This document shows, in pieces, positions 1 to 64,000 of a stretch of 64,000 bases of DNA (position 1 is its first letter; the number at the start of each line of letters is the position of its first letter). Position numbers and translations under genes: made by a program. Origin of the DNA: Stella humosa (GTDB lineage Bacteria; Pseudomonadota; Alphaproteobacteria; ATCC43930; Allostellaceae); assembly GCF_006738645.1 (NCBI RefSeq), contig NZ_AP019700.1, forward strand, positions 3,298,001 through 3,362,000. The letters run 5' to 3'. The notes under the pieces are model-generated. The model saw nothing but the letters and a program-made list of their open reading frames with translations. It was not told the DNA's origin and made no database searches.

Positions 1-179
1 GCCTTCACCGAGCGAAGAAAGTCGGTGGTCTTGCCGACCGGCACGTCATCGCCCCAGCACTCGACGACGCGCGTCGCCCCGCATTCGCGGAAGACCGCGG
101 CCGCCTTTGCGGCGGCGGCCAGATATTCGTCCTTCCGGCCGCTCGGCACGGGCACGAGGAACCCATCGACGTAGCTCAT
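1..179 (-). CDS. DUF1428 family protein, N-terminal part only
   Basis: The reading frame starts at an ATG complementary to 177-179 and runs off the left edge, giving 59 residues. The start Met-Ser-Tyr-Val-Asp-Gly-Phe and the central motif VVECWGDDVP are typical of the DUF1428 (YbaA-like) family, small dimeric alpha/beta-barrel proteins of unknown biochemical role. The gene lies 14 bases downstream of the VOC gene on the same strand, so the two probably form one transcript. In alphaproteobacteria DUF1428 genes often sit with VOC, SRPBCC and ArsR genes; that context is known, not visible here. The C-terminal half is outside the window. Confidence 0.85.
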   Translation of the reverse strand, partial: MSYVDGFLVPVPSGRKDEYLAAAAKAAAVFRECGATRVVECWGDDVPVGKTTDFLRSVK

Positions 180-193
180 CTGCAATCCTCCCT

Positions 194-619
194 TCAGGCG
201 GCCGGTGCCATGGCCGCCTTCGCGGCCTCCAGGTCCATCCACATGATCTCCCAGATATGCCCGTCCGGGTCCTCGAAGCTGCGACCAAACATGAAGCCAT
301 AGTCCTGCACCGGGCAAGGGTCGGCCACGCCGCCCGCGGCCACCGCCTTGGCAACGGTTGCATCGACCTCGTCGCGGCTGTCGGCCGAGAGGCAGATCAG
401 CACCTCGGTCGCCTTGCGGGCGTCGGAAATCGGTCGGGGGCTGAACTGCATGAACTTGGGGTGCGTCAGCAGCATCGCGTGGATCGTGTCCGAGAAGACC
501 ATGCAGGCGGCGGTATCGTCGCTGAACTGCGGATTCCTGGTGGCGCCGATCGCCTCGTAGAAGGCAATCGATCGCGCGAGGTCGGTAATGGGGAGGTTCA
601 CGAAGATGAGTTTCGCCAT
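194..619 (-). CDS. VOC family protein (glyoxalase/bleomycin-resistance fold)
   Basis: A 141-residue protein beginning MAKLIFVNLPITDL. An open frame continues upstream to 685, but the ATG at 619 has an AGGAG Shine-Dalgarno about 8 bases before it and begins directly at the first VOC beta strand, so it was chosen. The paired beta-alpha-beta-beta-beta halves are recognisable: LPITDLARSIAFYEAIG near the N-terminus and SFEDPDGHIWEIMWM near the C-terminus, the latter holding the usual metal-ligand Glu position. These proteins often bind a divalent metal and act on small molecules or sequester antibiotics, but the substrate cannot be read. It is the probable first gene of an operon with the downstream DUF1428 gene. 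Confidence 0.88.
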   Translation of the reverse strand: MAKLIFVNLPITDLARSIAFYEAIGATRNPQFSDDTAACMVFSDTIHAMLLTHPKFMQFSPRPISDARKATEVLICLSADSRDEVDATVAKAVAAGGVADPCPVQDYGFMFGRSFEDPDGHIWEIMWMDLEAAKAAMAPAA

Positions 620-682
620 GGGGCATCTCCTGTGCAAGGCGCCGGATGCGCCATCCATGCCCTGCCCGAGGGATAAACTCAA

Positions 683-701
683 CACTTTAGTTAACTGATA
701 T
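683..701. promoter_or_regulatory. Possible operator upstream of the VOC/DUF1428 pair
   Basis: An 8-base perfect palindrome AGTTAACT (689-696) lies in an A/T-rich island about 70 bases before the VOC start, in otherwise very G+C-rich DNA. Its position suits a repressor site. ArsR-type regulators commonly control VOC/DUF1428 cassettes, but no regulator gene is visible here, so this is inference. Confidence 0.3.
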
Positions 702-862
702 TCCGGGGGTTGAAAGCCGACGACCGGACGGCACGCCCGACGCGAGGCGCTTCCCAGCGGCCCCGCAAACCGACTAAATAGCCAACGGTTGGACAGTCAT
801 CCCGGGCATCCGCCGGTCAGGACCGTCCGCCCGGTACTCGCGCAAGGCACCAGGAGGATGAG

Positions 863-1399
863 ATGGGAAAGTTGGCGAACGTGCTGGCCCTGCTGCCGGT
901 CCTGCTGGCCGCCGCGCTCTCCGCGCCGCCGGCGCGCGCCGAAGGGGTGGTGTTCCTTGTCCGCCATGCCGAAAAGAGCCTCGAAATCGAGGGCGACGCG
1001 GCACCGCTGCTGAAGGCCGGCGTGGATCGGGCGCGGACGCTGGCCCGCATGTTGGCCGGTGCGGGGATCGCCGAGCTGATCACCACGGACGCCCTCCGGA
1101 GCCGGCAGACAGGCGCCCCGTTCGCGGAACGCACCGGCTTGCAGCCCCAGGTGATGACGCGCAACGACCAGGTAGCACTGGCCGGCCGCCTGCGCGAGAA
1201 GCCGGACGGCAAGGACCGGCTGATCATCGGCCATGTCCGCAACATCCCCCGGATCCTGGAGGCGCTGGGCGTGCCGGGTGGCGGCCAGGTGACCCTGAAC
1301 CCCGATGTCGACTATGATCACCTGTTCGTGGTGCAGACCTACCCCGGACGGCCCGCCAGCATGGTCCGGCTGCGGTTCGAGGCCACCAACCGGGAGTGA
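863..1399 (+). CDS. Secreted histidine phosphatase family protein
   Basis: A 178-residue protein with an AGGAGG Shine-Dalgarno at 852-857. Residues 1-27 form a signal peptide with a Leu/Ala-rich core ending in ARA, so the mature enzyme is expected in the periplasm. The catalytic RHAEKS motif at residues 34-39 supplies the phospho-accepting histidine of the phosphoglycerate-mutase-like superfamily, and the second conserved histidine lies in IIGHVRNIP. The short length and the RHAEK signature resemble SixA-like or small periplasmic phosphatases rather than glycolytic mutases. The substrate is unknown. It is a single gene, convergent with ilvC across a strong hairpin. Confidence 0.85.
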   Translation: MGKLANVLALLPVLLAAALSAPPARAEGVVFLVRHAEKSLEIEGDAAPLLKAGVDRARTLARMLAGAGIAELITTDALRSRQTGAPFAERTGLQPQVMTRNDQVALAGRLREKPDGKDRLIIGHVRNIPRILEALGVPGGGQVTLNPDVDYDHLFVVQTYPGRPASMVRLRFEATNRE

Positions 1400-1410
1400 C
1401 GCACCGCTGG

Positions 1411-1455
1411 CTGTCCAGTCCCTGGTCCGGGGCATGCCCGAACCAGGGTGGACAG
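1411..1455. terminator. Bidirectional terminator-like hairpin between convergent genes
   Basis: CTGTCCAGTCCCTGGT (1411-1426) pairs with ACCAGGGTGGACAG (1442-1455) to give a 14-bp stem with a two-base bulge, and the loop itself holds GGGCATGCCC. It sits between the stop of the phosphatase gene (1399) and the stop of ilvC (1464), exactly where a shared terminator is expected. There is no clear T-tract on either strand. Confidence 0.6.
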
Positions 1456-1463
1456 CACGCAGG

Positions 1464-3321
<1,858 letters not shown>

Positions 3322-3325
3322 CGGG

Positions 3326-3829
3326 CTAGAGCGCCTGCGCCCCCCGGGAGATCGCTACTACCCCGGTCCGCGAGACGTCGATCAGCCCCAGCGGCCGCAT
3401 CAGCCCGATGAAGGCATCGAGCTTCTCGGTGGAGCCGGTCATCTCGAAGACGAAGGATTCGGTCGTGCTGTCGATGACGCGGGCGCGGAAGATGTCGGCC
3501 AGGCGCAGGGATTCGATGCGCTTCTCGCCCGTGCCCACGACCTTGATCAGCGCCAGCTCGCGCTCGACCGACTTGCCTTCGAGCGTCAGGTCGCGCACGG
3601 CATGCACCGGCACCAGGCGATGAAGCTGAGCCTTGATCTGCTCGATGATCATCGGCGTGCCCGAGGTCACCACGGTGATGCGCGACAGGTGCACCTCGGG
3701 GTCGACCTCGGCCACGGTCAGGCTCTCGATATTGTAGCCGCGCCCGGAAAAGAGGCCGATGACGCGGGCGAGAACACCGGGCTCGTTGTCGACGAGCACG
3801 GCGATGGTGTGGCGGCGGATGTCGCTCAA
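3326..3829 (-). CDS. ilvN: Acetolactate synthase small (regulatory) subunit
   Basis: A 167-residue regulatory subunit that binds valine and activates the catalytic subunit IlvB. The N-terminal ACT domain is visible in HTIAVLVDNEPGVLARVIGLF and GRGYNIESLTVAEV, and the C-terminal ALS_ss_C domain ends near LGLIDVSRTGVVAISRG. No ATG fits. The family's normal N-terminus begins at a TTG complementary to 3827-3829, which I take as start. An in-frame ATG lies further upstream at 3964, inside ilvB coding sequence, and gives an atypical Arg-rich extension. It lies 64 bases after ilvB. Confidence 0.93.
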   Translation of the reverse strand: MSDIRRHTIAVLVDNEPGVLARVIGLFSGRGYNIESLTVAEVDPEVHLSRITVVTSGTPMIIEQIKAQLHRLVPVHAVRDLTLEGKSVERELALIKVVGTGEKRIESLRLADIFRARVIDSTTESFVFEMTGSTEKLDAFIGLMRPLGLIDVSRTGVVAISRGAQAL

Positions 3830-3893
3830 GGGACGATGCTCCGGAAGACGGGGACTGCGGAAGGGTGCGCCGAAGGTCGGGGGCCGAAGCCCC

Positions 3894-5654
3894 CTATACG
3901 AGCACCATCCCCTCGTCCGAGACCGACGATTCGCGGCGATCCTCCGGCCCGAGCAGCATCTCATTGTGGGCTGCCCCCGACGGGATCATCGGGAAGCAGT
4001 TCTCCTTCTGGTCGACGCACATGTCGAGGATGAAGGGTCGCGGCGTCTCGATCATCTCGATGATCGCGGCATCCACCTCATCGACCTGCGTGGCACGCCG
4101 GCCGACCGCGCCGAACGCGTCGGCCAGCTTCACGAAGTCCGGCAGCGAGTCCGAATAGCTCTCGGAGTAGCGGGCGCCATGCAGCAGCTCCTGCCACTGG
4201 CGGACCATGCCCATCCACTGGTTGTTGAGGATGAACACCTTCACCGGCAGGCGGTACTGCGCCAACGTCGACATCTCCTGGATGTTCATCAGGATCGAGG
4301 CCTCGCCGGCCACGTCGATCACCAGCGCGTCCGGGTGCGCGATCTGCACGCCCATCGCCGCCGGCAGGCCGTAGCCCATGGTGCCGAGCCCGCCTGAGGT
4401 CATCCACTGGTTCGGGCCCTCGAACTTCATGAACTGGGCCGCCCACATCTGGTGCTGGCCGACCTCTGTCGTGATGAAGGTCTTGCGGCTGCGCGTCAGG
4501 GCATAGAGCCGCTCCAGCGCGTATTGCGGCTTGATCACCCGGTCGGTCTTCTCGTAGCGGAAGCAGTCGCGCGCTCGCCACTCCTCGATCTGCTTCCACC
4601 ACGCCTTCAAGGCGGTGCGGTCGGGCTTGGCCTTGCGCCGCTTCCATTCGGCCAGGATCGCGGCCACCGTGCGCCCGGCATCGCCGATGATCGGCAGGTC
4701 GACGCGGACGTTCTTGTTGATCGACGAGGGGTCGATGTCGATGTGGATCTTGCGCGAGCCGGGCGAGAACTTCGTCAGATTGCCGGTCACCCGGTCGTCG
4801 AAGCGCGAGCCCACCGCCACCATGACGTCGCAGCCATGCATGACGAGGTTGGCCTCGTAGCTGCCGTGCATGCCGAGCATGCCCAGCGACTGCGGGTCCG
4901 ACGCCGGGAAGGCGCCCAGTCCCATCAGCGTCATGGTGCAGGGATAGCCCGTCGTCCGCACCAGCTCGGTCAGCGCCTTCGACGCTTCCGGGCCGGAATT
5001 GATGACGCCGCCGCCGACATAGAAGACCGGGCGCTTCGCCTGCTCCAGCATGTCGACGGCCGCTGCCACCGCCTTTGGGTCGGGATCGACCTGCGGGCGG
5101 TAGGTGCGATGGACGACCTGGTCGCGGGCGACATAGGTGCCGGCCGCGAACTGCACGTCCTTGGGCAGGTCGATGACGACCGGGCCGGGGCGGCCGCTGC
5201 GGGCGACGTGGAATGCCTCATGGATCGTCCGCGCCAGTTGGTTGACGTCCTTCACCAGGTAGTTGTGCTTGGTGCAGGGCCGGGTGATGCCGGTCGTGTC
5301 CGCTTCCTGGAACGCATCGTTGCCGATCAGGTGCGTCGGCACTTGGCCCGTGAAGCAGATGATGGGGATGGAATCCATCAGCGCGTCGGTCAGGCCGGTC
5401 ACCGCATTGGTGGCGCCGGGGCCGGACGTGACGAGGACGACGCCGACCTTGCCGGTCGAGCGGGCATAGCCCTCGGCCGCATGAACAGCCGCCTGCTCGT
5501 GCCGGACCAGGATGTGGCGGACGTGATTCTGCTTGAACAGCGCGTCGTAGATCGGAAGTACCGCGCCGCCGGGATATCCGAAGATTACGTCGACGCCCTG
5601 GTCAGCGAGCGCCTTCATGACGATTTCGGCTCCGTTCGGCTGCTGGTCCGTCAT
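3894..5654 (-). CDS. ilvB: Acetolactate synthase large (catalytic) subunit
   Basis: A 586-residue thiamine-diphosphate enzyme making acetolactate from two pyruvates, the committed step for valine, leucine and isoleucine. The ThDP-activating Glu is residue 53 in [14 protein letters not shown]. The PYR, middle and PP domains are all present, and the ThDP/Mg motif is the variant [15 protein letters not shown] with a downstream NN pair, the form usual in alphaproteobacteria. The ATG at 5654 has a GGGAG site; an in-frame ATG at 5705 would add 17 residues with no family match. It sits 86 bases downstream of miaA. No leader peptide or attenuator is evident. Confidence 0.97.
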
Positions 5655-5740
5655 CACTCCCGTCCTTCCGATCGAGGCACACGCCTCCGCATCCGACGGG
5701 TCCACCCCGCCGGGAAGGCGCGCAACCTAGTGCCGTCGGC

Positions 5741-6724
5741 CTAGCGGGTCAACCAAAAGCGACGAACAAATGAAAAGATTTCTGGCAGCAGCCTTTCCGA
5801 ATATTGCTCTCGCAGGATCCGGTTGACCGGCATGTCGCGCGGTGCCTGGTGGCGGAACCAGGTGAGCTGACGCTTGGCGTACTGCTCACTGGCACGAATG
5901 GCGGCCGCCGTGGCCACCTCCAGGGACGTCTGGCCGGCCACGTACCCGGCCAGTTCCGGCACGCCCACCGCCTTCATCGCCGGCAGGTCGGGCGACAGGC
6001 CCAGCGCCAGAAGCGCCTCGACCTCTGCCACCGCGCCCGCTGCCAGCATCGCCCGGAAGCGCGTGCCGATCGCGGGCTGGAGGGCCAGCCGCGGCGGCAT
6101 CACCAGCAGGGCCGCCACCCGCGGCGCGTCGGCCGGGGGCACGCTGGCGCGCTGCCAGTCCCCCAGCGGTCGTCCCGTCGCGGTCACGACCTCCCACGCG
6201 CGCACCAGGCGCTGGCTGTCGCCGGGCGCCAGCCGCTCGGCCGCCTCGGGGTCCAGGCCGGCCAGCCGGTCGTGGAATGCCGGGCCGCCGATCTCCAGAT
6301 GCAGCGCCCTGCCCTCGGCCCGCACCGCCTCTGGAATCTCCGGTACCGCCGCCAGCCCCTGGATCAGCGCGCGGAGATAGAGCCCGGTGCCGCCGACCAG
6401 GATCGGCCGGCCACCGGCCGCGGCGACGGCCTGGATCTCGGCCACCGCCATCTGGCGCCAACGCTCGGCCGACCCGGCCTCCGACGCCGGCAGCGCGCCA
6501 TAGAGCCGGTGCGGCACGCGGGCCTCGTCCTCGGCCGATGGTCGCGCCGTCAGGATGCGCAGCTCGCGATAGAGCTGCTGGCTGTCGGCATTGATGATCG
6601 TCCCGCCGAACCGCTCCGCCACGGCCAGCGCCAGGGCGGACTTGCCCCCGGCCGTCGGCCCGGCCACGACCAGGGCATCGATGGCCGGGCGCTGCGAACG
6701 CTGGCCGTTCTCGTCTTCGCTCAT
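5741..6724 (-). CDS. miaA: tRNA dimethylallyltransferase
   Basis: A 327-residue enzyme that adds a dimethylallyl group to N6 of A37 in tRNAs reading codons that begin with U. The P-loop GPTAGGKS is at residues 22-29, followed by the DSQQLYRELRILTARPS segment that contacts the tRNA, and the VGGTGLYLRALI motif. The C-terminal ASEQYAKRQLTWFRHQ is the conserved family tail. The length is normal. Its start lies 36 bases from the divergent serB start, and it is probably the first gene of the transcript running into ilvB. Confidence 0.96.
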   Translation of the reverse strand: MSEDENGQRSQRPAIDALVVAGPTAGGKSALALAVAERFGGTIINADSQQLYRELRILTARPSAEDEARVPHRLYGALPASEAGSAERWRQMAVAEIQAVAAAGGRPILVGGTGLYLRALIQGLAAVPEIPEAVRAEGRALHLEIGGPAFHDRLAGLDPEAAERLAPGDSQRLVRAWEVVTATGRPLGDWQRASVPPADAPRVAALLVMPPRLALQPAIGTRFRAMLAAGAVAEVEALLALGLSPDLPAMKAVGVPELAGYVAGQTSLEVATAAAIRASEQYAKRQLTWFRHQAPRDMPVNRILREQYSERLLPEIFSFVRRFWLTR

Positions 6725-6725
6725 G

Positions 6726-6755
6726 TTGCAGTGCGGCGGTGCCGCCCCCTATACA
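6726..6755 (+). promoter_or_regulatory. Predicted promoter giving a leaderless serB transcript
   Basis: TTGCAG (6726-6731) and TATACA (6750-6755) are spaced by 18 bases, a good sigma-70-type match in the 36-base gap between miaA and serB. The -10 box ends 5 bases before the serB ATG at 6761, so transcription should begin at or next to the start codon. No Shine-Dalgarno precedes this ATG. Confidence 0.55.
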
Positions 6756-6760
6756 GCGGC

Positions 6761-7660
6761 ATGACCCATGTGATTACGCTGGTCGCGGGCGCCGAGGAAG
6801 GTCCTCTGGCTGCCGGCGCGGTGTCTGCCGCCATGGCGGCCATCGCCGCCGCCGGTGGTGCCATCGGCCAGGCGGTATGGCTCGCGCCGGCCCGCGCCTG
6901 CGACCTGCCGTTCGCGGCCCCCCATCCCGAAGCCTGCCACGCCGCCGCCATGGCTGCCCTGGCCGGCACGGCGATCGACGTGCTGGCGGTGCCGATGGCC
7001 GGCCGGCGCAAGCGGCTGCTCGTCACCGACATGGAAGCGACCGTCATCGAGAATGAACTGCTCGACGACATGGCGGCGATGGTCGGGCTGGAGGTCGAGG
7101 TGGGTGCGGTCACCCGTCGCGCGATGGCAGGCGAGATCGACTTCGCCCAGGCGCTGCGCGACCGTGTGCGCCTGTTCGCGGGCCAGCCCCGGGCCTTGCT
7201 CGACCGCGCGGCAGCCGGCATCCGGCCGATGCCGGGCGCGGCCATCCTGGTCGCGACCATGCGTGGGGCCGGCGCTGCGACCGCGCTCGTATCGGGCGGG
7301 TTCCTGGTCTTCGTCGACCGGGTCGGCCGCCTGCTGGGTTTCCAGTCGGTCCATGGCAACGTGCTGGGGATGGATGGCGACCGGCTGTCTGGCGACATCC
7401 CGTCGCTGCCGGTCACAGCAGCCGGCAAGCGCGACGTGCTGCTGCGGCTGGCGGCGGAACAGGGGCTCGACCTGGAGGCCACAATGGCGATCGGCGACGG
7501 CGCCAACGACATCCCCATGCTGGCGGCAGCCGGGCTCGGCATCGGCTTCCACCCCAAGCCCGTGGTCGCCCGGGCCGTCGCCAATCGGATCGTCCATGGC
7601 GACCTCACGGCGGCCCTGTTTGCCCAGGGCTACCGCGCGGACGAACTGATCGGCGGCTGA
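6761..7660 (+). CDS. serB: Phosphoserine phosphatase
   Basis: A 299-residue HAD-superfamily enzyme for the last step of serine synthesis. An ACT-like N-terminal region of about 80 residues precedes the HAD core. Motif I is VTDMEATVIENE: Asp90 is the expected nucleophile, but the usual second Asp (DxD) is Glu92. Motif II Ser178 lies in LVSGGF, motif III is Lys223, and motif IV is GDGANDIPML with Asp246 and Asp250. Apart from Glu92 the catalytic set is complete. The start matches the family N-terminus and lies directly behind a predicted -10 box. It is convergent with degP. Confidence 0.93.
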   Translation: MTHVITLVAGAEEGPLAAGAVSAAMAAIAAAGGAIGQAVWLAPARACDLPFAAPHPEACHAAAMAALAGTAIDVLAVPMAGRRKRLLVTDMEATVIENELLDDMAAMVGLEVEVGAVTRRAMAGEIDFAQALRDRVRLFAGQPRALLDRAAAGIRPMPGAAILVATMRGAGAATALVSGGFLVFVDRVGRLLGFQSVHGNVLGMDGDRLSGDIPSLPVTAAGKRDVLLRLAAEQGLDLEATMAIGDGANDIPMLAAAGLGIGFHPKPVVARAVANRIVHGDLTAALFAQGYRADELIGG

Positions 7661-7667
7661 ACCGCCG
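7651..7667. terminator. Short hairpin at the serB stop codon
   Basis: CGGCGG (7651-7656) and CCGCCG (7662-7667) form a 6-bp G/C stem around a five-base loop containing the serB stop. It lies in the 32-base gap to the convergent degP gene, so it could end transcription from both sides. There is no T-tract. Confidence 0.4.
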
Positions 7668-7692
7668 CCGCCCAGCCGCGGCCCCGCCGGCC

Positions 7693-9222
7693 TCAGTTCC
7701 GGTCGATACGCAGGGCCACGAAACGCAGGTCGCCCTGGCGGTCGATCAGCAGCAGCAGCGACTTGCGGTTCGCCTTGCGCGCATCCTCGACCTTGGCGGC
7801 GACCTCGGCGGGGTTCTTCACCTCCTCCTGGCCGACCTCGAGAATCACGTCGCCGGCGCGTACGCCCTTCTCGGCCGCCGGGCTGTTGGCGGTGACGGCC
7901 GTGACCACGACGCCCGCGATCTCGTCGCCGATGCTGAACTTCTGCTTCAAGTCGGCCGACAGCGTCGACAAGGACAGGCCCAGCGCCTCGGCCGTGGCCG
8001 GCTTCTGCTCGCCGCCCTTCGGCACGGCCGCCACCTGCTCGGCCTCCTCGCGCTCGTCGAGTTCGCCCACCTTCACGTCGAACGCCATCTCGCGCCCCTT
8101 GCGCCAGACGACGACCTTGGCCCGCTTGTTGATCGGCGTCTCGGCGACTACGCGCGGCAGCCGGCGCATGTCGGTGATCTCGCGACCGTCGAAGGTCAGC
8201 ACGACGTCGCCGGCCAGGATGCCGCCTTCGGCCGCCGGGCCCTTGTCGTTGGTGCTGGCGACCAGCGCGCCGCGCGCCTTGCCCAGCCCCAGCGTCTCGG
8301 CGATCTCGTCGGTCACGCCCTGGATGCGCACGCCGAGCCAGCCGCGCCGGGTGCGGCCGAAATCCTTGATCTGCTGGATGACCGGACGGGCCAGGGCCGA
8401 AGGAATGGCGAAGCCGATGCCGATCGAGCCACCCGAGGGCGAGAAGATGGCCGTGTTCACGCCGATCACCTCGCCCGCCATGTTGAACAGCGGACCGCCC
8501 GAATTGCCGCGGTTGATAGAGGCGTCGGTCTGGATGAAGTCGTCATAGGGGCCGGAATTGATGTCGCGCTGGCGGGCGGACAGGATGCCGGCCGTGACGG
8601 AGCCCCCCAGGCCGAAGGGGTTGCCGATCGCCAGCACCCAGTCGCCGACGCGCGCGGCATCGGAATCGCCGAACTTCACGGCCGTCAGCGGCTTGGACGA
8701 CTTCACGCGCAGCAGGGCCAGGTCGGTCTTGGTATCGCGGCCGACCACCTCGGCCTTCAGGCTGGTGTCGTCCTGCAGGATGACGGTGATCTCGTCGGCG
8801 TCGGCAATGACGTGATTGTTGGTCACCACCAGGCCGGAGGCATCGATGATGAAGCCCGACCCCAGCGAGGTCGCCCGGCGCGGCGTCGAATCCGGGCGGT
8901 TGCGGTCGAAGAACTCGCGGAAGAAATCCTCGAACGGCGAGCCGGGCGGAAATTGCGGCACTTCCGGCAGGCGGCGCTGGGGCGTGGTGGCAGTGGCGCC
9001 GCCGCGGGCCTGCTGGGCGGTCGATACGTTGACGACCGACGGCAGCAGCTTGGCGGCCAGGTCGGCAAAGCTCTCCGGTGCGGCCCTGGCCGATGCGGCC
9101 GACGTCCAGGCCAGGACGGCCACCATCGTTGCCACGCAGGCCGAACCAACGCGGCCCAGGCCACGCTGGCGCGCCCCGCCGTTCCGTGCAGTGTCGTTCC
9201 GCGCCGCGCCGTCCCGTGTCAT
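7693..9222 (-). CDS. degP: Do/DegP-family periplasmic serine endopeptidase
   Basis: A HtrA-type protease and chaperone of the cell envelope, 509 residues from the chosen start. A signal peptide with hydrophobic core VATMVAVLAWTSAASARA ends near residue 48. The trypsin-like domain carries the triad His137 (TNNHVI), Asp167 (TKTDLAL) and Ser241 (RGNSGGPLF). Two PDZ domains follow, the first after RRGWLGVRIQGV and the second near KFSIGDEIAGVVV. The start is uncertain: the ATG at 9222 gives a 24-residue Arg-rich n-region, while ATGs at 9255, 9252 and 9276 are also in frame, and none has a strong Shine-Dalgarno. It is the last gene of the hflK-hflC-DUF2065-degP operon. Confidence 0.95.
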   Translation of the reverse strand: MTRDGAARNDTARNGGARQRGLGRVGSACVATMVAVLAWTSAASARAAPESFADLAAKLLPSVVNVSTAQQARGGATATTPQRRLPEVPQFPPGSPFEDFFREFFDRNRPDSTPRRATSLGSGFIIDASGLVVTNNHVIADADEITVILQDDTSLKAEVVGRDTKTDLALLRVKSSKPLTAVKFGDSDAARVGDWVLAIGNPFGLGGSVTAGILSARQRDINSGPYDDFIQTDASINRGNSGGPLFNMAGEVIGVNTAIFSPSGGSIGIGFAIPSALARPVIQQIKDFGRTRRGWLGVRIQGVTDEIAETLGLGKARGALVASTNDKGPAAEGGILAGDVVLTFDGREITDMRRLPRVVAETPINKRAKVVVWRKGREMAFDVKVGELDEREEAEQVAAVPKGGEQKPATAEALGLSLSTLSADLKQKFSIGDEIAGVVVTAVTANSPAAEKGVRAGDVILEVGQEEVKNPAEVAAKVEDARKANRKSLLLLIDRQGDLRFVALRIDRN

Positions 9223-9418
9223 CGACACACCGCCGACGGCGGCCACCGTCATCATCCGACCCACGATCAGCTCCATCGGTGAAGCGCCGGCGCCCGAAGG
9301 CGACCGGCACGCGCGCCCTGCCAGGGTGCGAATCCGAATCTCATTATGCGAGAAACGCGCCGATAGCGGAAATCGCGATTCCGTCATCGACGCCCGGCAG
9401 CGGCGTCGACGGCGGTCA

Positions 9419-9604
9419 TCAACCGCGGACGAGCCAGACCACCGCCACGCCCACGATCGCGGCCAGCAGGCCGCCCAGACGCAACGTGCCCTCGGGAAGC
9501 TCGAGGGCACGTCGCATCATCTGGCGCATTCCTTCGGGAAAGGCGGCGTAGGCCAGGCCCTCGATCACGAGGACCAGGCCGCACGCCACCCAGAACGTTC
9601 CCAT
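9419..9604 (-). CDS. DUF2065 family small membrane protein
   Basis: A 61-residue protein with two membrane segments, FWVACGLVLVIEGLAYAAF near the start and LRLGGLLAAIVGVAVVWLV at the end, joined by a loop with MRQMMRRALELPE. This is the YjeT/DUF2065 layout, a family of unknown function that is routinely encoded next to hflKC. It begins 15 bases after hflC and precedes degP, so it belongs to the same transcript. It presumably acts in the inner membrane with the HflKC complex, but this is inference from context. Confidence 0.88.
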   Translation of the reverse strand: MGTFWVACGLVLVIEGLAYAAFPEGMRQMMRRALELPEGTLRLGGLLAAIVGVAVVWLVRG

Positions 9605-9619
9605 CCGACGCGGATGGGC

Positions 9620-10534
9620 CTACTGCGCCGGTCGCGCCGGGACAGGCAAGGCCGGCGCTGCCGGTGCCACGCCGCCACGATTGGCGAAGTAGCGGAAGAA
9701 GTCACTGTCCGGGGACAGGACCATGGTGGTGTCGCCCGCACCCAGCGCCTCGCGATAGGCCTGCATGGAGCGATAGAACGAGAAGAAGGCCGGGTCCTGG
9801 CCGAAGGCGTCGGCATAGATCTTCACCGAATCGCCTTCGCCCTCGCCGCGCAGGATCTGCGACTGCTTCTGCGCCTCGGCGATGATGACCGTGCGCTCGC
9901 GCTCGGCGCGCGACCGGATGCGCTGGCCGAGCTCGGCACCCTGCGCCCGGAATTCCCGCGCCTCGCGTTCGCGCTCGGACTGCATCCGCGCGAAGATGGC
10001 CTGGCTGTTCTCCTCGGGCAGGTCGGCGCGCCGCAGCCGGACGTCGATGACATCGAGGCCGAAGTTGGCTGCCGCCTTGTTCACGTCCAGGCGGATCTCT
10101 TCCATGATCCGCGACCGCTCGTCGGACAGCACCTGGGCCAGGGTCACGTTGCCGATCACCCGGCGCAGGCTGCCGCTGATGGTGGCGCCCAGACGGGTCT
10201 GGGCCAGGGCTTCGGCGCCGATCGTCTGGTAGAAGCGCAGCGGGTCCACGATGCGATAGCGCGCATAGGCATCGATCACGAGCCGCTTCTGGTCGGATGC
10301 GATGACCTCTTCCGAGGCCGGAGCAAAGTCCAGCAAGCGCTTGTCATAGAAGACAGTATTCTGGATGAAGGGAATCTTCACCTTGAGGCCGGGGTCGCGG
10401 ATCACCCGCTTGGGCTCGCCGAACTGCAGGACGATCGCCTGCTCGGCCTGGTTGACGATGAAGAGCGACGAGGTAGCCAGGATGATGGCGGCCACGACCA
10501 CCACGCCCAGCCCCATCAGGAACTTGCGGTTCAT
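9620..10534 (-). CDS. hflC: HflC, regulator of FtsH proteolysis
   Basis: A 304-residue SPFH/prohibitin-domain protein. A single N-terminal membrane helix (about residues 5-27, MGLGVVVVAAIILATSS) anchors it with the SPFH domain in the periplasm. The conserved run FNLG-like segment reads NFGLDVIDVRLRRADLPEEN, followed by a long charged coiled coil (QSEREREAREFRAQG). With HflK it forms the cage around the membrane protease FtsH. Its start overlaps the hflK stop by 4 bases (ATGA), so the pair is translationally coupled. The Ala/Pro-rich tail is variable in the family. Confidence 0.96.
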   Translation of the reverse strand: MNRKFLMGLGVVVVAAIILATSSLFIVNQAEQAIVLQFGEPKRVIRDPGLKVKIPFIQNTVFYDKRLLDFAPASEEVIASDQKRLVIDAYARYRIVDPLRFYQTIGAEALAQTRLGATISGSLRRVIGNVTLAQVLSDERSRIMEEIRLDVNKAAANFGLDVIDVRLRRADLPEENSQAIFARMQSEREREAREFRAQGAELGQRIRSRAERERTVIIAEAQKQSQILRGEGEGDSVKIYADAFGQDPAFFSFYRSMQAYREALGAGDTTMVLSPDSDFFRYFANRGGVAPAAPALPVPARPAQ

Positions 10535-11685
10535 TGCGTGGTGCCCCCGGTCGGCGTGCGGGACGAGGTGCTGGGCGTGGCCGGCTGGCCGCTGCGCCGG
10601 GCGATCTCCGGCAGCGGCAGGTATGGCACGACGCCGGAACCTCCGCTGTTCTTGTCGATCAGCACCTTGTTCACGCCGCGCAGCACGTCTTCCATCGTTT
10701 CCAGATAGATGCGCTGGGTCGTGACGTCGGGCGCCACCTTGTAGGCCGTGTAGACCGAGATGAAGCGCTGCGCGTCACCCTCGGAGCGGGCGACGACCTC
10801 CTGCTTGTAGGCTTCGGACTCCTGGATCAGGCGCTCGGCCTCGCCACGGGCCCGCGGAATGATGTCGTTGCGATAGGCCTCGGCCTCGTTGCGCAGCCGC
10901 TCCTGGTCGGCGCGGGCGCGCTGCACGTCGCGGAAGGCATCGATGACGGGGCCGGGCGGATCGACCTTCTGCAACTGCACCTGGGTGATCAGGATGCCGG
11001 CCTTGTAGTTGTCCAGCACCTCCTGCAGCAGGCGCAGCGTGTTCTGCTCGATCTCGCGGCGGCCTTCGGCGAGCGCCAGTGCGATCGGGATCTGGCCGAT
11101 CGATTCACGCACCGCGCTCTCGGAAGCGGCCTTCACCGTCTGCTCGGGCGAGCGGATGTTGAACAGGAACTCGCCGGCGTTGCGGATGACCCAGAAGACC
11201 GTGAAGTTGATGTCGACGATGTTCTCGTCGCCCGTCAGCATCAGGCTTTCTTCGGGAATCTGGCGCACGGCGCTGCCACGTACCGTCTCGGCCGCCCGGA
11301 AGCCGATCTCGACCCGGTTCACGCGCGTGACCTTCGGCGTCAGCACGGATTCGATCGGTGTCGGCAGATGGTAGTTCAGGCCGGGCTGGGTCGTCTTCAC
11401 GAACTCCCCGAAGCGCAGCACCACGCCCTGCTCGTCCGGCAGCACGCGATAGAAGCCGCTGCCCAGCCAGATGAGCGCCAGCACCACCACGACCACCAAT
11501 ATGCCCCGGCCACCGCCGAAGCCGCGCGGCATCAGCCGGCGAAACCTGTCCTGTCCCTGACGGATGATTTCCTCGAGATTCGGTGGCTGCGACCCTCCGC
11601 CGCCGGACGGACCACGGCCCCAAGGACCCTGCCCGCCTCCACCGCCGCCCCAAGGCCCACCGCCCCCCTGATTGTTCCACGGCAT
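10531..11685 (-). CDS. hflK: HflK, regulator of FtsH proteolysis
   Basis: A 384-residue partner of HflC. A Gly-rich cytoplasmic N-terminus (residues 1-34) is followed by an amphipathic segment, one membrane helix (ILVVVVVLALIWLGSGFY, about 62-79) and the SPFH domain beginning DEQGVVLRFGEF. The motif LQKVDPPGPVIDAFRDV and the coiled-coil region are conserved. An AAGGAGA site precedes the ATG at 11685. It is the first gene of the operon; the 135-base gap to the divergent mrp gene must hold its promoter, although no clear boxes stand out. Confidence 0.96.
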   Translation of the reverse strand: MPWNNQGGGGPWGGGGGGQGPWGRGPSGGGGSQPPNLEEIIRQGQDRFRRLMPRGFGGGRGILVVVVVLALIWLGSGFYRVLPDEQGVVLRFGEFVKTTQPGLNYHLPTPIESVLTPKVTRVNRVEIGFRAAETVRGSAVRQIPEESLMLTGDENIVDINFTVFWVIRNAGEFLFNIRSPEQTVKAASESAVRESIGQIPIALALAEGRREIEQNTLRLLQEVLDNYKAGILITQVQLQKVDPPGPVIDAFRDVQRARADQERLRNEAEAYRNDIIPRARGEAERLIQESEAYKQEVVARSEGDAQRFISVYTAYKVAPDVTTQRIYLETMEDVLRGVNKVLIDKNSGGSGVVPYLPLPEIARRSGQPATPSTSSRTPTGGTTQ

Positions 11686-11820
11686 TCGCCGTTCTCCTTC
11701 AACTCAAACGCCGATCGCCGCCGCTTGGCAAACGCCTCGCGACGGCCCCATATCACACAACTGGCCGCACGGACGCGGCAGGTCAACGCGATATTTGCCA
11801 GAGGGCGGGAGTTTTCAAGG

Positions 11821-12954
11821 ATGGGAGCCATCACCGAGGACGCGATCCTGGGCGCGCTTCGCGCAATTCGCGATGGCGACCGGGGCGACCTCGTCGGCCT
11901 CGGGATGATCTCGGGCATACAGGTCAAGGACGGCCACGTCGCCTTTGCGATCGAGGTCGATCCGGCCCGCGGCCCGCAACTGGAGCCGCTGCGGCGCAGC
12001 GCGGAGAAGGCGGTCGACGCCCTGCCGGGCGTGCTGTCGGTCAGCGCCGTGCTGACCGCGCACCGTCCCGGCGCCCGCCCGACACCGGCACCGGCCGCCG
12101 CCCCGCGCCACGGTCCTGCACGCGAGGCGGCCTCGCCCGCCGCCAACCGCGGCGCCATTCCGGGCGTGAAGACCATCGTCGCCGTGGCATCGGGCAAGGG
12201 CGGCGTCGGCAAGTCGACGACCGCGGTCAACCTGGCCATGGGCCTGGCCGCCAACGGCCTGGCGGTCGGCATCCTCGATGCCGACATCTATGGCCCGTCG
12301 ATGCCGCGCATGACCGGCATTTCCGGCCGCCCCACCTCCCATGACGGCCGCATCCTGGAGCCGATGGAGCGCCATGGCGTGAAGGTCATGTCGATCGGCT
12401 TCCTGGTGGCCGAGGACACGCCGATGATCTGGCGTGGGCCGATGGTGATGAGTGCCTTGCAGCAGATGCTGCGCGACGTGAACTGGGGCACGCTCGACAT
12501 CCTGGTGGTCGACATGCCGCCCGGCACCGGCGACGCCCAGTTGACCATGGCCCAGCAGGTGCCGCTGTCGGGAGCGGTCATCGTCTCGACGCCGCAGGAC
12601 ATCGCCCTGCTGGACGCCCGCAAGGGCCTCAACATGTTCCGCAAGGTCGACGTGCCGGTGCTGGGCATCGTCGAGAACATGAGCTTCTTCTGCTGCCCGA
12701 ACTGCGGCCACCGGGCCGAGATCTTCGGCCATGGCGGCGCCCGTCGCGAGGCCGAGCGCCTGGGCACCGAGTTCCTGGCCGAGATCCCGCTCGACATCGC
12801 CATCCGCGAGACTTCCGACGGTGGCACGCCGATCGTCGTGTCCGAGCCGGATGGCCCGCACGCCCAGGCCTTCCGTGCCTTGGCCGCCCGGGTATGGGAA
12901 CTGGTCGGCACCGGCGACGCCCGGCGCGCACCGCCGCGGATCGTCGTGCAGTAA
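11821..12954 (+). CDS. mrp: Mrp/NBP35 family Fe-S cluster carrier ATPase
   Basis: A 377-residue P-loop ATPase (ApbC/Mrp) that assembles and transfers Fe-S clusters in the cytosol. The N-terminal MIP18/DUF59 domain covers about residues 1-85, then an Ala/Pro-rich linker, then the deviant Walker A GKGGVGKS at 125-132 and the DADIYGPSMPRM motif. The cluster-binding CxxC lies in FFCCPNCGH near residue 290; the extra Cys before it is a minor variation. The ATG at 11821 follows a GGGAG stretch and gives the normal length, although the frame is open far upstream. It ends at a shared hairpin with the amidase. Confidence 0.95.
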   Translation: MGAITEDAILGALRAIRDGDRGDLVGLGMISGIQVKDGHVAFAIEVDPARGPQLEPLRRSAEKAVDALPGVLSVSAVLTAHRPGARPTPAPAAAPRHGPAREAASPAANRGAIPGVKTIVAVASGKGGVGKSTTAVNLAMGLAANGLAVGILDADIYGPSMPRMTGISGRPTSHDGRILEPMERHGVKVMSIGFLVAEDTPMIWRGPMVMSALQQMLRDVNWGTLDILVVDMPPGTGDAQLTMAQQVPLSGAVIVSTPQDIALLDARKGLNMFRKVDVPVLGIVENMSFFCCPNCGHRAEIFGHGGARREAERLGTEFLAEIPLDIAIRETSDGGTPIVVSEPDGPHAQAFRALAARVWELVGTGDARRAPPRIVVQ

Positions 12955-12961
12955 AGGCGAC

Positions 12962-12984
12962 GGGGCCGCCGGCATGGCGGCCCC
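12962..12984. terminator. Perfect hairpin between convergent mrp and amidase
   Basis: GGGGCCGCC (12962-12970), loop GGCAT, GGCGGCCCC (12976-12984): a perfect 9-bp G/C stem in the 39-base gap between the two stop codons. It is likely a bidirectional terminator despite the absence of a T-tract. Confidence 0.6.
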
Positions 12985-12993
12985 TGCCCGGCG

Positions 12994-14364
12994 TCAGATC
13001 GCCGTCTCGCCCATCCACCGCGCAATCGCGCAGGTGGCCTCGTCGCCATCAGGATAACCCATGATCTGGACGCCGAGCGGCATGCCGTCCAGCGCCAGCA
13101 GCGGCACCGTGAAGACCGGGGCGCCCAGCGTCGAGGACGGCACGTTGCAGATCGGGTTGCCCGTCGAGGCCAGCCCGATGGGAGCAACACCCGGGGCCGG
13201 CAGGCCGACGAAGCCCTCGATCGCCGGGCGCAGGGCCGCCAGGCGGCGGCGCATCTCGTTCCGGATCTCGACGGCGCGGCGATACTCCTCGATCGTGATC
13301 TTCTCCCAGCCCTCCAGCCGGTCGGCGATCGACTGGCTGAGCAGGCCCTCGCCCTTCTCGCGATAGGCCGCCAGCGGCCATTTAAGTTCCCACCCGATGA
13401 TCGTCATCGAGTTCTCCGAGCAGGGCAGCAGCGCTTCCTCCAACGCCGCCACGCCAGGATGGTCGGCGCGCGACAGCACGGTCACGCCGGCCGCGCGCAG
13501 GCGGTCGACATAGTCATCGAGCGCGGCCTGCGCGGCCGCGTCGGCGATCGCCCAGCCCGGACCGTCCAGCCGCGCCAGCACGCGCGGCCGCTGGGCCGGC
13601 GGCAGCATCGCGCCGGCGCCATAGATGCCGGGATACCCCGGATCGCCGCCCGCCAGGCGCGAGGTCTCGAAAGCGACCGCCCAGGCGTCGGCCAGCGAGC
13701 CCGCATGCAGGCCCAGATGGCTCTGGCTCAGGCTCGAATGGCCGCCGCCGCGGTTGAGCGCGCCGTAGGTCGGCTTGTAGCCCCAGTTGCCGCAATAGCT
13801 GGCCGGCCGGATGACCGAGCCCATGAGTTGGCTGCCGAAGGCGACCGGCACCATCCGCGCGCCCACCGCGGCGGCCGATCCCGACGAGGAGCCGCCCGGG
13901 GTGCGCGCCGGATCGAATGGGTTGGTGGTCGGCCCCGGGTGACTGAAGCCGAACTCGGTCGTCGTCGTCTTGCCGAGCACGACGACGCCCGCCTGCCGGC
14001 GCAGGGCATAGACGGACGCGGCGTCACGGTGGGATTCCCAGCCGGCATAGATCGGGCTACCCATGCCGGTCGGCATGTCCTCGGTCTCGTACAGGTCCTT
14101 CACGCCGAGCGGCATCCCGTCGAGCGGGCCGAGCGGCCGGCCGGCGGCATAGCGCACCGTTGCGGCGTCGGCGGCCCGGCGCGCGCCCTCGCGATTGATC
14201 ACGACGAACGCGCGGACCTCGGCCTCGCGCACGTCGTGGGTCTCCAGGCAGCGCTCGAGGTAGGCGCGCGGGCTATCCGATCCATCTCGGAAGCGCGCGA
14301 CCTGGTCCTGAAAGGTCAGCAGGGTCGTGCTGCGGGGATCGTAGGCGATGCCGCTGGCGTCCAT
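12994..14364 (-). CDS. Amidase signature family hydrolase
   Basis: A 456-residue Ser-cisSer-Lys amidase. The catalytic Lys is residue 89 (LGVKDLYE), the Gly/Ser-rich loop PGGSSSGSAAAVG spans 156-168, and the nucleophile Ser183 lies in QLMGSVIRPASYCG. Most family members have TGGS at that place, so the local GGS oxyanion turn is altered to MGS. The C-terminus PLGVQIMGYPDGDEA is typical. It could hydrolyse amides, ureido or hydrazide groups; the substrate is not predictable. It is transcribed away from the accessory block at 14530, sharing a 165-base intergenic region with it. A link to that block is possible but unproven. Confidence 0.9.
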   Translation of the reverse strand: MDASGIAYDPRSTTLLTFQDQVARFRDGSDSPRAYLERCLETHDVREAEVRAFVVINREGARRAADAATVRYAAGRPLGPLDGMPLGVKDLYETEDMPTGMGSPIYAGWESHRDAASVYALRRQAGVVVLGKTTTTEFGFSHPGPTTNPFDPARTPGGSSSGSAAAVGARMVPVAFGSQLMGSVIRPASYCGNWGYKPTYGALNRGGGHSSLSQSHLGLHAGSLADAWAVAFETSRLAGGDPGYPGIYGAGAMLPPAQRPRVLARLDGPGWAIADAAAQAALDDYVDRLRAAGVTVLSRADHPGVAALEEALLPCSENSMTIIGWELKWPLAAYREKGEGLLSQSIADRLEGWEKITIEEYRRAVEIRNEMRRRLAALRPAIEGFVGLPAPGVAPIGLASTGNPICNVPSSTLGAPVFTVPLLALDGMPLGVQIMGYPDGDEATCAIARWMGETAI

Positions 14365-14519
14365 GGGTCGGGGCCTCTCGCAGTTCTGGCACGGGGGATG
14401 GTCCCGAGCCTAGATTGGCGCCCGGCCCGATAGCAACCGCTTCCCCGTCCTTGCCGCCAGCCGGCCGCGACCGCTAGAACGGGATCGCCGCCCGCCAGTC
14501 CTTGGCGTCGGACGGCCCC

Positions 14520-14525
14520 AGGGAG
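14520..14525 (+). promoter_or_regulatory. Shine-Dalgarno for the repeat-peptide ORF
   Basis: AGGGAG at 14520-14525, with 4 bases to the ATG at 14530. It is the only recognisable ribosome binding site ahead of the three overlapping genes at 14530-19837 and decides the start of the first one. Confidence 0.6.
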
Positions 14526-14529
14526 CGCC

Positions 14530-14703
14530 ATGCCTGACGTGGGCACATCCACCGGCCGGCCATACCGGACGCCGCCATACCGGACGCCGCCATACCGGAT
14601 GCCGCCATACCGGATGCCGCCATACCGGATGCCGCCATACCGGACGCCGCCATACCGGATGCCGCCATCGCGCGGGCCGCACCCGGCTGCCCTCGACCGA
14701 TGA
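14530..14703 (+). CDS. 57-residue pentapeptide-repeat ORF, putative peptide substrate
   Basis: I recognise no family. After an 11-residue leader (MPDVGTSTGRP) come seven tandem units Tyr-Arg-(Thr/Met)-Pro-Pro at residues 12-46. The third residue runs Thr, Thr, Met, Met, Met, Thr, Met. The tail is SRGPHPAALDR. There is no signal peptide or membrane segment, no Cys or Lys, and the peptide is very basic and Pro-rich. Evidence that it is a gene: an AGGAG-like site 4 bases before the ATG, and a stop codon that overlaps the next ATG (ATGA, 14700-14703) in front of a ligase gene with no Shine-Dalgarno of its own. The other frames of the repeat lack a usable start. It could be a precursor or primer for the downstream enzymes, or a leader ORF for coupled translation. 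Confidence 0.55.
   Translation: MPDVGTSTGRPYRTPPYRTPPYRMPPYRMPPYRMPPYRTPPYRMPPSRGPHPAALDR
14561..14671. repeat. Seven-copy 15-bp tandem repeat
   Basis: The unit CATACCGGACGCCGC or its ATG variant CATACCGGATGCCGC is repeated about seven times with no other change. The only variable base is the C/T that turns a Thr codon (ACG) into Met (ATG) in the coding frame. The unit length is a multiple of three, so copy-number change would not break the frame of the 57-residue ORF. Confidence 0.9.
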
Positions 14704-16847
14704 CCCTGGCGCCGCCAACCCTGCGCATCATCCACGGCCGGCACTTCCCGGGCCCCAGCGTCTATTGCCTGAAGCCCGCCTATCTTGCGGCAGTCGAGAT
14801 GGGTCGCCACGGTTCGGAAGCGATCACCGCGCACGGCGAGCGATTCTTCACGCATCTGGCGGAAAGCCTGCCCGAATGCGCGTCGGCCATCGACGCCGCC
14901 CGCACGGTGCCGGCGGCAACCATTGAGAGCTTGGCGACCGCAGCGGTGCTGGAACTGCAGCGAAGCGTCGGCGCCGAGGTCGAATGGTCGGCCATCCACC
15001 GACATCCAGCCGGCCATCTCGAGTTGCTGGTCGCTTTCGAGGAGCCCCAGGTGGTCAGCGCAGCCATGCGCCTGGCCCTCGTCGCGATCGCGGCGGCACT
15101 GAATGACGAGGCCGGCCTGCCCCCGACCGGCAATGCGGCGCGATCGCGGCGTGCGTTCACCCACGCCGCCGAACACTTCCAGCTCGTCCACACCACCCGC
15201 TACCAGATCCGCGCGGCCGAGCGTCGCGGCATCCCGCACGCCCGGATGTTCGCGACCGCCCCGGTGGTCCTGCTGGGCCATGGCCGGCGCCAGCGCCGCA
15301 TCGTGGCGGCCTCGAACGAGCGCACCTCGAACATCGGCGAATCCATAGCCGGCGACAAACGCTACACCAGCCAGCTTCTGGCCAGCGTGGGCCTGCCGGT
15401 CCCCCGGCAGATGAGCGTCGGATCGGTGGCCGAGGCGTGCGCGGCGGCCGAAGCGATCGGCTTTCCTGTCGTGATGAAGGCGGCACGCGTCGACAAGGGC
15501 CGGGCCGTGATCCTTGACCTGCAAAGCGCGGAGGCCGTGGCCGACGCTTATCGGCGGCTCGAACGCTTCGGGCATCTCCTGGTCGAGAAGCATGTGGAAG
15601 GCGAGGATCACCGTCTGCTGGTCATCGGCGGGCGGATGGTGGCCGCGTCGCGGCGGCTGTCGGCGCGCGTCACCGGCGATGGCCGGCACAGCATCGGCGA
15701 GCTGATCGAGATCACCAACCGCGATCCCCGGCGCGGCGAGCGCGACTTCTATCGGCCGATGGTCCGCATCCGGGCGGACGAGGAAGTGACCGTTCAACTG
15801 GCCGAGCAGGGGCTGGATCTGGACGCAGTTCCGGTGGCCGGGCGCGTTGTCCGGTTGCGCGCCAACGCCAACCTGTCGACCGGTGGAACCGGCCAGGACG
15901 TGACCGGGATCGTCCATCCCGACGCCCGGCGTGCAGCCGAGGTGGCGGCGCGCGTGATCGGGCTCGACATCGCCGGCGTGGACCTGATGACGACCGATAT
16001 CTCTCGCTCGCCGGCCGAGACCGGGGCCGCGATCTGCGAAGTCAACCTCAGCCCCGGCCTGGGTCCCCACTTGACCGCCCCAGGCTCGCCCGACGTGCTG
16101 GCGGCGATGCTCGACCACCTGTTCCCTGACGGGGGCGAGGGCCGCATTCCGCTGGCCGCCATCACGGGCACGGGCGACCGCACCACCACGGCCCGCATGG
16201 CCGCCGCGATCATGGGCCAGGTGCATGGGGATGTCGGCGTGGCGACTGCATCCGGGGTGGAGATCGACGGGCAGCCGGTGGCGGCCGGCGACCGGACCGG
16301 CCCATCGGGGGCGCGCATGCTGCTGTGGGATCCGGTGATCGCCATGGCCATCCTCGAAGCGCCCCCTGCCGGCATCGCCGCCCGCGGCCTGCCGTTCGAC
16401 CGCTGCCATGTCGGCGCGATCATGGGTTCCGGCGGCGGGGCGCTGGCGCGGATGGATCTCCCGGCGCCGGACAGCCTGATCGTCCGGGTCGCGACCGAGC
16501 TGGCGGTGCTCGACGCCACCTGCCCGCAGGCAATGGCGCTGCGCCGGGCGACCCCCGCACGGCGGGCCTGTTTCATCACAAGCAATCCTGACAATCCCCT
16601 GGTCGGGCGCGATTGCCCGCCGGGCGACCTGGCCGCGACGGTAGCCGGCAACGGTGCCGGGGCCATGCTGGTCCTGCATGTGGAGCAGTGCGCCATTCCG
16701 CTCCTGCGGGTGGCCAGCCTGCCATCCGCCGGTGCCGGCAGCACCGACATCGAGTGCGCCCTGTTTGCCGCCGCCATTGCCTGGGGCCTGGGCGCCGGCC
16801 CCCGGGCCATCGCGGCCGGGCTGGCCGCATACGCCAGCGCGGCATGA
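14700..16847 (+). CDS. Cyanophycin-synthetase-like ligase with degenerate Mur domain
   Basis: A 715-residue CphA-like protein. The N-terminal CphA domain (about 1-160) is followed by an ATP-grasp domain (about 215-475) with well-kept motifs: IAGDKRYTSQLL, EKHVEGEDHRLLVI, ARVTGDGRHSIGELIE, RANANLSTGG and the metal-site CEVNLSPGL. The Mur-ligase-like part follows (about 480-715). Its P-loop reads TGTGDRTTT, with Arg where GKTTT has Lys; the ARGG segment reads EAPPAGI, and the DHLG segment is missing. True CphA is about 870 residues, so this half is short and probably not catalytic. In CphA the ATP-grasp domain adds Asp to the backbone and the Mur domain adds Arg. The start overlaps the repeat ORF stop by 4 bases and has no Shine-Dalgarno. 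Confidence 0.85.
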   Translation: MTLAPPTLRIIHGRHFPGPSVYCLKPAYLAAVEMGRHGSEAITAHGERFFTHLAESLPECASAIDAARTVPAATIESLATAAVLELQRSVGAEVEWSAIHRHPAGHLELLVAFEEPQVVSAAMRLALVAIAAALNDEAGLPPTGNAARSRRAFTHAAEHFQLVHTTRYQIRAAERRGIPHARMFATAPVVLLGHGRRQRRIVAASNERTSNIGESIAGDKRYTSQLLASVGLPVPRQMSVGSVAEACAAAEAIGFPVVMKAARVDKGRAVILDLQSAEAVADAYRRLERFGHLLVEKHVEGEDHRLLVIGGRMVAASRRLSARVTGDGRHSIGELIEITNRDPRRGERDFYRPMVRIRADEEVTVQLAEQGLDLDAVPVAGRVVRLRANANLSTGGTGQDVTGIVHPDARRAAEVAARVIGLDIAGVDLMTTDISRSPAETGAAICEVNLSPGLGPHLTAPGSPDVLAAMLDHLFPDGGEGRIPLAAITGTGDRTTTARMAAAIMGQVHGDVGVATASGVEIDGQPVAAGDRTGPSGARMLLWDPVIAMAILEAPPAGIAARGLPFDRCHVGAIMGSGGGALARMDLPAPDSLIVRVATELAVLDATCPQAMALRRATPARRACFITSNPDNPLVGRDCPPGDLAATVAGNGAGAMLVLHVEQCAIPLLRVASLPSAGAGSTDIECALFAAAIAWGLGAGPRAIAAGLAAYASAA

Positions 16848-19837
16848 CCGGCGCGGGAACCGGGCCGGCCGACCCTCGCCACGCATTCGCCGATCGGGCG
16901 CCGGCCAGGGTGACAACCGCCCTGGGGCCGGCCGGGCCACCGATGATGCTGCGGTTCGGCCGCGACCTCTCGAACGCGATCGAGGCCGACCACCGGATCT
17001 CCTGCATCCTGGTCGCCCGCGGCAGCCGGTCGCTTGCCCGCCTGGCGATCGGTGCGTTCCAGGCCCAGACTTGGCCGCATCGCGAACTGGTCATCGTCGA
17101 CGACGGCGACGAGGGGCTGGCGGGGCACATCGAGGACCTGGCCGACCGGCGGATCCATCTGGTCCGGCCCGGCCGCCGGGGCCGCCCGTCCGACGCATTG
17201 CTGGAACGGGGGATAGCGGAGGCGCTGGGACCCTTCATCTGCCGGTGGGACGAGGACTGCCTCCATGACCCGCTGCGCCTGGAGCTGCAGTTCCGGGCCC
17301 TGGCGATGCAGCGGGCCACGGCCTGCGTGCTGGCGCGGCGTGGCGAGTGGGAACCGGACAGCGATCGTCTGATGGTATCGGCGCCGCAGCCGCTGGACCC
17401 ATCGCTTCTCTGCCGCCGGTCGGCGATGGCGCCCGGCGGCGACGGGCCCGGCGGGGCGGCACGGGCGGCGGTCAGCCAGCATCGGGTCGTCCACCTGGAC
17501 CTGCCGCAGATGCTGCTGGCCATCGCCCCCGCAGGCCAGGATGCCAGGGCCGGTCGATCGGCGCTGACACCGGACGTCGCCGGCAGCATGCGGTGTCGGC
17601 TGCCACTTGCGGCGTTCGCCGCCGCGTTACGGGAACCGCTGCCGGCGCCGTCGGCCGCAAGCATCGAGGGGTCGGCGGCCACCGCAGTGCAAGCCATGCG
17701 CGAAGGGCGCTTCGAAGACGCCTTCGATAGCTGGAGCCTGGTGATCGGCCGCGACGGCGGCAGCCCCGCCGATCATGCCGGGCGCATCGCCGCCCAGTCG
17801 CGCTTCTGCCGCCCGCAAGCGACCCATGCAAGCTGGCGGGACCTGGCCGACCGTTTTCCGACCGCCCCCGAGGGTCCCTATGGCCTGGGCCGAAGCCATC
17901 TCGCCGCCGGCCGCGACGGCGCGGCCCGGCGGGCGTTCGAGATGGCGCTGGCGCGCGCCGCGGACCATCTGCCGAGCCGCATCGAACTTGCCATCCTGCG
18001 GGTCGATCAGGGCCAGGACCTCCAGGCGGAGGACGAACTGCTGCGACTGGCAGCGCTGGCACCGGCCGAGCCACGGATAGCCCGTGCCCTCGCGATCGCG
18101 GCGATGGGGCGGCTGGACTGGCCGCTGGCGTTGCAGCGCTGGCAGAAAGCGTGGGACGACTTCGGCGCACCGAGCGCGCCGCAGCGCATTGCCGTCTGCC
18201 TGGCCACGATGGGACGCACGGACGAAGCCTGGGCGGTCATCGAAGGCGTCCCCGGCGCAATCTGGGACAAGCCGACGCGCATCCGGATCAAGTGCCGGAT
18301 AGGCCGTCTGCTCCATGACTTCGGTGCCGTCCTGGCCGCGTTGGAGGCCGATCTCGAACTGGCGACAGCCGACGACGAACTGCGCGACATGCTGATCGAG
18401 GCATGGACCAATGCCCGGCGCGCCGACCAAGCAGCCGACCTGGCCGCCCGCTTCGGCATCGGCCGCGACCCGCGCCACCAGGAACGCGCGATCCAGGCGC
18501 TGATCGCGGCCGATCGCTCCGCCGAAGCCGACCGACATCTCCTGGCGCTCGCCACCCCAGCGGCCCTGCACCGAACATCGCCCAGGCTGCTGCGCCGAAT
18601 CCTGGCGGTACAGCGTCGGCACGAAGGCCCGACCGCAGCCCGGCGCGCGCTCGATGCCATCGTGTCGAGCGACGACGTGACGCGGACGATGCGCCTGTCC
18701 GCACTCTTCGAAGGCGAATTCGAGGAAAGCCGGGCCGCGCTGGAGGAAGGGAGGCCGTTGCCGCCCGCACTGAGCAGGGACAGCGCCACATTCGCCTCGG
18801 CATCGGCATGGCGGGCGGAGATCCCGCGAAGCTGGCCCGGCGACCCGCTGCGGCGGGCGTGGGATGCGTTGCGCATCGTGCGGCACCGAAGCGCCGGCTG
18901 CCTGCTCGACGTATCGACCAATCTTGCACAGGCCATGACGGTGGCCGACCGGATCGCCCGGGCGATTGCCACGGGCCAGCCGCTGTCGGTCGTCCGGCTG
19001 GGCGATGGCGAAGGCAATTTCCTGCCCTATGCGGACGGGGAGGAGCCACAGCGCCGGCTGGACCAGGCCAATATCCAGCAGCTCTGGTGGGGCCGCCACA
19101 GGCTGGGCGAGGACGATCTCGGGGCGATCGAGCAGGCGCTGGCCGCGGCGGTGCGGGTGGCCGACATCGTCGGCATCCCCGACGAGTACCGCCTGGCGCT
19201 CGCATTGGGCCGGCCGGAGGCGGCGAGCGGCGAAGCCAGGGGCCTGCTCGCCGTCGTCGAGCAGTTCGCTGGATACGCGCCGGCACCGACCGGGGGCGCG
19301 CTGTTCGGGCCGAGGCAGATCATCACCGGCTCCAACTTCAACAACGCCTTGGCGGCGTGGGGGCTATGGGAACCGCTCCTCGGCCGCATCGGCGCATGCG
19401 CCGTCGTCACCGGGCGGCCGGACCTGGCGGCCGCGCTGACCACCCGCTTCGGGCTGCGCGTCGAACGGACCTTCGCCGTGCCGCCGGAGGCCAAGTATCT
19501 GCCGCCGAGCACGCCCGGCCAACACCACTACCGCGATGTGTACGCCCGCACGCTGGAGGCCCTGGCCACCGTCCGCCCCGGGCAGGTGGTCCTCGTGGCC
19601 GCCGGCATCCTCGGCAAGATCTACTGCGCCCGCATCCGGGAAGCCGGCGGCATCGCCATAGATGTCGGCAGCGTCGCCGACGGGTGGTGCGGCCACGTCA
19701 CCCGCCGGATCGACGAATCCGCCACTTATGGCTGGACCGAGGACCTGGCCGCTGCCTTTGCCCGTCGCCCCGATCTCGACGCCGCCTTCCCCGCCCTCCG
19801 CCCCGCCACCGGATACCAGCCGGCCCGCCGGACCTGA
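16844..19837 (+). CDS. GT2 - TPR - GT-D multidomain glycosyltransferase
   Basis: A 997-residue protein with three parts. Residues about 51-150 resemble a family-2 glycosyltransferase: RISCILVARG, VIVDDGDEG near 80-88, and an acidic FICRWDEDCLHDP near 130 in the place of the DxD motif. Residues about 225-600 are helical, Ala/Arg/Leu-rich and TPR-like. Residues about 700-990 look like a GT-D fold (DUF1792-type) domain, with SVVRLGDGEGNFLPY near 715 and VLVAAGILGKIYCARI followed by AIDVGSVADGW. No membrane segment or signal peptide is seen, so it should be cytoplasmic. The start overlaps the ligase stop (ATGA, 16844-16847) with no Shine-Dalgarno, so translation is coupled. Sugar and acceptor are unknown. 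Confidence 0.8.
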   Translation: MTGAGTGPADPRHAFADRAPARVTTALGPAGPPMMLRFGRDLSNAIEADHRISCILVARGSRSLARLAIGAFQAQTWPHRELVIVDDGDEGLAGHIEDLADRRIHLVRPGRRGRPSDALLERGIAEALGPFICRWDEDCLHDPLRLELQFRALAMQRATACVLARRGEWEPDSDRLMVSAPQPLDPSLLCRRSAMAPGGDGPGGAARAAVSQHRVVHLDLPQMLLAIAPAGQDARAGRSALTPDVAGSMRCRLPLAAFAAALREPLPAPSAASIEGSAATAVQAMREGRFEDAFDSWSLVIGRDGGSPADHAGRIAAQSRFCRPQATHASWRDLADRFPTAPEGPYGLGRSHLAAGRDGAARRAFEMALARAADHLPSRIELAILRVDQGQDLQAEDELLRLAALAPAEPRIARALAIAAMGRLDWPLALQRWQKAWDDFGAPSAPQRIAVCLATMGRTDEAWAVIEGVPGAIWDKPTRIRIKCRIGRLLHDFGAVLAALEADLELATADDELRDMLIEAWTNARRADQAADLAARFGIGRDPRHQERAIQALIAADRSAEADRHLLALATPAALHRTSPRLLRRILAVQRRHEGPTAARRALDAIVSSDDVTRTMRLSALFEGEFEESRAALEEGRPLPPALSRDSATFASASAWRAEIPRSWPGDPLRRAWDALRIVRHRSAGCLLDVSTNLAQAMTVADRIARAIATGQPLSVVRLGDGEGNFLPYADGEEPQRRLDQANIQQLWWGRHRLGEDDLGAIEQALAAAVRVADIVGIPDEYRLALALGRPEAASGEARGLLAVVEQFAGYAPAPTGGALFGPRQIITGSNFNNALAAWGLWEPLLGRIGACAVVTGRPDLAAALTTRFGLRVERTFAVPPEAKYLPPSTPGQHHYRDVYARTLEALATVRPGQVVLVAAGILGKIYCARIREAGGIAIDVGSVADGWCGHVTRRIDESATYGWTEDLAAAFARRPDLDAAFPALRPATGYQPARRT

Positions 19838-19863
19838 TCGGCCGAATGGGGAAAGCGCGGGAT

Positions 19864-19910
19864 CGACAGCGATCCTGTCGCATCGGGCTCCACCCATGTT
19901 AAAATGGGTG
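19864..19910. promoter_or_regulatory. Two adjacent perfect inverted repeats after the glycosyltransferase gene
   Basis: CGACAG-CGATC-CTGTCG (19864-19880) and CACCCAT-GTTAAA-ATGGGTG (19891-19910) are perfect 6-bp and 7-bp inverted repeats in the 107-base gap before the aminotransferase. They may terminate the upstream transcript or serve as an operator for the downstream one. Neither is followed by a T-tract. Confidence 0.4.
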
Positions 19911-19944
19911 CCGATACCTACAGGGAACGGGGAAGTTGACGGTG

Positions 19945-21219
19945 ATGGCTGATCTGCGGGCGCGCCGCGACGCGGCGCTGGGTGCCGGGGCACCGCTGTT
20001 CTACGAGCAACCGCTCCACCTCGTCCGCGGCGAGGGCGTCAACCTCTTCGATCCCGACGGTCGGCGCTATGTCGACATGTACAACAACGTGCCCTGCGTC
20101 GGTCACGCCAACCCCCGCGTGGCGGACGCGATGGCCCGTCAGCAGGGGACGCTGAACGTCCATAGCCGCTATCTGCACGAGGGCGTCGTCACCTTCGCCG
20201 AGCGCCTGGCCGCCCTGCACGGCCCGCAGATCGAGAGCGTCATCCTGAGCTGCAGCGGCACCGAGGCGATCGAGGTGGCGCTGCGCATGGCCCGGTTCGC
20301 CACGGGCAAGAACGGCATCATCTGCACCAACGCCACCTATCACGGGAACAGCGAGCTGGTCGGGTCGCTCACCCGGCTGCCCGAGAACGCCAACGCCAAC
20401 CCGGCGGTCCAGTCCATCCCCTTCCCCGAGAAGTACCGGCCGCTGGCCGATGGCCTGAGCGAAGCCGAGCTGTGCGACGCCTATATCGACCGCCTGAAGC
20501 GGGCGATCGCACGCCTGGACTCGTCTGGCGAAGGTGTGGCCGCCTTCATCGTCTGCTCGATCCTGGCCAACGAGGGCCTGCCCGACATCCCGGCCGGCTT
20601 CATGGAGCGCGCCACCGCGATCGTGCACGAGGCCGGTGGGCTGGTGATCGCCGACGAGGTACAGGCGGGCTATGCCAGGACCGGCAGTTGGTGGGGCTAC
20701 GAGGTAACGGGATTCGTCCCCGACATCGTCGTCACCGGCAAGCCTATGGGCAACGGCCTGCCGCTCGCCGCCACGGCGGCCAGCCGGTCGCTGGTCGAGA
20801 ATTTCCGCGCGCGCACCCGGCACTTCAACACCTTCGCATCGTCGCCGCTGCAAGCGGCTGTCGGCATGGCGGTGCTGGACGAGATCGAGGGCCGCGACCT
20901 GCGCGCCAGCGTCACGGCGGTCGGTGCTGCCCTGAAGGCCGGGCTGGAGCAGCGCAAGGGGGCATCCGAGGCGATCGGGGACGTGCGCGGCCATGGCCTC
21001 TTCATCGGCGTCGAGATCGTCGCACCCGCCGACCACGCCCCCGCCGTTGACCAGGCCAAGCGCATCGTCAACCGGCTGAAGGACAAGGGCTTCCTCACCA
21101 GCAATGCCGGCGCCTTCAGCAACATCGTGAAGATCCGCCCGCCGCTGGTTTTCTCGCACGAGAATGCGGCCGAGTTCCTGGTGGCCTGGGACGAGACGAT
21201 CGCCGAACTGTCGGCATGA
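19945..21219 (+). CDS. Class III aminotransferase-fold enzyme, phospholyase-like
   Basis: A 424-residue fold-type I PLP enzyme. The internal-aldimine Lys is residue 266 in VTGKPMGNGLPLAA, and the cofactor Asp lies in VIADEVQAGYARTG. The N-terminal stretch YVDMYNNVPCVGHANPRV and the LNVHSRYLHE segment are closest to the AGXT2L group, whose characterised members are ethanolamine-phosphate or phosphohydroxylysine phospholyases rather than transaminases. The next gene, an APH-type kinase overlapping by 4 bases, fits that reading: a kinase makes the phosphorylated amine and this enzyme removes phosphate and ammonia. The start is uncertain: TTG 19936, GTG 19942 and ATG 19945 follow a GGGGAAG site; ATG is chosen. 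Confidence 0.85.
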   Translation: MADLRARRDAALGAGAPLFYEQPLHLVRGEGVNLFDPDGRRYVDMYNNVPCVGHANPRVADAMARQQGTLNVHSRYLHEGVVTFAERLAALHGPQIESVILSCSGTEAIEVALRMARFATGKNGIICTNATYHGNSELVGSLTRLPENANANPAVQSIPFPEKYRPLADGLSEAELCDAYIDRLKRAIARLDSSGEGVAAFIVCSILANEGLPDIPAGFMERATAIVHEAGGLVIADEVQAGYARTGSWWGYEVTGFVPDIVVTGKPMGNGLPLAATAASRSLVENFRARTRHFNTFASSPLQAAVGMAVLDEIEGRDLRASVTAVGAALKAGLEQRKGASEAIGDVRGHGLFIGVEIVAPADHAPAVDQAKRIVNRLKDKGFLTSNAGAFSNIVKIRPPLVFSHENAAEFLVAWDETIAELSA

Positions 21220-22214
21220 CGACGGCCGAGGAACTGGCCTACGCCCCGGCGGCCCGCCAGGCGCTGGTGGCGTTCGGCCTGCCCGATGCCGAGCTGGCAT
21301 TCGTGCAACTGGCCGAGAACGTGACCTTCCGGGCCGTCGACCGGCGGGATGGGTCGCGCTTCGTGCTGCGACTGCACCGGCCCAGCTACCACGACCTGCC
21401 GGCGCTGAAGTCGGAGCATGTCTGGACGCGCGCCCTGGTCCAGGCCGGGGTGATGGCGCCGGAGCCCCTGCTGACGCCGGGCGGTGACAGCTTCGTCCAG
21501 GTCGACGTAGCGGCCATGGGCGAGCGGCGCTGGGCCGGCCTTGCCCATTGGGTGGAGGGCGAGCTGCTGGGCGATGTCATCGCGCGGGAGACCGACAAGG
21601 CCGCCAGCGCCTGGCATTTCGCCCGCCTGGGGGCGATCATGGCGGCCGTCCACAACCAGGCCACGGGCTGGGTTCCCCCGGCGGGGTTCCGTCGCCACGC
21701 GCTGGACGCCGATGGGCTGCTGGGCCCCGACCCGTTCTGGGGCCGCTTCTGGGACAGCGGGATCCTGTCGCCTGCCGAACGCCGGCTGCTGCTGGCCACG
21801 CGCGACATCGTGCACGCGGCGCTGGTCCGCTATGGCAAGCCAGCGTCGGTCTTCAGCCTGATCCATGCCGACCTGCACGCGCGCAACGTGCTGGTCGATG
21901 GCGCCAAGGCCGCCGTGATCGACTTCGACGATTCGGCATTCGGCTGGCACCAGTACGACCTGGCGGCCGCCCTGGTGAGCTATGCCCACCAGCCGGAATT
22001 CGCCCTGTTCCGCGACGCCTGCCTGGAGGGATACCGCTCCGTCCGCGCCATCGGCGAGGCCGACCTGGCATTGCTGCCGATGTTCGTGATGATCCGCGGC
22101 ATGGCCCTGATCGGCTGGTATCACCAGCGTCCGGAGCTGCCCTTTCCCACCCGGATGACGGCCCTAAAGGACTATGTGTGCGATCGGGCCGCTGTCTTAG
22201 AGCTGCCTTGCTGA
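21216..22214 (+). CDS. APH/CHK-type small-molecule kinase, hydroxylysine-kinase-like
   Basis: A 332-residue aminoglycoside-phosphotransferase-fold kinase. The Brenner motif HADLHARN (catalytic Asp, Asn) starts at residue 217, and the metal-binding motif VIDFDDSAFGWHQYDLA begins near 236. The nucleotide-binding lobe carries ENVTFRAV and SRFVLRLHRP. Its start overlaps the aminotransferase stop (ATGA, 21216-21219). A class III PLP enzyme plus an APH kinase is the HYKK/AGXT2L arrangement, in which an amino alcohol such as hydroxylysine or ethanolamine is phosphorylated and then eliminated. Homoserine- or choline-type kinases share this fold, so the substrate stays open. Confidence 0.83.
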   Translation: MTTAEELAYAPAARQALVAFGLPDAELAFVQLAENVTFRAVDRRDGSRFVLRLHRPSYHDLPALKSEHVWTRALVQAGVMAPEPLLTPGGDSFVQVDVAAMGERRWAGLAHWVEGELLGDVIARETDKAASAWHFARLGAIMAAVHNQATGWVPPAGFRRHALDADGLLGPDPFWGRFWDSGILSPAERRLLLATRDIVHAALVRYGKPASVFSLIHADLHARNVLVDGAKAAVIDFDDSAFGWHQYDLAAALVSYAHQPEFALFRDACLEGYRSVRAIGEADLALLPMFVMIRGMALIGWYHQRPELPFPTRMTALKDYVCDRAAVLELPC

Positions 22215-22240
22215 GGGGTATCTGACGCCCAGCCCCTCGT

Positions 22241-23344
22241 TTATCTCCCGCCCGCCGGCCAGGTGCGGCCGCCCGCCATCGGCTGCGGCACGCCCGTCGT
22301 GCGCGGCAGGCTGAGCGGCAGCCCGCGCAGCGAGCGCACGGCCAGGAAGGCGAAGGCCTCCGCCTCCAGCGCGTCGCCGTCCCAGCCGACCGCCTCCACC
22401 GGTTCGACCGGCACCCCCAGCCTCTGCCGCAGCCCGTCCAGCAGAACCTGGTTGTGGCGCCCGCCGCCGCCCACCAGCCAGCGCGACGGTGCCGCCGGGC
22501 AGAGGTCCTGGCCGGCCGCCACCGCCTCCACCGTGAAGGCCGCCAGGGTTGCCGCCCCATCGGCCGGCGACAGGTGCGCCCATTCCCGCCGTCCCAGCTC
22601 GTCGCGATCGAGCGACTTGGGCGCCGGCCGGGTGAAATAAGGGTGGGCCAGCAGGCGCTTCAGCACATCGCCATCGACCCGGCCGGCGGCCGCCAGGCTG
22701 CCGCCCTCGTCGAACGGCCGGCCGGTCGTCGCCATCACCCAGTCGTCGACCAGCGCATTGCCGGGCCCGGTGTCGAAGGCGACTAGGTCGTCGTCCGGCC
22801 CGATCCAGGTGACGTTGGCGACCCCGCCGATATTGAGGACCGCCAGGGGCCGCTCCAGTCCGGCGGCCAGTGCGCGATGATATACGGGCACCAGCGGCGC
22901 CCCCTCGCCGCCCGCGGCCACGTCGGCCGAGCGGAAGTCGTCGACCACGGTGATCCCGGTCAGCTTGGCCAGCAGGGCGCCGTCGCCGATCTGCCGCGTC
23001 AGCCGGTCGGCCGGGCGGTGCAGGATGGTCTGGCCGTGGAAGCCGACGACGGCCACGTCCGCCGCCGCGACGCCAGCCAGGTCGAGCAGGCGGCCGACCG
23101 CCTCGCCATGGCGCAGCGTCAGTTCGCGGGCCGCGCCGGCCACGTCGCCCCGGTCGCCCAGGACGGCGCGCAGGCGCTCCCGAAAGTCGGGCGCGTAGGG
23201 CACGGTCACGGCATGGCCCAGGCGGCGTACCCGCTGCCCGTCCGTCTCGATCAGGGCGGCATCGACGCCGTCGAGGGACGTCCCGCTCATCAGGCCGATG
23301 GCGAGAACCGGGGAAGTATGGGGGTCGGGCGTCATTTGCGGCAT
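22241..23344 (-). CDS. anmK: Anhydro-N-acetylmuramic acid kinase
   Basis: A 367-residue ASKHA-fold kinase that opens and phosphorylates 1,6-anhydro-MurNAc, returning peptidoglycan sugars to MurNAc-6-phosphate. Diagnostic segments are [18 protein letters not shown] near the start, [13 protein letters not shown] in the middle, [11 protein letters not shown], and [13 protein letters not shown]. The length is normal for the family. It is divergent from tyrS across about 75 bases and convergent with the kinase gene at 21216. Confidence 0.95.
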
Positions 23345-23419
23345 GGCCCGAGTGTGCTAAACGGCGGCGCCCCCGGCAAGCGCCCCGACCGGCCGCCGAC
23401 CGACTTCCGGAAAGCCAGC

Positions 23420-24673
23420 ATGACCCGACCCAAGTCCGACTTCATCGCCACCATGCAGGACCGCGGCTTCATCCACCAGATGACCGACGGCGCCGCCCTC
23501 GACGAGCGTTGCAGCAAGGGGATCGTGGTCGCCTATATCGGGTTCGACTGCACGGGCGACAGCTTGCATGTCGGCCATCTGGTGCAGATCATGATGCTGC
23601 GCTGGCTGCAGCGCACGGGCCACAAGCCGATCGTGCTGATGGGCGGCGGCACCACCAAGGTGGGCGATCCGTCGGGCCGCGACGAGACGCGCCGCCTGCT
23701 GTCGGATGCCGACATCGCCGCCAACAAGGCCAGCCTGCAAAAGAGCTTCGCCAACTACCTGACCTTCGGCGACGGCCCGACCGACGCCATCATGGCCGAC
23801 AATGCGGACTGGCTCGACCGGCTGGCCTACATCCCGTTCCTGCGCGATGTCGGCCGGCATTTCTCGATCAACCGCATGCTGACCATGGACAGCGTGCGGC
23901 TGCGGCTGGAGCGCGACCAGCCGCTCACCTTCCTCGAATTCAACTACATGATCCTCCAGGCCTACGACTTCGTCGAGCTGGCGCGGCGCTACGACTGCGC
24001 GTTGCAGATGGGCGGGTCGGACCAGTGGGGCAACATCGTCAACGGCGTCGACCTTGGCCGGCGGACCGAGGAGAAGGAGCTGTTCGGCCTGACCACGCCG
24101 CTGATCACGACGGCATCCGGCGCCAAGATGGGCAAGACGGCGTCGGGCGCTGTGTGGCTCAACCCCGACCGGCTGTCGCCCTATGACTTCTGGCAGTTCT
24201 GGCGCAACACCGAGGATGCCGACGTCGGCCGCTTCATGCGGCTCTTCACCGACATGCCGCTGGGCGAGATCGCGCGGCTGGAGGCGCTCCAGGGGGCCGA
24301 GGTGAACGAGGCCAAGAAAATCCTGGCGACCGCCGCCACTGCGCTCTGCCATGGCCAGGCCGTCGCCGACGAGGCGGCCGAGACGGCGCGTCGCACCTTC
24401 GAAGAAGGCGTGGCGGGCGAGGCGCTGCCGACCATCGACCTAGCCCGCGCGCAGCTCGATGCGGGCGTACCGGCCTATGAACTGCTGCGCCAGGCGGGGC
24501 TGGCGGCTTCGAACGGCGAGGCGCGGCGCCTGGTCAAGGGCGGCGGTGCCCGCCTGAACGACGCCACCATCGACAGCGAGCAGCGGATGGTCACGGCGGC
24601 CGACATCGACGCCGCCGGCCGCATCAAGCTGTCGGCCGGCCGCAAGCGCCACGCCATCGTCCGCGTCGTCTGA
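23420..24673 (+). CDS. tyrS: Tyrosyl-tRNA synthetase
   Basis: A 417-residue class I aminoacyl-tRNA synthetase. The HIGH-like motif is HVGH at residues 50-53, the tyrosine-binding segment includes MILQAYDF and [14 protein letters not shown], and the KMSKS-like loop is KMGKT near residue 236. A C-terminal S4 RNA-binding domain (about 350-415) ends at RKRHAIVRV. The ATG at 23420 gives the family N-terminus; the frame is open upstream but unrelated. It is followed by a strong hairpin at 24686. Confidence 0.97.
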
Positions 24674-24685
24674 CCCTTGCAATGG

Positions 24686-24723
24686 CGGCGGTCCTGTTCC
24701 ATCTGAGCGGAATGAGACCGCCG
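24686..24723 (+). terminator. Terminator-like hairpin after tyrS
   Basis: CGGCGGTC (24686-24693) pairs with GACCGCCG (24716-24723), with an inner TTCC/GGAA stem (24697-24700 and 24709-24712). The structure starts 12 bases past the tyrS stop. There is no T-tract, as is common in this high-G+C window. Confidence 0.55.
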
Positions 24724-24797
24724 AGGGCCTGACCGGCCCCCTCCCTTCCCCCGCCGCACCCGATACCCGAGGTGCGCCTGCGCGGAGGAGAGAGAGT

Positions 24798-25016
24798 ATG
24801 GAGCGGCAGTCCCGGCGATCGGCCGAACGCATTCGCGTCGATCAGGCCACCGAGCGATGGCACGAAGCCCAATCCACCCATGTACGGCTGTGGTCGGAAC
24901 TGACCGACCTGGACAAGGAACGCCTGGCGGCGCGCCGGCTGCGCAGCCTGGCAGGCAAACTCGGCTGGGATGCGGTTCTGCGCCACATCGGCGTGGGCCG
25001 CCGGGTGGAGGACTGA
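24798..25016 (+). CDS. Small charged hypothetical protein
   Basis: A 72-residue protein I do not recognise. A strong purine-rich site (GGAGGAGAGAG) precedes the ATG, and third-position G/C is high, both supporting a real gene. It is Arg-rich, strongly helical in composition and without signal peptide or membrane segment; the middle (STHVRLWSELTDLDKERLAARRL) could form a coiled coil. It lies between tyrS and a convergent nitrilase gene, 7 bases from the latter's stop. Confidence 0.6.
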   Translation: MERQSRRSAERIRVDQATERWHEAQSTHVRLWSELTDLDKERLAARRLRSLAGKLGWDAVLRHIGVGRRVED

Positions 25017-25023
25017 CCCCGGG

Positions 25024-25881
25024 TCAGGCGATCTTGCCGACCGTCTGGCCAATCGTCTGATAGAGGGCGGGGCGGCGCTGGTCCATCAGGGGGTAGCGCC
25101 GCTTCACCTCGGCGATGTGGTCGAGGTCGATGATCGCCGTCAGGCAGCATTCGGTGTCGGGTGCCTGGGCGACGATGACGCCCCAGGGGTCGACGATCAT
25201 GCTGCGACCGACGAAGGCCAGACCGGAGGTCGGCTCCTGGCCCACCTGCCCCGAGGCCACGACCCAGCACTGGTTCTCGGTCGCCCGCGCGCGCAGGAAG
25301 AATTCCCAGTGGTCGAAGCGCGGCGACAGGAAGGCCGAGGCGCAGACGATAACCTCCGCCCCCTTCAACGCCAGTTCGCGATAGACCTCCGGGAAGCGGA
25401 GGTCGGAGCAGACGGAGACGCCGACCGGCCCGAAGGCCGTGGGGAACACCGGCAGTTCGTTGCCCGCCGCCACCTTCTTCGATTCGACGTAGCCGGGCGG
25501 GATGTCGGGCCGGTTCGGCGCATCGAACAGGTGCGTCTTCCAGTACTTGCCGACGACCTCGCCGTCCGGGTCGATCACGGGGGCCGAGTTGTAGTGCAGG
25601 TTGCCATGCCGCTCGTACATCGAGCCGATGACCGTCATGCCCCACTGCCGGGCCTTCTCGGACAGGCGACGCGTCGTCGGGCCGGGGATCTCCTCGGCGA
25701 GGCGGACATGGCCGTCCTCGCCGCTGAAGCCGATCCCGGTCCATAGCTCCGGCAGCACCACCAGGGTCGATCCGCGCCGCCCCGCCTCGTCGATGAGGTC
25801 GAGGGCGCGGCGGACCGTGCCTTCCTTGTCGGAATCGTCGGCCGTCATCTGGATGGCCGAAACCGTGCGCTGCCGGGCCAT
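25024..25881 (-). CDS. Carbon-nitrogen hydrolase (nitrilase superfamily)
   Basis: A 285-residue enzyme with the full Glu-Lys-Cys triad: Glu45 (VLPELWTG), Lys115 (GKYWKTHLFD) and Cys158 (GVSVCSDLRFPE). The superfamily hydrolyses amides, N-carbamoyl groups or nitriles in the cytosol. FDAPNRPDIPPGYVESKK and the overall layout recall N-carbamoyl or omega-amidase-type branches, not aliphatic nitrilases, but the substrate is not defined. It is 16 bases downstream of the class V aminotransferase on the same strand, so a shared role in amine or amide catabolism is likely. Confidence 0.9.
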   Translation of the reverse strand: MARQRTVSAIQMTADDSDKEGTVRRALDLIDEAGRRGSTLVVLPELWTGIGFSGEDGHVRLAEEIPGPTTRRLSEKARQWGMTVIGSMYERHGNLHYNSAPVIDPDGEVVGKYWKTHLFDAPNRPDIPPGYVESKKVAAGNELPVFPTAFGPVGVSVCSDLRFPEVYRELALKGAEVIVCASAFLSPRFDHWEFFLRARATENQCWVVASGQVGQEPTSGLAFVGRSMIVDPWGVIVAQAPDTECCLTAIIDLDHIAEVKRRYPLMDQRRPALYQTIGQTVGKIA

Positions 25882-25897
25882 GCTCTTGCTCCCTCTC

Positions 25898-27076
25898 TCA
25901 GGCGGCCTTCAACGACGCCATGGCGGCCTCGACGCCGCCCTTGCCATGCGGGATGCCGGCCAGGTCGAGGCCCATCTCGGCCGCAGTCAGGGCACCCATC
26001 AGCATCGGCTCGTTGAGGTCGCCCATGTGGCCGATGCGGAAGACCTTGCCGTTCAGCCGGCTGAGGCCGCCGCCGAAGGACACGTTGAACCGCTCGGCGC
26101 AGACCTCGCGCAGCTTGTTGGCGTCGCTGCCGTCCGGCACCTGCACCGCCGTCACCGAATCGGAGACGAGGTCGGGGTTGGTGCAGAACAGCTCCGGACC
26201 GCCGCCGGCGCTCCACGCCTTGACGCAGGCCCGCGCCGCCGCACCCAGGCGGGCATGGCGGGCGAAGACGCCGTCCAGCGTCTCCTCCTCGATCATCCGC
26301 AGGGATTCCTGGAGGCCGAACATCAGGTGGACCGGGGCCGTGCCGGCGAAGCGGGCCTGGCGCTCGCCATCCAGCATGCGCCGCCAGTCCCAGTATTCGC
26401 GCGGCAGGGTGGCCGACTGGCTGGCCGCCAGCGCCTTGCGGCTGACGCCGGTGAAGCACATGCCGGGCGGCAGCATCAAGCCCTTCTGCGAGCCGCCGAC
26501 CGCCACGTCGACGCCCCATTCGTCCATGCGGAAGTCGAACGAGCCGAGCGAGGAAATGGTGTCGACCAGGTAGAGCGCCGGGTGGCCGGCCGCGTCGATC
26601 GCCTTGCGGATGGCGGCGACAGGGTGGGCCACGCCGGTCGAGGTCTCGTTATGGACCTGGAGGACGGCACGGATCTCGTGGTTCACGTCCGCCTTCAGCC
26701 GCGCCTCGACGGCCGCCGGGTCGACGCCGCGGCGCCAGTCGGCCGGCACCATCTCGACCTTGATGCCGTAATGCTCGACCATCTGCGTCCAGGAGGACGA
26801 GAAGTGCCCTGTCTCCGGCACCAGGACGATGTCCCCGGCCGAACAGACATTGACCACCGCCGATTCCCAGGCGCCATGCCCGGATGCCGCGTAGGCCAGC
26901 ATGATCTGCTCGGTCTTGAAGACCTTCTTCAGCCCGACGAAGCATTCCTCGGCGATCGCCTTGAATTCCTTCTGCGCGAAATCGAGCGCTGGGCGATGCA
27001 TCGCCCGCAGGACGCGGTCGGGAATGTTGGTCGGGCCAGGGTTCATGAAGAACATGCGGCCACGCTGCACGGGCAT
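25898..27076 (-). CDS. Class V aminotransferase, alanine/serine-glyoxylate type
   Basis: A 392-residue fold-type I PLP enzyme. It starts with the group hallmark FFMNPGPTNIPDRVLRAM, places the cofactor Asp in LYLVDTISSLGS, and has the Schiff-base Lys198 in GGSQKGLMLPPG. These features belong to the alanine-glyoxylate/serine-pyruvate family; related enzymes also handle 3-hydroxyaspartate and glyoxylate. It is followed by the nitrilase and preceded by an FAD oxidoreductase on the same strand, a set that suits degradation of an amine or amino acid with glyoxylate as amino acceptor. The exact substrate is not readable. Confidence 0.88.
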   Translation of the reverse strand: MPVQRGRMFFMNPGPTNIPDRVLRAMHRPALDFAQKEFKAIAEECFVGLKKVFKTEQIMLAYAASGHGAWESAVVNVCSAGDIVLVPETGHFSSSWTQMVEHYGIKVEMVPADWRRGVDPAAVEARLKADVNHEIRAVLQVHNETSTGVAHPVAAIRKAIDAAGHPALYLVDTISSLGSFDFRMDEWGVDVAVGGSQKGLMLPPGMCFTGVSRKALAASQSATLPREYWDWRRMLDGERQARFAGTAPVHLMFGLQESLRMIEEETLDGVFARHARLGAAARACVKAWSAGGGPELFCTNPDLVSDSVTAVQVPDGSDANKLREVCAERFNVSFGGGLSRLNGKVFRIGHMGDLNEPMLMGALTAAEMGLDLAGIPHGKGGVEAAMASLKAA

Positions 27077-27149
27077 GGTGGGGAACCTCTCGGATTCTAA
27101 AGGTGGGGGTCTAGAGGAGAGGCCCCGAAACTAGCACAAGGCGCACGCA

Positions 27150-28484
27150 TCAGGCGAGCCAGCGGTCCATGCGGTCGCGGAAGCGATACCACTCGCCGAT
27201 GACCGGCAGGAACCACGGACGGCCGGTGTAGAAGGGCCGCGTCGGGAAGGCGACGCCGTCGAACGCCGACGGCCGGTTCTGGGTGCGCGCGATCTTGCGC
27301 CCGAGCTGGGTCCCGAGCCACGTCATGGTGACGACACCCGAGCCGTTGCAGCCCATGGCGTAGTGGATGCCGTCATGCTGGCCGAAATGCGGCAGGGCGT
27401 CGAAGGTGAAGGCGACGTAGCCCGTCCAGCCATGGGTGATGCGGGTCGACTTCAGCTCGGGGAAGACCTCGGTCATCATGCCGTGCAGCGTCTTCGCCGT
27501 GTTCTCGGGCGTGTCGCCGGCGAAGCTGGCGCGGCCGCCATAGAGGATGCGGCGGCGGTCCTGCGACTGGCCGAAATAGGACAAGACGCGCTTGGTGTCG
27601 GCGATCGTGCGGCCGTTGGGGATCAGCGCGCGGACTTGGTCCTCCGGCAGTTCCTCGGTGGCGATGATGTAGCTGCGCACCGGGACCAGCCGGCGGCGGA
27701 ACCAGCCCAGTTCCGGCCCTGTGTAACCGTTGGTGGTGGCGACCACTTCCTTGGCGCGCACCTCGCCCGCCGTCGTCTGCAGGACGAAGCCCGAGCCCTG
27801 GCGGGTGACCGAAGTGACCTTGGAATTGACCGACATGGTGGCGCCGGCGCGCAGGGCGGCGTCGCGGATGCCCCTGTGCAGCAGGGCCGGGTGCAGCCGG
27901 CCCGAGCGATCGACCAGCATGCCGCCATGGAAGGCGTCGGTCTTGATCTGCTCGTGCTGGCGGTCCTTGGGCAACATGCGCACGCCGGCGTTGGTGCCCT
28001 TCTGCAGCTTGTCGACGGCGGCTGCCAGCCGGTCGTAGTGGCGCGGCACCGCCGCACCCACGAAGCGCCCCGTCGGCCAGTAGTGGCAGTCGATGCCCTC
28101 GCGCCGGATCAGTTCCTCCAGATGCCCGAAGGATTCCGCGGCCTCGGCCAGCATGGCCGACGCATGCTCGGCGCCAAGCCGCTGCTCCAGCGAGCTCTTG
28201 CCATAGCCGGCCCGGCCCTTGCCGAGGTTGGTGCCGGGCGATACGCCGCCGCCGTTGCGCGTGCTGGCGCCCGCGCCGAACACCGATTCACCCTCGAGCA
28301 CATGCGCCTGCACCCCGGAGCGCGCCAGTTCCAGCGCGCAGGACAGCCCGCCATAGCCCGAGCCGATGATCGCCACCTCGACCTCCTTGGGCGGGGGCAC
28401 GGCGCCCTCGGCGGTCGGCGGCGCCCATTCCCACCACCAGGGCGTCGTCTTGAATCCCTCGGCGAAGATCGCGGCGGTGGTCAT
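27150..28484 (-). CDS. FAD-dependent oxidoreductase (DAO family)
   Basis: A 444-residue D-amino-acid-oxidase/glycine-oxidase-like flavoprotein. The N-terminal TPWWWEWAPP segment precedes the dinucleotide-binding motif AIIGSGYGGLSCALELA (GSGYGG at 41-46), and ASTRNGGGVSPG is the usual second flavin contact. The C-terminus has FDALPHFGQHDGIHYAMG, the family's second FAD segment. The ATG at 28484 has a GGAG site and gives the usual N-terminus. Such enzymes oxidise secondary or primary amines to imines with hydrogen peroxide formation. Co-direction with the aminotransferase and nitrilase suggests one amine-catabolic unit. Confidence 0.88.
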   Translation of the reverse strand: MTTAAIFAEGFKTTPWWWEWAPPTAEGAVPPPKEVEVAIIGSGYGGLSCALELARSGVQAHVLEGESVFGAGASTRNGGGVSPGTNLGKGRAGYGKSSLEQRLGAEHASAMLAEAAESFGHLEELIRREGIDCHYWPTGRFVGAAVPRHYDRLAAAVDKLQKGTNAGVRMLPKDRQHEQIKTDAFHGGMLVDRSGRLHPALLHRGIRDAALRAGATMSVNSKVTSVTRQGSGFVLQTTAGEVRAKEVVATTNGYTGPELGWFRRRLVPVRSYIIATEELPEDQVRALIPNGRTIADTKRVLSYFGQSQDRRRILYGGRASFAGDTPENTAKTLHGMMTEVFPELKSTRITHGWTGYVAFTFDALPHFGQHDGIHYAMGCNGSGVVTMTWLGTQLGRKIARTQNRPSAFDGVAFPTRPFYTGRPWFLPVIGEWYRFRDRMDRWLA

Positions 28485-28530
28485 CGGATGGTCTCCGGAT
28501 TGGCGGTCAGCAGAGTCGCTGTTATCGCAA

Positions 28531-29302
28531 TCATAGACCGGGTCGTTCGCCGGCTGCGACGGGAATGCCGCAGCGCAGGCGCCGCTGGCGCAGATATTCC
28601 GCCCGCGTGGCGCCATATTCCCCCGCCCCCAGGGCCTTGGCCTGCGGGTCGATCTGGCGCGTGGCAACGATGTCGGCGGCGATCTCCACGGTCTCGGCGA
28701 TCACGATCGTCTGCAGGGTGGCGCCGGTGCCGAGCGCGGTCGCCAGCGCCGTCCACAGGATGGCGTTGACCAGCACCACGTCGGCCACCGCGTCGCGCAC
28801 CGTGCGCGGGCCGATCAGGGGCAGCACGACATAGCCGCCCTCCCCCACCCCGTAGCGGCACAACGACAGGCCGATATCGGCATGGACGGGCGGCAGCCCG
28901 CGGGCGGCGGCATAGTCGTACCAGCCGAGAAAGCCCTCGGTCGAATTCACCGCGAAGCGGCGGGTGGCCGTCCACGCCGTCGGCAGGTCGGCCACCGCCA
29001 AGCTGGAGACGACCGTGATCGGCTCGTTCACCAGGTTCGACATCATGTTGCCGACGCCACCGCGCACGCGGCGGGGGGTGCGGGGGGGCGGGGAGCGGTG
29101 GGGGTCGGCTCCCCCGCAGCCAGGACGACGCCAGGTCGATCCCGTGGTCGAAGGCGGCGTTGAACCGGAAGATCAGCCGGTTGTAGCCGTCGAGCCAGCC
29201 GCCATCGCCCATGCCGGGTGCCATCTGGGCCGCTGCCGACGGCATGCCGCAGAGCAGCGGTGCCACGATCATGGCGGCGAGGAGGTCTCTGGCGGTCGGC
29301 AT
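28531..29302 (-). pseudogene. MlaA (VacJ)-like outer-membrane lipid transport protein, frameshifted
   Basis: The N-terminal part starts at the ATG at 29302 with a signal sequence (LLAAMIVAPLLCGMPSAAAQ) and the MlaA hallmark WLDGYNRLIFRFNAAFDHGID. The rest (RGGVGNMMSNLVNEP, RFAVNSTEGFLGWYD, YGVGEGGYVVLPLIGP) continues in another frame to 28531. Joining them needs removal of one base in the G runs at 29073-29104 (G6, G7, G4, G5). The junction would encode an unusual Pro-rich stretch of about 14 residues where the family has a shorter linker. No lipobox Cys is seen; the Cys at the end of the hydrophobic core is followed by GMPSAAA. MlaA removes misplaced phospholipids from the outer leaflet. It is either a pseudogene, a slippage variant or a sequencing error. 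Confidence 0.75.
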
Positions 29303-29461
29303 CGACGGTTCCTTGGGTTGGCCGGTCGGCCAATCGGCAAATGGCGCCCCGGGGTTTGACCGTGGCATCCTGGCATGCTGGAAAACGAGATATAGTCCGC
29401 TCGCAACAGGAGTATCGTCCATGCCCCCTGAACGGCCAGAGCAGCATAGTCCGGAGTCTTG

Positions 29462-31609
29462 GTGAACCGATTCGGCGGCGCCTGGAAGCTGCCGATCGGC
29501 CGGGTCGCGATCGCCGCCTGGATCATTGCCGGGCTTGCCTTCAGCAGCCTCGCCATTGTCCTGCAATTGCGCGATCGCACGGCAACGCTGGAGAATTATC
29601 GCGATCTGCGCGCCTACAGCGCCAACGCCGCCGCCGACGCGATGAACCGCATCTTCGGCACGATGGATATCGTCTTCTCGCAGGCCATCAGCGAGTGGGC
29701 CCGATCCGGCCGGCCGATCGAACAACTGTTCCTGTCGCTGGCCGACTCCGAGCGACGGATCAGCCGGGCGCTGCTGGCGATCGACAATTTCTCGATCATC
29801 GCCGCCAACGGCCGCATCATCCACAGCCTCAATCCCGGCGCCGTCGGCTCCGACGTCTCGGACCGGGAGTATTTCCGCATCCATGCGGAGACCGATCGCG
29901 GCATGTGGATCGGCGAGCCGCACAGCTCGCGCATCGTGCCGGGGCAGCGCCGGATGCCGGTCACCTGGCGGATCAGCGACGCTGCGGGCGGCTTTGCCGG
30001 GGTGCTGTGGGCCAGCCTGTCGCCCGACGTCCTGTCCGAGGTGCTGTACAACTACCGCGACACGGACGACAGCTTCGTGGCGCTGCTCTCGGTGGCGGGT
30101 GCCACCCTGGCGACCGATCGCGTCGGCCGCTACGTGGCGATTCCGGAGACCGTCGTCGGGCCGGCCACCGTCGACAGCCGGACGACGATCGTGCAGGACG
30201 CCACGATCGACGGAACGGTCGGCACCTGGCACCTGGCCGGGCGTCGCATCGGCGACAGTGGGCTGAAGGTGATCCTGGGCAGCACCGAGCAGCAGATGCT
30301 ACAGGCGTGGGACACCCGCACCAGCACGATCATCGTGCTCATCCTGCTCGTCGTGCTGTTCCAGGGCGCCTTCGCGCTGGCCATCCTGCGGCTGGCCGCG
30401 GACGAGCGCCAGGCGACCCGCGCGGCCGAGACCGCGGCCGGCCGCGCGATGCAGGCCGACCTCAGCAAGACCGAGTTCCTGGCGGTCATGTCGCATGAGA
30501 TCCGCACGCCGCTGACCGCCATCATCGGCATGTCGGAACTGCTGGAGGGGGCCGACCTGCGCCCCCTCGAACGCCGGCAGGTCCAGGCGATCCGAACCGG
30601 CGGGCGGCAGATGCTGTCGGTCGTCAACAACGTGCTGGACTTCACGCGGCTGGGTGCCGGCGGGATCGAACTGGAGACGATCGACTTCTCTCTGCCAGCC
30701 CTGCTGGAGGAAATCCGCACGACGATGGGAACGGCCGCGCAGGAACGTGGACTGGCACTGATGATCGCAAGCGAGAACGACGACCTGGCGGTCCTGCGCG
30801 GCGACCCGAACCGGATCCGCCAGATCCTGCTCAATCTCGTCGGCAACGCGATCAAGTTCACCGAGCGCGGGGGCATCTCGCTGACGGCCGAGCGCCTGGC
30901 CGAGGCGGCCCGGATCGGTGGAACCCAACGGCGCTTCGTACGCTTCATAGTGGAAGACACAGGCATCGGCATACCGGCCGACCGGTTCGACCGGCTGTTC
31001 CAGCCCTTCAGCCAGGCGGACACGTCGATGGCCCGCCGCTATGGCGGGTCCGGCCTGGGGCTGGCCATCTGCAAGCGGCTGGTCGATGCGATGGGCGGAC
31101 GGATTTCCGTCGACTCCATTGTGGACGCCGGCACCCGCTTTCGCTTCGATATCCCGCTGGAAAACGGCAGCGCCGCCATCCAGGAGCCGACCACGGAGAC
31201 AAGAGTGCAGGCCAGTTCGTTGAAACTGCTGGTGGCCGAAGATGTCGAGATCAATCGGGAACTGGTTCGCGCCATGCTGACCGCACGCGGCCACCGGGTG
31301 ACGCTGGTGGGCGACGGCAGCGCGGCGGTGGCCGCGGTTCGCGCCGAGCGGTTCGATGCGGTGCTGATGGATGTGCAGATGCCGGTAATGGACGGGGTGG
31401 AGGCGACACGGCGCATTCGCGCCCTGCCCGGGCCCGAGCGCGACATCCCGATCGTGGCACTGACCGCCAATGTGCTGACGGGCGCGCACCAGTCCTATCT
31501 GGCGGCCGGCATGTCGGCCTGTGTCGACAAGCCGATCGCGTGGAACGTGCTGGAGCAGACCCTGATCCGTTTGGCCGGATCGCCGGCGGCGGCCGATCGA
31601 CCGGCCTGA
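29462..31609 (+). CDS. Membrane hybrid sensor histidine kinase with receiver domain
   Basis: A 715-residue hybrid kinase. The first membrane helix is about residues 14-34, followed by a periplasmic PDC/Cache-like sensor region (WARSGRPIEQLFLSLAD, SDREYFRIHAETD), then a second helix near 288-310. HisKA has the phospho-accepting His345 in VMSHEIRTPLTAI. The ATPase domain shows NLVGNAIKFTE, DTGIGIPADRFDRLFQPF and GGSGLGLAICKRLV. The C-terminal receiver has Asp637 in VLMDVQMPVMDG. GTG at 29462 lies 5 bases after GGAG and is chosen over the adjacent TTG. No separate output regulator is next to it; the EAL protein 54 bases downstream is a plausible functional partner. Confidence 0.93.
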   Translation: MNRFGGAWKLPIGRVAIAAWIIAGLAFSSLAIVLQLRDRTATLENYRDLRAYSANAAADAMNRIFGTMDIVFSQAISEWARSGRPIEQLFLSLADSERRISRALLAIDNFSIIAANGRIIHSLNPGAVGSDVSDREYFRIHAETDRGMWIGEPHSSRIVPGQRRMPVTWRISDAAGGFAGVLWASLSPDVLSEVLYNYRDTDDSFVALLSVAGATLATDRVGRYVAIPETVVGPATVDSRTTIVQDATIDGTVGTWHLAGRRIGDSGLKVILGSTEQQMLQAWDTRTSTIIVLILLVVLFQGAFALAILRLAADERQATRAAETAAGRAMQADLSKTEFLAVMSHEIRTPLTAIIGMSELLEGADLRPLERRQVQAIRTGGRQMLSVVNNVLDFTRLGAGGIELETIDFSLPALLEEIRTTMGTAAQERGLALMIASENDDLAVLRGDPNRIRQILLNLVGNAIKFTERGGISLTAERLAEAARIGGTQRRFVRFIVEDTGIGIPADRFDRLFQPFSQADTSMARRYGGSGLGLAICKRLVDAMGGRISVDSIVDAGTRFRFDIPLENGSAAIQEPTTETRVQASSLKLLVAEDVEINRELVRAMLTARGHRVTLVGDGSAAVAAVRAERFDAVLMDVQMPVMDGVEATRRIRALPGPERDIPIVALTANVLTGAHQSYLAAGMSACVDKPIAWNVLEQTLIRLAGSPAAADRPA

Positions 31610-31615
31610 TTTTTT
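31591..31615 (+). terminator. Possible intrinsic terminator at the kinase stop codon
   Basis: GGCCG (31591-31595), loop ATCGAC, CGGCC (31602-31606), then the stop codon and a run of six T (31610-31615). It is the only hairpin with a T-tract noticed in the window, but the stem is only 5 bp. It may partly uncouple the EAL gene from the kinase. Confidence 0.4.
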
Positions 31616-31662
31616 CTTCCACCAGAAGCAACAAGCGCGGTGCGAAACGGGGGATAAGGGTT

Positions 31663-32772
31663 ATGATCCCATCATTCGCGGCTATGATCTCGTCAACGGA
31701 GGGGGACGCGACCGAGATGCGGTGCGTGGAGTGTGAGCGTATCCGGGAGATTGTTCGCGATCACAATCGCGTATTCCTCTCTTTCCCGACGGCCTTCACT
31801 TACGAAAAGGCAATGGCCGGCATCGGCGAGGCGGCCCAGGCCTACAGTTCCGGCCCGGGCCCGCGCTGCATCACCTTCCAGGCGACCCCGGACGAACTGC
31901 GGCTGATCTGCGCCAGACTCAGCCGGCAACTCAGCTCCGAGGAGCGCCACCATTCCCGCGCCCTGGTTCTGCCCGCCGACGACGAGCCGACTCTCGGCCA
32001 GTATCTGGGCACCCTGTCGGTCGATCAGCTTGTCGCCGTCGTCGACGGCCTGCGCCTGGTGGAGCTGATCGAGAGCGACCGCCTGTTCTCGGCCCTGCAG
32101 CCGATCTTCCGCGCCGACCGCACGATGTTCGGCCATGAGGCATTGCTGCGCGGGCGCGAGCTCGATGGCACCATCATCCCGGCCGGACCGCTGTTCGCCG
32201 CCGCCGCCCAGACGGAACTCCTGTTCACGGTCGACCTGATCGCCCGCCGCCTGGCGCTCGAGACGGCGGCGCGCACCGGCAATGGCGTGATCTTCGTCAA
32301 CTTCGATCCCGCCAGCATCTATGACCCGACCTATTGCCTGGCGGAGACCGTCGCTTTCGTGCGCGAGATCGGGCTGAAGCCGCACGACGTCATCTTCGAG
32401 GTGACGGAGAGCGGCGAGGTGCGCGACCGCGACCATCTGCGGCGCATCCTGCGCTTCTATCGCGATGCCGGGTTCCGGGTGGCGCTCGACGATGTCGGGG
32501 CCGGGTTTGCCGGGCTCAACATGCTGCTGGAAGTGCAGCCGGACGTGATCAAGATCGACATGGAACTGATCCGCGGCATCGACCGCGACCGCTACCGCCA
32601 GAGCGTCGTCGGCCACCTGATTGGCATCGCGCGCGACGTCGGCGCCATGTCCGTGGCCGAGGGCATCGAGACCGAGGCCGAGATGGACTGGGTCGTGAAT
32701 GCCGGCGTCGACCTGCTGCAGGGCTTCTATCTCGGCCGGCCGTACATCCCGGAGCCCGTCCACCGGGCATAG
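31663..32772 (+). CDS. EAL-domain protein, probable c-di-GMP phosphodiesterase
   Basis: A 369-residue protein. The N-terminal region (about 1-140) is unassigned; it has the Cys pair in MRCVECERIREI and no recognised sensor fold. The EAL domain starts near 148 with GHEALLRG (Glu159) and keeps VNFDPASIYD, VIFEVTES, ALDDVGAGFAGLN, IKIDMELI, AEGIETEAE and LQGFYLGRP. All metal and catalytic positions of active c-di-GMP phosphodiesterases appear present, so hydrolysis of c-di-GMP is likely. Possible starts are ATG at 31663, 31684 and 31716; the first has GGGGATAAGGG before it. It follows the hybrid kinase, suggesting that they act in one signalling route. Confidence 0.88.
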   Translation: MIPSFAAMISSTEGDATEMRCVECERIREIVRDHNRVFLSFPTAFTYEKAMAGIGEAAQAYSSGPGPRCITFQATPDELRLICARLSRQLSSEERHHSRALVLPADDEPTLGQYLGTLSVDQLVAVVDGLRLVELIESDRLFSALQPIFRADRTMFGHEALLRGRELDGTIIPAGPLFAAAAQTELLFTVDLIARRLALETAARTGNGVIFVNFDPASIYDPTYCLAETVAFVREIGLKPHDVIFEVTESGEVRDRDHLRRILRFYRDAGFRVALDDVGAGFAGLNMLLEVQPDVIKIDMELIRGIDRDRYRQSVVGHLIGIARDVGAMSVAEGIETEAEMDWVVNAGVDLLQGFYLGRPYIPEPVHRA

Positions 32773-32778
32773 CGCAAC

Positions 32779-32801
32779 CGGGGCGGCCGATGGCCGCCCC
32801 G
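32779..32801. terminator. Perfect hairpin between EAL gene and penicillin acylase gene
   Basis: CGGGGCGGCC (32779-32788), loop GAT, GGCCGCCCCG (32792-32801): a perfect 10-bp stem in the 51-base gap between two convergent stop codons. It is likely a shared terminator. Confidence 0.6.
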
Positions 32802-32823
32802 CTGTTCAAGTTTGGGCGCCGCC

Positions 32824-35148
32824 TCAAGCCGGCTCTATCACCGTCCGGCTTTCCAGGTCGGCCTCGATCGCCGCCCGGTCGAGATGGACGACGTGATAGC
32901 GCCCGGCCAGCCAGTCGGCGAACTGGTCGCGATAATGCGGGCTGCCGGGCACGCCGGAATTGCCGATGTTCTGCACCGCCAGGAACGAGGCGGGCGCCGC
33001 GAAATCGACGATGATGCGGTATTCCGCGCCCGAGCCCGCGCCATGCGGCGGCAACTCGCCGCCGGTGTTGCACACGGTGTGCGACCCGCCGGCGACCGGC
33101 GCCGGGCCGATGTCGAACGCCTCGGCATTGGCCGGGTTGGAGAGCGCATGGGACCAGTGGGCGAGGTGCACCCGCCCCCAGGTCCAGGTGGCCGGGTCGT
33201 CGCCCAGCCGCGCGCGCAGGGCTGCCATCGCATCCTTGGCCGCGGCCACGGCGGCGGGCCGAGTGCCGTCCGGAAAATACGCCATGGCCGGGTCGGCCAG
33301 CAGGGCCACGCCCAGGTTGGTCTGCTGCGAGGCGAGGTCGAGCAGCCGGCCGGGCACGTGCTGGCCCAGCACGCGGCGCTGCCAGTGGAACATGAAGGTC
33401 TCGAACACGGTCGGGGCCGCGCTGTCGAGCCCGTAGCGATAGTCCCAGCCGGCCAGCAGGGCCGCCAGCCCGCTTGCGTCGGCGTCCGCGCTGCCGGCCA
33501 GGGCTGCCAGGAGGTCGGGGCAAACGCGCTCGGCCCGCACGTTCTTGATGTCGTTCTGGAGCGCCGTGGTGGCCGCGTGGTCGGCGGTGCCGCCGGCAAA
33601 CACCTGGTCGATGCGGATGCCGCGGTGCCCCTGCGAATAGGCGCCATAGATGGTGTGGGGATAGTCGGGCGGCACGATGCGCTGGTTTGCGCTGGCGACA
33701 TAGCCGCGGGCCGGGTTGTAGCTGTGCGGCAGGCCGTCGAACGGCACATAGCCGGTCCAGCGGTCGTCGGCGCGGTCCGCGTCACGCAGGCCATAGGTGA
33801 CACGCCCGCGCACCGGCACGCGGCCAGCCATCTGATAGCCGACATTGCCGGCGGCATCGGCATAGACGAAGTTGAAGACGGCGACCGACCAGTCGCGCAG
33901 CGCCGCGCGGAAGCCCTGCCAGTCCTTCGCCCGCGAAATGGCGAGGCTGGCGCGCAGGTCGTCCATGTGCTCGGCCCCGACCCAGCGCAGGGACAGGGGC
34001 GGCTCGCCGCCTTCGGCCAGGGCCGGGACGAGTGCGTTCACGATCGGCCCGCGCACGGTGGAGCGCACCGTCAGCCGGTGGGTGGGGCCGCCGCGGACAG
34101 CGATCTCGCAGCTCTGCTCGTCGAACGGGCGCCATACGTCGCCGTCGCGATAGTATGCCGGGTCGGTCGGATGGACCGTCTCGCGATAGAGGTCGCGGGT
34201 CGAGGCCATGTTGTTGGTCAGGCTCCAGGCGACCCGGCCATTGCTGCCCCACCACAGGCCGGGGAAGCCCGGATGGCCGCAGCCGGCGGCATCGTCCTCG
34301 GGCCCGTGCAGGCCGTATTCGTACCAGCTCGACGGGACCCAGAAGGGCTGGTGGGGGTCGCCCGCCAGCAGCGCCTTGCCGCCCGGCACCAGGCCGCCGG
34401 CCACCGCCCAGTTGTTGCTGCCGGTCTGGTCGTCGCTGCCGGCGGCGAGCGAGCCGCCATCGGGCAGGACCAGGCTTTCGGAGGCTTCCGGCGTCAGGTA
34501 GGCGGCCCGCGCCGCCTCGGGCAGGAAGCGGGCGGCCTCGGCCGCCATCAGCCGGTCGATGCGGCCGTTCAGGGACCACCAGATGCCACGGCCGATGGCC
34601 ACGACGCAGCCGACCGTGAAGGGCTCCGGCGCGTAGCCCAGCAGGCGGAATTCCACGGGCAGCGCATCGCCATAGCGGGCGATCTGATAGTTGATACCGG
34701 ACACGAAGGCAGCCGCGGTCGCGTAGGTGGCGCCATCCATCAGGGCCGGCTCGCGCTCGGCCATGCGCGGGATGCCGACGGTGCGGTGGGCGATGTCGGC
34801 CGCCAGGTATTTCGGCCCCAGGATCTCGGCCTGGCGGCCGAGCGCGCGGCGGCGCAGGCGGTCCATCTGCCACAGCCGGTCCTCGGCCATGGCCACGCCC
34901 AGCCCGAAATAGAGGTCGGCCGTGGTTCCCGCATGGATGTGCGGCACCCCGGCGCGGTCGCGCAGGATCTCCACCCGGCCGCCGACCGGCCCCGTCAGCA
35001 CGGCATCGCCGATCGCCCCCTGCCCCGCCAGGAACGCGTCGCGCGCGGCGGCCAGCTCGGCGGCGGTGGCGCCGCTCGCGCGGCAGACATCCTCGATCGG
35101 CTCGGCCCCGGCCAGGGCGGCCAGCAGGGCGGACTGGGAAATGGTCAT
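32824..35148 (-). CDS. Penicillin acylase family N-terminal-nucleophile hydrolase
   Basis: A 774-residue S45-family precursor. The conserved DRAGVPHIHAGTTADLYFGLGVAMAEDRLWQ region lies at about 64-94, and the self-cleavage and nucleophile site is Ser244 in QTGSNNWAVAG, so a short alpha chain of about 243 residues and a long beta chain are expected. HPGFPGLWWGSNGRVAW is a typical beta-chain segment, and the Asn of SANQRIVPP fits the oxyanion position. Family members hydrolyse penicillins, acyl-homoserine lactones or other N-acyl amides after export, yet no signal peptide is visible at the ATG (35148) or upstream in frame. The substrate is unknown; it is a single gene. Confidence 0.9.
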   Translation of the reverse strand: MTISQSALLAALAGAEPIEDVCRASGATAAELAAARDAFLAGQGAIGDAVLTGPVGGRVEILRDRAGVPHIHAGTTADLYFGLGVAMAEDRLWQMDRLRRRALGRQAEILGPKYLAADIAHRTVGIPRMAEREPALMDGATYATAAAFVSGINYQIARYGDALPVEFRLLGYAPEPFTVGCVVAIGRGIWWSLNGRIDRLMAAEAARFLPEAARAAYLTPEASESLVLPDGGSLAAGSDDQTGSNNWAVAGGLVPGGKALLAGDPHQPFWVPSSWYEYGLHGPEDDAAGCGHPGFPGLWWGSNGRVAWSLTNNMASTRDLYRETVHPTDPAYYRDGDVWRPFDEQSCEIAVRGGPTHRLTVRSTVRGPIVNALVPALAEGGEPPLSLRWVGAEHMDDLRASLAISRAKDWQGFRAALRDWSVAVFNFVYADAAGNVGYQMAGRVPVRGRVTYGLRDADRADDRWTGYVPFDGLPHSYNPARGYVASANQRIVPPDYPHTIYGAYSQGHRGIRIDQVFAGGTADHAATTALQNDIKNVRAERVCPDLLAALAGSADADASGLAALLAGWDYRYGLDSAAPTVFETFMFHWQRRVLGQHVPGRLLDLASQQTNLGVALLADPAMAYFPDGTRPAAVAAAKDAMAALRARLGDDPATWTWGRVHLAHWSHALSNPANAEAFDIGPAPVAGGSHTVCNTGGELPPHGAGSGAEYRIIVDFAAPASFLAVQNIGNSGVPGSPHYRDQFADWLAGRYHVVHLDRAAIEADLESRTVIEPA

Positions 35149-35264
35149 GGCGGTTCCGTGGAGTGGTGCGGGCGGGAAGGAAGCCGCAGGCTAGACCGTG
35201 CCGGCGCCCCTGTCATTCATCCCCGGCCCCACCCGGCCGCATGCGGGAAGCCAGCCCGCCACGA

Positions 35265-35666
35265 CTACCAGCAGGGATCGTCCGTCCAGGGACCGGCGAT
35301 CGCCAGCACATGGCGGACCGTCGTACCGATGGTGTTGACGACGTGCTGAACGACCGCCTTCTTGCAGGTCGGGGTGGCGCCCCGGAACCGCCGCAGGCAG
35401 TAGGCGCCGGCGGCCGAGTTCTGCGGGTTGTGCTGGAACCAGCGCTCGATATCCGGCGTCTCCATGTGGACGCCATAGACGTAGAAGGTCTCGTAGGTCT
35501 TCGCCTCGTCCGCCGACAGGTAATAGAGCGTCCCGTCGACGCACATCTCCTGCGCTAGCTTGCCGCCGAGTTCGGACCCGGACGGGCTCTGCGCCAGCGC
35601 CGGCCCGGCGGTGAGCGCAACGGCGGAGATGGCGAGTGCGGATAGGGCGATGGCGATCGATCTCAT
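35265..35666 (-). CDS. Secreted hypothetical protein with four cysteines
   Basis: A 133-residue protein of no recognised family. Residues 1-25 form a clear signal peptide (core ALSALAISAVALTAGPALA, cleavage after ALAQ or ALA). The mature part has four Cys (in EMCVDG, AYCLRRF, PTCKKAV and DDPCW), an even number suited to two disulfides in the periplasm, and an aromatic segment YETFYVYGVHMETPD. It is divergent from another small secreted protein at 35832. Confidence 0.75.
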   Translation of the reverse strand: MRSIAIALSALAISAVALTAGPALAQSPSGSELGGKLAQEMCVDGTLYYLSADEAKTYETFYVYGVHMETPDIERWFQHNPQNSAAGAYCLRRFRGATPTCKKAVVQHVVNTIGTTVRHVLAIAGPWTDDPCW

Positions 35667-35831
35667 GGGTGGCTCCGGCGCCGATTGGTTGGGTCCAGGC
35701 CGATCATCTCACGCGCTCATCGCCTGGGCCAACCGGGATCGGCGGACAGGTCCGGCGATATTTCCACTTGCGGGCGTGCGGGGCGGGAGTCACCGTCTTT
35801 GCCCAAGGGACACTGGAAAGACGAGGTGCGT

Positions 35832-36287
35832 GTGCCCAATATGATTGGAAAGGTTGCCACGCGGGTCGTTGTTCTGGCGGCCTTGGCACCGGCCGTCGTC
35901 GCAACGGCGCACGCGGCCGAGCTCAACTTCACCTTCGCCAACCACCTGACGAGCGAGACGATCCGGGCCCGAATCTTCCACGCCGACCAGGGCCAGCAGG
36001 ACGCCGGGATCGCGGCCGGCGGCCACTCGGTCATCTACAAGCCGTACACGATGGCCCAGGGCTCGAACCTGATGCTGGCTTACTTCCACAGCGAGAACGG
36101 GTTTGCGCAATACTGCCACTACGCTGTCAGCGTCGACTTCACCTGGTCGGACTGGGGGTGGCTGAAGCCGCAGACGGGGACGTATGCCTGCAGCATCATG
36201 CCCACCAGTTCGGCGCCCAACAAATGCCAGCACTCCAGCACCGCCACCGCGGGCGGATGCAATTTCAGCTTCATGGTGGAGCGGTAG
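35832..36287 (+). CDS. Secreted hypothetical protein with four cysteines
   Basis: A 151-residue protein of no recognised family. A signal peptide (VATRVVVLAALAPAVVATAHA) covers about the first 27 residues. The mature domain is rich in aromatic and beta-type residues (LNFTFANHL, VSVDFTWSDWGWL) and has four Cys (QYCHY, YACSIM, NKCQHS, GGCNFS), suggesting a small disulfide-bonded exported beta protein. GTG at 35832 follows GAGG with 5 bases spacing and is chosen; the ATG at 35841 is three codons later and equally able to produce the signal peptide. The frame stays open upstream without family support. Confidence 0.7.
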   Translation: MPNMIGKVATRVVVLAALAPAVVATAHAAELNFTFANHLTSETIRARIFHADQGQQDAGIAAGGHSVIYKPYTMAQGSNLMLAYFHSENGFAQYCHYAVSVDFTWSDWGWLKPQTGTYACSIMPTSSAPNKCQHSSTATAGGCNFSFMVER

Positions 36288-36346
36288 AACCGAGGCCGGC
36301 ACCACGCCAATGGCGAGGCCCATGTAACTCAACCGGAGAATGCGAC

Positions 36347-36571
36347 ATGGCTGCCGCGGCAGGTCCGAAGCCACCGCGCGTCAAGGTGCGGGAGGGCCAT
36401 GCGCGCCTGCGCGAACAGGGGCTTCGCCCGATCCAGACAGGGGTGCCCGATGTCCATTCGCCGACCTTCCGGGCGGCCGCCCATAGCCAGTCGCTGGCCG
36501 TCGCCGACAGCGCCCACGCCGACGACGATAAGGCGTTCATCGACGCGGTATCGGATTGGGACGAGAATTGA
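36347..36571 (+). CDS. MazE-like antitoxin (DUF3018 type), no toxin partner
   Basis: A 74-residue protein. The core VREGHARLREQGLRPIQTGVPD followed by FRAAAHSQSLAVA and the acidic end DDDKAFIDAVSDWDEN is the signature of the antitoxin MazE/DUF3018 family: an N-terminal DNA-binding part and a C-terminal toxin-embracing tail. A CGGAGAA site precedes the ATG. In complete modules a MazF/PemK ribonuclease gene overlaps or follows directly. Here the stop at 36571 is followed by only about 90 bases and then a tRNA-Ser gene on the other strand, so the toxin is absent. It may be a relic, or may act on a toxin elsewhere. Confidence 0.8.
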   Translation: MAAAAGPKPPRVKVREGHARLREQGLRPIQTGVPDVHSPTFRAAAHSQSLAVADSAHADDDKAFIDAVSDWDEN

Positions 36572-36660
36572 TAGCGAGCCCCTGGGGACGGGCCCAGCAA
36601 AGCCGCGCCGGCGGGCCGGCCAACTCATTGAATTCTATGAGTTTTCAGAGGCAGGAAAGT

Positions 36661-36753
36661 TGGCGGAGGGGATGGGATTCGAACCCACGATAGGACTTTA
36701 GATCCTATAACGGTTTAGCAAACCGCCGCCTTCAGCCACTCGGCCACCCCTCC
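36661..36753 (-). tRNA. tRNA-Ser (anticodon GCU)
   Basis: The minus strand folds as a class II tRNA. The acceptor arms GGAGGGG (complement of 36747-36753) and CCCCTCC (complement of 36665-36671) pair fully, and the T arm has GGTTCGAATCC. The anticodon loop TTTGCTAAA sits between CGG/CCG stems, giving GCU for codons AGC/AGU. A long variable arm (AGGATC...) is typical of serine tRNAs. The discriminator is G, and the terminal CCA is encoded (36661-36663). A TATGAT box at 36766-36771 could be its -10 element. Confidence 0.95.
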
Positions 36754-36826
36754 ACCCGAGAGTGGATCATACACGGCGTATGCAAGGCAGGTTCTAGCCG
36801 CCCACAGGCATGCCTGTCAACGAAAG

Positions 36827-36854
36827 GGGCCGCGATCTTGGGCGATCGCGGCCC
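36827..36854 (-). terminator. Perfect hairpin downstream of the GST pair
   Basis: GGGCCGCGATC (36827-36837), loop TTGGGC, GATCGCGGCCC (36844-36854): a perfect 11-bp stem located 20 bases beyond the stop of the minus-strand GST gene at 36875. It is the likely terminator of the two-GST transcript. Confidence 0.65.
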
Positions 36855-36874
36855 GAATTCGTAGCGCGAGGCGT

Positions 36875-37495
36875 TCAGCCGGGGACGGCCATGCCCTTCT
36901 GCACCGCCGGGCGGGCGCCGACGGCGTCGTACCAGCGGCGGACGTTGGGGAATTCCGCCAGGTCGACGGCGTGCCATTCATGCCGCGCGGCCCAGGGATA
37001 GGTGATGATGTCGGCGATGGTGTACTCGGCGCCGGCCAGGTACTCGGCCTCGCCCAGGCGCTTGTCGATCACGCCATAGAGGCGCTTGGCCTCGTTGGTG
37101 TAGCGGTCGATGGCGTAGGGGATGGGCTCGGGTGCGGCGCGGCGGAAATGATGGGCCTGGCCCAGCATCGGGCCAAAGCCGCCCATCTGCCACATCACCC
37201 ATTGCAGGGTGGTGTAGCGGGCGACCGGCTCGGCCGGATAGAACTTGCCCGTCTTGTCGGCCAGGTAGATCAGGATGGCGCCGGATTCGAAGAGCGACAG
37301 CGGCTTGCCGCCCGGCCCGTCCTGGTCGACGATGGCCGGGATGCGGTTGTTCGGGCTGATCGCCAGGAAATCGGGGGCGAACTGCTCGTTCTTGCCGATG
37401 TTGATCGGGTGCACCCGGTAGGGCAGCCCGACCTCCTCCAGCATGATGGAGACCTTGCGGCCGTTGGGCGTGGTCCAGGTATAGAGGTCGATCAT
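36875..37495 (-). CDS. Glutathione S-transferase family protein, YfcG/YghU (Nu) type
   Basis: A 206-residue cytosolic GST. The thioredoxin-like N-terminal domain opens with IDLYTWTTPNGRKVSIMLEE; the TxPNG(R/K)K motif marks the Nu-class disulfide-bond reductases (YfcG, YghU), in which a Thr/Asn pair replaces the catalytic Tyr or Ser. NNRIPAIVDQDG holds the cis-Pro, and LFESGAILIYLADKTG contacts glutathione. The helical C-terminal domain is normal. It is 18 bases downstream of another GST gene, so both are probably co-expressed, likely for thiol or disulfide stress. Confidence 0.92.
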   Translation of the reverse strand: MIDLYTWTTPNGRKVSIMLEEVGLPYRVHPINIGKNEQFAPDFLAISPNNRIPAIVDQDGPGGKPLSLFESGAILIYLADKTGKFYPAEPVARYTTLQWVMWQMGGFGPMLGQAHHFRRAAPEPIPYAIDRYTNEAKRLYGVIDKRLGEAEYLAGAEYTIADIITYPWAARHEWHAVDLAEFPNVRRWYDAVGARPAVQKGMAVPG

Positions 37496-37513
37496 CGTGC
37501 CTTGCCCCCTGCC

Positions 37514-38131
37514 CTATTGCGGCATCGGCATCAGGTCGGGCGCCGGCTTGGCGCCGGGCTGGCCGCCCATGCGCGCCACCCAGGCCTGGACCAGCGGCCA
37601 GCGCGCGAGGTCGAAGCCACCCTCGGCCGCATGGACCACCGTCGCATAGACCGAGATGTCGGCCACCGACGGCGTCTGCCCGCCCAGAAACGGCTGGCCC
37701 GCCAGGCCGGCTTCCAGGGTCTTCAGGGCGCCCTCGCCGCGCTCGACATAGTGGGCGACGAGCATCGGGTCGGCGTCCTGCATGAAGCGCTTGTAGAAGC
37801 GCGGGCGGGCGATGCCGGGCAGCAGTTGGTCGGCCTCCCACGACAGCCATTCCAGCGTCGTCCGCTGGCCGGCCGCGTCGCCGCCACCGAACTTGCCCAG
37901 CCGTTCGGCCAGATGCAGCAGGATCGCGTTCGACTGGCAGTAGGACTGCTCGCCATCGACCAGCACTGGCACCTGGCCGAAGCGGTTCATGGCCAGGAAC
38001 TCGGGCTTCTTGTGCTCGCCCTGGCGCAGGTTGACGTACTTGAAGGTGAACGGCTCGCCCGCCATCGAGAGCATCAGGGCCACCTTGTAGGTCGGGAACG
38101 ACAAGGGGCTGCCGTGGAGCGTCATCGCCAT
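37514..38131 (-). CDS. Glutathione S-transferase family protein
   Basis: A 205-residue GST. The N-terminal domain (MTLHGSPLSFPTYKVALMLS) has the Ser/Pro-Ser type active-site region, FGQVPVLVDG supplies the cis-Pro, and CQSNAILLHLAERLG the gamma-glutamyl contact. The C-terminal domain carries PFLGGQTPSVADISVYATV, the conserved N-capping helix region. The ATG at 38131 has an AGGAGA site. The electrophile or peroxide substrate is not predictable. It is transcribed with the YfcG-like GST downstream and lies 41 bases after gatB. Confidence 0.9.
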   Translation of the reverse strand: MAMTLHGSPLSFPTYKVALMLSMAGEPFTFKYVNLRQGEHKKPEFLAMNRFGQVPVLVDGEQSYCQSNAILLHLAERLGKFGGGDAAGQRTTLEWLSWEADQLLPGIARPRFYKRFMQDADPMLVAHYVERGEGALKTLEAGLAGQPFLGGQTPSVADISVYATVVHAAEGGFDLARWPLVQAWVARMGGQPGAKPAPDLMPMPQ

Positions 38132-38172
38132 CGTTGCTGTCTCCTGCGAATAAGGAAGCGCGGGCGCCGGCC

Positions 38173-39620
38173 CTAGCCGGCCAGCTTGCGCTTCAGGATC
38201 TCGTTCACCAGGGCCGGGTTGGCCTTGCCCTGGGTCGCCTTCATCACCTGGCCGACGAAGAAGCCGAACAGCTTGTCCTTGCCCGAGCGATACTCGGCCA
38301 CCTTGTCGGCGTTGGCCGCCATCACCTGGTCGATCGAGGCCTCGATCGAACCCGTGTCGGAGTCCTGCTTCAGGCCGCGTTCCTCGACGATGACGGCGGC
38401 GGGCTTGCCCGTCTCCCACATCGCCTCGAACACCTCCTTGGCGAGCCGGCCCGAGATGGTGCCGTCGCGGATGAGGTCGATCAGCCCGCCCAGCGCCTCG
38501 GCCGAGACCGGGCTTTCGGCGATCGGCTTGCCCGCCTTGTTGAGGAAGGCGAAGAAGTCGCCGGTCACCCAGTTGGCCGCCAGCTTGGGGTCGCGGCCGC
38601 GGGCGACGGCCTCGAAGAAGGCGGCATTCTCCTGCTCGCCCACCAGCACGCCGGCGTCATAGGGCGTCAGGCCGTATTCGGCGACGAAGCGCGCCTTCTT
38701 CGCATCCGGCAGCTCCGGCATGCCGGCCTTGATCTCGTCGACGAATTCCTGGGTCAGGATCAGCGGCAGCAGGTCCGGGTCGGGGAAGTAGCGATAGTCG
38801 TGCGCATGCTCCTTGGAGCGCATCGAGCGCGTCTCGCCCTTGCCGGAATCGAACAAGCGGGTTTCCTGGCGGATCGTGCCGCCATCCTCGATGATGGCGA
38901 TCTGGCGCCGGGCCTCGTACTCGATCGACTGCATGACGAAGCGGATCGAGTTCACATTCTTGATCTCGCAGCGCGTGCCCAGTTCCTCGCCCGGGCGGCG
39001 GACGGAGACGTTGCAGTCGCACCGCATCGACCCCTCCTCCATGTTCCCGTCGCAGGTGCCGAGATAGCGCAGGATGGAGCGGAGCTTCTTCAGATAGGCG
39101 CCGGCCTCCTCGGAGGTGCGCATGTCGGGCTCGGACACGATCTCCATGAGGGCGACGCCCGACCGGTTGAGGTCGATGTAGGACATCGTCGGATGCTGGT
39201 CGTGCATGCTCTTGCCCGCGTCCTGCTCCAGGTGCAGGCGGGTGATCCCGACCGAGCGGCTGGCGCCGCCCGCGAGGTCGAGCACGATGGTGCCCTTGCC
39301 GACGATCGGCCGGGTGAACTGCGAGATCTGATAGCCGGCCGGCAGGTCGGCATAGAAATAGTTCTTCCGGTCGAAGACGGAGACGAGATTGATCTCGGCC
39401 TCCAGCCCCAGCCCGGTCAGCACCGCCTGGCGCACGCAGACCGCGTTGATGACCGGCAGCATGCCCGGCATGCCGGCATCGACGAACGAGACCTGGCTGT
39501 TCGGCTCGGCGCCGAACGCGGTCGCCGCCCCCGAGAAGAGCTTGGAATGGGAGACGACCTGGGCGTGGACCTCGAGGCCGATCACGACCTCCCAGGAACC
39601 CGTGCGTCCTTCGATGAGGC

Positions 39621-39624
<4 letters not shown>
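38173..39624 (-). CDS. gatB: Asp/Glu-tRNA amidotransferase subunit B
   Basis: A 483-residue subunit of the GatCAB complex, which converts Glu-tRNA(Gln) and/or Asp-tRNA(Asn) to the amide form. The family start [12 protein letters not shown], the [13 protein letters not shown] segment and the kinase-like metal site region [10 protein letters not shown] are present. The helical YqeY-like tail ends in [16 protein letters not shown]. Its start overlaps the gatA stop by 4 bases (ATGA, 39621-39624). Translation is therefore coupled in the order gatC-gatA-gatB. Confidence 0.97.
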
Positions 39625-41107
<1,483 letters not shown>

Positions 41108-41108
<1 letters not shown>

Positions 41109-41395
41109 CACTCCACCACCTTCGGCACCGCGAAGAAGCCGGGCACGGCCTCGGGTGCATTCCGCAGAATCTTCTCGGCCTGGCCGCCGTCGGTCACCCG
41201 GTCGGCCCGCCACGGCAGCACGGCATCGACGACCGACGAGACGGGCTCGACGCCGGCGGTATCGACGCTGTCCAATTGCTCGATCCATTGCAGGATCGTC
41301 GACAGCTCGCCGGCAAGCGCCGTCTTCTCGTCGTCCGTCACCTTGATGCGGGCAAGCCGCGCGATATGCGCGACGGTATCGGTATCGATGGCCAT
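41108..41395 (-). CDS. gatC: Asp/Glu-tRNA amidotransferase subunit C
   Basis: A 95-residue stabilising subunit that wraps GatA and GatB. The family pattern [38 protein letters not shown] and the ending [18 protein letters not shown] are all present. The ATG at 41395 gives the standard length; the open frame continues upstream without similarity. It is the first gene of gatCAB and divergent from ruvX. Confidence 0.95.
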
Positions 41396-41473
41396 GGCCG
41401 GAGAGTCCTGGGGAAATAGGGCGGCGGAACCTACCAACCGCCCCCGCCCGGTGCAACCGATGGGCCAGCCGCA

Positions 41474-41494
41474 CTTGCAAGGCCGGCTTGCAAG
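41474..41494. promoter_or_regulatory. Double palindrome in the gatC/ruvX divergent region
   Basis: Two copies of the self-complementary octamer CTTGCAAG (41474-41481 and 41487-41494) are separated by five bases. Each contains TTGCAA on both strands and could provide -35 elements for either direction or bind a regulator. No convincing -10 partner was found. Confidence 0.3.
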
Positions 41495-41525
41495 GACGGG
41501 CGGCGGCGGCGATGGTGCCGCCACC

Positions 41526-42011
41526 ATGGCCATCGTCCAACTCGCCGAACTTGCCCCCCTGCGCGCCGGACCAGCCCGCCTGCTGGGTCTCGACGTCGGC
41601 ACCAAGACGGTGGGCCTGGCCTTGTCCGATACCCGCCTCGTCATCGCCACGCCGATGGAGACGATCCGCCGCGCGAAGTTCCAGGAGGATGCGGCCCGCC
41701 TGGCCGACATCGTCCGCCGCCAGGGCGTGGGCGGGCTGGTCGTCGGCCTGCCGATCGGTATGGATGGCCGGGAGAACCCGCGCAGCCAGTCGGTCCGGGC
41801 CTTCGTGCGCAACCTGCTGGCCGTGATCGATCTGCCGGCGGCGATGTGGGACGAGCGGCTGTCGACGGCCGCCGTCGAGCGGGCGATGATCGCCGCCGAC
41901 ATGACCCGCAGCCGCCGGGCCGAGGCGATCGACCGGGCGGCCGCCGCCTACATCCTGCAAGGCGCGCTGGATGCGCTGGCGCACGTGCAGGCCAGCGCGC
42001 CCGAGGCTTGA
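41526..42011 (+). CDS. ruvX: RuvX/YqgF-type Holliday junction resolvase-like nuclease
   Basis: A 161-residue RNase-H-fold protein. The first acidic motif is [15 protein letters not shown], the second region is [16 protein letters not shown], and the third is [14 protein letters not shown], followed by [14 protein letters not shown]. These match the family that processes the 5' end of pre-16S rRNA and has been proposed to resolve Holliday junctions. The ATG at 41526 gives the normal length; there is no clear Shine-Dalgarno. Confidence 0.94.
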
Positions 42012-42142
42012 CGCACGCCGGCCCTCCCGCCATCAAATGGTTCCCGCCCGGCCGATTTCGGCCCCTGCATCCGGCTGCGTCCCGTCGCCGGCCCCCTGCC
42101 AACCGCCCCCTGCGAATCCCTCGACTGGGAAGGATCTGCCCG

Positions 42143-43297
42143 ATGACCAGCCGCGCCACCCGTGTGCCCCTGCTTTCAAACAGCCCCGGCACCGAGCGTT
42201 TCCTCACCGTCTATCGCTTCGGCACGCCCGGCGCCCGGCCCAAGGCGTATCTGCAAGCGGCCATCCATGCCAACGAACTGCCAGGCGTGATGGCGCTGCA
42301 CTACCTGCTGCCGATGCTGGACGCCGCCCAGAAGGCCGGCCAGATCAAGGGCGAGATCATCGTCGTGCCGACCGCCAACCCGGTCGGCCTGTCGCAGCAC
42401 ATGTTCGCCAACCATCTCGGCCGCTACGACTTCAACATTCTCGAGAACTACAACCGCAAGTATCTCGACATCGGCGACGCGATCGTGGCCCAGGTGAAGG
42501 ACAAGCTCGGCCCGGACGAGGCTGCCAACACCGACCTGGTGCGCCGGGCGATGGTGGCCGCCGTCGAGGGACACCACGCCCCGAACGAGCCGCAGTTCCT
42601 GAAGAAGACGCTGATGGCGATGTCGGTCGATGCCGACTACGTGCTGGACCTGCATTGCGACGCGCACGCGGCGCTGCATCTCTTCGCCGGTGCCAGCCAT
42701 GCCGACGCGGTGTCGGACCTGTCGGCGCAGATCGGAAGCCAGGCGACCACGGTCGGGCGGCCGGAATCGATCCCCCAGGTCATGAGCTTCAGCGCCTGCA
42801 ACATCGCGCCCTGGCTGAAGCTGGCCCAGGCCTACCCGGACGCGGCCCTGCCCAAGACCTCGTTCTCGGTCACCATCGAGTATCGCGGCCAGGCCGACGT
42901 GTCGCACGAACTGGGCAAAGGCGACGGCACCGCGCTCTTCAAGTTCCTGCAGCGGCGCGGCGTGGTCGGCGGCGATCCCGGCCCGTTGCCGGCGCCGAAA
43001 TGCAAGATCACCCCCGGCTGGGGCATGGATGTCGCCTATGCCCCCAAGGCCGGCATGCTGGTCTACCTCAAGGATCGCGGCGTCACCGTCCAGGAGGGCG
43101 AGGCGGTGTGCGAGATCATCGACCCGCTCGACCCCTTCTCGGACGATTGCAAGACCGTGATCAAGGCGGCGGCGACCGGCGTCCTGTTCAGCCGGCGGCG
43201 CGATGGCCAACTGGCCTTCCCGGGCCAGGTCGTCTTCCGCATGGCCTGCGAGAACGAGCTGCCGCACCGCATCGGCCGGCCCGGCACGGACGACTAG
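42143..43297 (+). CDS. Succinylglutamate desuccinylase/aspartoacylase family protein
   Basis: A 384-residue zinc carboxypeptidase-fold (M14-like) deacylase. The Zn-binding HxxE is His42/Glu45 in AIHANELPG, the NPxG-type motif reads PTANPVGLSQ, and LDLHCDAHAALH supplies the third ligand. The C-terminal half has a biotinyl-like beta domain (GMLVYLKDRGVTVQEGEAVCEI), as in ectoine- or acyl-amino-acid deacylases of this family. The ATG at 42143 follows GGGAAGGA. The substrate is unknown; it is probably a single gene, closed by a perfect terminator hairpin. Confidence 0.88.
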   Translation: MTSRATRVPLLSNSPGTERFLTVYRFGTPGARPKAYLQAAIHANELPGVMALHYLLPMLDAAQKAGQIKGEIIVVPTANPVGLSQHMFANHLGRYDFNILENYNRKYLDIGDAIVAQVKDKLGPDEAANTDLVRRAMVAAVEGHHAPNEPQFLKKTLMAMSVDADYVLDLHCDAHAALHLFAGASHADAVSDLSAQIGSQATTVGRPESIPQVMSFSACNIAPWLKLAQAYPDAALPKTSFSVTIEYRGQADVSHELGKGDGTALFKFLQRRGVVGGDPGPLPAPKCKITPGWGMDVAYAPKAGMLVYLKDRGVTVQEGEAVCEIIDPLDPFSDDCKTVIKAAATGVLFSRRRDGQLAFPGQVVFRMACENELPHRIGRPGTDD

Positions 43298-43319
43298 ACC
43301 CGCCGCCCACGACGTGCAG

Positions 43320-43351
43320 CCGGGCAAGGCGGGGCAACCCGCCTTGCCCGG
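43320..43351 (+). terminator. Strong terminator hairpin after the aspartoacylase-like gene
   Basis: CCGGGCAAGGCGGG (43320-43333), loop GCAA, CCCGCCTTGCCCGG (43338-43351): a perfect 14-bp stem with a four-base loop, 22 bases after the stop codon. It is the most stable hairpin noted in the window. Confidence 0.7.
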
Positions 43352-43373
43352 ACTCGCATCCAGCCCCTATAGG
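43344..43373 (+). promoter_or_regulatory. Possible pyrB promoter overlapping the upstream terminator
   Basis: TTGCCC (43344-43349) and TATAGG (43368-43373) are 18 bases apart. The -10 box ends 8 bases before the pyrB ATG at 43382, so the transcript would have almost no leader. The -35 box lies in the 3' arm of the terminator stem. Confidence 0.4.
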
Positions 43374-43381
43374 ACGGTTTT

Positions 43382-44362
43382 ATGTCTTCGCTTGCGGCTT
43401 CGGCCAGCTATCCACACCGTCACCTGCTCGGCATTGAGGGCCTGTCGGCGGCGGAGATCACCCACCTGATCGACCGGTCGGAGCTGTTCGTCAGCCAGAA
43501 TCAGGGCGCCGACAAGAAGGGCGGGTCGCTGCGCGGCCGCACGATCATCAACCTCTTCTTCGAGAATTCGACGCGCACCCGGACCTCGTTCGAGCTGGCC
43601 GGCAAGCGGCTGGGCGGCGACGTCATCAACATGTCGGTCGAATATTCGTCGATGAAGAAGGGCGAGACCCTGATCGACACGGCGATGACGCTGAACGCGA
43701 TGAACCCGGACGTGCTGTGCGTCCGCCATCCCGAGAGCGGCGCCGTCAAGCTGCTGTCCGACAAGGTGAACTGCGCCGTCATCAATGCCGGCGACGGCAC
43801 CCACGAGCACCCGACGCAGGCCCTTCTGGACGCGCTGACGATCCGCCGCCGCAAGGGCAGCCTGCGCGGCCTGGTGGTCGCCATCTGCGGCGACGTGCTG
43901 CACAGCCGGGTCGCGCGCTCCAACATCGCGCTCTTGAACACCATGGGCGCCCGCGTCCGCGTAGTGGCGCCGCGCACCCTGCTGCCGACGGCGATCGACC
44001 GGCTGGGGGTGGAGGTCTTCCACGACATGAAACGCGGCTTGGCCGACACCGACATCGTCATGATGCTGCGCCTGCAGACCGAGCGGATGGCCGGCAGCTT
44101 CGTGCCCTCGATCCGTGAGTACTACCACTTCTTCGGGCTCGACTACGCCAAGCTGGCGGTCGCCAAGCCCGACGCGCTGATCATGCATCCCGGCCCGATG
44201 AACCGCGGCGTGGAGATCGACAGCGAGGTCGCCGACGACATCGACCGCTCGCTGATCCGCCAGCAGGTCGAGATGGGGGTGGCCGTCCGCATGGCCTGCC
44301 TGGAGGTCCTGGCGGAGAATCTGACGACCCGCAACGCGGCTGCCGTGGAGGCCGGCCGATGA
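43382..44362 (+). CDS. pyrB: Aspartate carbamoyltransferase, catalytic subunit
   Basis: A 326-residue enzyme joining carbamoyl phosphate to aspartate, the committed pyrimidine step. The carbamoyl-phosphate motif [15 protein letters not shown] is at about 59-73, the second loop holds [12 protein letters not shown], and [14 protein letters not shown] plus [10 protein letters not shown] complete the active site. No regulatory subunit gene (pyrI) is adjacent, as expected outside enterobacteria. The stop overlaps the start of the dihydroorotase-like gene (ATGA, 44359-44362). Confidence 0.97.
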
Positions 44363-45651
44363 CCCGGGTCGCGCTCGCCAACGCCCGCCTGTTCGACCCC
44401 GCCACCGGCCGCGACACGCCGGGCGGGCTGCTCATCGTCGACGGGCGCATCGCCGACCTGGGGCCCGCGCTCTTCGCCGACGGCGTGCCCGAGGGGGCGG
44501 AAGCGATCGACTGCGCCGGGCGGCTGCTGGTGCCGGGCCTGATCGACATGCGCGCGCAATTGCGCGAGCCCGGCAACGAGCACCAGGAGAACATGGCGAC
44601 CGCCAGCCAGGCGGCCGTGGCCGGCGGCATCACCACCATCGTCTGCCTGCCCAACACCGATCCGGTGATCGACGACGTGGCCCTGGTGGAGTTCGTGCGC
44701 CGCCGCGGACGCGACATCGGCCTCGCCCATATCCATCCCTATGCCGCCGCCACCAAGGGCCTGGCGGGCAAGGAACTGACCGAGATGGGCCTGCTGGCGG
44801 AGGCGGGCGCGGTCGGCTTCACCGACGGCACGCGCGCCATCGCCAATGCCGGCATCATGCGGCGCGCGCTCAGCTATGCCCGCACCTTCGACCTGCTGCT
44901 GGTGCAGCACCCCGAGGAGCCGACCCTGTCGCACCCGGGCGGCATGAACGAGGGCGAGATCGCCACCCGGCTCGGCCTGCCCGGCATCCCGGCGATGGCC
45001 GAGGTGGTGCTGCTGGAACGCGACCTGCGCTTGGTCGAGTTGACCGGCGCGCGCTACCACGCCGCCCATCTGTCGACGGCGGGCGCGGTGGAGGCCATCC
45101 GCGATGCCAAGCGGCGCGGGCTGCCGGTCACTTGCGACACGGCCCCGCCCTACTTCGCGCTGAACGAGACGGCGGTCGGCGACTACCGCACCTTCGCCAA
45201 GCTGTCGCCGCCCTTGCGCAGCGACGGCGACCGGCGGGCGATCGTGGCCGGCATCGCCGACGGCACGATCGACGCCATCGCCAGCGACCACGCCCCGCAC
45301 GACCAGGATTCCAAGCGCCTGCCCTTCAGCTCGGCCGCCAGCGGCATCATCGGGCTGGAGACGCTGCTGCCGCTGGTTCTGGAACTGGCCCACCAGGGCG
45401 ACGTGCCGTTGGCCCGCGCGCTGGCGGCGGTCACCGCGGCACCGGCCGGCATCCTCGGGCTGGATTGCGGCCGCCTGGCCGTCGGCGCCCCGGCCGACCT
45501 GACGCTGATCGACCTCGACCGCCCCTGGCGCATCGCCGTCGACCGCTTCCGCTCCAAGTCCAAGAACTCGCCCTTCGACGGCCGGCCGGTGCAGGGGCGC
45601 GCGGCCATGACCATGCTGGGCGGCCGCGTCGTCCACCGCGTCGCGGACTGA
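44359..45651 (+). CDS. pyrC: Dihydroorotase-like protein lacking metal ligands
   Basis: A 430-residue amidohydrolase-fold protein of the class I dihydroorotase family. The metal motif that normally reads HxHxREPG is here [10 protein letters not shown] (residues 63-72), so both histidines are missing. [13 protein letters not shown] also lacks the histidine pair usual at that point, while [11 protein letters not shown] is kept. Such proteins (PyrC' or pyrX type) are usually inactive and serve to assemble the ATCase dodecamer with PyrB, which fits the 4-base overlap with pyrB. An active dihydroorotase should then be encoded elsewhere. Many alphaproteobacterial sequences of this form are simply annotated pyrC. 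Confidence 0.88.
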
Positions 45652-45657
45652 CGCGCC

Positions 45658-47517
45658 TTGGACGCGATCGCCGCCCCCTCGCCGGCCCCGCCTTCGCCGG
45701 CCGAGGCAGAGCGGCGGATTCTGGCGGGCGACCTGGCCGGTGCCGCAGCCCTGGTGCGAGCGGCGGCCGGCGAGACGGCCGAGAACCCGGGCTGGGCCCG
45801 GCTGCGCCTCGTGCTGCATCTCCTGGATGCCGGCCATGCCCCCGGCGCCTATGAGGGCCGGGTGCCCGACATCCTGCAACTGGTGCCGGCCGTCGACCTG
45901 CCGCCGCCGGACCTGCCGGCGCTGGCTTCGGCCGCCATCGTCGACGCCGACCATTTCGCGCGCACCGTCGAGGCCGAGCGGCGCATGGCCCTGGCCGCCG
46001 GACGACATGCCGAACAGCTCTTCGCCGCCGGCGACGCCCAGGCCGCGCATGACGTGCTGGAACAGGCACTGGCCGTGGTCGCCCCCCCGGTCGAGCTGTT
46101 CCGGCTGTTCGGCCGGGTGAACACGCGGCTGGGCCGGGCGTCCGACGCGCTCTTCGCCCACGAGCGCGCCGTCGACCTGGCGCCCGACGACCGCAGCGCC
46201 CGGATCGAACTCGGCCAGGCCATGCTGGCCGTCGAGGACCATGAGGGGGCTGCCGCCCTGCTGGGCAGTCTGGCGCTCGATCCTGTGGCAGACGCGGTGG
46301 CCTACTCCTGCTGGCTGGCCGCGCTGGCCCTAGGTGCCGGCGGCGCCGAGGCGCTGGTCCAGCCGACAGCAGAATTTCGGACCGCCGCCAGCCGGCGCAT
46401 GAGCGCCCCCACGCCCCGCGGCCCGGCGCCACCGCGCCCGCGGGTCGGGTTCCTGTGGTCGCAGGGCCATCGCGGCGCCGGCTACTGGATGGCCGACCTG
46501 CTGCGCCATCGCGACCGCGACCGCTGGGGCGCCGTTCTCTATGGCGTCGGCCTGAAGAAGCGATTCCAGGCATCGGGCCTGCCGCCGCTGTTCGACCGCG
46601 TCGTCCTCTGCCACGACAAAGGGAACGCCGTCACGGCGCGCCAGATGGCCGCCGACGGCATCGACCTGCTGGTCAGCTTCGCCGCGCACGGCCATCCGGG
46701 CTTTCTGTCCGTGCTCGACCACCGCCCGGCCCGCGTCCATGTCGAATGGCTGGAGACCGGCTGGCCGAGCGGGCATCCGACGGTGTCGCACCTGCTGGCC
46801 GACCGCGAGCACTGCCCGCAGGGCCTGACGGACCCGCTGCCATGCCGCGTCGCCAGCTTTCCCGGCACCATGATCACCGGCGGGCCGGCCCTGGAAACCG
46901 CCGACCGCATCGGCCGCGAGCGCGAAGGCGGCGACGAACTGGCATTCGGCTGGTGCGGGCGGGCGGGGGCCATCAGCGAGGCCACGCTCGACGCGTGGGC
47001 CAAGATCGTCCAGCACGTCCCGGGCTCCACCTTGCGGCTGCGCCACGACGACTATCGCCTCGGTGCGGCGCGCGAGCGGATGACCATAGGCTGGTTGCGG
47101 CGCGGGATGGAGCCCAGGCGCCTCCTGATCGATTCGCTCGAGGAGGGCGAAAGCGAACTTGCACCTTGGCGCGCCATCGACATCGCGCTCGACAGCTTCC
47201 CGGCAGGCGACATCGCCGCCACCATCGACGCGCTGGCGATGGGCGTGCCGATCATCACCATGGACGGAGCGCGCTATGCCGGCCGCCACGCCGCATCGGC
47301 GATGCGGATGCTGGGGATGGGCCGCCTCGTGGCCCCGGACCCCGAGCAGTATATCCAGCATGCCCTGCGGCTGGCCGCCAATCGCGACCTGCTCCTGACC
47401 ATGCGGGCTGAGATTCCGGACCGGATGCGGGCCTCGCCCCTGGCCGGCCACCCGACTCTGGCCCGCGCCTTCGAAAAAGCGGTAGACCTGCTGCTGGGCA
47501 TCGCGCGAGGAGCATAG
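45658..47517 (+). CDS. TPR protein with GT41/OGT-like glycosyltransferase domain
   Basis: A 619-residue protein. The N-terminal part (about 1-240) is Ala-rich and helical, with TPR-like units such as ALFAHERAVDLAPDDRSARIELGQA. The C-terminal part (about 260-610) resembles the SPINDLY/O-GlcNAc-transferase catalytic region: RPRVGFLWSQGHRGAGYW, a DLLVSFAAHGHPGFL motif, RVASFPGTM, VPGSTLRLRHDDY and IDIALDSFPAGDIAATIDALAMGVPIITMDGARYAGRHAAS. The start is weak: TTG at 45658, 6 bases after the pyrC stop, without a Shine-Dalgarno. The family transfers sugars to proteins or glycans; the acceptor is unknown. It sits inside an otherwise conserved housekeeping cluster. Confidence 0.8.
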   Translation: MDAIAAPSPAPPSPAEAERRILAGDLAGAAALVRAAAGETAENPGWARLRLVLHLLDAGHAPGAYEGRVPDILQLVPAVDLPPPDLPALASAAIVDADHFARTVEAERRMALAAGRHAEQLFAAGDAQAAHDVLEQALAVVAPPVELFRLFGRVNTRLGRASDALFAHERAVDLAPDDRSARIELGQAMLAVEDHEGAAALLGSLALDPVADAVAYSCWLAALALGAGGAEALVQPTAEFRTAASRRMSAPTPRGPAPPRPRVGFLWSQGHRGAGYWMADLLRHRDRDRWGAVLYGVGLKKRFQASGLPPLFDRVVLCHDKGNAVTARQMAADGIDLLVSFAAHGHPGFLSVLDHRPARVHVEWLETGWPSGHPTVSHLLADREHCPQGLTDPLPCRVASFPGTMITGGPALETADRIGREREGGDELAFGWCGRAGAISEATLDAWAKIVQHVPGSTLRLRHDDYRLGAARERMTIGWLRRGMEPRRLLIDSLEEGESELAPWRAIDIALDSFPAGDIAATIDALAMGVPIITMDGARYAGRHAASAMRMLGMGRLVAPDPEQYIQHALRLAANRDLLLTMRAEIPDRMRASPLAGHPTLARAFEKAVDLLLGIARGA

Positions 47518-47520
47518 ATC

Positions 47521-48141
47521 ATGTCGGCGACCATGGTGGCGATCCTGGCCGGGCTGGGCGGGCTGTTGCTGGGCAGCATCCCGTTCGGCCTGCTGCTGAC
47601 GCGCGCAGCCGGCCTGGGCGACATTCGCGCCATCGGCTCGGGCAACATCGGCGCCACCAACGTCCTGCGCACCGGGCGCAAGGACCTGGCGATCGCGACG
47701 CTGCTGCTGGATGGTGGCAAGGGCGCGCTGGCCGTCATCCTGGCCGCGCCGTTCGGCCCCACCGCAGCGGCCCTGGCCGCGGGCGGTGCCGTGCTGGGCC
47801 ATATGTTCACCCCATGGCTCGCCTTCCAGGGCGGCAAGGGCATGGCGACCGCGATCGGCGTCAGCCTCGCCATGGCATGGCCGCTCGGCCTCGGCCTGAT
47901 CCTGGTCTGGCTGCTGATGGCTGCCATCTTCCGTATCTCGTCGCTGGCGGCGCTCACCGCCTGCGTCGCGGCGCCCGTCATCTCGTGGCTGCTGGCGGAC
48001 TTCCCCGGCCTGGCGCCCCATCCGGAGCGCACGCTGCTGATCGCCATCGTCGGCGTGCTCGTGATCCTGCGTCACCCCGACAATATCCGCCGCCTCCTGG
48101 CCGGCACCGAGCCGCGCATCGGCCGCTCCAACAAGGGCTGA
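47521..48141 (+). CDS. plsY: Acyl-phosphate glycerol-3-phosphate acyltransferase
   Basis: A 206-residue integral membrane enzyme that makes lysophosphatidate from acyl phosphate and glycerol 3-phosphate. The three conserved cytoplasmic motifs are visible: GSIPFG in the first helix region, GSGNIGATNVLR, and LAFQGGKGMATAIGV; the end has ILRHPDNIRRLLAGTE. Five membrane segments are expected. It follows the GT41-like gene by 3 bases and precedes dprA, the usual alphaproteobacterial order. Confidence 0.96.
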   Translation: MSATMVAILAGLGGLLLGSIPFGLLLTRAAGLGDIRAIGSGNIGATNVLRTGRKDLAIATLLLDGGKGALAVILAAPFGPTAAALAAGGAVLGHMFTPWLAFQGGKGMATAIGVSLAMAWPLGLGLILVWLLMAAIFRISSLAALTACVAAPVISWLLADFPGLAPHPERTLLIAIVGVLVILRHPDNIRRLLAGTEPRIGRSNKG

Positions 48142-48170
48142 CGACCGGGCGCCACGGCACAAGGCGGCTG

Positions 48171-48199
48171 TTGACAGGCGGGCCGCCGCGGCCTAGCCG
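48171..48199 (+). promoter_or_regulatory. Predicted dprA promoter with almost no leader
   Basis: TTGACA (48171-48176) and TAGCCG (48194-48199) have a 17-base spacer. The -10 box ends 9 bases before the dprA ATG and no Shine-Dalgarno is present. The first 13 bases, TTGACAGGCGGGC, are identical to those of the predicted rpmG promoter at 56248. Confidence 0.45.
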
Positions 48200-48208
48200 T
48201 CGCCGCCG

Positions 48209-49300
48209 ATGGTTGCACCTCCCCACCCGCCCCTCTCGCCCGGCGAGCGCATCGCGCGCTGGCGGCTGATCCGCAGCGAGCGGATCGGGCCGCTCAGCGT
48301 GCTGGGGCTGGTGGAACGGCACGGGTCGGCAACCGCCGCCATTGCCGCGCTGGCCGATGAGCCACGCTCACCCGCCATCGCGCCGGCCGATGCCGTCGCC
48401 GAGGAAGCGCTGCGGCTGGAGGCGCTGGGCGCCGGGTCGCTGGTATGGGGCGACCCCGACTATCCGCCGGCCCTGGCCGCCATCGCCGATCCGCCGATCG
48501 TGCTGGCGACCCGCGGCCGACGCGAACTGCTGGCCCGGCCGATGGTGGCGATCGTGGGTGCACGCAACGCGTCGGGCGCCGGCCGCCGCTTTGCCGAGAC
48601 GCTGGCCGGCGAACTGGGTGCCGCCGGCTTCGTCGTGGTGTCGGGCATGGCGCGCGGCATCGACGCCGCCGCCCATCGGGGGGCGCTGACGGCCGGCACG
48701 GTGGGGGTGCTGGCGACCGGCATCGACGTCGCCTACCCGAACGAGAACCGCGAACTCCAGGCCAGGGTCGCCGAGGAGGGGTTGCTGCTGACCGAGTCCG
48801 TGCCGGGGACCGGGCCGCGGGCCGAGAACTTTCCCCGCCGCAACCGCATCGTCGCGGGCCTGGCGCTGGGCGTGGTGGTGATCGAGGCGGCCGAGCGCTC
48901 GGGTTCGCTCATCACCGCCAGGCTGGCGGGCGAGCAGGGCCGCGAGGTCTTCGCCGTGCCGGGATCGCCGCTCGATCCGCGCTGCAAGGGCACCAACGGC
49001 CTGATCCGGAACGGTGCGCAACTGGTGGAAAGTGCGGCCGACGTCATCGATCAGTTGCGGCCCCAGACGGCACCGGTCCGGCGCCTCGCCCCCGTCCCCA
49101 CCGTCCGTAATCCAGCACCAGGCGGGCCCGACGGGGCGGCCGCCCTGGTCCTGGAACAGCTTGGCCCGACGCCGCTGTCGGTTGACGAACTCGTGCGCCA
49201 GTGCCAATTGTCCAACGCGGCCGTTGCGGCGATCCTGCTCGAGTTCGAACTCGAGGGCAGGATCGAACGACACCCAGGACAAAAGGTGTCGCTGCGTTGA
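48209..49300 (+). CDS. dprA: DNA-processing protein DprA
   Basis: A 363-residue protein that loads RecA on incoming single-stranded DNA. A SAM-like N-terminal part (SERIGPLSVLGLVERHGSA) precedes the Rossmann-like core: VAIVGARNASGAGRRFAE, VVSGMARGIDAAAHRGAL, GTGPRAENFPRRNRIVAGL and SGSLITARLAGEQGREVFAVPGS. A C-terminal winged-helix domain (LVRQCQLSNAAVAAILLEFELEGRIERHPGQ) is also present. The length and start are standard. Confidence 0.95.
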   Translation: MVAPPHPPLSPGERIARWRLIRSERIGPLSVLGLVERHGSATAAIAALADEPRSPAIAPADAVAEEALRLEALGAGSLVWGDPDYPPALAAIADPPIVLATRGRRELLARPMVAIVGARNASGAGRRFAETLAGELGAAGFVVVSGMARGIDAAAHRGALTAGTVGVLATGIDVAYPNENRELQARVAEEGLLLTESVPGTGPRAENFPRRNRIVAGLALGVVVIEAAERSGSLITARLAGEQGREVFAVPGSPLDPRCKGTNGLIRNGAQLVESAADVIDQLRPQTAPVRRLAPVPTVRNPAPGGPDGAAALVLEQLGPTPLSVDELVRQCQLSNAAVAAILLEFELEGRIERHPGQKVSLR

Positions 49301-49352
49301 CCCGCTTTGCGCGCCGGATTTTCGCCCTCGGGACAGGCCAGCCACACACCCC

Positions 49353-52118
49353 ATGAATGTCGTCGTCGTCGAATCGCCGGCCAAGGCCAAGACGATCAAC
49401 AAGTACCTTGGACCCGGTTTCCAGGTGCTTGCCAGCTATGGCCATGTCCGCGACCTGCCCGCCAAGGACGGCTCCGTCGACCCCGAGCACGACTTCAACA
49501 TGCTGTGGGAAGTCGACGGCCGCTCCGAAAAGCACATGCGCGCCATCGCCGATGCGGCCAAGGGCGCCACCAACCTCTATCTGGCCACCGACCCGGATCG
49601 CGAGGGCGAGGCCATCTCCTGGCACGTCCGCGAGGTGCTGGAGCAGCGCCGCGCCCTGAAGGGGGTGGAGGTCCAGCGGGTCGTCTTCAACGAGATCACC
49701 AAGTCCGCCATCGTCGAGGCGTTCAAGCATCCCCGTGCCCTGAACCGGGAGCTGGTCGACGCCTACCTGGCGCGCCGCGCGCTGGACTATCTGGTGGGCT
49801 TTACCCTGTCGCCCGTGCTGTGGCGCAAGCTGCCGGGCAGCCGGTCCGCCGGCCGCGTGCAGTCGGTGGCGCTGCGCCTGGTGTGCGAGCGCGAGGCCGA
49901 GATCGAGGCCTTCAAGCCGCAGGAATACTGGACGGTGGAGGCTACCTTCCAGACCGAGGAAGGCAACCGCTTCACCGCCCGCCTGACGCACTTGGCCGGC
50001 CGCAAGCTGGAAAAGCTCGACATCGCCAACGCGGCCGGGGCGGCTGCCGCCGTGGCCGCGGTCGAGGCGCGCAGCTTCCATGTCGGCCCGGTCGAGCGCA
50101 AGCAGGTGCGCCGCCACCCGCAGCCACCCTTCACGACCTCGACCCTGCAGCAGGAAGCCTCGCGCCAGATCGGCATGACGGCGTCGCGCACCATGCGCAC
50201 CGCCCAGCGCCTCTACGAGGGCGTGGACATCGGCGGCGAGACGGTCGGCCTCATCACCTACATGCGTACCGACGGCGTGCAGATCTCGGGCGAGGCGATC
50301 GCGGCTGCCCGGCGCCTGATCGGCGGCCGCTATGGCGAGAAGTACGTTCCCGATGCGCCGCGGGTCTATCGCACCCAGGCCAAGAACGCCCAGGAAGCCC
50401 ATGAGGGCATCCGCCCGACCGACATGTTCCGCACCCCCGACCAGGTGTCGAGCCAGCTGTCGGACGAAGAACGGCGGCTCTACGAGCTGATCTGGCGGCG
50501 CACCGTCGCCAGCCAAATGGAAAGCGCGCTGCTGGAGCAGGTCGGCGCCGACCTGTTGAGCGGCGACCGCCAGGTGACGCTGCGGGCCACCGGCTCCACC
50601 CTGCTGTTCGACGGCTTCCTCAAGCTCTATCGCGAGGGCCGCGACGACGCCGAGGACGAGGATGGCGACCGCCGCCTGCCGCCGCTGGTCGATGGCGGCG
50701 CGGTCGACCGGCTCGGCGTCGATTCCGCCCAGCATTTCACCCAGCCCCTGCCGCGCTACAGCGAGGCCAGCCTGGTGAAGCGGCTGGAGGAGCTGGGGAT
50801 CGGCCGGCCGTCCACCTATGCCTCGATCATCGAGGTGCTGCAGGACCGCGGCTATGTCCGGCTCGACCGCAAGCGCTTCGTGCCCGAGGACCGCGGCCGG
50901 CTGGTCACCGCTTTCCTCACCGGCTTCTTCGACAAGCTGGTGCAGTACAATTTCACCGCCGAGATGGAGACCAAGCTCGACGCGGTGTCGGACGGGCGGG
51001 TCGACTGGCGCCAGCTCCTGCGCGACTTCTGGCAGGATTTCAGCACCCAGATCGCCCAGACCAAGGACCTGTCGATCAAGGACGTGGTCTCGGCGCTGGA
51101 CGAGGACCTGGGCCGCCACTTCTTCCCCGATACCGGCGAGGGCGGGCGCGACCCGCGCGGCTGCCCGACCTGTGGCGACGGCCGGCTTGGCCTGAAGCTC
51201 GGCAAGTTCGGCGCCTTCATCGGCTGCTCGAACTATCCCGAATGCCGCTACACGCGGCCGCTGGCGATCGAGAACGGCGACGGCTCGGCCGGCGCGGACG
51301 GCGGCGACCCGAACGTGCCCAAGAAGCTGGGCGACGACCCCGATACCGGCCTGCCGGTCTGGATGCGCAAGGGCCCATATGGCCAGTACGTGCAACTGGG
51401 CGATGCCGAGGGCGACACCAAGCCCAAGCGACAATCGATCCCCAAGGGCATGCCACCCGGCGACGTCACGCTGGCGGTCGCCCTCTCGCTGCTGGCCCTG
51501 CCGCGGACCATCGGCAACCATCCCGAGACGGGCGACCCGATCGTGGCCGGCATCGGCCGCTTCGGTGCCTATGTGAAGCATGGGCCGACCTACAAATCGA
51601 TCGGCTCGGGCGACGACGTGCTGACCATCGGCCTCAACCGGGCGGTCGACTTGCTGGCGAGCGCGCCGGGCCGCGGGCGCCAGCCGGGCCGGCCGATCGG
51701 CGACCATCCGGCCGACGGCAAGCCGATCACCGTGCATGCCGGCAAGTACGGCCCCTATGTCCAGCATGGCGAGATCCGCGCCACCCTGCCCAAAGGCATG
51801 GATGCGGACGCGGTGAGCGTTGCCGTCGCCCTGCCGCTACTGGCCGAGCGCGCGGCCAAGGCGCCCGCCAAGCCGGCACCGCGCCGCCGTGCAGCCGCGA
51901 GCGACAAGGCCGCCGCCCCCGCCCGCAAGGCAGCCGCCCCGAAGAAGGCGGCTGCCAAGTCTGCTGCGTCGGCCGACACCGCAACCAAGGCCAAGCCGGC
52001 AGCGAAAAAGCCGGCCGTCAAGAAGGCTGCCGCGAAGCCCGCCACGGCCAAGGCAAAGCCGGCCGCCAAGGCCAAGGCCGCCCCGCGCAAAGCTGCGGCC
52101 AAGGCCGAGGAGCAGTAG
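49353..52118 (+). CDS. topA: DNA topoisomerase I
   Basis: A 921-residue type IA topoisomerase that relaxes negative supercoils. The Toprim domain begins VVVVESPAKAKTINKYLG and has DPDREGEAISWH. The active-site Tyr303 lies in GLITYMRTDGVQ. One zinc-ribbon (CPTCGDGRLGLKLGKFGAFI with CSNYPEC) is near residue 605, followed by Topo_C repeat units (GRFGAYVKHGPTY, GKYGPYVQHGE). The last 60 residues are a Lys/Ala/Pro-rich tail, probably a nonspecific DNA contact. The ATG at 49353 matches the family N-terminus. Confidence 0.97.
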   Translation: MNVVVVESPAKAKTINKYLGPGFQVLASYGHVRDLPAKDGSVDPEHDFNMLWEVDGRSEKHMRAIADAAKGATNLYLATDPDREGEAISWHVREVLEQRRALKGVEVQRVVFNEITKSAIVEAFKHPRALNRELVDAYLARRALDYLVGFTLSPVLWRKLPGSRSAGRVQSVALRLVCEREAEIEAFKPQEYWTVEATFQTEEGNRFTARLTHLAGRKLEKLDIANAAGAAAAVAAVEARSFHVGPVERKQVRRHPQPPFTTSTLQQEASRQIGMTASRTMRTAQRLYEGVDIGGETVGLITYMRTDGVQISGEAIAAARRLIGGRYGEKYVPDAPRVYRTQAKNAQEAHEGIRPTDMFRTPDQVSSQLSDEERRLYELIWRRTVASQMESALLEQVGADLLSGDRQVTLRATGSTLLFDGFLKLYREGRDDAEDEDGDRRLPPLVDGGAVDRLGVDSAQHFTQPLPRYSEASLVKRLEELGIGRPSTYASIIEVLQDRGYVRLDRKRFVPEDRGRLVTAFLTGFFDKLVQYNFTAEMETKLDAVSDGRVDWRQLLRDFWQDFSTQIAQTKDLSIKDVVSALDEDLGRHFFPDTGEGGRDPRGCPTCGDGRLGLKLGKFGAFIGCSNYPECRYTRPLAIENGDGSAGADGGDPNVPKKLGDDPDTGLPVWMRKGPYGQYVQLGDAEGDTKPKRQSIPKGMPPGDVTLAVALSLLALPRTIGNHPETGDPIVAGIGRFGAYVKHGPTYKSIGSGDDVLTIGLNRAVDLLASAPGRGRQPGRPIGDHPADGKPITVHAGKYGPYVQHGEIRATLPKGMDADAVSVAVALPLLAERAAKAPAKPAPRRRAAASDKAAAPARKAAAPKKAAAKSAASADTATKAKPAAKKPAVKKAAAKPATAKAKPAAKAKAAPRKAAAKAEEQ

Positions 52119-52124
52119 CCGCCC

Positions 52125-54383
52125 TTGACCCGCCGCCGCGACCGCGCCACCGTCCAGTTCCCCGACCGGGACACGATCGTCGAATTCATCCGCACGAGCC
52201 CGGTGCCGGTCGGCAAGCGCGAGATCGCGCGCAAGTTCGGCCTGGGCATCGAGCACCGTGGCGCGCTGAAGTCGCTCCTGCGCGAGCTTGAGGAGACCGG
52301 CGCCGTCGAGCGCGGCCCCGGTCGCCGCCTGGCGCCGCGCGATGCCCTGCCCGAGGTGACGACGATCGAGGTCACCGGCATGGACCTGGACGGCGAGCTG
52401 ATGGCCCGCCCGGTGGGTGCGGCGGTCGATGCCGGCGAGGGCGTGCGGATCTATGTCGCGGCCGAGCGCAGCGGTGCTTCCCGCATTGCGGTCGGCACGC
52501 GCATGCTGGCCCGCCTGACCCGCGTCGGAACCGACGAGTACCAGGCCAAGCCGATCCGCGTGATCGAGGGCGATGCGGGGCGCGTCGTCGGCGTCTTCAT
52601 GACCGACGAGCGCATCCGCGGCGGCGGCTTCGCAGGCCGCGTCGTGCCGACCGACCGGCGCCAGAAGACGGAATACCGGGTCGCCATAGCCGACGCCCGC
52701 GAGGCACAGCCGGGCGAACTGGTGGTGGCCGAGGTACTGCCCAAGACGCGGCTCGGCCTGCCGCAGGCGGCCATCGTCGAGCGCCTGGGCGACATGGCCA
52801 ACCCGCGCACCTTCAGCCTGGTCGCCATCCATACCCACGGCATCCCGATAGAGTTCCCGCCCGAGGCCATTGCCGACGCCGAGGCGGCCCGGCCCGTGGG
52901 CCTGGAGGGGCGCGAGGATCTGCGCGGACTGCCGCTGGTAACGATCGACGGCGCCGACGCGCGCGACTTCGACGATGCCGTCTGGGCCGAGCCGGCGGGC
53001 GGCAGCGACGGCGGCTGGAACGCCGTGGTCGCCATCGCCGACGTCGCCCACTATGTGCGGCCGGGCTCGCCGCTCGACCGCGAGGCGCGCCGCCGTGGCA
53101 ACTCGGTCTACTTCCCCGACCGGGTCGTGCCGATGCTGCCGGAGGCGCTGTCGAACGAGCTGTGCTCGTTGCGCCCGAACGAGCCGCGCGCCTGTCTGGC
53201 CGTCCACCTGCGCATCGATGCCCATGGCCAGTTGATCGGCCACCGCTTCGTCCGCGGCCTGATGCGGTCGACCGCGCGCCTGACCTACGAGCAGGTCCAG
53301 TCCGCCATCGACGGCAACCCCGACGACGTGACCGGGCCGCTGCTGGAGCCGGTCATCCGCCCGCTCTATGGCGTCTTCGCCGCCCTCAACCAGGCCCGTG
53401 CCGCCCGCGGCACGCTCGACCTCGACCTGCCCGAGCGCCAGGTGCTGCTGGGCCCCGACGGCCATATCGACCGGGTGGTGCCGCGCCGGCGCTACGACAG
53501 CCACAAGCTGATCGAGGAGCTGATGATCGCGGCCAATGTGGCCGCGGCGGAGGCCGCCAGCGAGCGCCAGATGCCCTGCCTCTATCGCATCCACGACGCC
53601 CCCGACCCGGCCAAGGTCGAGGCGCTGCGCCCGGTGCTGGACAGCCTCGGCCTGAAGCTCGCCCGCGGCCAGGTGCTGAAGCCGCGCCACTTCAACGACA
53701 TCATCTCCAAGGTCGCGGGCACGCCGCACGCGCCGATGGTTCACGACCTGATCCTGCGCAGCCAGGCCCAGGCGCAGTACCGGCCCGAGAACATCGGCCA
53801 TTTCGGCCTGGCGCTCCGCCGCTACGCCCATTTCACCTCGCCCATCCGCCGCTATGCCGACTTGGTCGTGCATCGTGCCCTGATCGAGGCCTTGCGCCTG
53901 GGCGAGGGCGGCGGCCGGCAGGAGGTGGGGGCGCTCGACGAGCTTGGCGACCATTTGAGCCAAACCGAGCGCCGGGCCGCCCTGGCCGAGCGCGAGTCGG
54001 TCGACCGCTATACCGCCGCCTATCTCTCGGAGCGGATCGGCACCGAGGTCAGCGGGCGGATCGGCGGGGTCGCGCGCTTCGGCCTGTTCGTGACGTTGAG
54101 CGAGACCGGCGCCGATGGCCTGGTGCCCGTCAGCACCCTGCCGGGGGACTTCTACGACCACGACACGCGCAGCCATGCCCTGGTGGGCCGGCGCTGGGGC
54201 AGGACGTATCGCCTGGGCGAGGCGGTCCGCGTCCGCATCGTCGAGGCCGACCCCATGACCGGTGGCCTCGTCCTGGCCCTGCTCGATCCGGAAGAGCGCT
54301 GGTCGACCGGCGCGGTCGCCGCCCAGGCCCAACGCCGACGAGCAGGCCAGCGACCGCCGCCGCGGGATCGAAGGGGCCGCTGA
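52125..54383 (+). CDS. rnr: Ribonuclease R
   Basis: A 752-residue 3'-5' exoribonuclease able to degrade structured RNA. An N-terminal winged-helix region (VGKREIARKFGLGIEHRGALKS) and cold-shock-type domains lead into the RNB domain, with the Mg-binding acidic cluster DGADARDFDDAV near 275-286 and RRYAHFTSPIRRYADL. A C-terminal S1 domain (GRIGGVARFGLFVTL) and an Arg-rich tail complete it. The start is a TTG 6 bases after the topA stop, chosen because it gives the normal N-terminus and no ATG lies near. Confidence 0.95.
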   Translation: MTRRRDRATVQFPDRDTIVEFIRTSPVPVGKREIARKFGLGIEHRGALKSLLRELEETGAVERGPGRRLAPRDALPEVTTIEVTGMDLDGELMARPVGAAVDAGEGVRIYVAAERSGASRIAVGTRMLARLTRVGTDEYQAKPIRVIEGDAGRVVGVFMTDERIRGGGFAGRVVPTDRRQKTEYRVAIADAREAQPGELVVAEVLPKTRLGLPQAAIVERLGDMANPRTFSLVAIHTHGIPIEFPPEAIADAEAARPVGLEGREDLRGLPLVTIDGADARDFDDAVWAEPAGGSDGGWNAVVAIADVAHYVRPGSPLDREARRRGNSVYFPDRVVPMLPEALSNELCSLRPNEPRACLAVHLRIDAHGQLIGHRFVRGLMRSTARLTYEQVQSAIDGNPDDVTGPLLEPVIRPLYGVFAALNQARAARGTLDLDLPERQVLLGPDGHIDRVVPRRRYDSHKLIEELMIAANVAAAEAASERQMPCLYRIHDAPDPAKVEALRPVLDSLGLKLARGQVLKPRHFNDIISKVAGTPHAPMVHDLILRSQAQAQYRPENIGHFGLALRRYAHFTSPIRRYADLVVHRALIEALRLGEGGGRQEVGALDELGDHLSQTERRAALAERESVDRYTAAYLSERIGTEVSGRIGGVARFGLFVTLSETGADGLVPVSTLPGDFYDHDTRSHALVGRRWGRTYRLGEAVRVRIVEADPMTGGLVLALLDPEERWSTGAVAAQAQRRRAGQRPPPRDRRGR

Positions 54384-54500
54384 CCAGCCGGATTCCGTTG
54401 CAAAAATGCCAGGGCAGGCCCGGGAATAATTCCTCGGGTCGGACGTTCGCGCAATTACCTTTTCCGTAGGACGGAGCCTCAATACAGTCGAAAGCGTTTC

Positions 54501-54528
54501 GCACCTGCACGAGTTTTCCCGCAGGTGC
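54501..54528 (+). promoter_or_regulatory. Inverted repeat just before the S41 peptidase gene
   Basis: GCACCTGC (54501-54508) and GCAGGTGC (54521-54528) form a perfect 8-bp inverted repeat around a 12-base loop, ending 13 bases before the proposed ATG. It could be a leader hairpin or an operator. The rest of the 158-base gap after rnr shows no gene. Confidence 0.35.
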
Positions 54529-54541
54529 AGGGGCTGGGGCG

Positions 54542-56212
54542 ATGGCAGGCGGTTCTATCAGTTCGCTTTTGACGATTGGCAGCGGCCGGCGCGCCTTTGC
54601 CGCGATGCAGCATGAACGTCCTCGCCTGCGCCTTGCTGCCCCGCTGCTCGCCCTGGCGCTGGCCATTTCAGCGTGCAGCCAAAGCATCAGCCCCAGCACC
54701 GAGGTGGCCGAGGAACGTCCGGACCGCGTCTTCCTGGCGAGCCTCCAGGAAGTGACCGACCTCTACATCGACCCCGTCGATCTCGGCACCCTGGCGGTGG
54801 CCGGGCTGAACGGCTTGGCCAAGGTCGATCCGACGGTCAACGCGACCCGCGAGGGCGAACTGGTGCGCATCCGCGGCGACCAGCGGAACATCGTGGAAAT
54901 CCCGGCCCCCCCGTCGCGCAACGCCCCCGCCTGGGCCGCCGTGATGACGCGCGCGGTGGCCGCCGCCCGGGCCGATTCGCGCAAGCTTTCCACCGCCGAG
55001 TCCGATGCCGTCTACGATGCCGTGCTGACCGCCATGGTCGCTGGCCTGGATCGCTTCTCGCGCTATGCCGGGTCCGACGTGGCGCGCGAGCAGCGGGCGT
55101 CGCGCGACGGGTTCGGCGGCATCGGCGTCACCATCAATGTCGAGAACGGCGTCACCCGCATCGTCTCCGTCATCCCGGAGAGCCCGGCCGCCATGGCCGG
55201 CGTGCAGGTCGACGACCAGATCCTGACCATCGACGGCAACGGTGCCGCCGGCCTGGACCAGCGCGAGGTCGTGCAGCTGCTGCGCGGCCGGGTCGACAGC
55301 ACGGTCCGGTTGACGATCGCGCGGCCGGGCATCATCGACCTGCTGGAGGTGCCGATCACCCGCCAGCGCATCGTCGTGCCGACGATCCGGGTCGAACATA
55401 TCGGGCCGATCGCCCATGTCCGCATCCTCAGCTTCAACCAGCAGACCGGCCGCCGGCTCGTCGAGGCGCTGGAGCAGCTCCTGGCGGAGCGCGCGGGACA
55501 GTTGCGCGGCGTCATCCTCGACCTGCGCAACAACCCCGGCGGCCTGCTCGACCAGGCGGTGCGGGTGGCCGACGCCTTCCTGGGCGAAGGGCCGATCATC
55601 GCCACGCGCGGCCGCCATCCCGCCAGCAACCAGTCGTTCGAGGCGGGCGCGCGGGACATGATGCGCGGCGTGCCGATGGTGGTGCTGATCAATGGCGGCT
55701 CGGCGTCGGCCGCCGAGATCGTCGCCGCCGCCTTGCAGGATCGCGGGCGCGCCGTCGTCGTCGGCAGCGCGTCCTTCGGCAAGGGCACGGTGCAGACGGT
55801 GATGCGGCTGCCCAACGACGGCGAGCTGACCTTGACCTGGGCACGCCTGCTGTCGCCCAGCGGCTATCTGCTGCACGAGCATGGCGTCATCCCCACCATC
55901 TGCACCAACGGCCTGGTGGACGATACGGCCAGCCTGCGCCTGGGCCTGTTGCGCGAGACGCGCGCGATGGGGCCGGGTGGTGCCGCCGCCACGCCCCGGA
56001 TGCAGCTCGACGACGACGGCTGGCGCACCCTGCGCAACACCTGCAGCGGCCAGTCGCGCGAGCAGGATGTCGACGTGAAGCTGGCCGAGCGCCTGCTGCT
56101 CGACGGGTCCCTGTTCCAGCGCGCACTTCGCCTGTCGCAGGCGGCCGTCGCCCCGCCGCGCCCCGGCGCCTCGGTCGCCGACCGCCGCCGCACCACCGAA
56201 CTGCGCCAGTAG
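54542..56212 (+). CDS. S41 family carboxyl-terminal processing peptidase, probable lipoprotein
   Basis: A 556-residue CtpA/Tsp-like protease. A hydrophobic signal region ends in a lipobox-like LAISAC near residue 45. A PDZ domain (GFGGIGVTINVENG through IDGNGAAGLDQREVVQLLRG) precedes the S41 core, with NGGSASAAEIVAAALQD (Ser389 expected nucleophile) and ASFGKGTVQTVM (Lys414 general base). If exported it acts in the periplasm on protein C-termini. ATG at 54542 has a GGGGCTGGGG stretch before it but gives a very long n-region. ATG at 54605 would give a standard 24-residue lipoprotein signal and may be the true start. Confidence 0.9.
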   Translation: MAGGSISSLLTIGSGRRAFAAMQHERPRLRLAAPLLALALAISACSQSISPSTEVAEERPDRVFLASLQEVTDLYIDPVDLGTLAVAGLNGLAKVDPTVNATREGELVRIRGDQRNIVEIPAPPSRNAPAWAAVMTRAVAAARADSRKLSTAESDAVYDAVLTAMVAGLDRFSRYAGSDVAREQRASRDGFGGIGVTINVENGVTRIVSVIPESPAAMAGVQVDDQILTIDGNGAAGLDQREVVQLLRGRVDSTVRLTIARPGIIDLLEVPITRQRIVVPTIRVEHIGPIAHVRILSFNQQTGRRLVEALEQLLAERAGQLRGVILDLRNNPGGLLDQAVRVADAFLGEGPIIATRGRHPASNQSFEAGARDMMRGVPMVVLINGGSASAAEIVAAALQDRGRAVVVGSASFGKGTVQTVMRLPNDGELTLTWARLLSPSGYLLHEHGVIPTICTNGLVDDTASLRLGLLRETRAMGPGGAAATPRMQLDDDGWRTLRNTCSGQSREQDVDVKLAERLLLDGSLFQRALRLSQAAVAPPRPGASVADRRRTTELRQ

Positions 56213-56247
56213 CACCCGCCGAGCGCATTGCACTTGAACCGTTGGGC

Positions 56248-56275
56248 TTGACAGGCGGGCGCCCATCGCTAAGTT
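56248..56275 (+). promoter_or_regulatory. Predicted rpmG promoter
   Basis: TTGACA (56248-56253) and TAAGTT (56270-56275) are separated by 16 bases and lie 35 bases before the rpmG ATG. The -35 box is a perfect consensus, and the following GGCGGGC is shared with the predicted dprA promoter. Confidence 0.5.
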
Positions 56276-56309
56276 CCGCCGTTAAATCCCCACTCCAGGA
56301 CGCAGAAAC

Positions 56310-56477
56310 ATGGCCAAGGCCGCACAGATTCTCATCCGGCTGAACAGCACCGCCGACACGGGCTACTTCTACGTGACCCGCAAGAACCCGAAGACCAGCA
56401 CCGAGAAGCTGAACTTCAAGAAGTACGACCCAATCGCGCGCAAGCACGTCGAGTTCAAGGAAGGCAAGATCAAGTAG
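56310..56477 (+). CDS. rpmG: 50S ribosomal protein L33
   Basis: A 55-residue protein beginning [18 protein letters not shown] and containing [19 protein letters not shown] and the ending [10 protein letters not shown], an unmistakable L33. It is the zinc-free form, with none of the four Cys of the C+ paralogue, as usual in alphaproteobacteria. It has its own predicted promoter and is a single short gene between the S41 peptidase and a ROK kinase. Confidence 0.97.
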
Positions 56478-56558
56478 GGCTGCCTTCCCTATCTCGCGCT
56501 TCCAGGGCCGCCTCGCGCGGCCCTTCGCTTTTGTGGGTTTCGCCCTTTCGGAGCGATC

Positions 56559-57491
56559 ATGCAGATCGGCGATGACTTCCGCATCGGCATCGACCTGGGC
56601 GGCACCAAGATCGAGGCCATCCTGCTCGATCGCGACGGCATCGAGCGGGCGCGCCGACGCATCGCCACGCCCGCGTCGGCAGGCTACGACGCCACGATCG
56701 GGGCCATCCGGGGCCTGGTCGACGAGTTGGAGGCCGAGTTCGCCATCCGCCCGCCGGCGCCCGTCGGCATCGGCATGCCGGGCGCCATCTCGCCCGCCAC
56801 CGGGCTGGTCAAGAACGCCAACAGCGTCTTCCTGAACGGCCGCCCGTTCGACCGCGACGTCGCGGCGGCCCTCGGCCGCCCGGTGCGTGTGGCCAACGAC
56901 GCCGACTGCCTGGCCGTATCGGAGGCGACGGACGGCGCGGGTGCCGGCGCCGATTCGGTCTTCGCGGCCATCCTCGGCACCGGCGTCGGCGGTGGGCTGG
57001 TAGTGGCGGGCCGGCCGTTGCGCGGCCCCAACGCCGTCGCCGGCGAGTGGGGCCACAACCCCCTGCCCTGGCCGCTCGACTCCGAACGTCCCGGCCCCGC
57101 CTGCTATTGCGGGCGGCAGGGCTGCATCGAGACGTTCCTGTCCGGCCCGGGCCTCGCGCGGGACCTCGCCCGCCACGACCCCCGTGGCCTCGATGGTCCG
57201 GCCATAGTCGCCGCGGCCGAATCCGGCGACCCGGCGGCGGCGGCGGCACTCGATCGCTATGTCGACCGGCTGGCCCGCGCCCTGGCGACGGTCATCAACC
57301 TGTTCGACCCCCACGCCATCGTACTGGGCGGCGGCCTGTCGCGCATCGACCGGCTCTATACGGACGTGCCCGCCCGCTGGGGCGATTACGTCTTTTCGGA
57401 CCGGGTCACTACGCCGCTGCGGCCGGCCAGGTTCGGCGACTCCAGCGGCGTGCGTGGTGCGGCCTGGCTGTGGCCACGGCAGGATCGGTAG
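56559..57491 (+). CDS. ROK family sugar kinase, fructokinase-like
   Basis: A 310-residue ASKHA sugar kinase. The phosphate-1 motif IGIDLGGTKIEAILLD is at the start. LGTGVGGGLVVAG is the phosphate-2 loop, and the ROK zinc motif CYCGRQGCIETFLSGPG follows GEWGHNPLPW. VLGGGLSRI is the adenosine motif. GEWGHxPL with this spacing is typical of bacterial fructokinases (Mak) and N-acetylglucosamine kinases; fructose is the more likely substrate, but this is not certain. It is convergent with the Fic gene, 7 bases away. Confidence 0.92.
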   Translation: MQIGDDFRIGIDLGGTKIEAILLDRDGIERARRRIATPASAGYDATIGAIRGLVDELEAEFAIRPPAPVGIGMPGAISPATGLVKNANSVFLNGRPFDRDVAAALGRPVRVANDADCLAVSEATDGAGAGADSVFAAILGTGVGGGLVVAGRPLRGPNAVAGEWGHNPLPWPLDSERPGPACYCGRQGCIETFLSGPGLARDLARHDPRGLDGPAIVAAAESGDPAAAAALDRYVDRLARALATVINLFDPHAIVLGGGLSRIDRLYTDVPARWGDYVFSDRVTTPLRPARFGDSSGVRGAAWLWPRQDR

Positions 57492-57498
57492 TCCGCCC

Positions 57499-58065
57499 TC
57501 ACCGCGGGATCGCCGAGGCTATGGCCTGCCCCATCGCGTCGTAGCGCGCGAAGTGGGCTTCCTTCGATGCGTGCAGCCATGCCGCCGGCGCGATCCGCGT
57601 CAGGTGGAGGGCATGGCCGGCCTGGTCGGCAAGCTGGCGTAGACAGTGGAGTTGCGTGCGCCCGTTACCCTCCCGAAAGGGGTGGGCGTAGTTCACGTCG
57701 CCCATGATCGGCCCGGCATGGCGGGCAAATGTCGTCGCCGACAGGCCGCGCAGGAAACCGGCCGCGACGATGCGGCGATGCACGTCGGCCATGCCCGTCT
57801 CGATATAGCGCCGGAACTGGAACTGGTTGCCGCCCTTGGCGATCTCCACGGTCCGGATCTCGCCGGCCCAGTCGAAGATGTCCTGGAACAGATGGCGATG
57901 GATGGCGCGCAGGTGCTTCAGGTCGAATGACCCAACCGGCACGGACTGCGTCGATCGTTCGACGACAAACTCCCTTTCGAAATATTCGAGCTGCCGGGCG
58001 TCCCTAATGTTCAGCTTGTTCCGGAGAACGTCGGTGCCAGGGTAGAAGTAAGGGTCTTCACTCAT
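57499..58065 (-). CDS. Fic/DOC family protein with altered Fic motif
   Basis: A 188-residue protein of the class I Fic type. The Fic core begins near LKHLRAIHRHLFQDIFDWAGEIRT, a beta flap (AKGGNQFQFRRYIE) follows, and the motif is HPFREGNGRTQLHC at 128-141. His128, Gly133, Asn134 and Arg136 are kept, but the final Arg of HxFxxGNGRxxR is Leu139 (codon CTC, one base from CGC). That Arg contacts ATP phosphates in active AMP-transferases, so activity may be weak or changed. The start overlaps the stop of the upstream antitoxin-like gene by 4 bases (ATGA), the normal layout of a toxin-antitoxin pair. Confidence 0.9.
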   Translation of the reverse strand: MSEDPYFYPGTDVLRNKLNIRDARQLEYFEREFVVERSTQSVPVGSFDLKHLRAIHRHLFQDIFDWAGEIRTVEIAKGGNQFQFRRYIETGMADVHRRIVAAGFLRGLSATTFARHAGPIMGDVNYAHPFREGNGRTQLHCLRQLADQAGHALHLTRIAPAAWLHASKEAHFARYDAMGQAIASAIPR

Positions 58066-58262
58066 TCCGCCGCATTTGCGGAAGCTAGGAGCCTGACCCG
58101 CTCTGCGATGTAGTTCAGCCGGCGCTCTGAGGGCCACTGCTCCCGTTCGAACATCTCGAACATGGCAATCTGGCTCGCATCCAGAGGATTTCCTTCAATC
58201 TCCTGGAGATGTGCGGCTTCCAATCGGCGCTGCATCGTCACGGAGGATTCGTTGGGCGCCAT
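58062..58262 (-). CDS. VbhA/FicA-like antitoxin of the Fic pair
   Basis: A 66-residue protein. EIEGNPLDASQIAMFEMFEREQWPSERRLNYI is the typical VbhA-family body. These antitoxins block Fic by inserting an alpha-helix carrying (S/T)xxxE(G/N) into the ATP site. Here Glu23-Gly24 are present but the S/T position is Leu19. The ATG at 58262 has an AAGGAG site 8 bases before it and is preferred over the ATG at 58298, which has none. Coupling to fic by the ATGA overlap supports a toxin-antitoxin unit. Confidence 0.82.
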   Translation of the reverse strand: MAPNESSVTMQRRLEAAHLQEIEGNPLDASQIAMFEMFEREQWPSERRLNYIAERVRLLASANAAE

Positions 58263-58341
58263 TTCGCCGGCTCCTTCTTCAGGACCCGATTCCACCATGC
58301 GGGCTGCCGGCTGTCAATTTGCCGGCAGCCCGCCGCGGCGG

Positions 58342-60376
58342 CTACAGGTCGAGCCCGGCGATGTAGGCCGACAGCCCTTCGCGCGCGGCCCGCTCGGCGT
58401 CACGGGCGGCCTGGAGGTCGGTCGCGAGCCGGTCGAGACGATCCTCCTGGGTCTTCAGCGCGCCGAGATAGCGGGTGTGCATGGCGTCGCGGGCGGGCAC
58501 GGCCTGAAGGTTGGCGCGGATGCGTTCCTGCTCCTCGCCCGCGGTCTTGCGCTCTTGCTCGATCGCCTTGGTGCGCTGGACGATGGCGGCCAGGGCCTCG
58601 CGCAGTTCGACCACGCGCTTCAGCGCATCGCGGACCTTCGGGTCCAGGTCGGGCGCGCTGACATAGACGCCGATCTCGGCATCCCGGGCATTGTCCAGCC
58701 GCACCACGGTCTGGCGCGGCCGCTGGGTCGTCACCGGCACCACCTGGCTGCCGTCGGCGCCGATGCGCACCGGGATGCGCCAGGCCTCCCGCGCCAGTTC
58801 GATGCCGGCCGGCGGCGGCGTCACCAGTTCCCAGTCGATGGGGCGCAGGTGCTCGATCACCAGCGACCGCTCCTCGCCCTTGGTGGCGCGGATGCGATAG
58901 GTCGTGGTCTGCCGGTCGACGATGCTGACGGTCATGACCCCACCGGCGATGCGGGCGGACGTGGCCGTCTGCCGCCGCTGTTCCTCGCGCGCGATGGCGA
59001 TGCCGCGGTCGACGGCAAACGCCAGCATCCGCTTCTCGCCCACCGGCAGGGTGGCCAGGCGCGCGTCGCCGACATGGCCCGACAGGCCGTCGCGGCCGCG
59101 CTCGTAGAGGGTGAGGATGCCGGGCGGCAGGGTGGCGCCGCTGTCGTTGGTCAGCGCCACGGCGGCGAACGGGTGGCTGGCCTCCACCCCCGGCTGGTAG
59201 AGCGCCACCTGGGTGACCGGCACCATGCGGTCGACGATCGGCACCATGGCGGACTGGCCGGCCGCCACCGTCACCGGCCGGGGATAGCGGAACAGCACGC
59301 GGGCGACGGCGTCCTCGGCCACCACGGGGGCCGCGACCGTTGCCGGCTGCGAGGGCACCGGCACGGGGGCTGCGACCGAGAAGGCGCGGCTGCGTTCCAT
59401 CTGCGGGGCGGCACCGGCGGGCGGCGCCATCATCGGTGCCGGCGGCGGGGCGGCGGCGGGCGAGGTCGGCCTTGGCGAAGGTGCCCTCGTCCGGGCGCGG
59501 CAGGACGCGGCCCACCGTCTCCACCGGCACCTCGGGCCGGGGCTGGAAGAAGGCCGTGTAGATCGCCTGGCGGAAGGCGACCGGCTGGCCCGAGACGAGC
59601 GTCAGGTCGACATCCTTCCAGTCCGCCCCGCTCAAATTCTCCAGCACGGCCCAACCCTGGAGATGGCCGGCCGCCTCACCCGATACCGACAAGCGGTAGG
59701 CCGTTTTCCAGATCGGCGCCTCGACGACATAGCCGACGCGCACCTTGCGCCGGCCGCTGCCGGCGAGCGCGATCTGCAATGTCCGGGTGTCCTTGTCTCG
59801 GAAGGAGGCGACGGCGGCCAGCGCCGCCTCGATCTGCGCCTGCAACTTCGGCTCGGTGAAGCTCACCGCATCCAGGTCTTCCAGCACCGCCTGGCGCAGG
59901 CCGTCGGCGGTCGCGACCGAGACGCGGTGGCGGGTGACGATGCCACCCTGGGGCAGCCGCTCCTCCTCCGCCTGGACGCCCAGCAGACGGCCCTCGATGG
60001 TGCGCGCGCCCGAGATAGTGACCGATGCGCCGCGCAGGGCATCCAGCAGCGCCACCGGCGACGACAGGGCGTCGCGCCCGAACGGCAGGGTGCGGAACGC
60101 CTCGTCGAGCGGCTCGCGGCCGGGCAGGCGGACGATGCCGACGCTGCCACGGTCGTCATAGACCATGGCGCTCTTCAGCACGTCGTCGACCTGGTCGAGG
60201 CGCACCGACAGCGGCAGTTCCGCCTCGCCATCGACCTCGGCCTCGTGCTCGAAATAGGCGAGCCCCGCGGTCGACAGCACGACGCGGCGCAGGGCCAGAT
60301 CGGCGGCAGCCGCCGGCAGGGCGGCGGCCATGGTGAGGGTGAACGCCGCGCCGATGGCGGGAATGGTCTTGAGCAC
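58342..60376 (-). pseudogene. DUF4139 domain secreted protein, apparent frameshift
   Basis: Two adjacent frames encode one protein of about 677 residues. The first starts at GTG 60376 (AAGGAG upstream) with a signal peptide (AAFTLTMAAALPAAAA) and a DUF4140-like N-terminal part (RRVVLSTAGLAYFEHEAEV, APIWKTAYRLSVSG, VLENLSGADWKDVDLTLVSGQP). The second continues from about 59433 with FRYPRPVTVAAGQSAMVPIVD, IEHLRPIDWELVTPPPAGIEL and a coiled coil. Removing one G in 59447-59460 joins them through an Ala/Pro linker. The family (including mucoidy-inhibitor-like proteins) has no firm function. Both halves look well preserved, so a sequencing error or a recent mutation is more likely than long decay. 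Confidence 0.8.
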
Positions 60377-60564
60377 GGTCGGGTTGTCTCCTTCATCGCG
60401 CCACGGCAACTGCCGCGAGCACCGCAGCATCGCCTCTCGATTGGGCAACCATCGCGAGTTTCTGCGGCAATTTCACGGCGGGGCCACTCACATTGACTTG
60501 GGCCGGCGGCATGGTCACGATCTTGCAAAACCCTGCCCCGACACACCCTTCTCGCGAGCCCCCG

Positions 60565-62202
60565 ATGCCCCTGCCCAAAGCCGATCTCGTACTGCGCAAC
60601 GGCCGTATCTGGTGCGGCCTCGATTCCGGTTTCGTCGAATCGATCGCGATCTGGCGCGGGCGGGTGCTGGCGACCGGCAAGGAGAGCGAGATCGCCAGCC
60701 TGATCGGCCCGGCCACGCGCAAGGTCGACCTGGCCGGGCGCCTGGCCATCCCGGCCTTCAACGACAACCACATGCACCTGCTGCCGCTCGGCATGTCGAT
60801 GGTCGAGGTCGACGTGCGCGCGACCGAGGTGCGCACGATGGAGGCCTTGCTGGGCCGCATCAAGGCGGCGGCCGACAAGGCCGCCCCCGGCGAATGGGTG
60901 GTCGGCCGCGGCTACGACCATTTCGAGCTGGACCTGAAGCGCCATCCCCTGCGCGAGGAGCTGGACCTCGTCGCCCCGCACAATCCCGTCTACATCAAGC
61001 GCACCTGCGGCCATGTCGGCGTCGCCAATTCGCTGGCCCTGCAGGCGGGTGGCATCGTCGAGGAATCGCCGAACCCGCAGGGCGGCGCGCTCGAGCGGCA
61101 GAACGGCCGGCTGACCGGCCTCCTGATGGAAACCGCCCAGCGCCTGGTCGGCACCGTCATTCCCAAGCCGTCGGTGGCGGCGATGGTCGACGGCATCCAG
61201 CGCGCCGGCCAGGAATGCGCCAGCTACGGCATCGCCAGCGTCATGGATGCCAATGTCGGCGCGCGCTGCGGCATGGACGAGATCGCCGCCTACGAGACCG
61301 CGCGACGCCTCGGCCGGCTGCCGGTGCGCACCTACATGTGCCTGGCCGGCGGCCCGGCCGGCATCGTCGAGACGGCCTATGCCCGCGGCCTCGTCACCAA
61401 GGCCGGCGACGACATGCTGAAGATCGGGCCGGTCAAGGTCTTCACCGACGGCAGCGCCGGGGGCCGCACGGCCGCGATGTTCGAGCCATACGAGGGCGGC
61501 GACGACCATGACAAGGGCATCCTCGTCTACAAGGACGAGGACGTGCGCGACATGGTGCTGGACTATCACGGCAAGGGCTACCAGATGGCCCTGCACGGCA
61601 TCGGCGACCATGCCATCCAGATCTGCCTGGATGCAGTCGAGAACGCCCAGGCCCGCATTCCCGCCGCCGATCGCCGCCACCGCATCGAGCATTGCGGCTT
61701 CATGAGCGACCAGCAGATCGACCAGATGGCCCGGCTCGGCATGTCGCCGGCGCCGCAGCCCATCTTCATGTACGACTTCGGCGACCTCTACATCTCGGTC
61801 CTGGGCGAGGAGCGCGCGGCAACTGGATACCCGATGCGGCGCTGGACCTCGGCCGGGGTGCGGCCGGCGGCCAGCACGGATTCGCCCGTCTGCTCCATCA
61901 ATCCCTTCGTCAACCTGTACGCCACGGTCACCCGCAAGACCTCGCGCGGCACGGTGCTGGGCGGGCAGGAGCGGCTGGACGTGGCCGAGGCCCTGCACGC
62001 GATGACGGCAAATGGCGCCTATGTCAGCTTCTGCGAAGCGGACAAGGGCACGCTGGCGCCCGGCATGCTGGCCGACGTCGCCATCCTGTCGCGCGACGTC
62101 TTCACCTGCGATCCCGAAGCGATCCGCCACGACACGCGCTGCGACGTGACGCTGCGCGGCGGGGTCGCCTCGTTCGATCGCCACGGCGAGATGGCGGCCT
62201 GA
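60565..62202 (+). CDS. YtcJ-like metal-dependent amidohydrolase
   Basis: A 545-residue amidohydrolase of the YtcJ/imidazolonepropionase-like group. The HxH metal motif is His69/His71 in FNDNHMHLLPLG. The first ligand set is followed by KVFTDGSAGGRTAAM, ALHGIGDHAIQICLDA (His), HRIEHCGFM (His) and the late acidic ASTDSPVC (Asp). The ATG at 60565 gives the family N-terminus. It is followed after 7 bases by two dipeptide/oligopeptide ABC permeases, so the enzyme may act on a compound imported by that transporter. The compound is unknown. Confidence 0.9.
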   Translation: MPLPKADLVLRNGRIWCGLDSGFVESIAIWRGRVLATGKESEIASLIGPATRKVDLAGRLAIPAFNDNHMHLLPLGMSMVEVDVRATEVRTMEALLGRIKAAADKAAPGEWVVGRGYDHFELDLKRHPLREELDLVAPHNPVYIKRTCGHVGVANSLALQAGGIVEESPNPQGGALERQNGRLTGLLMETAQRLVGTVIPKPSVAAMVDGIQRAGQECASYGIASVMDANVGARCGMDEIAAYETARRLGRLPVRTYMCLAGGPAGIVETAYARGLVTKAGDDMLKIGPVKVFTDGSAGGRTAAMFEPYEGGDDHDKGILVYKDEDVRDMVLDYHGKGYQMALHGIGDHAIQICLDAVENAQARIPAADRRHRIEHCGFMSDQQIDQMARLGMSPAPQPIFMYDFGDLYISVLGEERAATGYPMRRWTSAGVRPAASTDSPVCSINPFVNLYATVTRKTSRGTVLGGQERLDVAEALHAMTANGAYVSFCEADKGTLAPGMLADVAILSRDVFTCDPEAIRHDTRCDVTLRGGVASFDRHGEMAA

Positions 62203-62209
62203 CCGCACC

Positions 62210-63151
62210 ATGGGCCGCCATATCGTCCAACGCCTGCTGCTCTCCGTCCCGGTGCTGTTCGGCGTCCTGCTGATCGGCTTCCTGCTGCTGCAGGTGGTGC
62301 CGACCGACCCGGCCGTGGTGCTGGCCGGCCCGATGGCGTCCCAGGACATCATCGAGGCGATCCGCCGCGACCTCGGCCTGAACGAGCCGCTCTGGTACCA
62401 GTTCGGGCTCTACATCACCCGCGTCCTCCAGGGCGACCTCGGCAAGTCGATCATCAGCAACCTGGGCGTGGCCGAGGAACTGGCGCGGACCATGGGGCCG
62501 ACACTGGAGCTGCTGGTCGCGTGCCTGGTCTGGGCGATCCCGCTCGGCATCGCCATGGGCACGCTGGCGGCCGTCCATCGCGGAAAGATCGCCGACCGCA
62601 TCATCATGGCGATCTCGGTCGCGGGCGTGTCGATCCCGGTGTTCTTCCTGGGCCTCGTGCTGATCTGGTACCTCGGCTACAAGCTTCAGTGGCTGCCCTT
62701 CACCGGCCGCGGCGGCCCCCTGTGGAGCTGGGACGGGATCATGCACCTGATCCTGCCGGCGATCACGCTGGGCGGCGTCTTCGTCGGCCCGATCGCCCGC
62801 ATGACGCGGACCACGGTGCTGGAGGTGCTGGGTGCCGACTATGTCCGCACCGCCCGGGCGAAGGGATTGACCGAGACCCGCGTCGTCATCCGCCACGCCC
62901 TGCGCAACGCACTCATCCCCATCGTCACGCTGATCGGCCTGCAGATCGGCTTCCTGCTGGGCGGGGCGGTCGTCACCGAGACGATGTTCAGCTGGCCCGG
63001 CGTCGGCCGGCTGGCCGTCGGCGCCATCCTGTCGCGCGACTTCCCCGTGGCCCAGGGCGCCATCATCGTCCTGGCGCTGGCCTTCCTGCTGATCAACCTG
63101 GCGGTGGATGTGCTCTACGCGTTCCTCGATCCGCGGGTGCAGAAGCGATGA
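62210..63151 (+). CDS. Peptide-type ABC transporter permease (DppB/OppB family)
   Basis: A 313-residue inner-membrane permease with about six helices. The opening HIVQRLLLSVPVLFGVLLIG and the early NEPLWYQFGLYI segment are typical of DppB/OppB/GsiC. The EAA loop reads DYVRTARAKGLTETRVVIRHALRNALIP, contacting the ATPase, and the end ALAFLLINLAVDVLYAFLDPRV is the family signature. It forms a heterodimer with the next gene product, whose start overlaps its stop (ATGA, 63148-63151). No binding protein or ATPase is inside the window. Confidence 0.95.
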   Translation: MGRHIVQRLLLSVPVLFGVLLIGFLLLQVVPTDPAVVLAGPMASQDIIEAIRRDLGLNEPLWYQFGLYITRVLQGDLGKSIISNLGVAEELARTMGPTLELLVACLVWAIPLGIAMGTLAAVHRGKIADRIIMAISVAGVSIPVFFLGLVLIWYLGYKLQWLPFTGRGGPLWSWDGIMHLILPAITLGGVFVGPIARMTRTTVLEVLGADYVRTARAKGLTETRVVIRHALRNALIPIVTLIGLQIGFLLGGAVVTETMFSWPGVGRLAVGAILSRDFPVAQGAIIVLALAFLLINLAVDVLYAFLDPRVQKR

Positions 63152-64000
63152 CGACGGCCGCCCCCGCCATCGCCGCGGTCAAGGCGCCCGCGCGCCGCTC
63201 GGTCATCCGCCGGCTGGCGCGCGATCCGGCCGCCATCCTGGCCCTGGTGTTCCTCGTTCTCGTGGTCCTGGCCGCCGTGCTGGCGCCCTGGATATCGCCC
63301 TACGACCCCTACTTCACCGACCCGTCCAAGGGGATGCGACCGCCGTTCGAGGATGCCGCCTATCCGCTCGGCACCGATGCCCAGGGACGCGACATGGTGA
63401 GCCGCCTGCTCTACGGCACCCGGCTGACCCTGCTGATGGGGTTCGTGGCACTCGCCATAGGTGGCGCCATCGGCACGCTGGTCGGCATCGTCGCTGCCTA
63501 CTACCGGCGCGTCGACGGGCTGCTGATGCGGCTGATGGACGTGCTGCTGTCGTTCCCGGCCATCCTGTTCGGCTTGGCGATCGCCGCCGTCACCGGCCCC
63601 GGCATCTCGCCCATCATCATCGCACTCGCCATCGCCACGATCCCGCTGCTGGCGCGGATCGCACGCTCCAGCGCGCTCGTCATCATGCAGCAGGACTATA
63701 TCGACGCCGCCCGCTCGGTCGGGCTGATCGATGCCGCCATCATCTGGCGCTACCTGCTGCCCAACTGCCTGTCCTCGATCTTCGTCTTCAGCACGCTGCG
63801 CTTCGGCCAGATCGTGCTGATCGGGGCTGCCCTCAGCTTCCTCGGCCTCGGCGCCCAGCCGCCGACGGCGGAGCTGGGCACCATGGCCGCCAACGGCCGC
63901 GACTTCCTGTTCTTCGCGCCGCACATCGCCACCATTCCCAGCCTGACGATCTTCGCGATCGTGCTGGCCTTCAACGTGCTGGGCGATGCCCTTCGCGACA
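63148..64000 (+). CDS. Peptide-type ABC transporter permease (DppC/OppC family), 3' end cut
   Basis: The first 284 residues of a DppC-like permease that continues past the right edge. A cytoplasmic N-terminus with RRSVIRRLARDPAAILAL leads into the first helix, then the OppC_N segment WISPYDPYFTDPSK and the LGTDAQGRDMVSRLLYGTR motif. The EAA loop is QDYIDAARSVGLIDAAIIWRYLLPN. The visible end, FNVLGDALRD, is only a few residues from the expected C-terminus, so little is missing. It pairs with the upstream permease; the ATPase and solute-binding genes presumably follow. Confidence 0.95.
   Translation, partial: MTTAAPAIAAVKAPARRSVIRRLARDPAAILALVFLVLVVLAAVLAPWISPYDPYFTDPSKGMRPPFEDAAYPLGTDAQGRDMVSRLLYGTRLTLLMGFVALAIGGAIGTLVGIVAAYYRRVDGLLMRLMDVLLSFPAILFGLAIAAVTGPGISPIIIALAIATIPLLARIARSSALVIMQQDYIDAARSVGLIDAAIIWRYLLPNCLSSIFVFSTLRFGQIVLIGAALSFLGLGAQPPTAELGTMAANGRDFLFFAPHIATIPSLTIFAIVLAFNVLGDALRD

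Follow-up and report, generated by a model that had tools for sequence, protein, structure and literature searches.

The window analysed here is 64,000 nucleotides of DNA from Stella humosa ATCC 43930, which is now named Allostella humosa and has a genome of 5,832,650 bp in a single contig (PMC6687932). On the plus strand, an ORF of 57 aa that encodes PPYR[T/M] units (14530 to 14703) is followed by a gene for a CphA-like ligase of 715 aa (14700 to 16847) and a gene for a multi-domain glycosyltransferase of 997 aa (16844 to 19837). The short ORF contains a 15-bp tandem repeat (14559 to 14668) of 7.3 copies. The three ORFs are connected by two ATGA overlaps, as described in an earlier note on this DNA; these are at 14700 to 14703 (ORF1/ORF2) and 16844 to 16847 (ORF2/ORF3). 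The sequence AGGGAG resides 4 nt 5' of the first ATG. All three ORFs, the repeat and both overlaps were verified in the window. The start of ORF3 is uncertain, and a simple gene caller prefers position 16943.

The assignment of the second gene product as CphA-like is borne out by its matches to cyanophycin synthetase models, although these fall under the curated cut-offs. The ligase matches PRK14016 with an E-value of 6.6e-161 (537 bits; cut-off 877 bits) and TIGR02068 with an E-value of 2.5e-142 (476 bits), which does not reach the CphA1 cut-off of 850 bits. Coverage of the models stops near position 716 of 871. When the ligase was compared with plasmid sequences, the best hits were genes annotated as cphA, at about 32-44% identity. 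The protein consists of an N domain, an ATP-grasp (G) domain (15180 to 16133) and a Mur core (16134 to 16838), and it has no Mur lid. In the Mur core, the P-loop GTNGKTT has become GTGDRTT (16167 to 16187), in which the equivalent of Lys499 is gone, and the LNVxxDH stretch is lost. A further change lies in the G domain, where the equivalent of Arg458, a residue that matters in TeCphA1 (PMC9427784), is Gly (codon 16062 to 16064). The position of TeCphA1 His267, whose role in the ATP-grasp P-loop has been described (PMC9427784), is occupied by Lys in the window ligase, in its counterpart from Stella sp. ATCC 35155 and in a copy on contig C448 of a metagenome-assembled genome, G002; it is His in genome G057. 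These two substitutions may mean that the G domain is altered too. An AlphaFold2 model of the ligase, built from a 3-sequence alignment, had a mean pLDDT of 38.6 and was too poor to use.

Domain matches likewise agree with the proposal that the product of ORF3 is a multi-domain glycosyltransferase. It carries a GT2 domain (PF00535; 16976 to 17623), a TPR-like region and a GT-D-like domain (PF22882; 18881 to 19798). In the GT2 domain, the GED motif has become GGD and the YVxHxxNT stretch is gone. The GT-D domain matches PF22882 at 50.7 bits against a cut-off of 27, and retains RLGDGEGNFLPY. Its DGE motif (19004 to 19012), which is presumably catalytic, is conserved in all six aligned proteins, the window copy included. 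The earlier note had combined a peptide ligase with two glycosyltransferase-type domains. An intact pair of a two-activity ligase and a two-activity transferase is not supported for S. humosa, where both the Mur portion of the ligase and the GT2 domain are without their catalytic motifs.

Four members of the genus were compared: S. humosa, Stella sp. ATCC 35155 (G001), G002, which is of the same genus as S. humosa, and S. vacuolata (G003). In ATCC 35155, the syntenic locus has the same amidase gene, a CphA-like ligase gene and, 35 bp further on, a transferase gene. This ligase has 895 aa with complete Mur_ligase_M and Mur_ligase_C domains, and the transferase has 1241 aa in the order GT32-type (Gly_transf_sug)-GT2-TPR-GT-D. 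The window ligase ends at the equivalent of about residue 742 of 895, before the Mur lid, and continuous alignment of the window transferase starts only at about residue 237 of 1241. Compared with ATCC 35155, ~1.3 kb that includes the Mur lid and the N-terminal GT32 domain is missing across the S. humosa gene boundary. The Mur P-loop Lys and the Mur lid, which belong to side-chain arginine addition, are present in ATCC 35155 and absent from the window ligase. The second ATGA overlap, which the earlier note took as the mark of a translational unit, appears instead to be the scar of the missing sequence (16841 to 16895): the ATCC 35155 genes do not overlap and have ~1.3 kb more across the junction.

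The ligase and transferase genes are adjacent in three genomes of the genus, one of them in a different genomic context. In G002, where the ligase gene is cut by the contig end, a CphA C-terminal part of at least 371 aa adjoins a transferase of 1258 aa, and the pair resides next to an HSP90 gene, unlike the amidase context elsewhere. Because the two genes are adjacent also in ATCC 35155 and, in this different context, in G002, the link between them is real within the genus. Relatives of the transferase were collected at 51 loci in GTDB genomes, with flanks of 8 kb where the contig allows. A CphA relative is present in the fetched flanks at just two of these loci, both from the Stella genus, and none was found there outside the genus. 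Conversely, CphA-like genes without the transferase exist on contig C448 of G002, in G043 and in G057. The pairing is not obligatory, because transferases without CphA (in Azospirillum) and CphA-like genes without the transferase exist. Neighbourhood analysis therefore sustains one part of the original proposal, the linkage of the pair in three genomes of the genus, and not the other: each gene is also found alone and without a peptide ORF, which is the finding that the earlier note had named as fatal to its scheme.

To compare the domains, sites at which all other sequences agree were scored as changed or unchanged in the window copy, with ATCC 35155 as control; the counts derive from few sequences. 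In the Mur core, 21 of 57 such sites are changed in the window against 3 of 39 in ATCC 35155 (Fisher p 0.0015), and in GT2 the counts are 41 of 89 and 8 of 56 (p 7e-5). The G domain (6 of 76 against 7 of 77; p 1.0) and the GT-D domain (7 of 83 against 5 of 81; p 0.77) show no such difference. Relative-rate counts with four outgroups give the same picture, in that the window copy is faster in the Mur core and GT2, but not in G or GT-D, and the TPR region is intermediate. None of the small indels that only the window copy has shifts the reading frame. The rapid change of the Mur core and GT2, the constraint on G and GT-D, and the in-frame indels together would fit selective loss of two activities and not wholesale decay.

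These observations make it likely that S. humosa carries a reduced version of an accessory pair of Stella/Allostella genes, which encode a CphA1-like ligase and a GT32-GT2-TPR-GT-D transferase. A deletion of the missing ~1.3 kb in S. humosa or its ancestor would have removed the Mur lid along with the GT32 domain and produced the ATGA junction; that sequence was lost in S. humosa and not gained in the others is judged from few genomes. The S. humosa ligase would be left with a single ATP-dependent ligation site, a domain arrangement like that of CphA2, and the S. humosa transferase with one sugar-transfer site, that of GT-D. The intact relatives would have a ligase that makes a peptide with an aspartate backbone and side chains, and a transferase that makes a glycan; the two may or may not act on one molecule.

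The intact Stella ligases resemble CphA1 (TIGR02068) in their domains and domain order (N, ATP-grasp, Mur), and they keep the Mur P-loop and equivalents of TeCphA1 Arg309, Arg323, Asn394, Ser396 and Arg458 (PMC9427784). They differ from CphA1 in having Lys for His267, scores below the cut-off, no cyanophycinase and a glycosyltransferase neighbour, and the window ligase differs further in that it is without the Mur P-loop Lys, the Mur lid and Arg458. CphA2, which has been described as cyanobacterial (PMC10206079), is without both P-loop-M and the Mur lid and has one ligase site left (PMC9427784). The window ligase has the same layout, with P-loop-M and the Mur lid lost and the ATP-grasp domain kept. 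However, in a ranking of PDB entries its sequence is nearer to CphA1 structures (394-287 bits) than to the short entries 8fxh (174 bits) and 7ta5 (156 bits), which we take to be CphA2 structures. Because the protein is CphA2-like by layout but nearer CphA1 by sequence, it is not classed as CphA2; it would work, if at all, like CphA2.

A precedent for the transferase is dGT1 of Streptococcus parasanguinis, which contains GT-D (DUF1792) and GT-A in one protein and glycosylates a serine-rich-repeat adhesin (PMC5063993). The Stella transferases also join GT-D and a GT-A-type domain in one protein. Unlike dGT1, the intact Stella enzymes add GT32 and TPR, and no serine-rich-repeat protein partner was seen adjacent to them. 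The suggestive but unsupported reading as a new peptide pathway gives way to a testable one, in which a polymer synthetase with two sites and a glycosyltransferase with several were reduced one domain at a time; a single small genus offers intact versions, a reduced version and an empty site. The novel elements are a one-site, CphA2-like layout outside cyanobacteria and a recurrent pairing of ligase and glycosyltransferase.

The empty site is found in S. vacuolata, the closest relative, whose amidase is 95% identical to that of S. humosa (86% for the more distant ATCC 35155). The sequence corresponding to window positions ~14470 to 19859 is missing there as one clean block, and the amidase and aminotransferase starts are 178 bp apart. 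The more distant ATCC 35155 carries the pair next to this amidase, which makes a loss in S. vacuolata the simpler account. The pair is dispensable, since S. vacuolata is cleanly without it. Both S. humosa genes might be plain pseudogenes that decay without function and are heading for the same loss. The large missing segment, the lost motifs, the replacement of Arg458 by Gly in the G domain and the clean absence in the closest relative are all consistent with this. However, more than 1,700 codons remain open, no small private indel breaks the frame, and the ATP-grasp and GT-D domains evolve at no higher rate than those of intact relatives; we regard decay of this kind as possible but unlikely.

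It is also possible that the pair was replaced by a divergent copy, instead of plain descent with a deletion, because the S. humosa and ATCC 35155 copies share only 51% identity in the ligase and 44% in the transferase, against mostly 81-91% in the flanking genes. One short flanking ORF is 62% identical.

A more ambitious form of the reduced-pair interpretation holds that the CphA1-like peptide of Stella is glycosylated by the partner transferase and that S. humosa, independently of cyanobacteria, evolved a one-site version with a CphA2-like ligase and GT-D. If true, this would be an undescribed pair that makes a glycosylated cyanophycin-like polymer, and we consider it doubtful. Similarly, there is little likelihood that the locus is an ordinary CphA1 storage locus. 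Cyanophycin synthetase is the best-matching family, and most Asp-recognition residues are kept in the intact relatives. However, the scores of the ATCC 35155 ligase (695 bits) and the C448 copy of G002 (671 bits) against TIGR02068 are below the 850-bit cut-off, compared with 1046 bits for the G057 CphA. Lys replaces His267 in every genus member that covers that position, and the window copy is without the P-loop-M Lys and the Mur lid. Cyanophycinase (TIGR02069) was not found in the four genus members, whereas G057 carries it beside its CphA; this absence is weak evidence, because a recognisable cyanophycinase is present in just 658 of 1,614 genomes with CphA1 (PMC10206079).

The earlier note had proposed the repetitive peptide as the substrate of the two enzymes. 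The 15-bp array is the strongest tandem array in the window (TRF score 199), and, because its unit has no stop codons, most frames should contain an ORF that runs across the repeat. Indeed, five of the six frames are open throughout 14530-14700, and the sixth has one stop, 5' of the repeat. The PPYR frame has a codon-model score of -13.4, and no 57-codon window of five local genes scores as low (minimum -6.6, median 13.6), although a low score is weaker evidence for repetitive than for ordinary sequence. The inner repeat units differ at one base only, which alternates between Thr and Met codons; thus, there is no synonymous pattern that would mark selection at the protein level. A search of five genomes (S. 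humosa, the other three of the genus and one member of the order) found the repeat only at this locus. In ATCC 35155, the gap between amidase and ligase is 131 bp and holds no such repeat ORF. The RNA fold of the repeat region is ordinary (z 0.38), no Rfam family matches the region, and no promoters or terminators were found at 14300-14800. Because of the low codon score, the uniqueness of the repeat to this genome and the lack of a counterpart in ATCC 35155, the repeat ORF is most likely a non-coding minisatellite and no precursor peptide; at best it might be translated as a short, unconserved leader. The conserved precursor peptide gene that a RiPP-like peptide-tailoring cluster requires was not found at the S. 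humosa locus, and a search of a limited set of literature for a combined system of ATP-grasp/CphA ligase, precursor peptide and glycosyltransferase returned nothing relevant. A new peptide-tailoring system, in which the ligase extends the PPYR peptide and the transferase glycosylates it, is thus very improbable: its good start signal, its place directly 5' of the ligase with an ATGA overlap, the linkage of ligase and transferase in the genus and the precedent of a bifunctional GT-D/GT-A enzyme that glycosylates a repeat protein (dGT1/Fap1, PMC5063993) are opposed by the codon and repeat evidence above and by the fact that the copy beside the repeat is the reduced one, not a fully equipped one.

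Transferases with a comparable architecture are present in Azospirillum (L064, L065 and L070). These share the GT32-GT2-TPR-GT-D core with the Stella enzymes at about 34-46% identity, but are longer (1733-1840 aa), and L064 has extra GT4 and Anp1 domains. None of the three has a CphA relative in the fetched flanks. Two of them adjoin RTX/Big_5 proteins; these are the giant transferases of 1831-1840 aa in A. picis (L064, 8022-16064) and A. soli (L070, 7998-15976), and their position beside secreted-type RTX and Big_5 proteins suggests a role in glycosylation of surface proteins.

Full-length CphA-like proteins with Lys for His267 are encoded by G043 (L044, 8981-11617) and by contig C448 of G002 (L043, 7628-10303). 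Their scores fall short of the CphA1 cut-off, narrowly or by a wide margin, and proteins of this type possibly form a separate CphA1-like subfamily.

Outside the window, S. humosa and ATCC 35155 each encode some ten or more additional CphA-like proteins, most of them 600-750 aa long, whose genes are often arranged in head-to-tail groups of two to four. Their ATP-grasp part is kept, and the Mur P-loop and lid are absent. Such genes are present at L031 (8077-11822), L034 (8650-11857), L037 (8406-12054), L032, L033, L035 and L036, and similarly at L039-L042. Their neighbours encode transporter parts, a TPP enzyme, a molybdopterin oxidoreductase and sensor kinases. Beside the CphA-like genes of L034 is a frame of 1238 aa (4895-8611) in which Pfam recognises only a family 5 solute-binding domain (residues 779-1139); its N-terminal ~770 aa have no assignment and may be a gene-calling error. 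These further CphA-like proteins are possibly of greater interest than the ligase-transferase pair itself.
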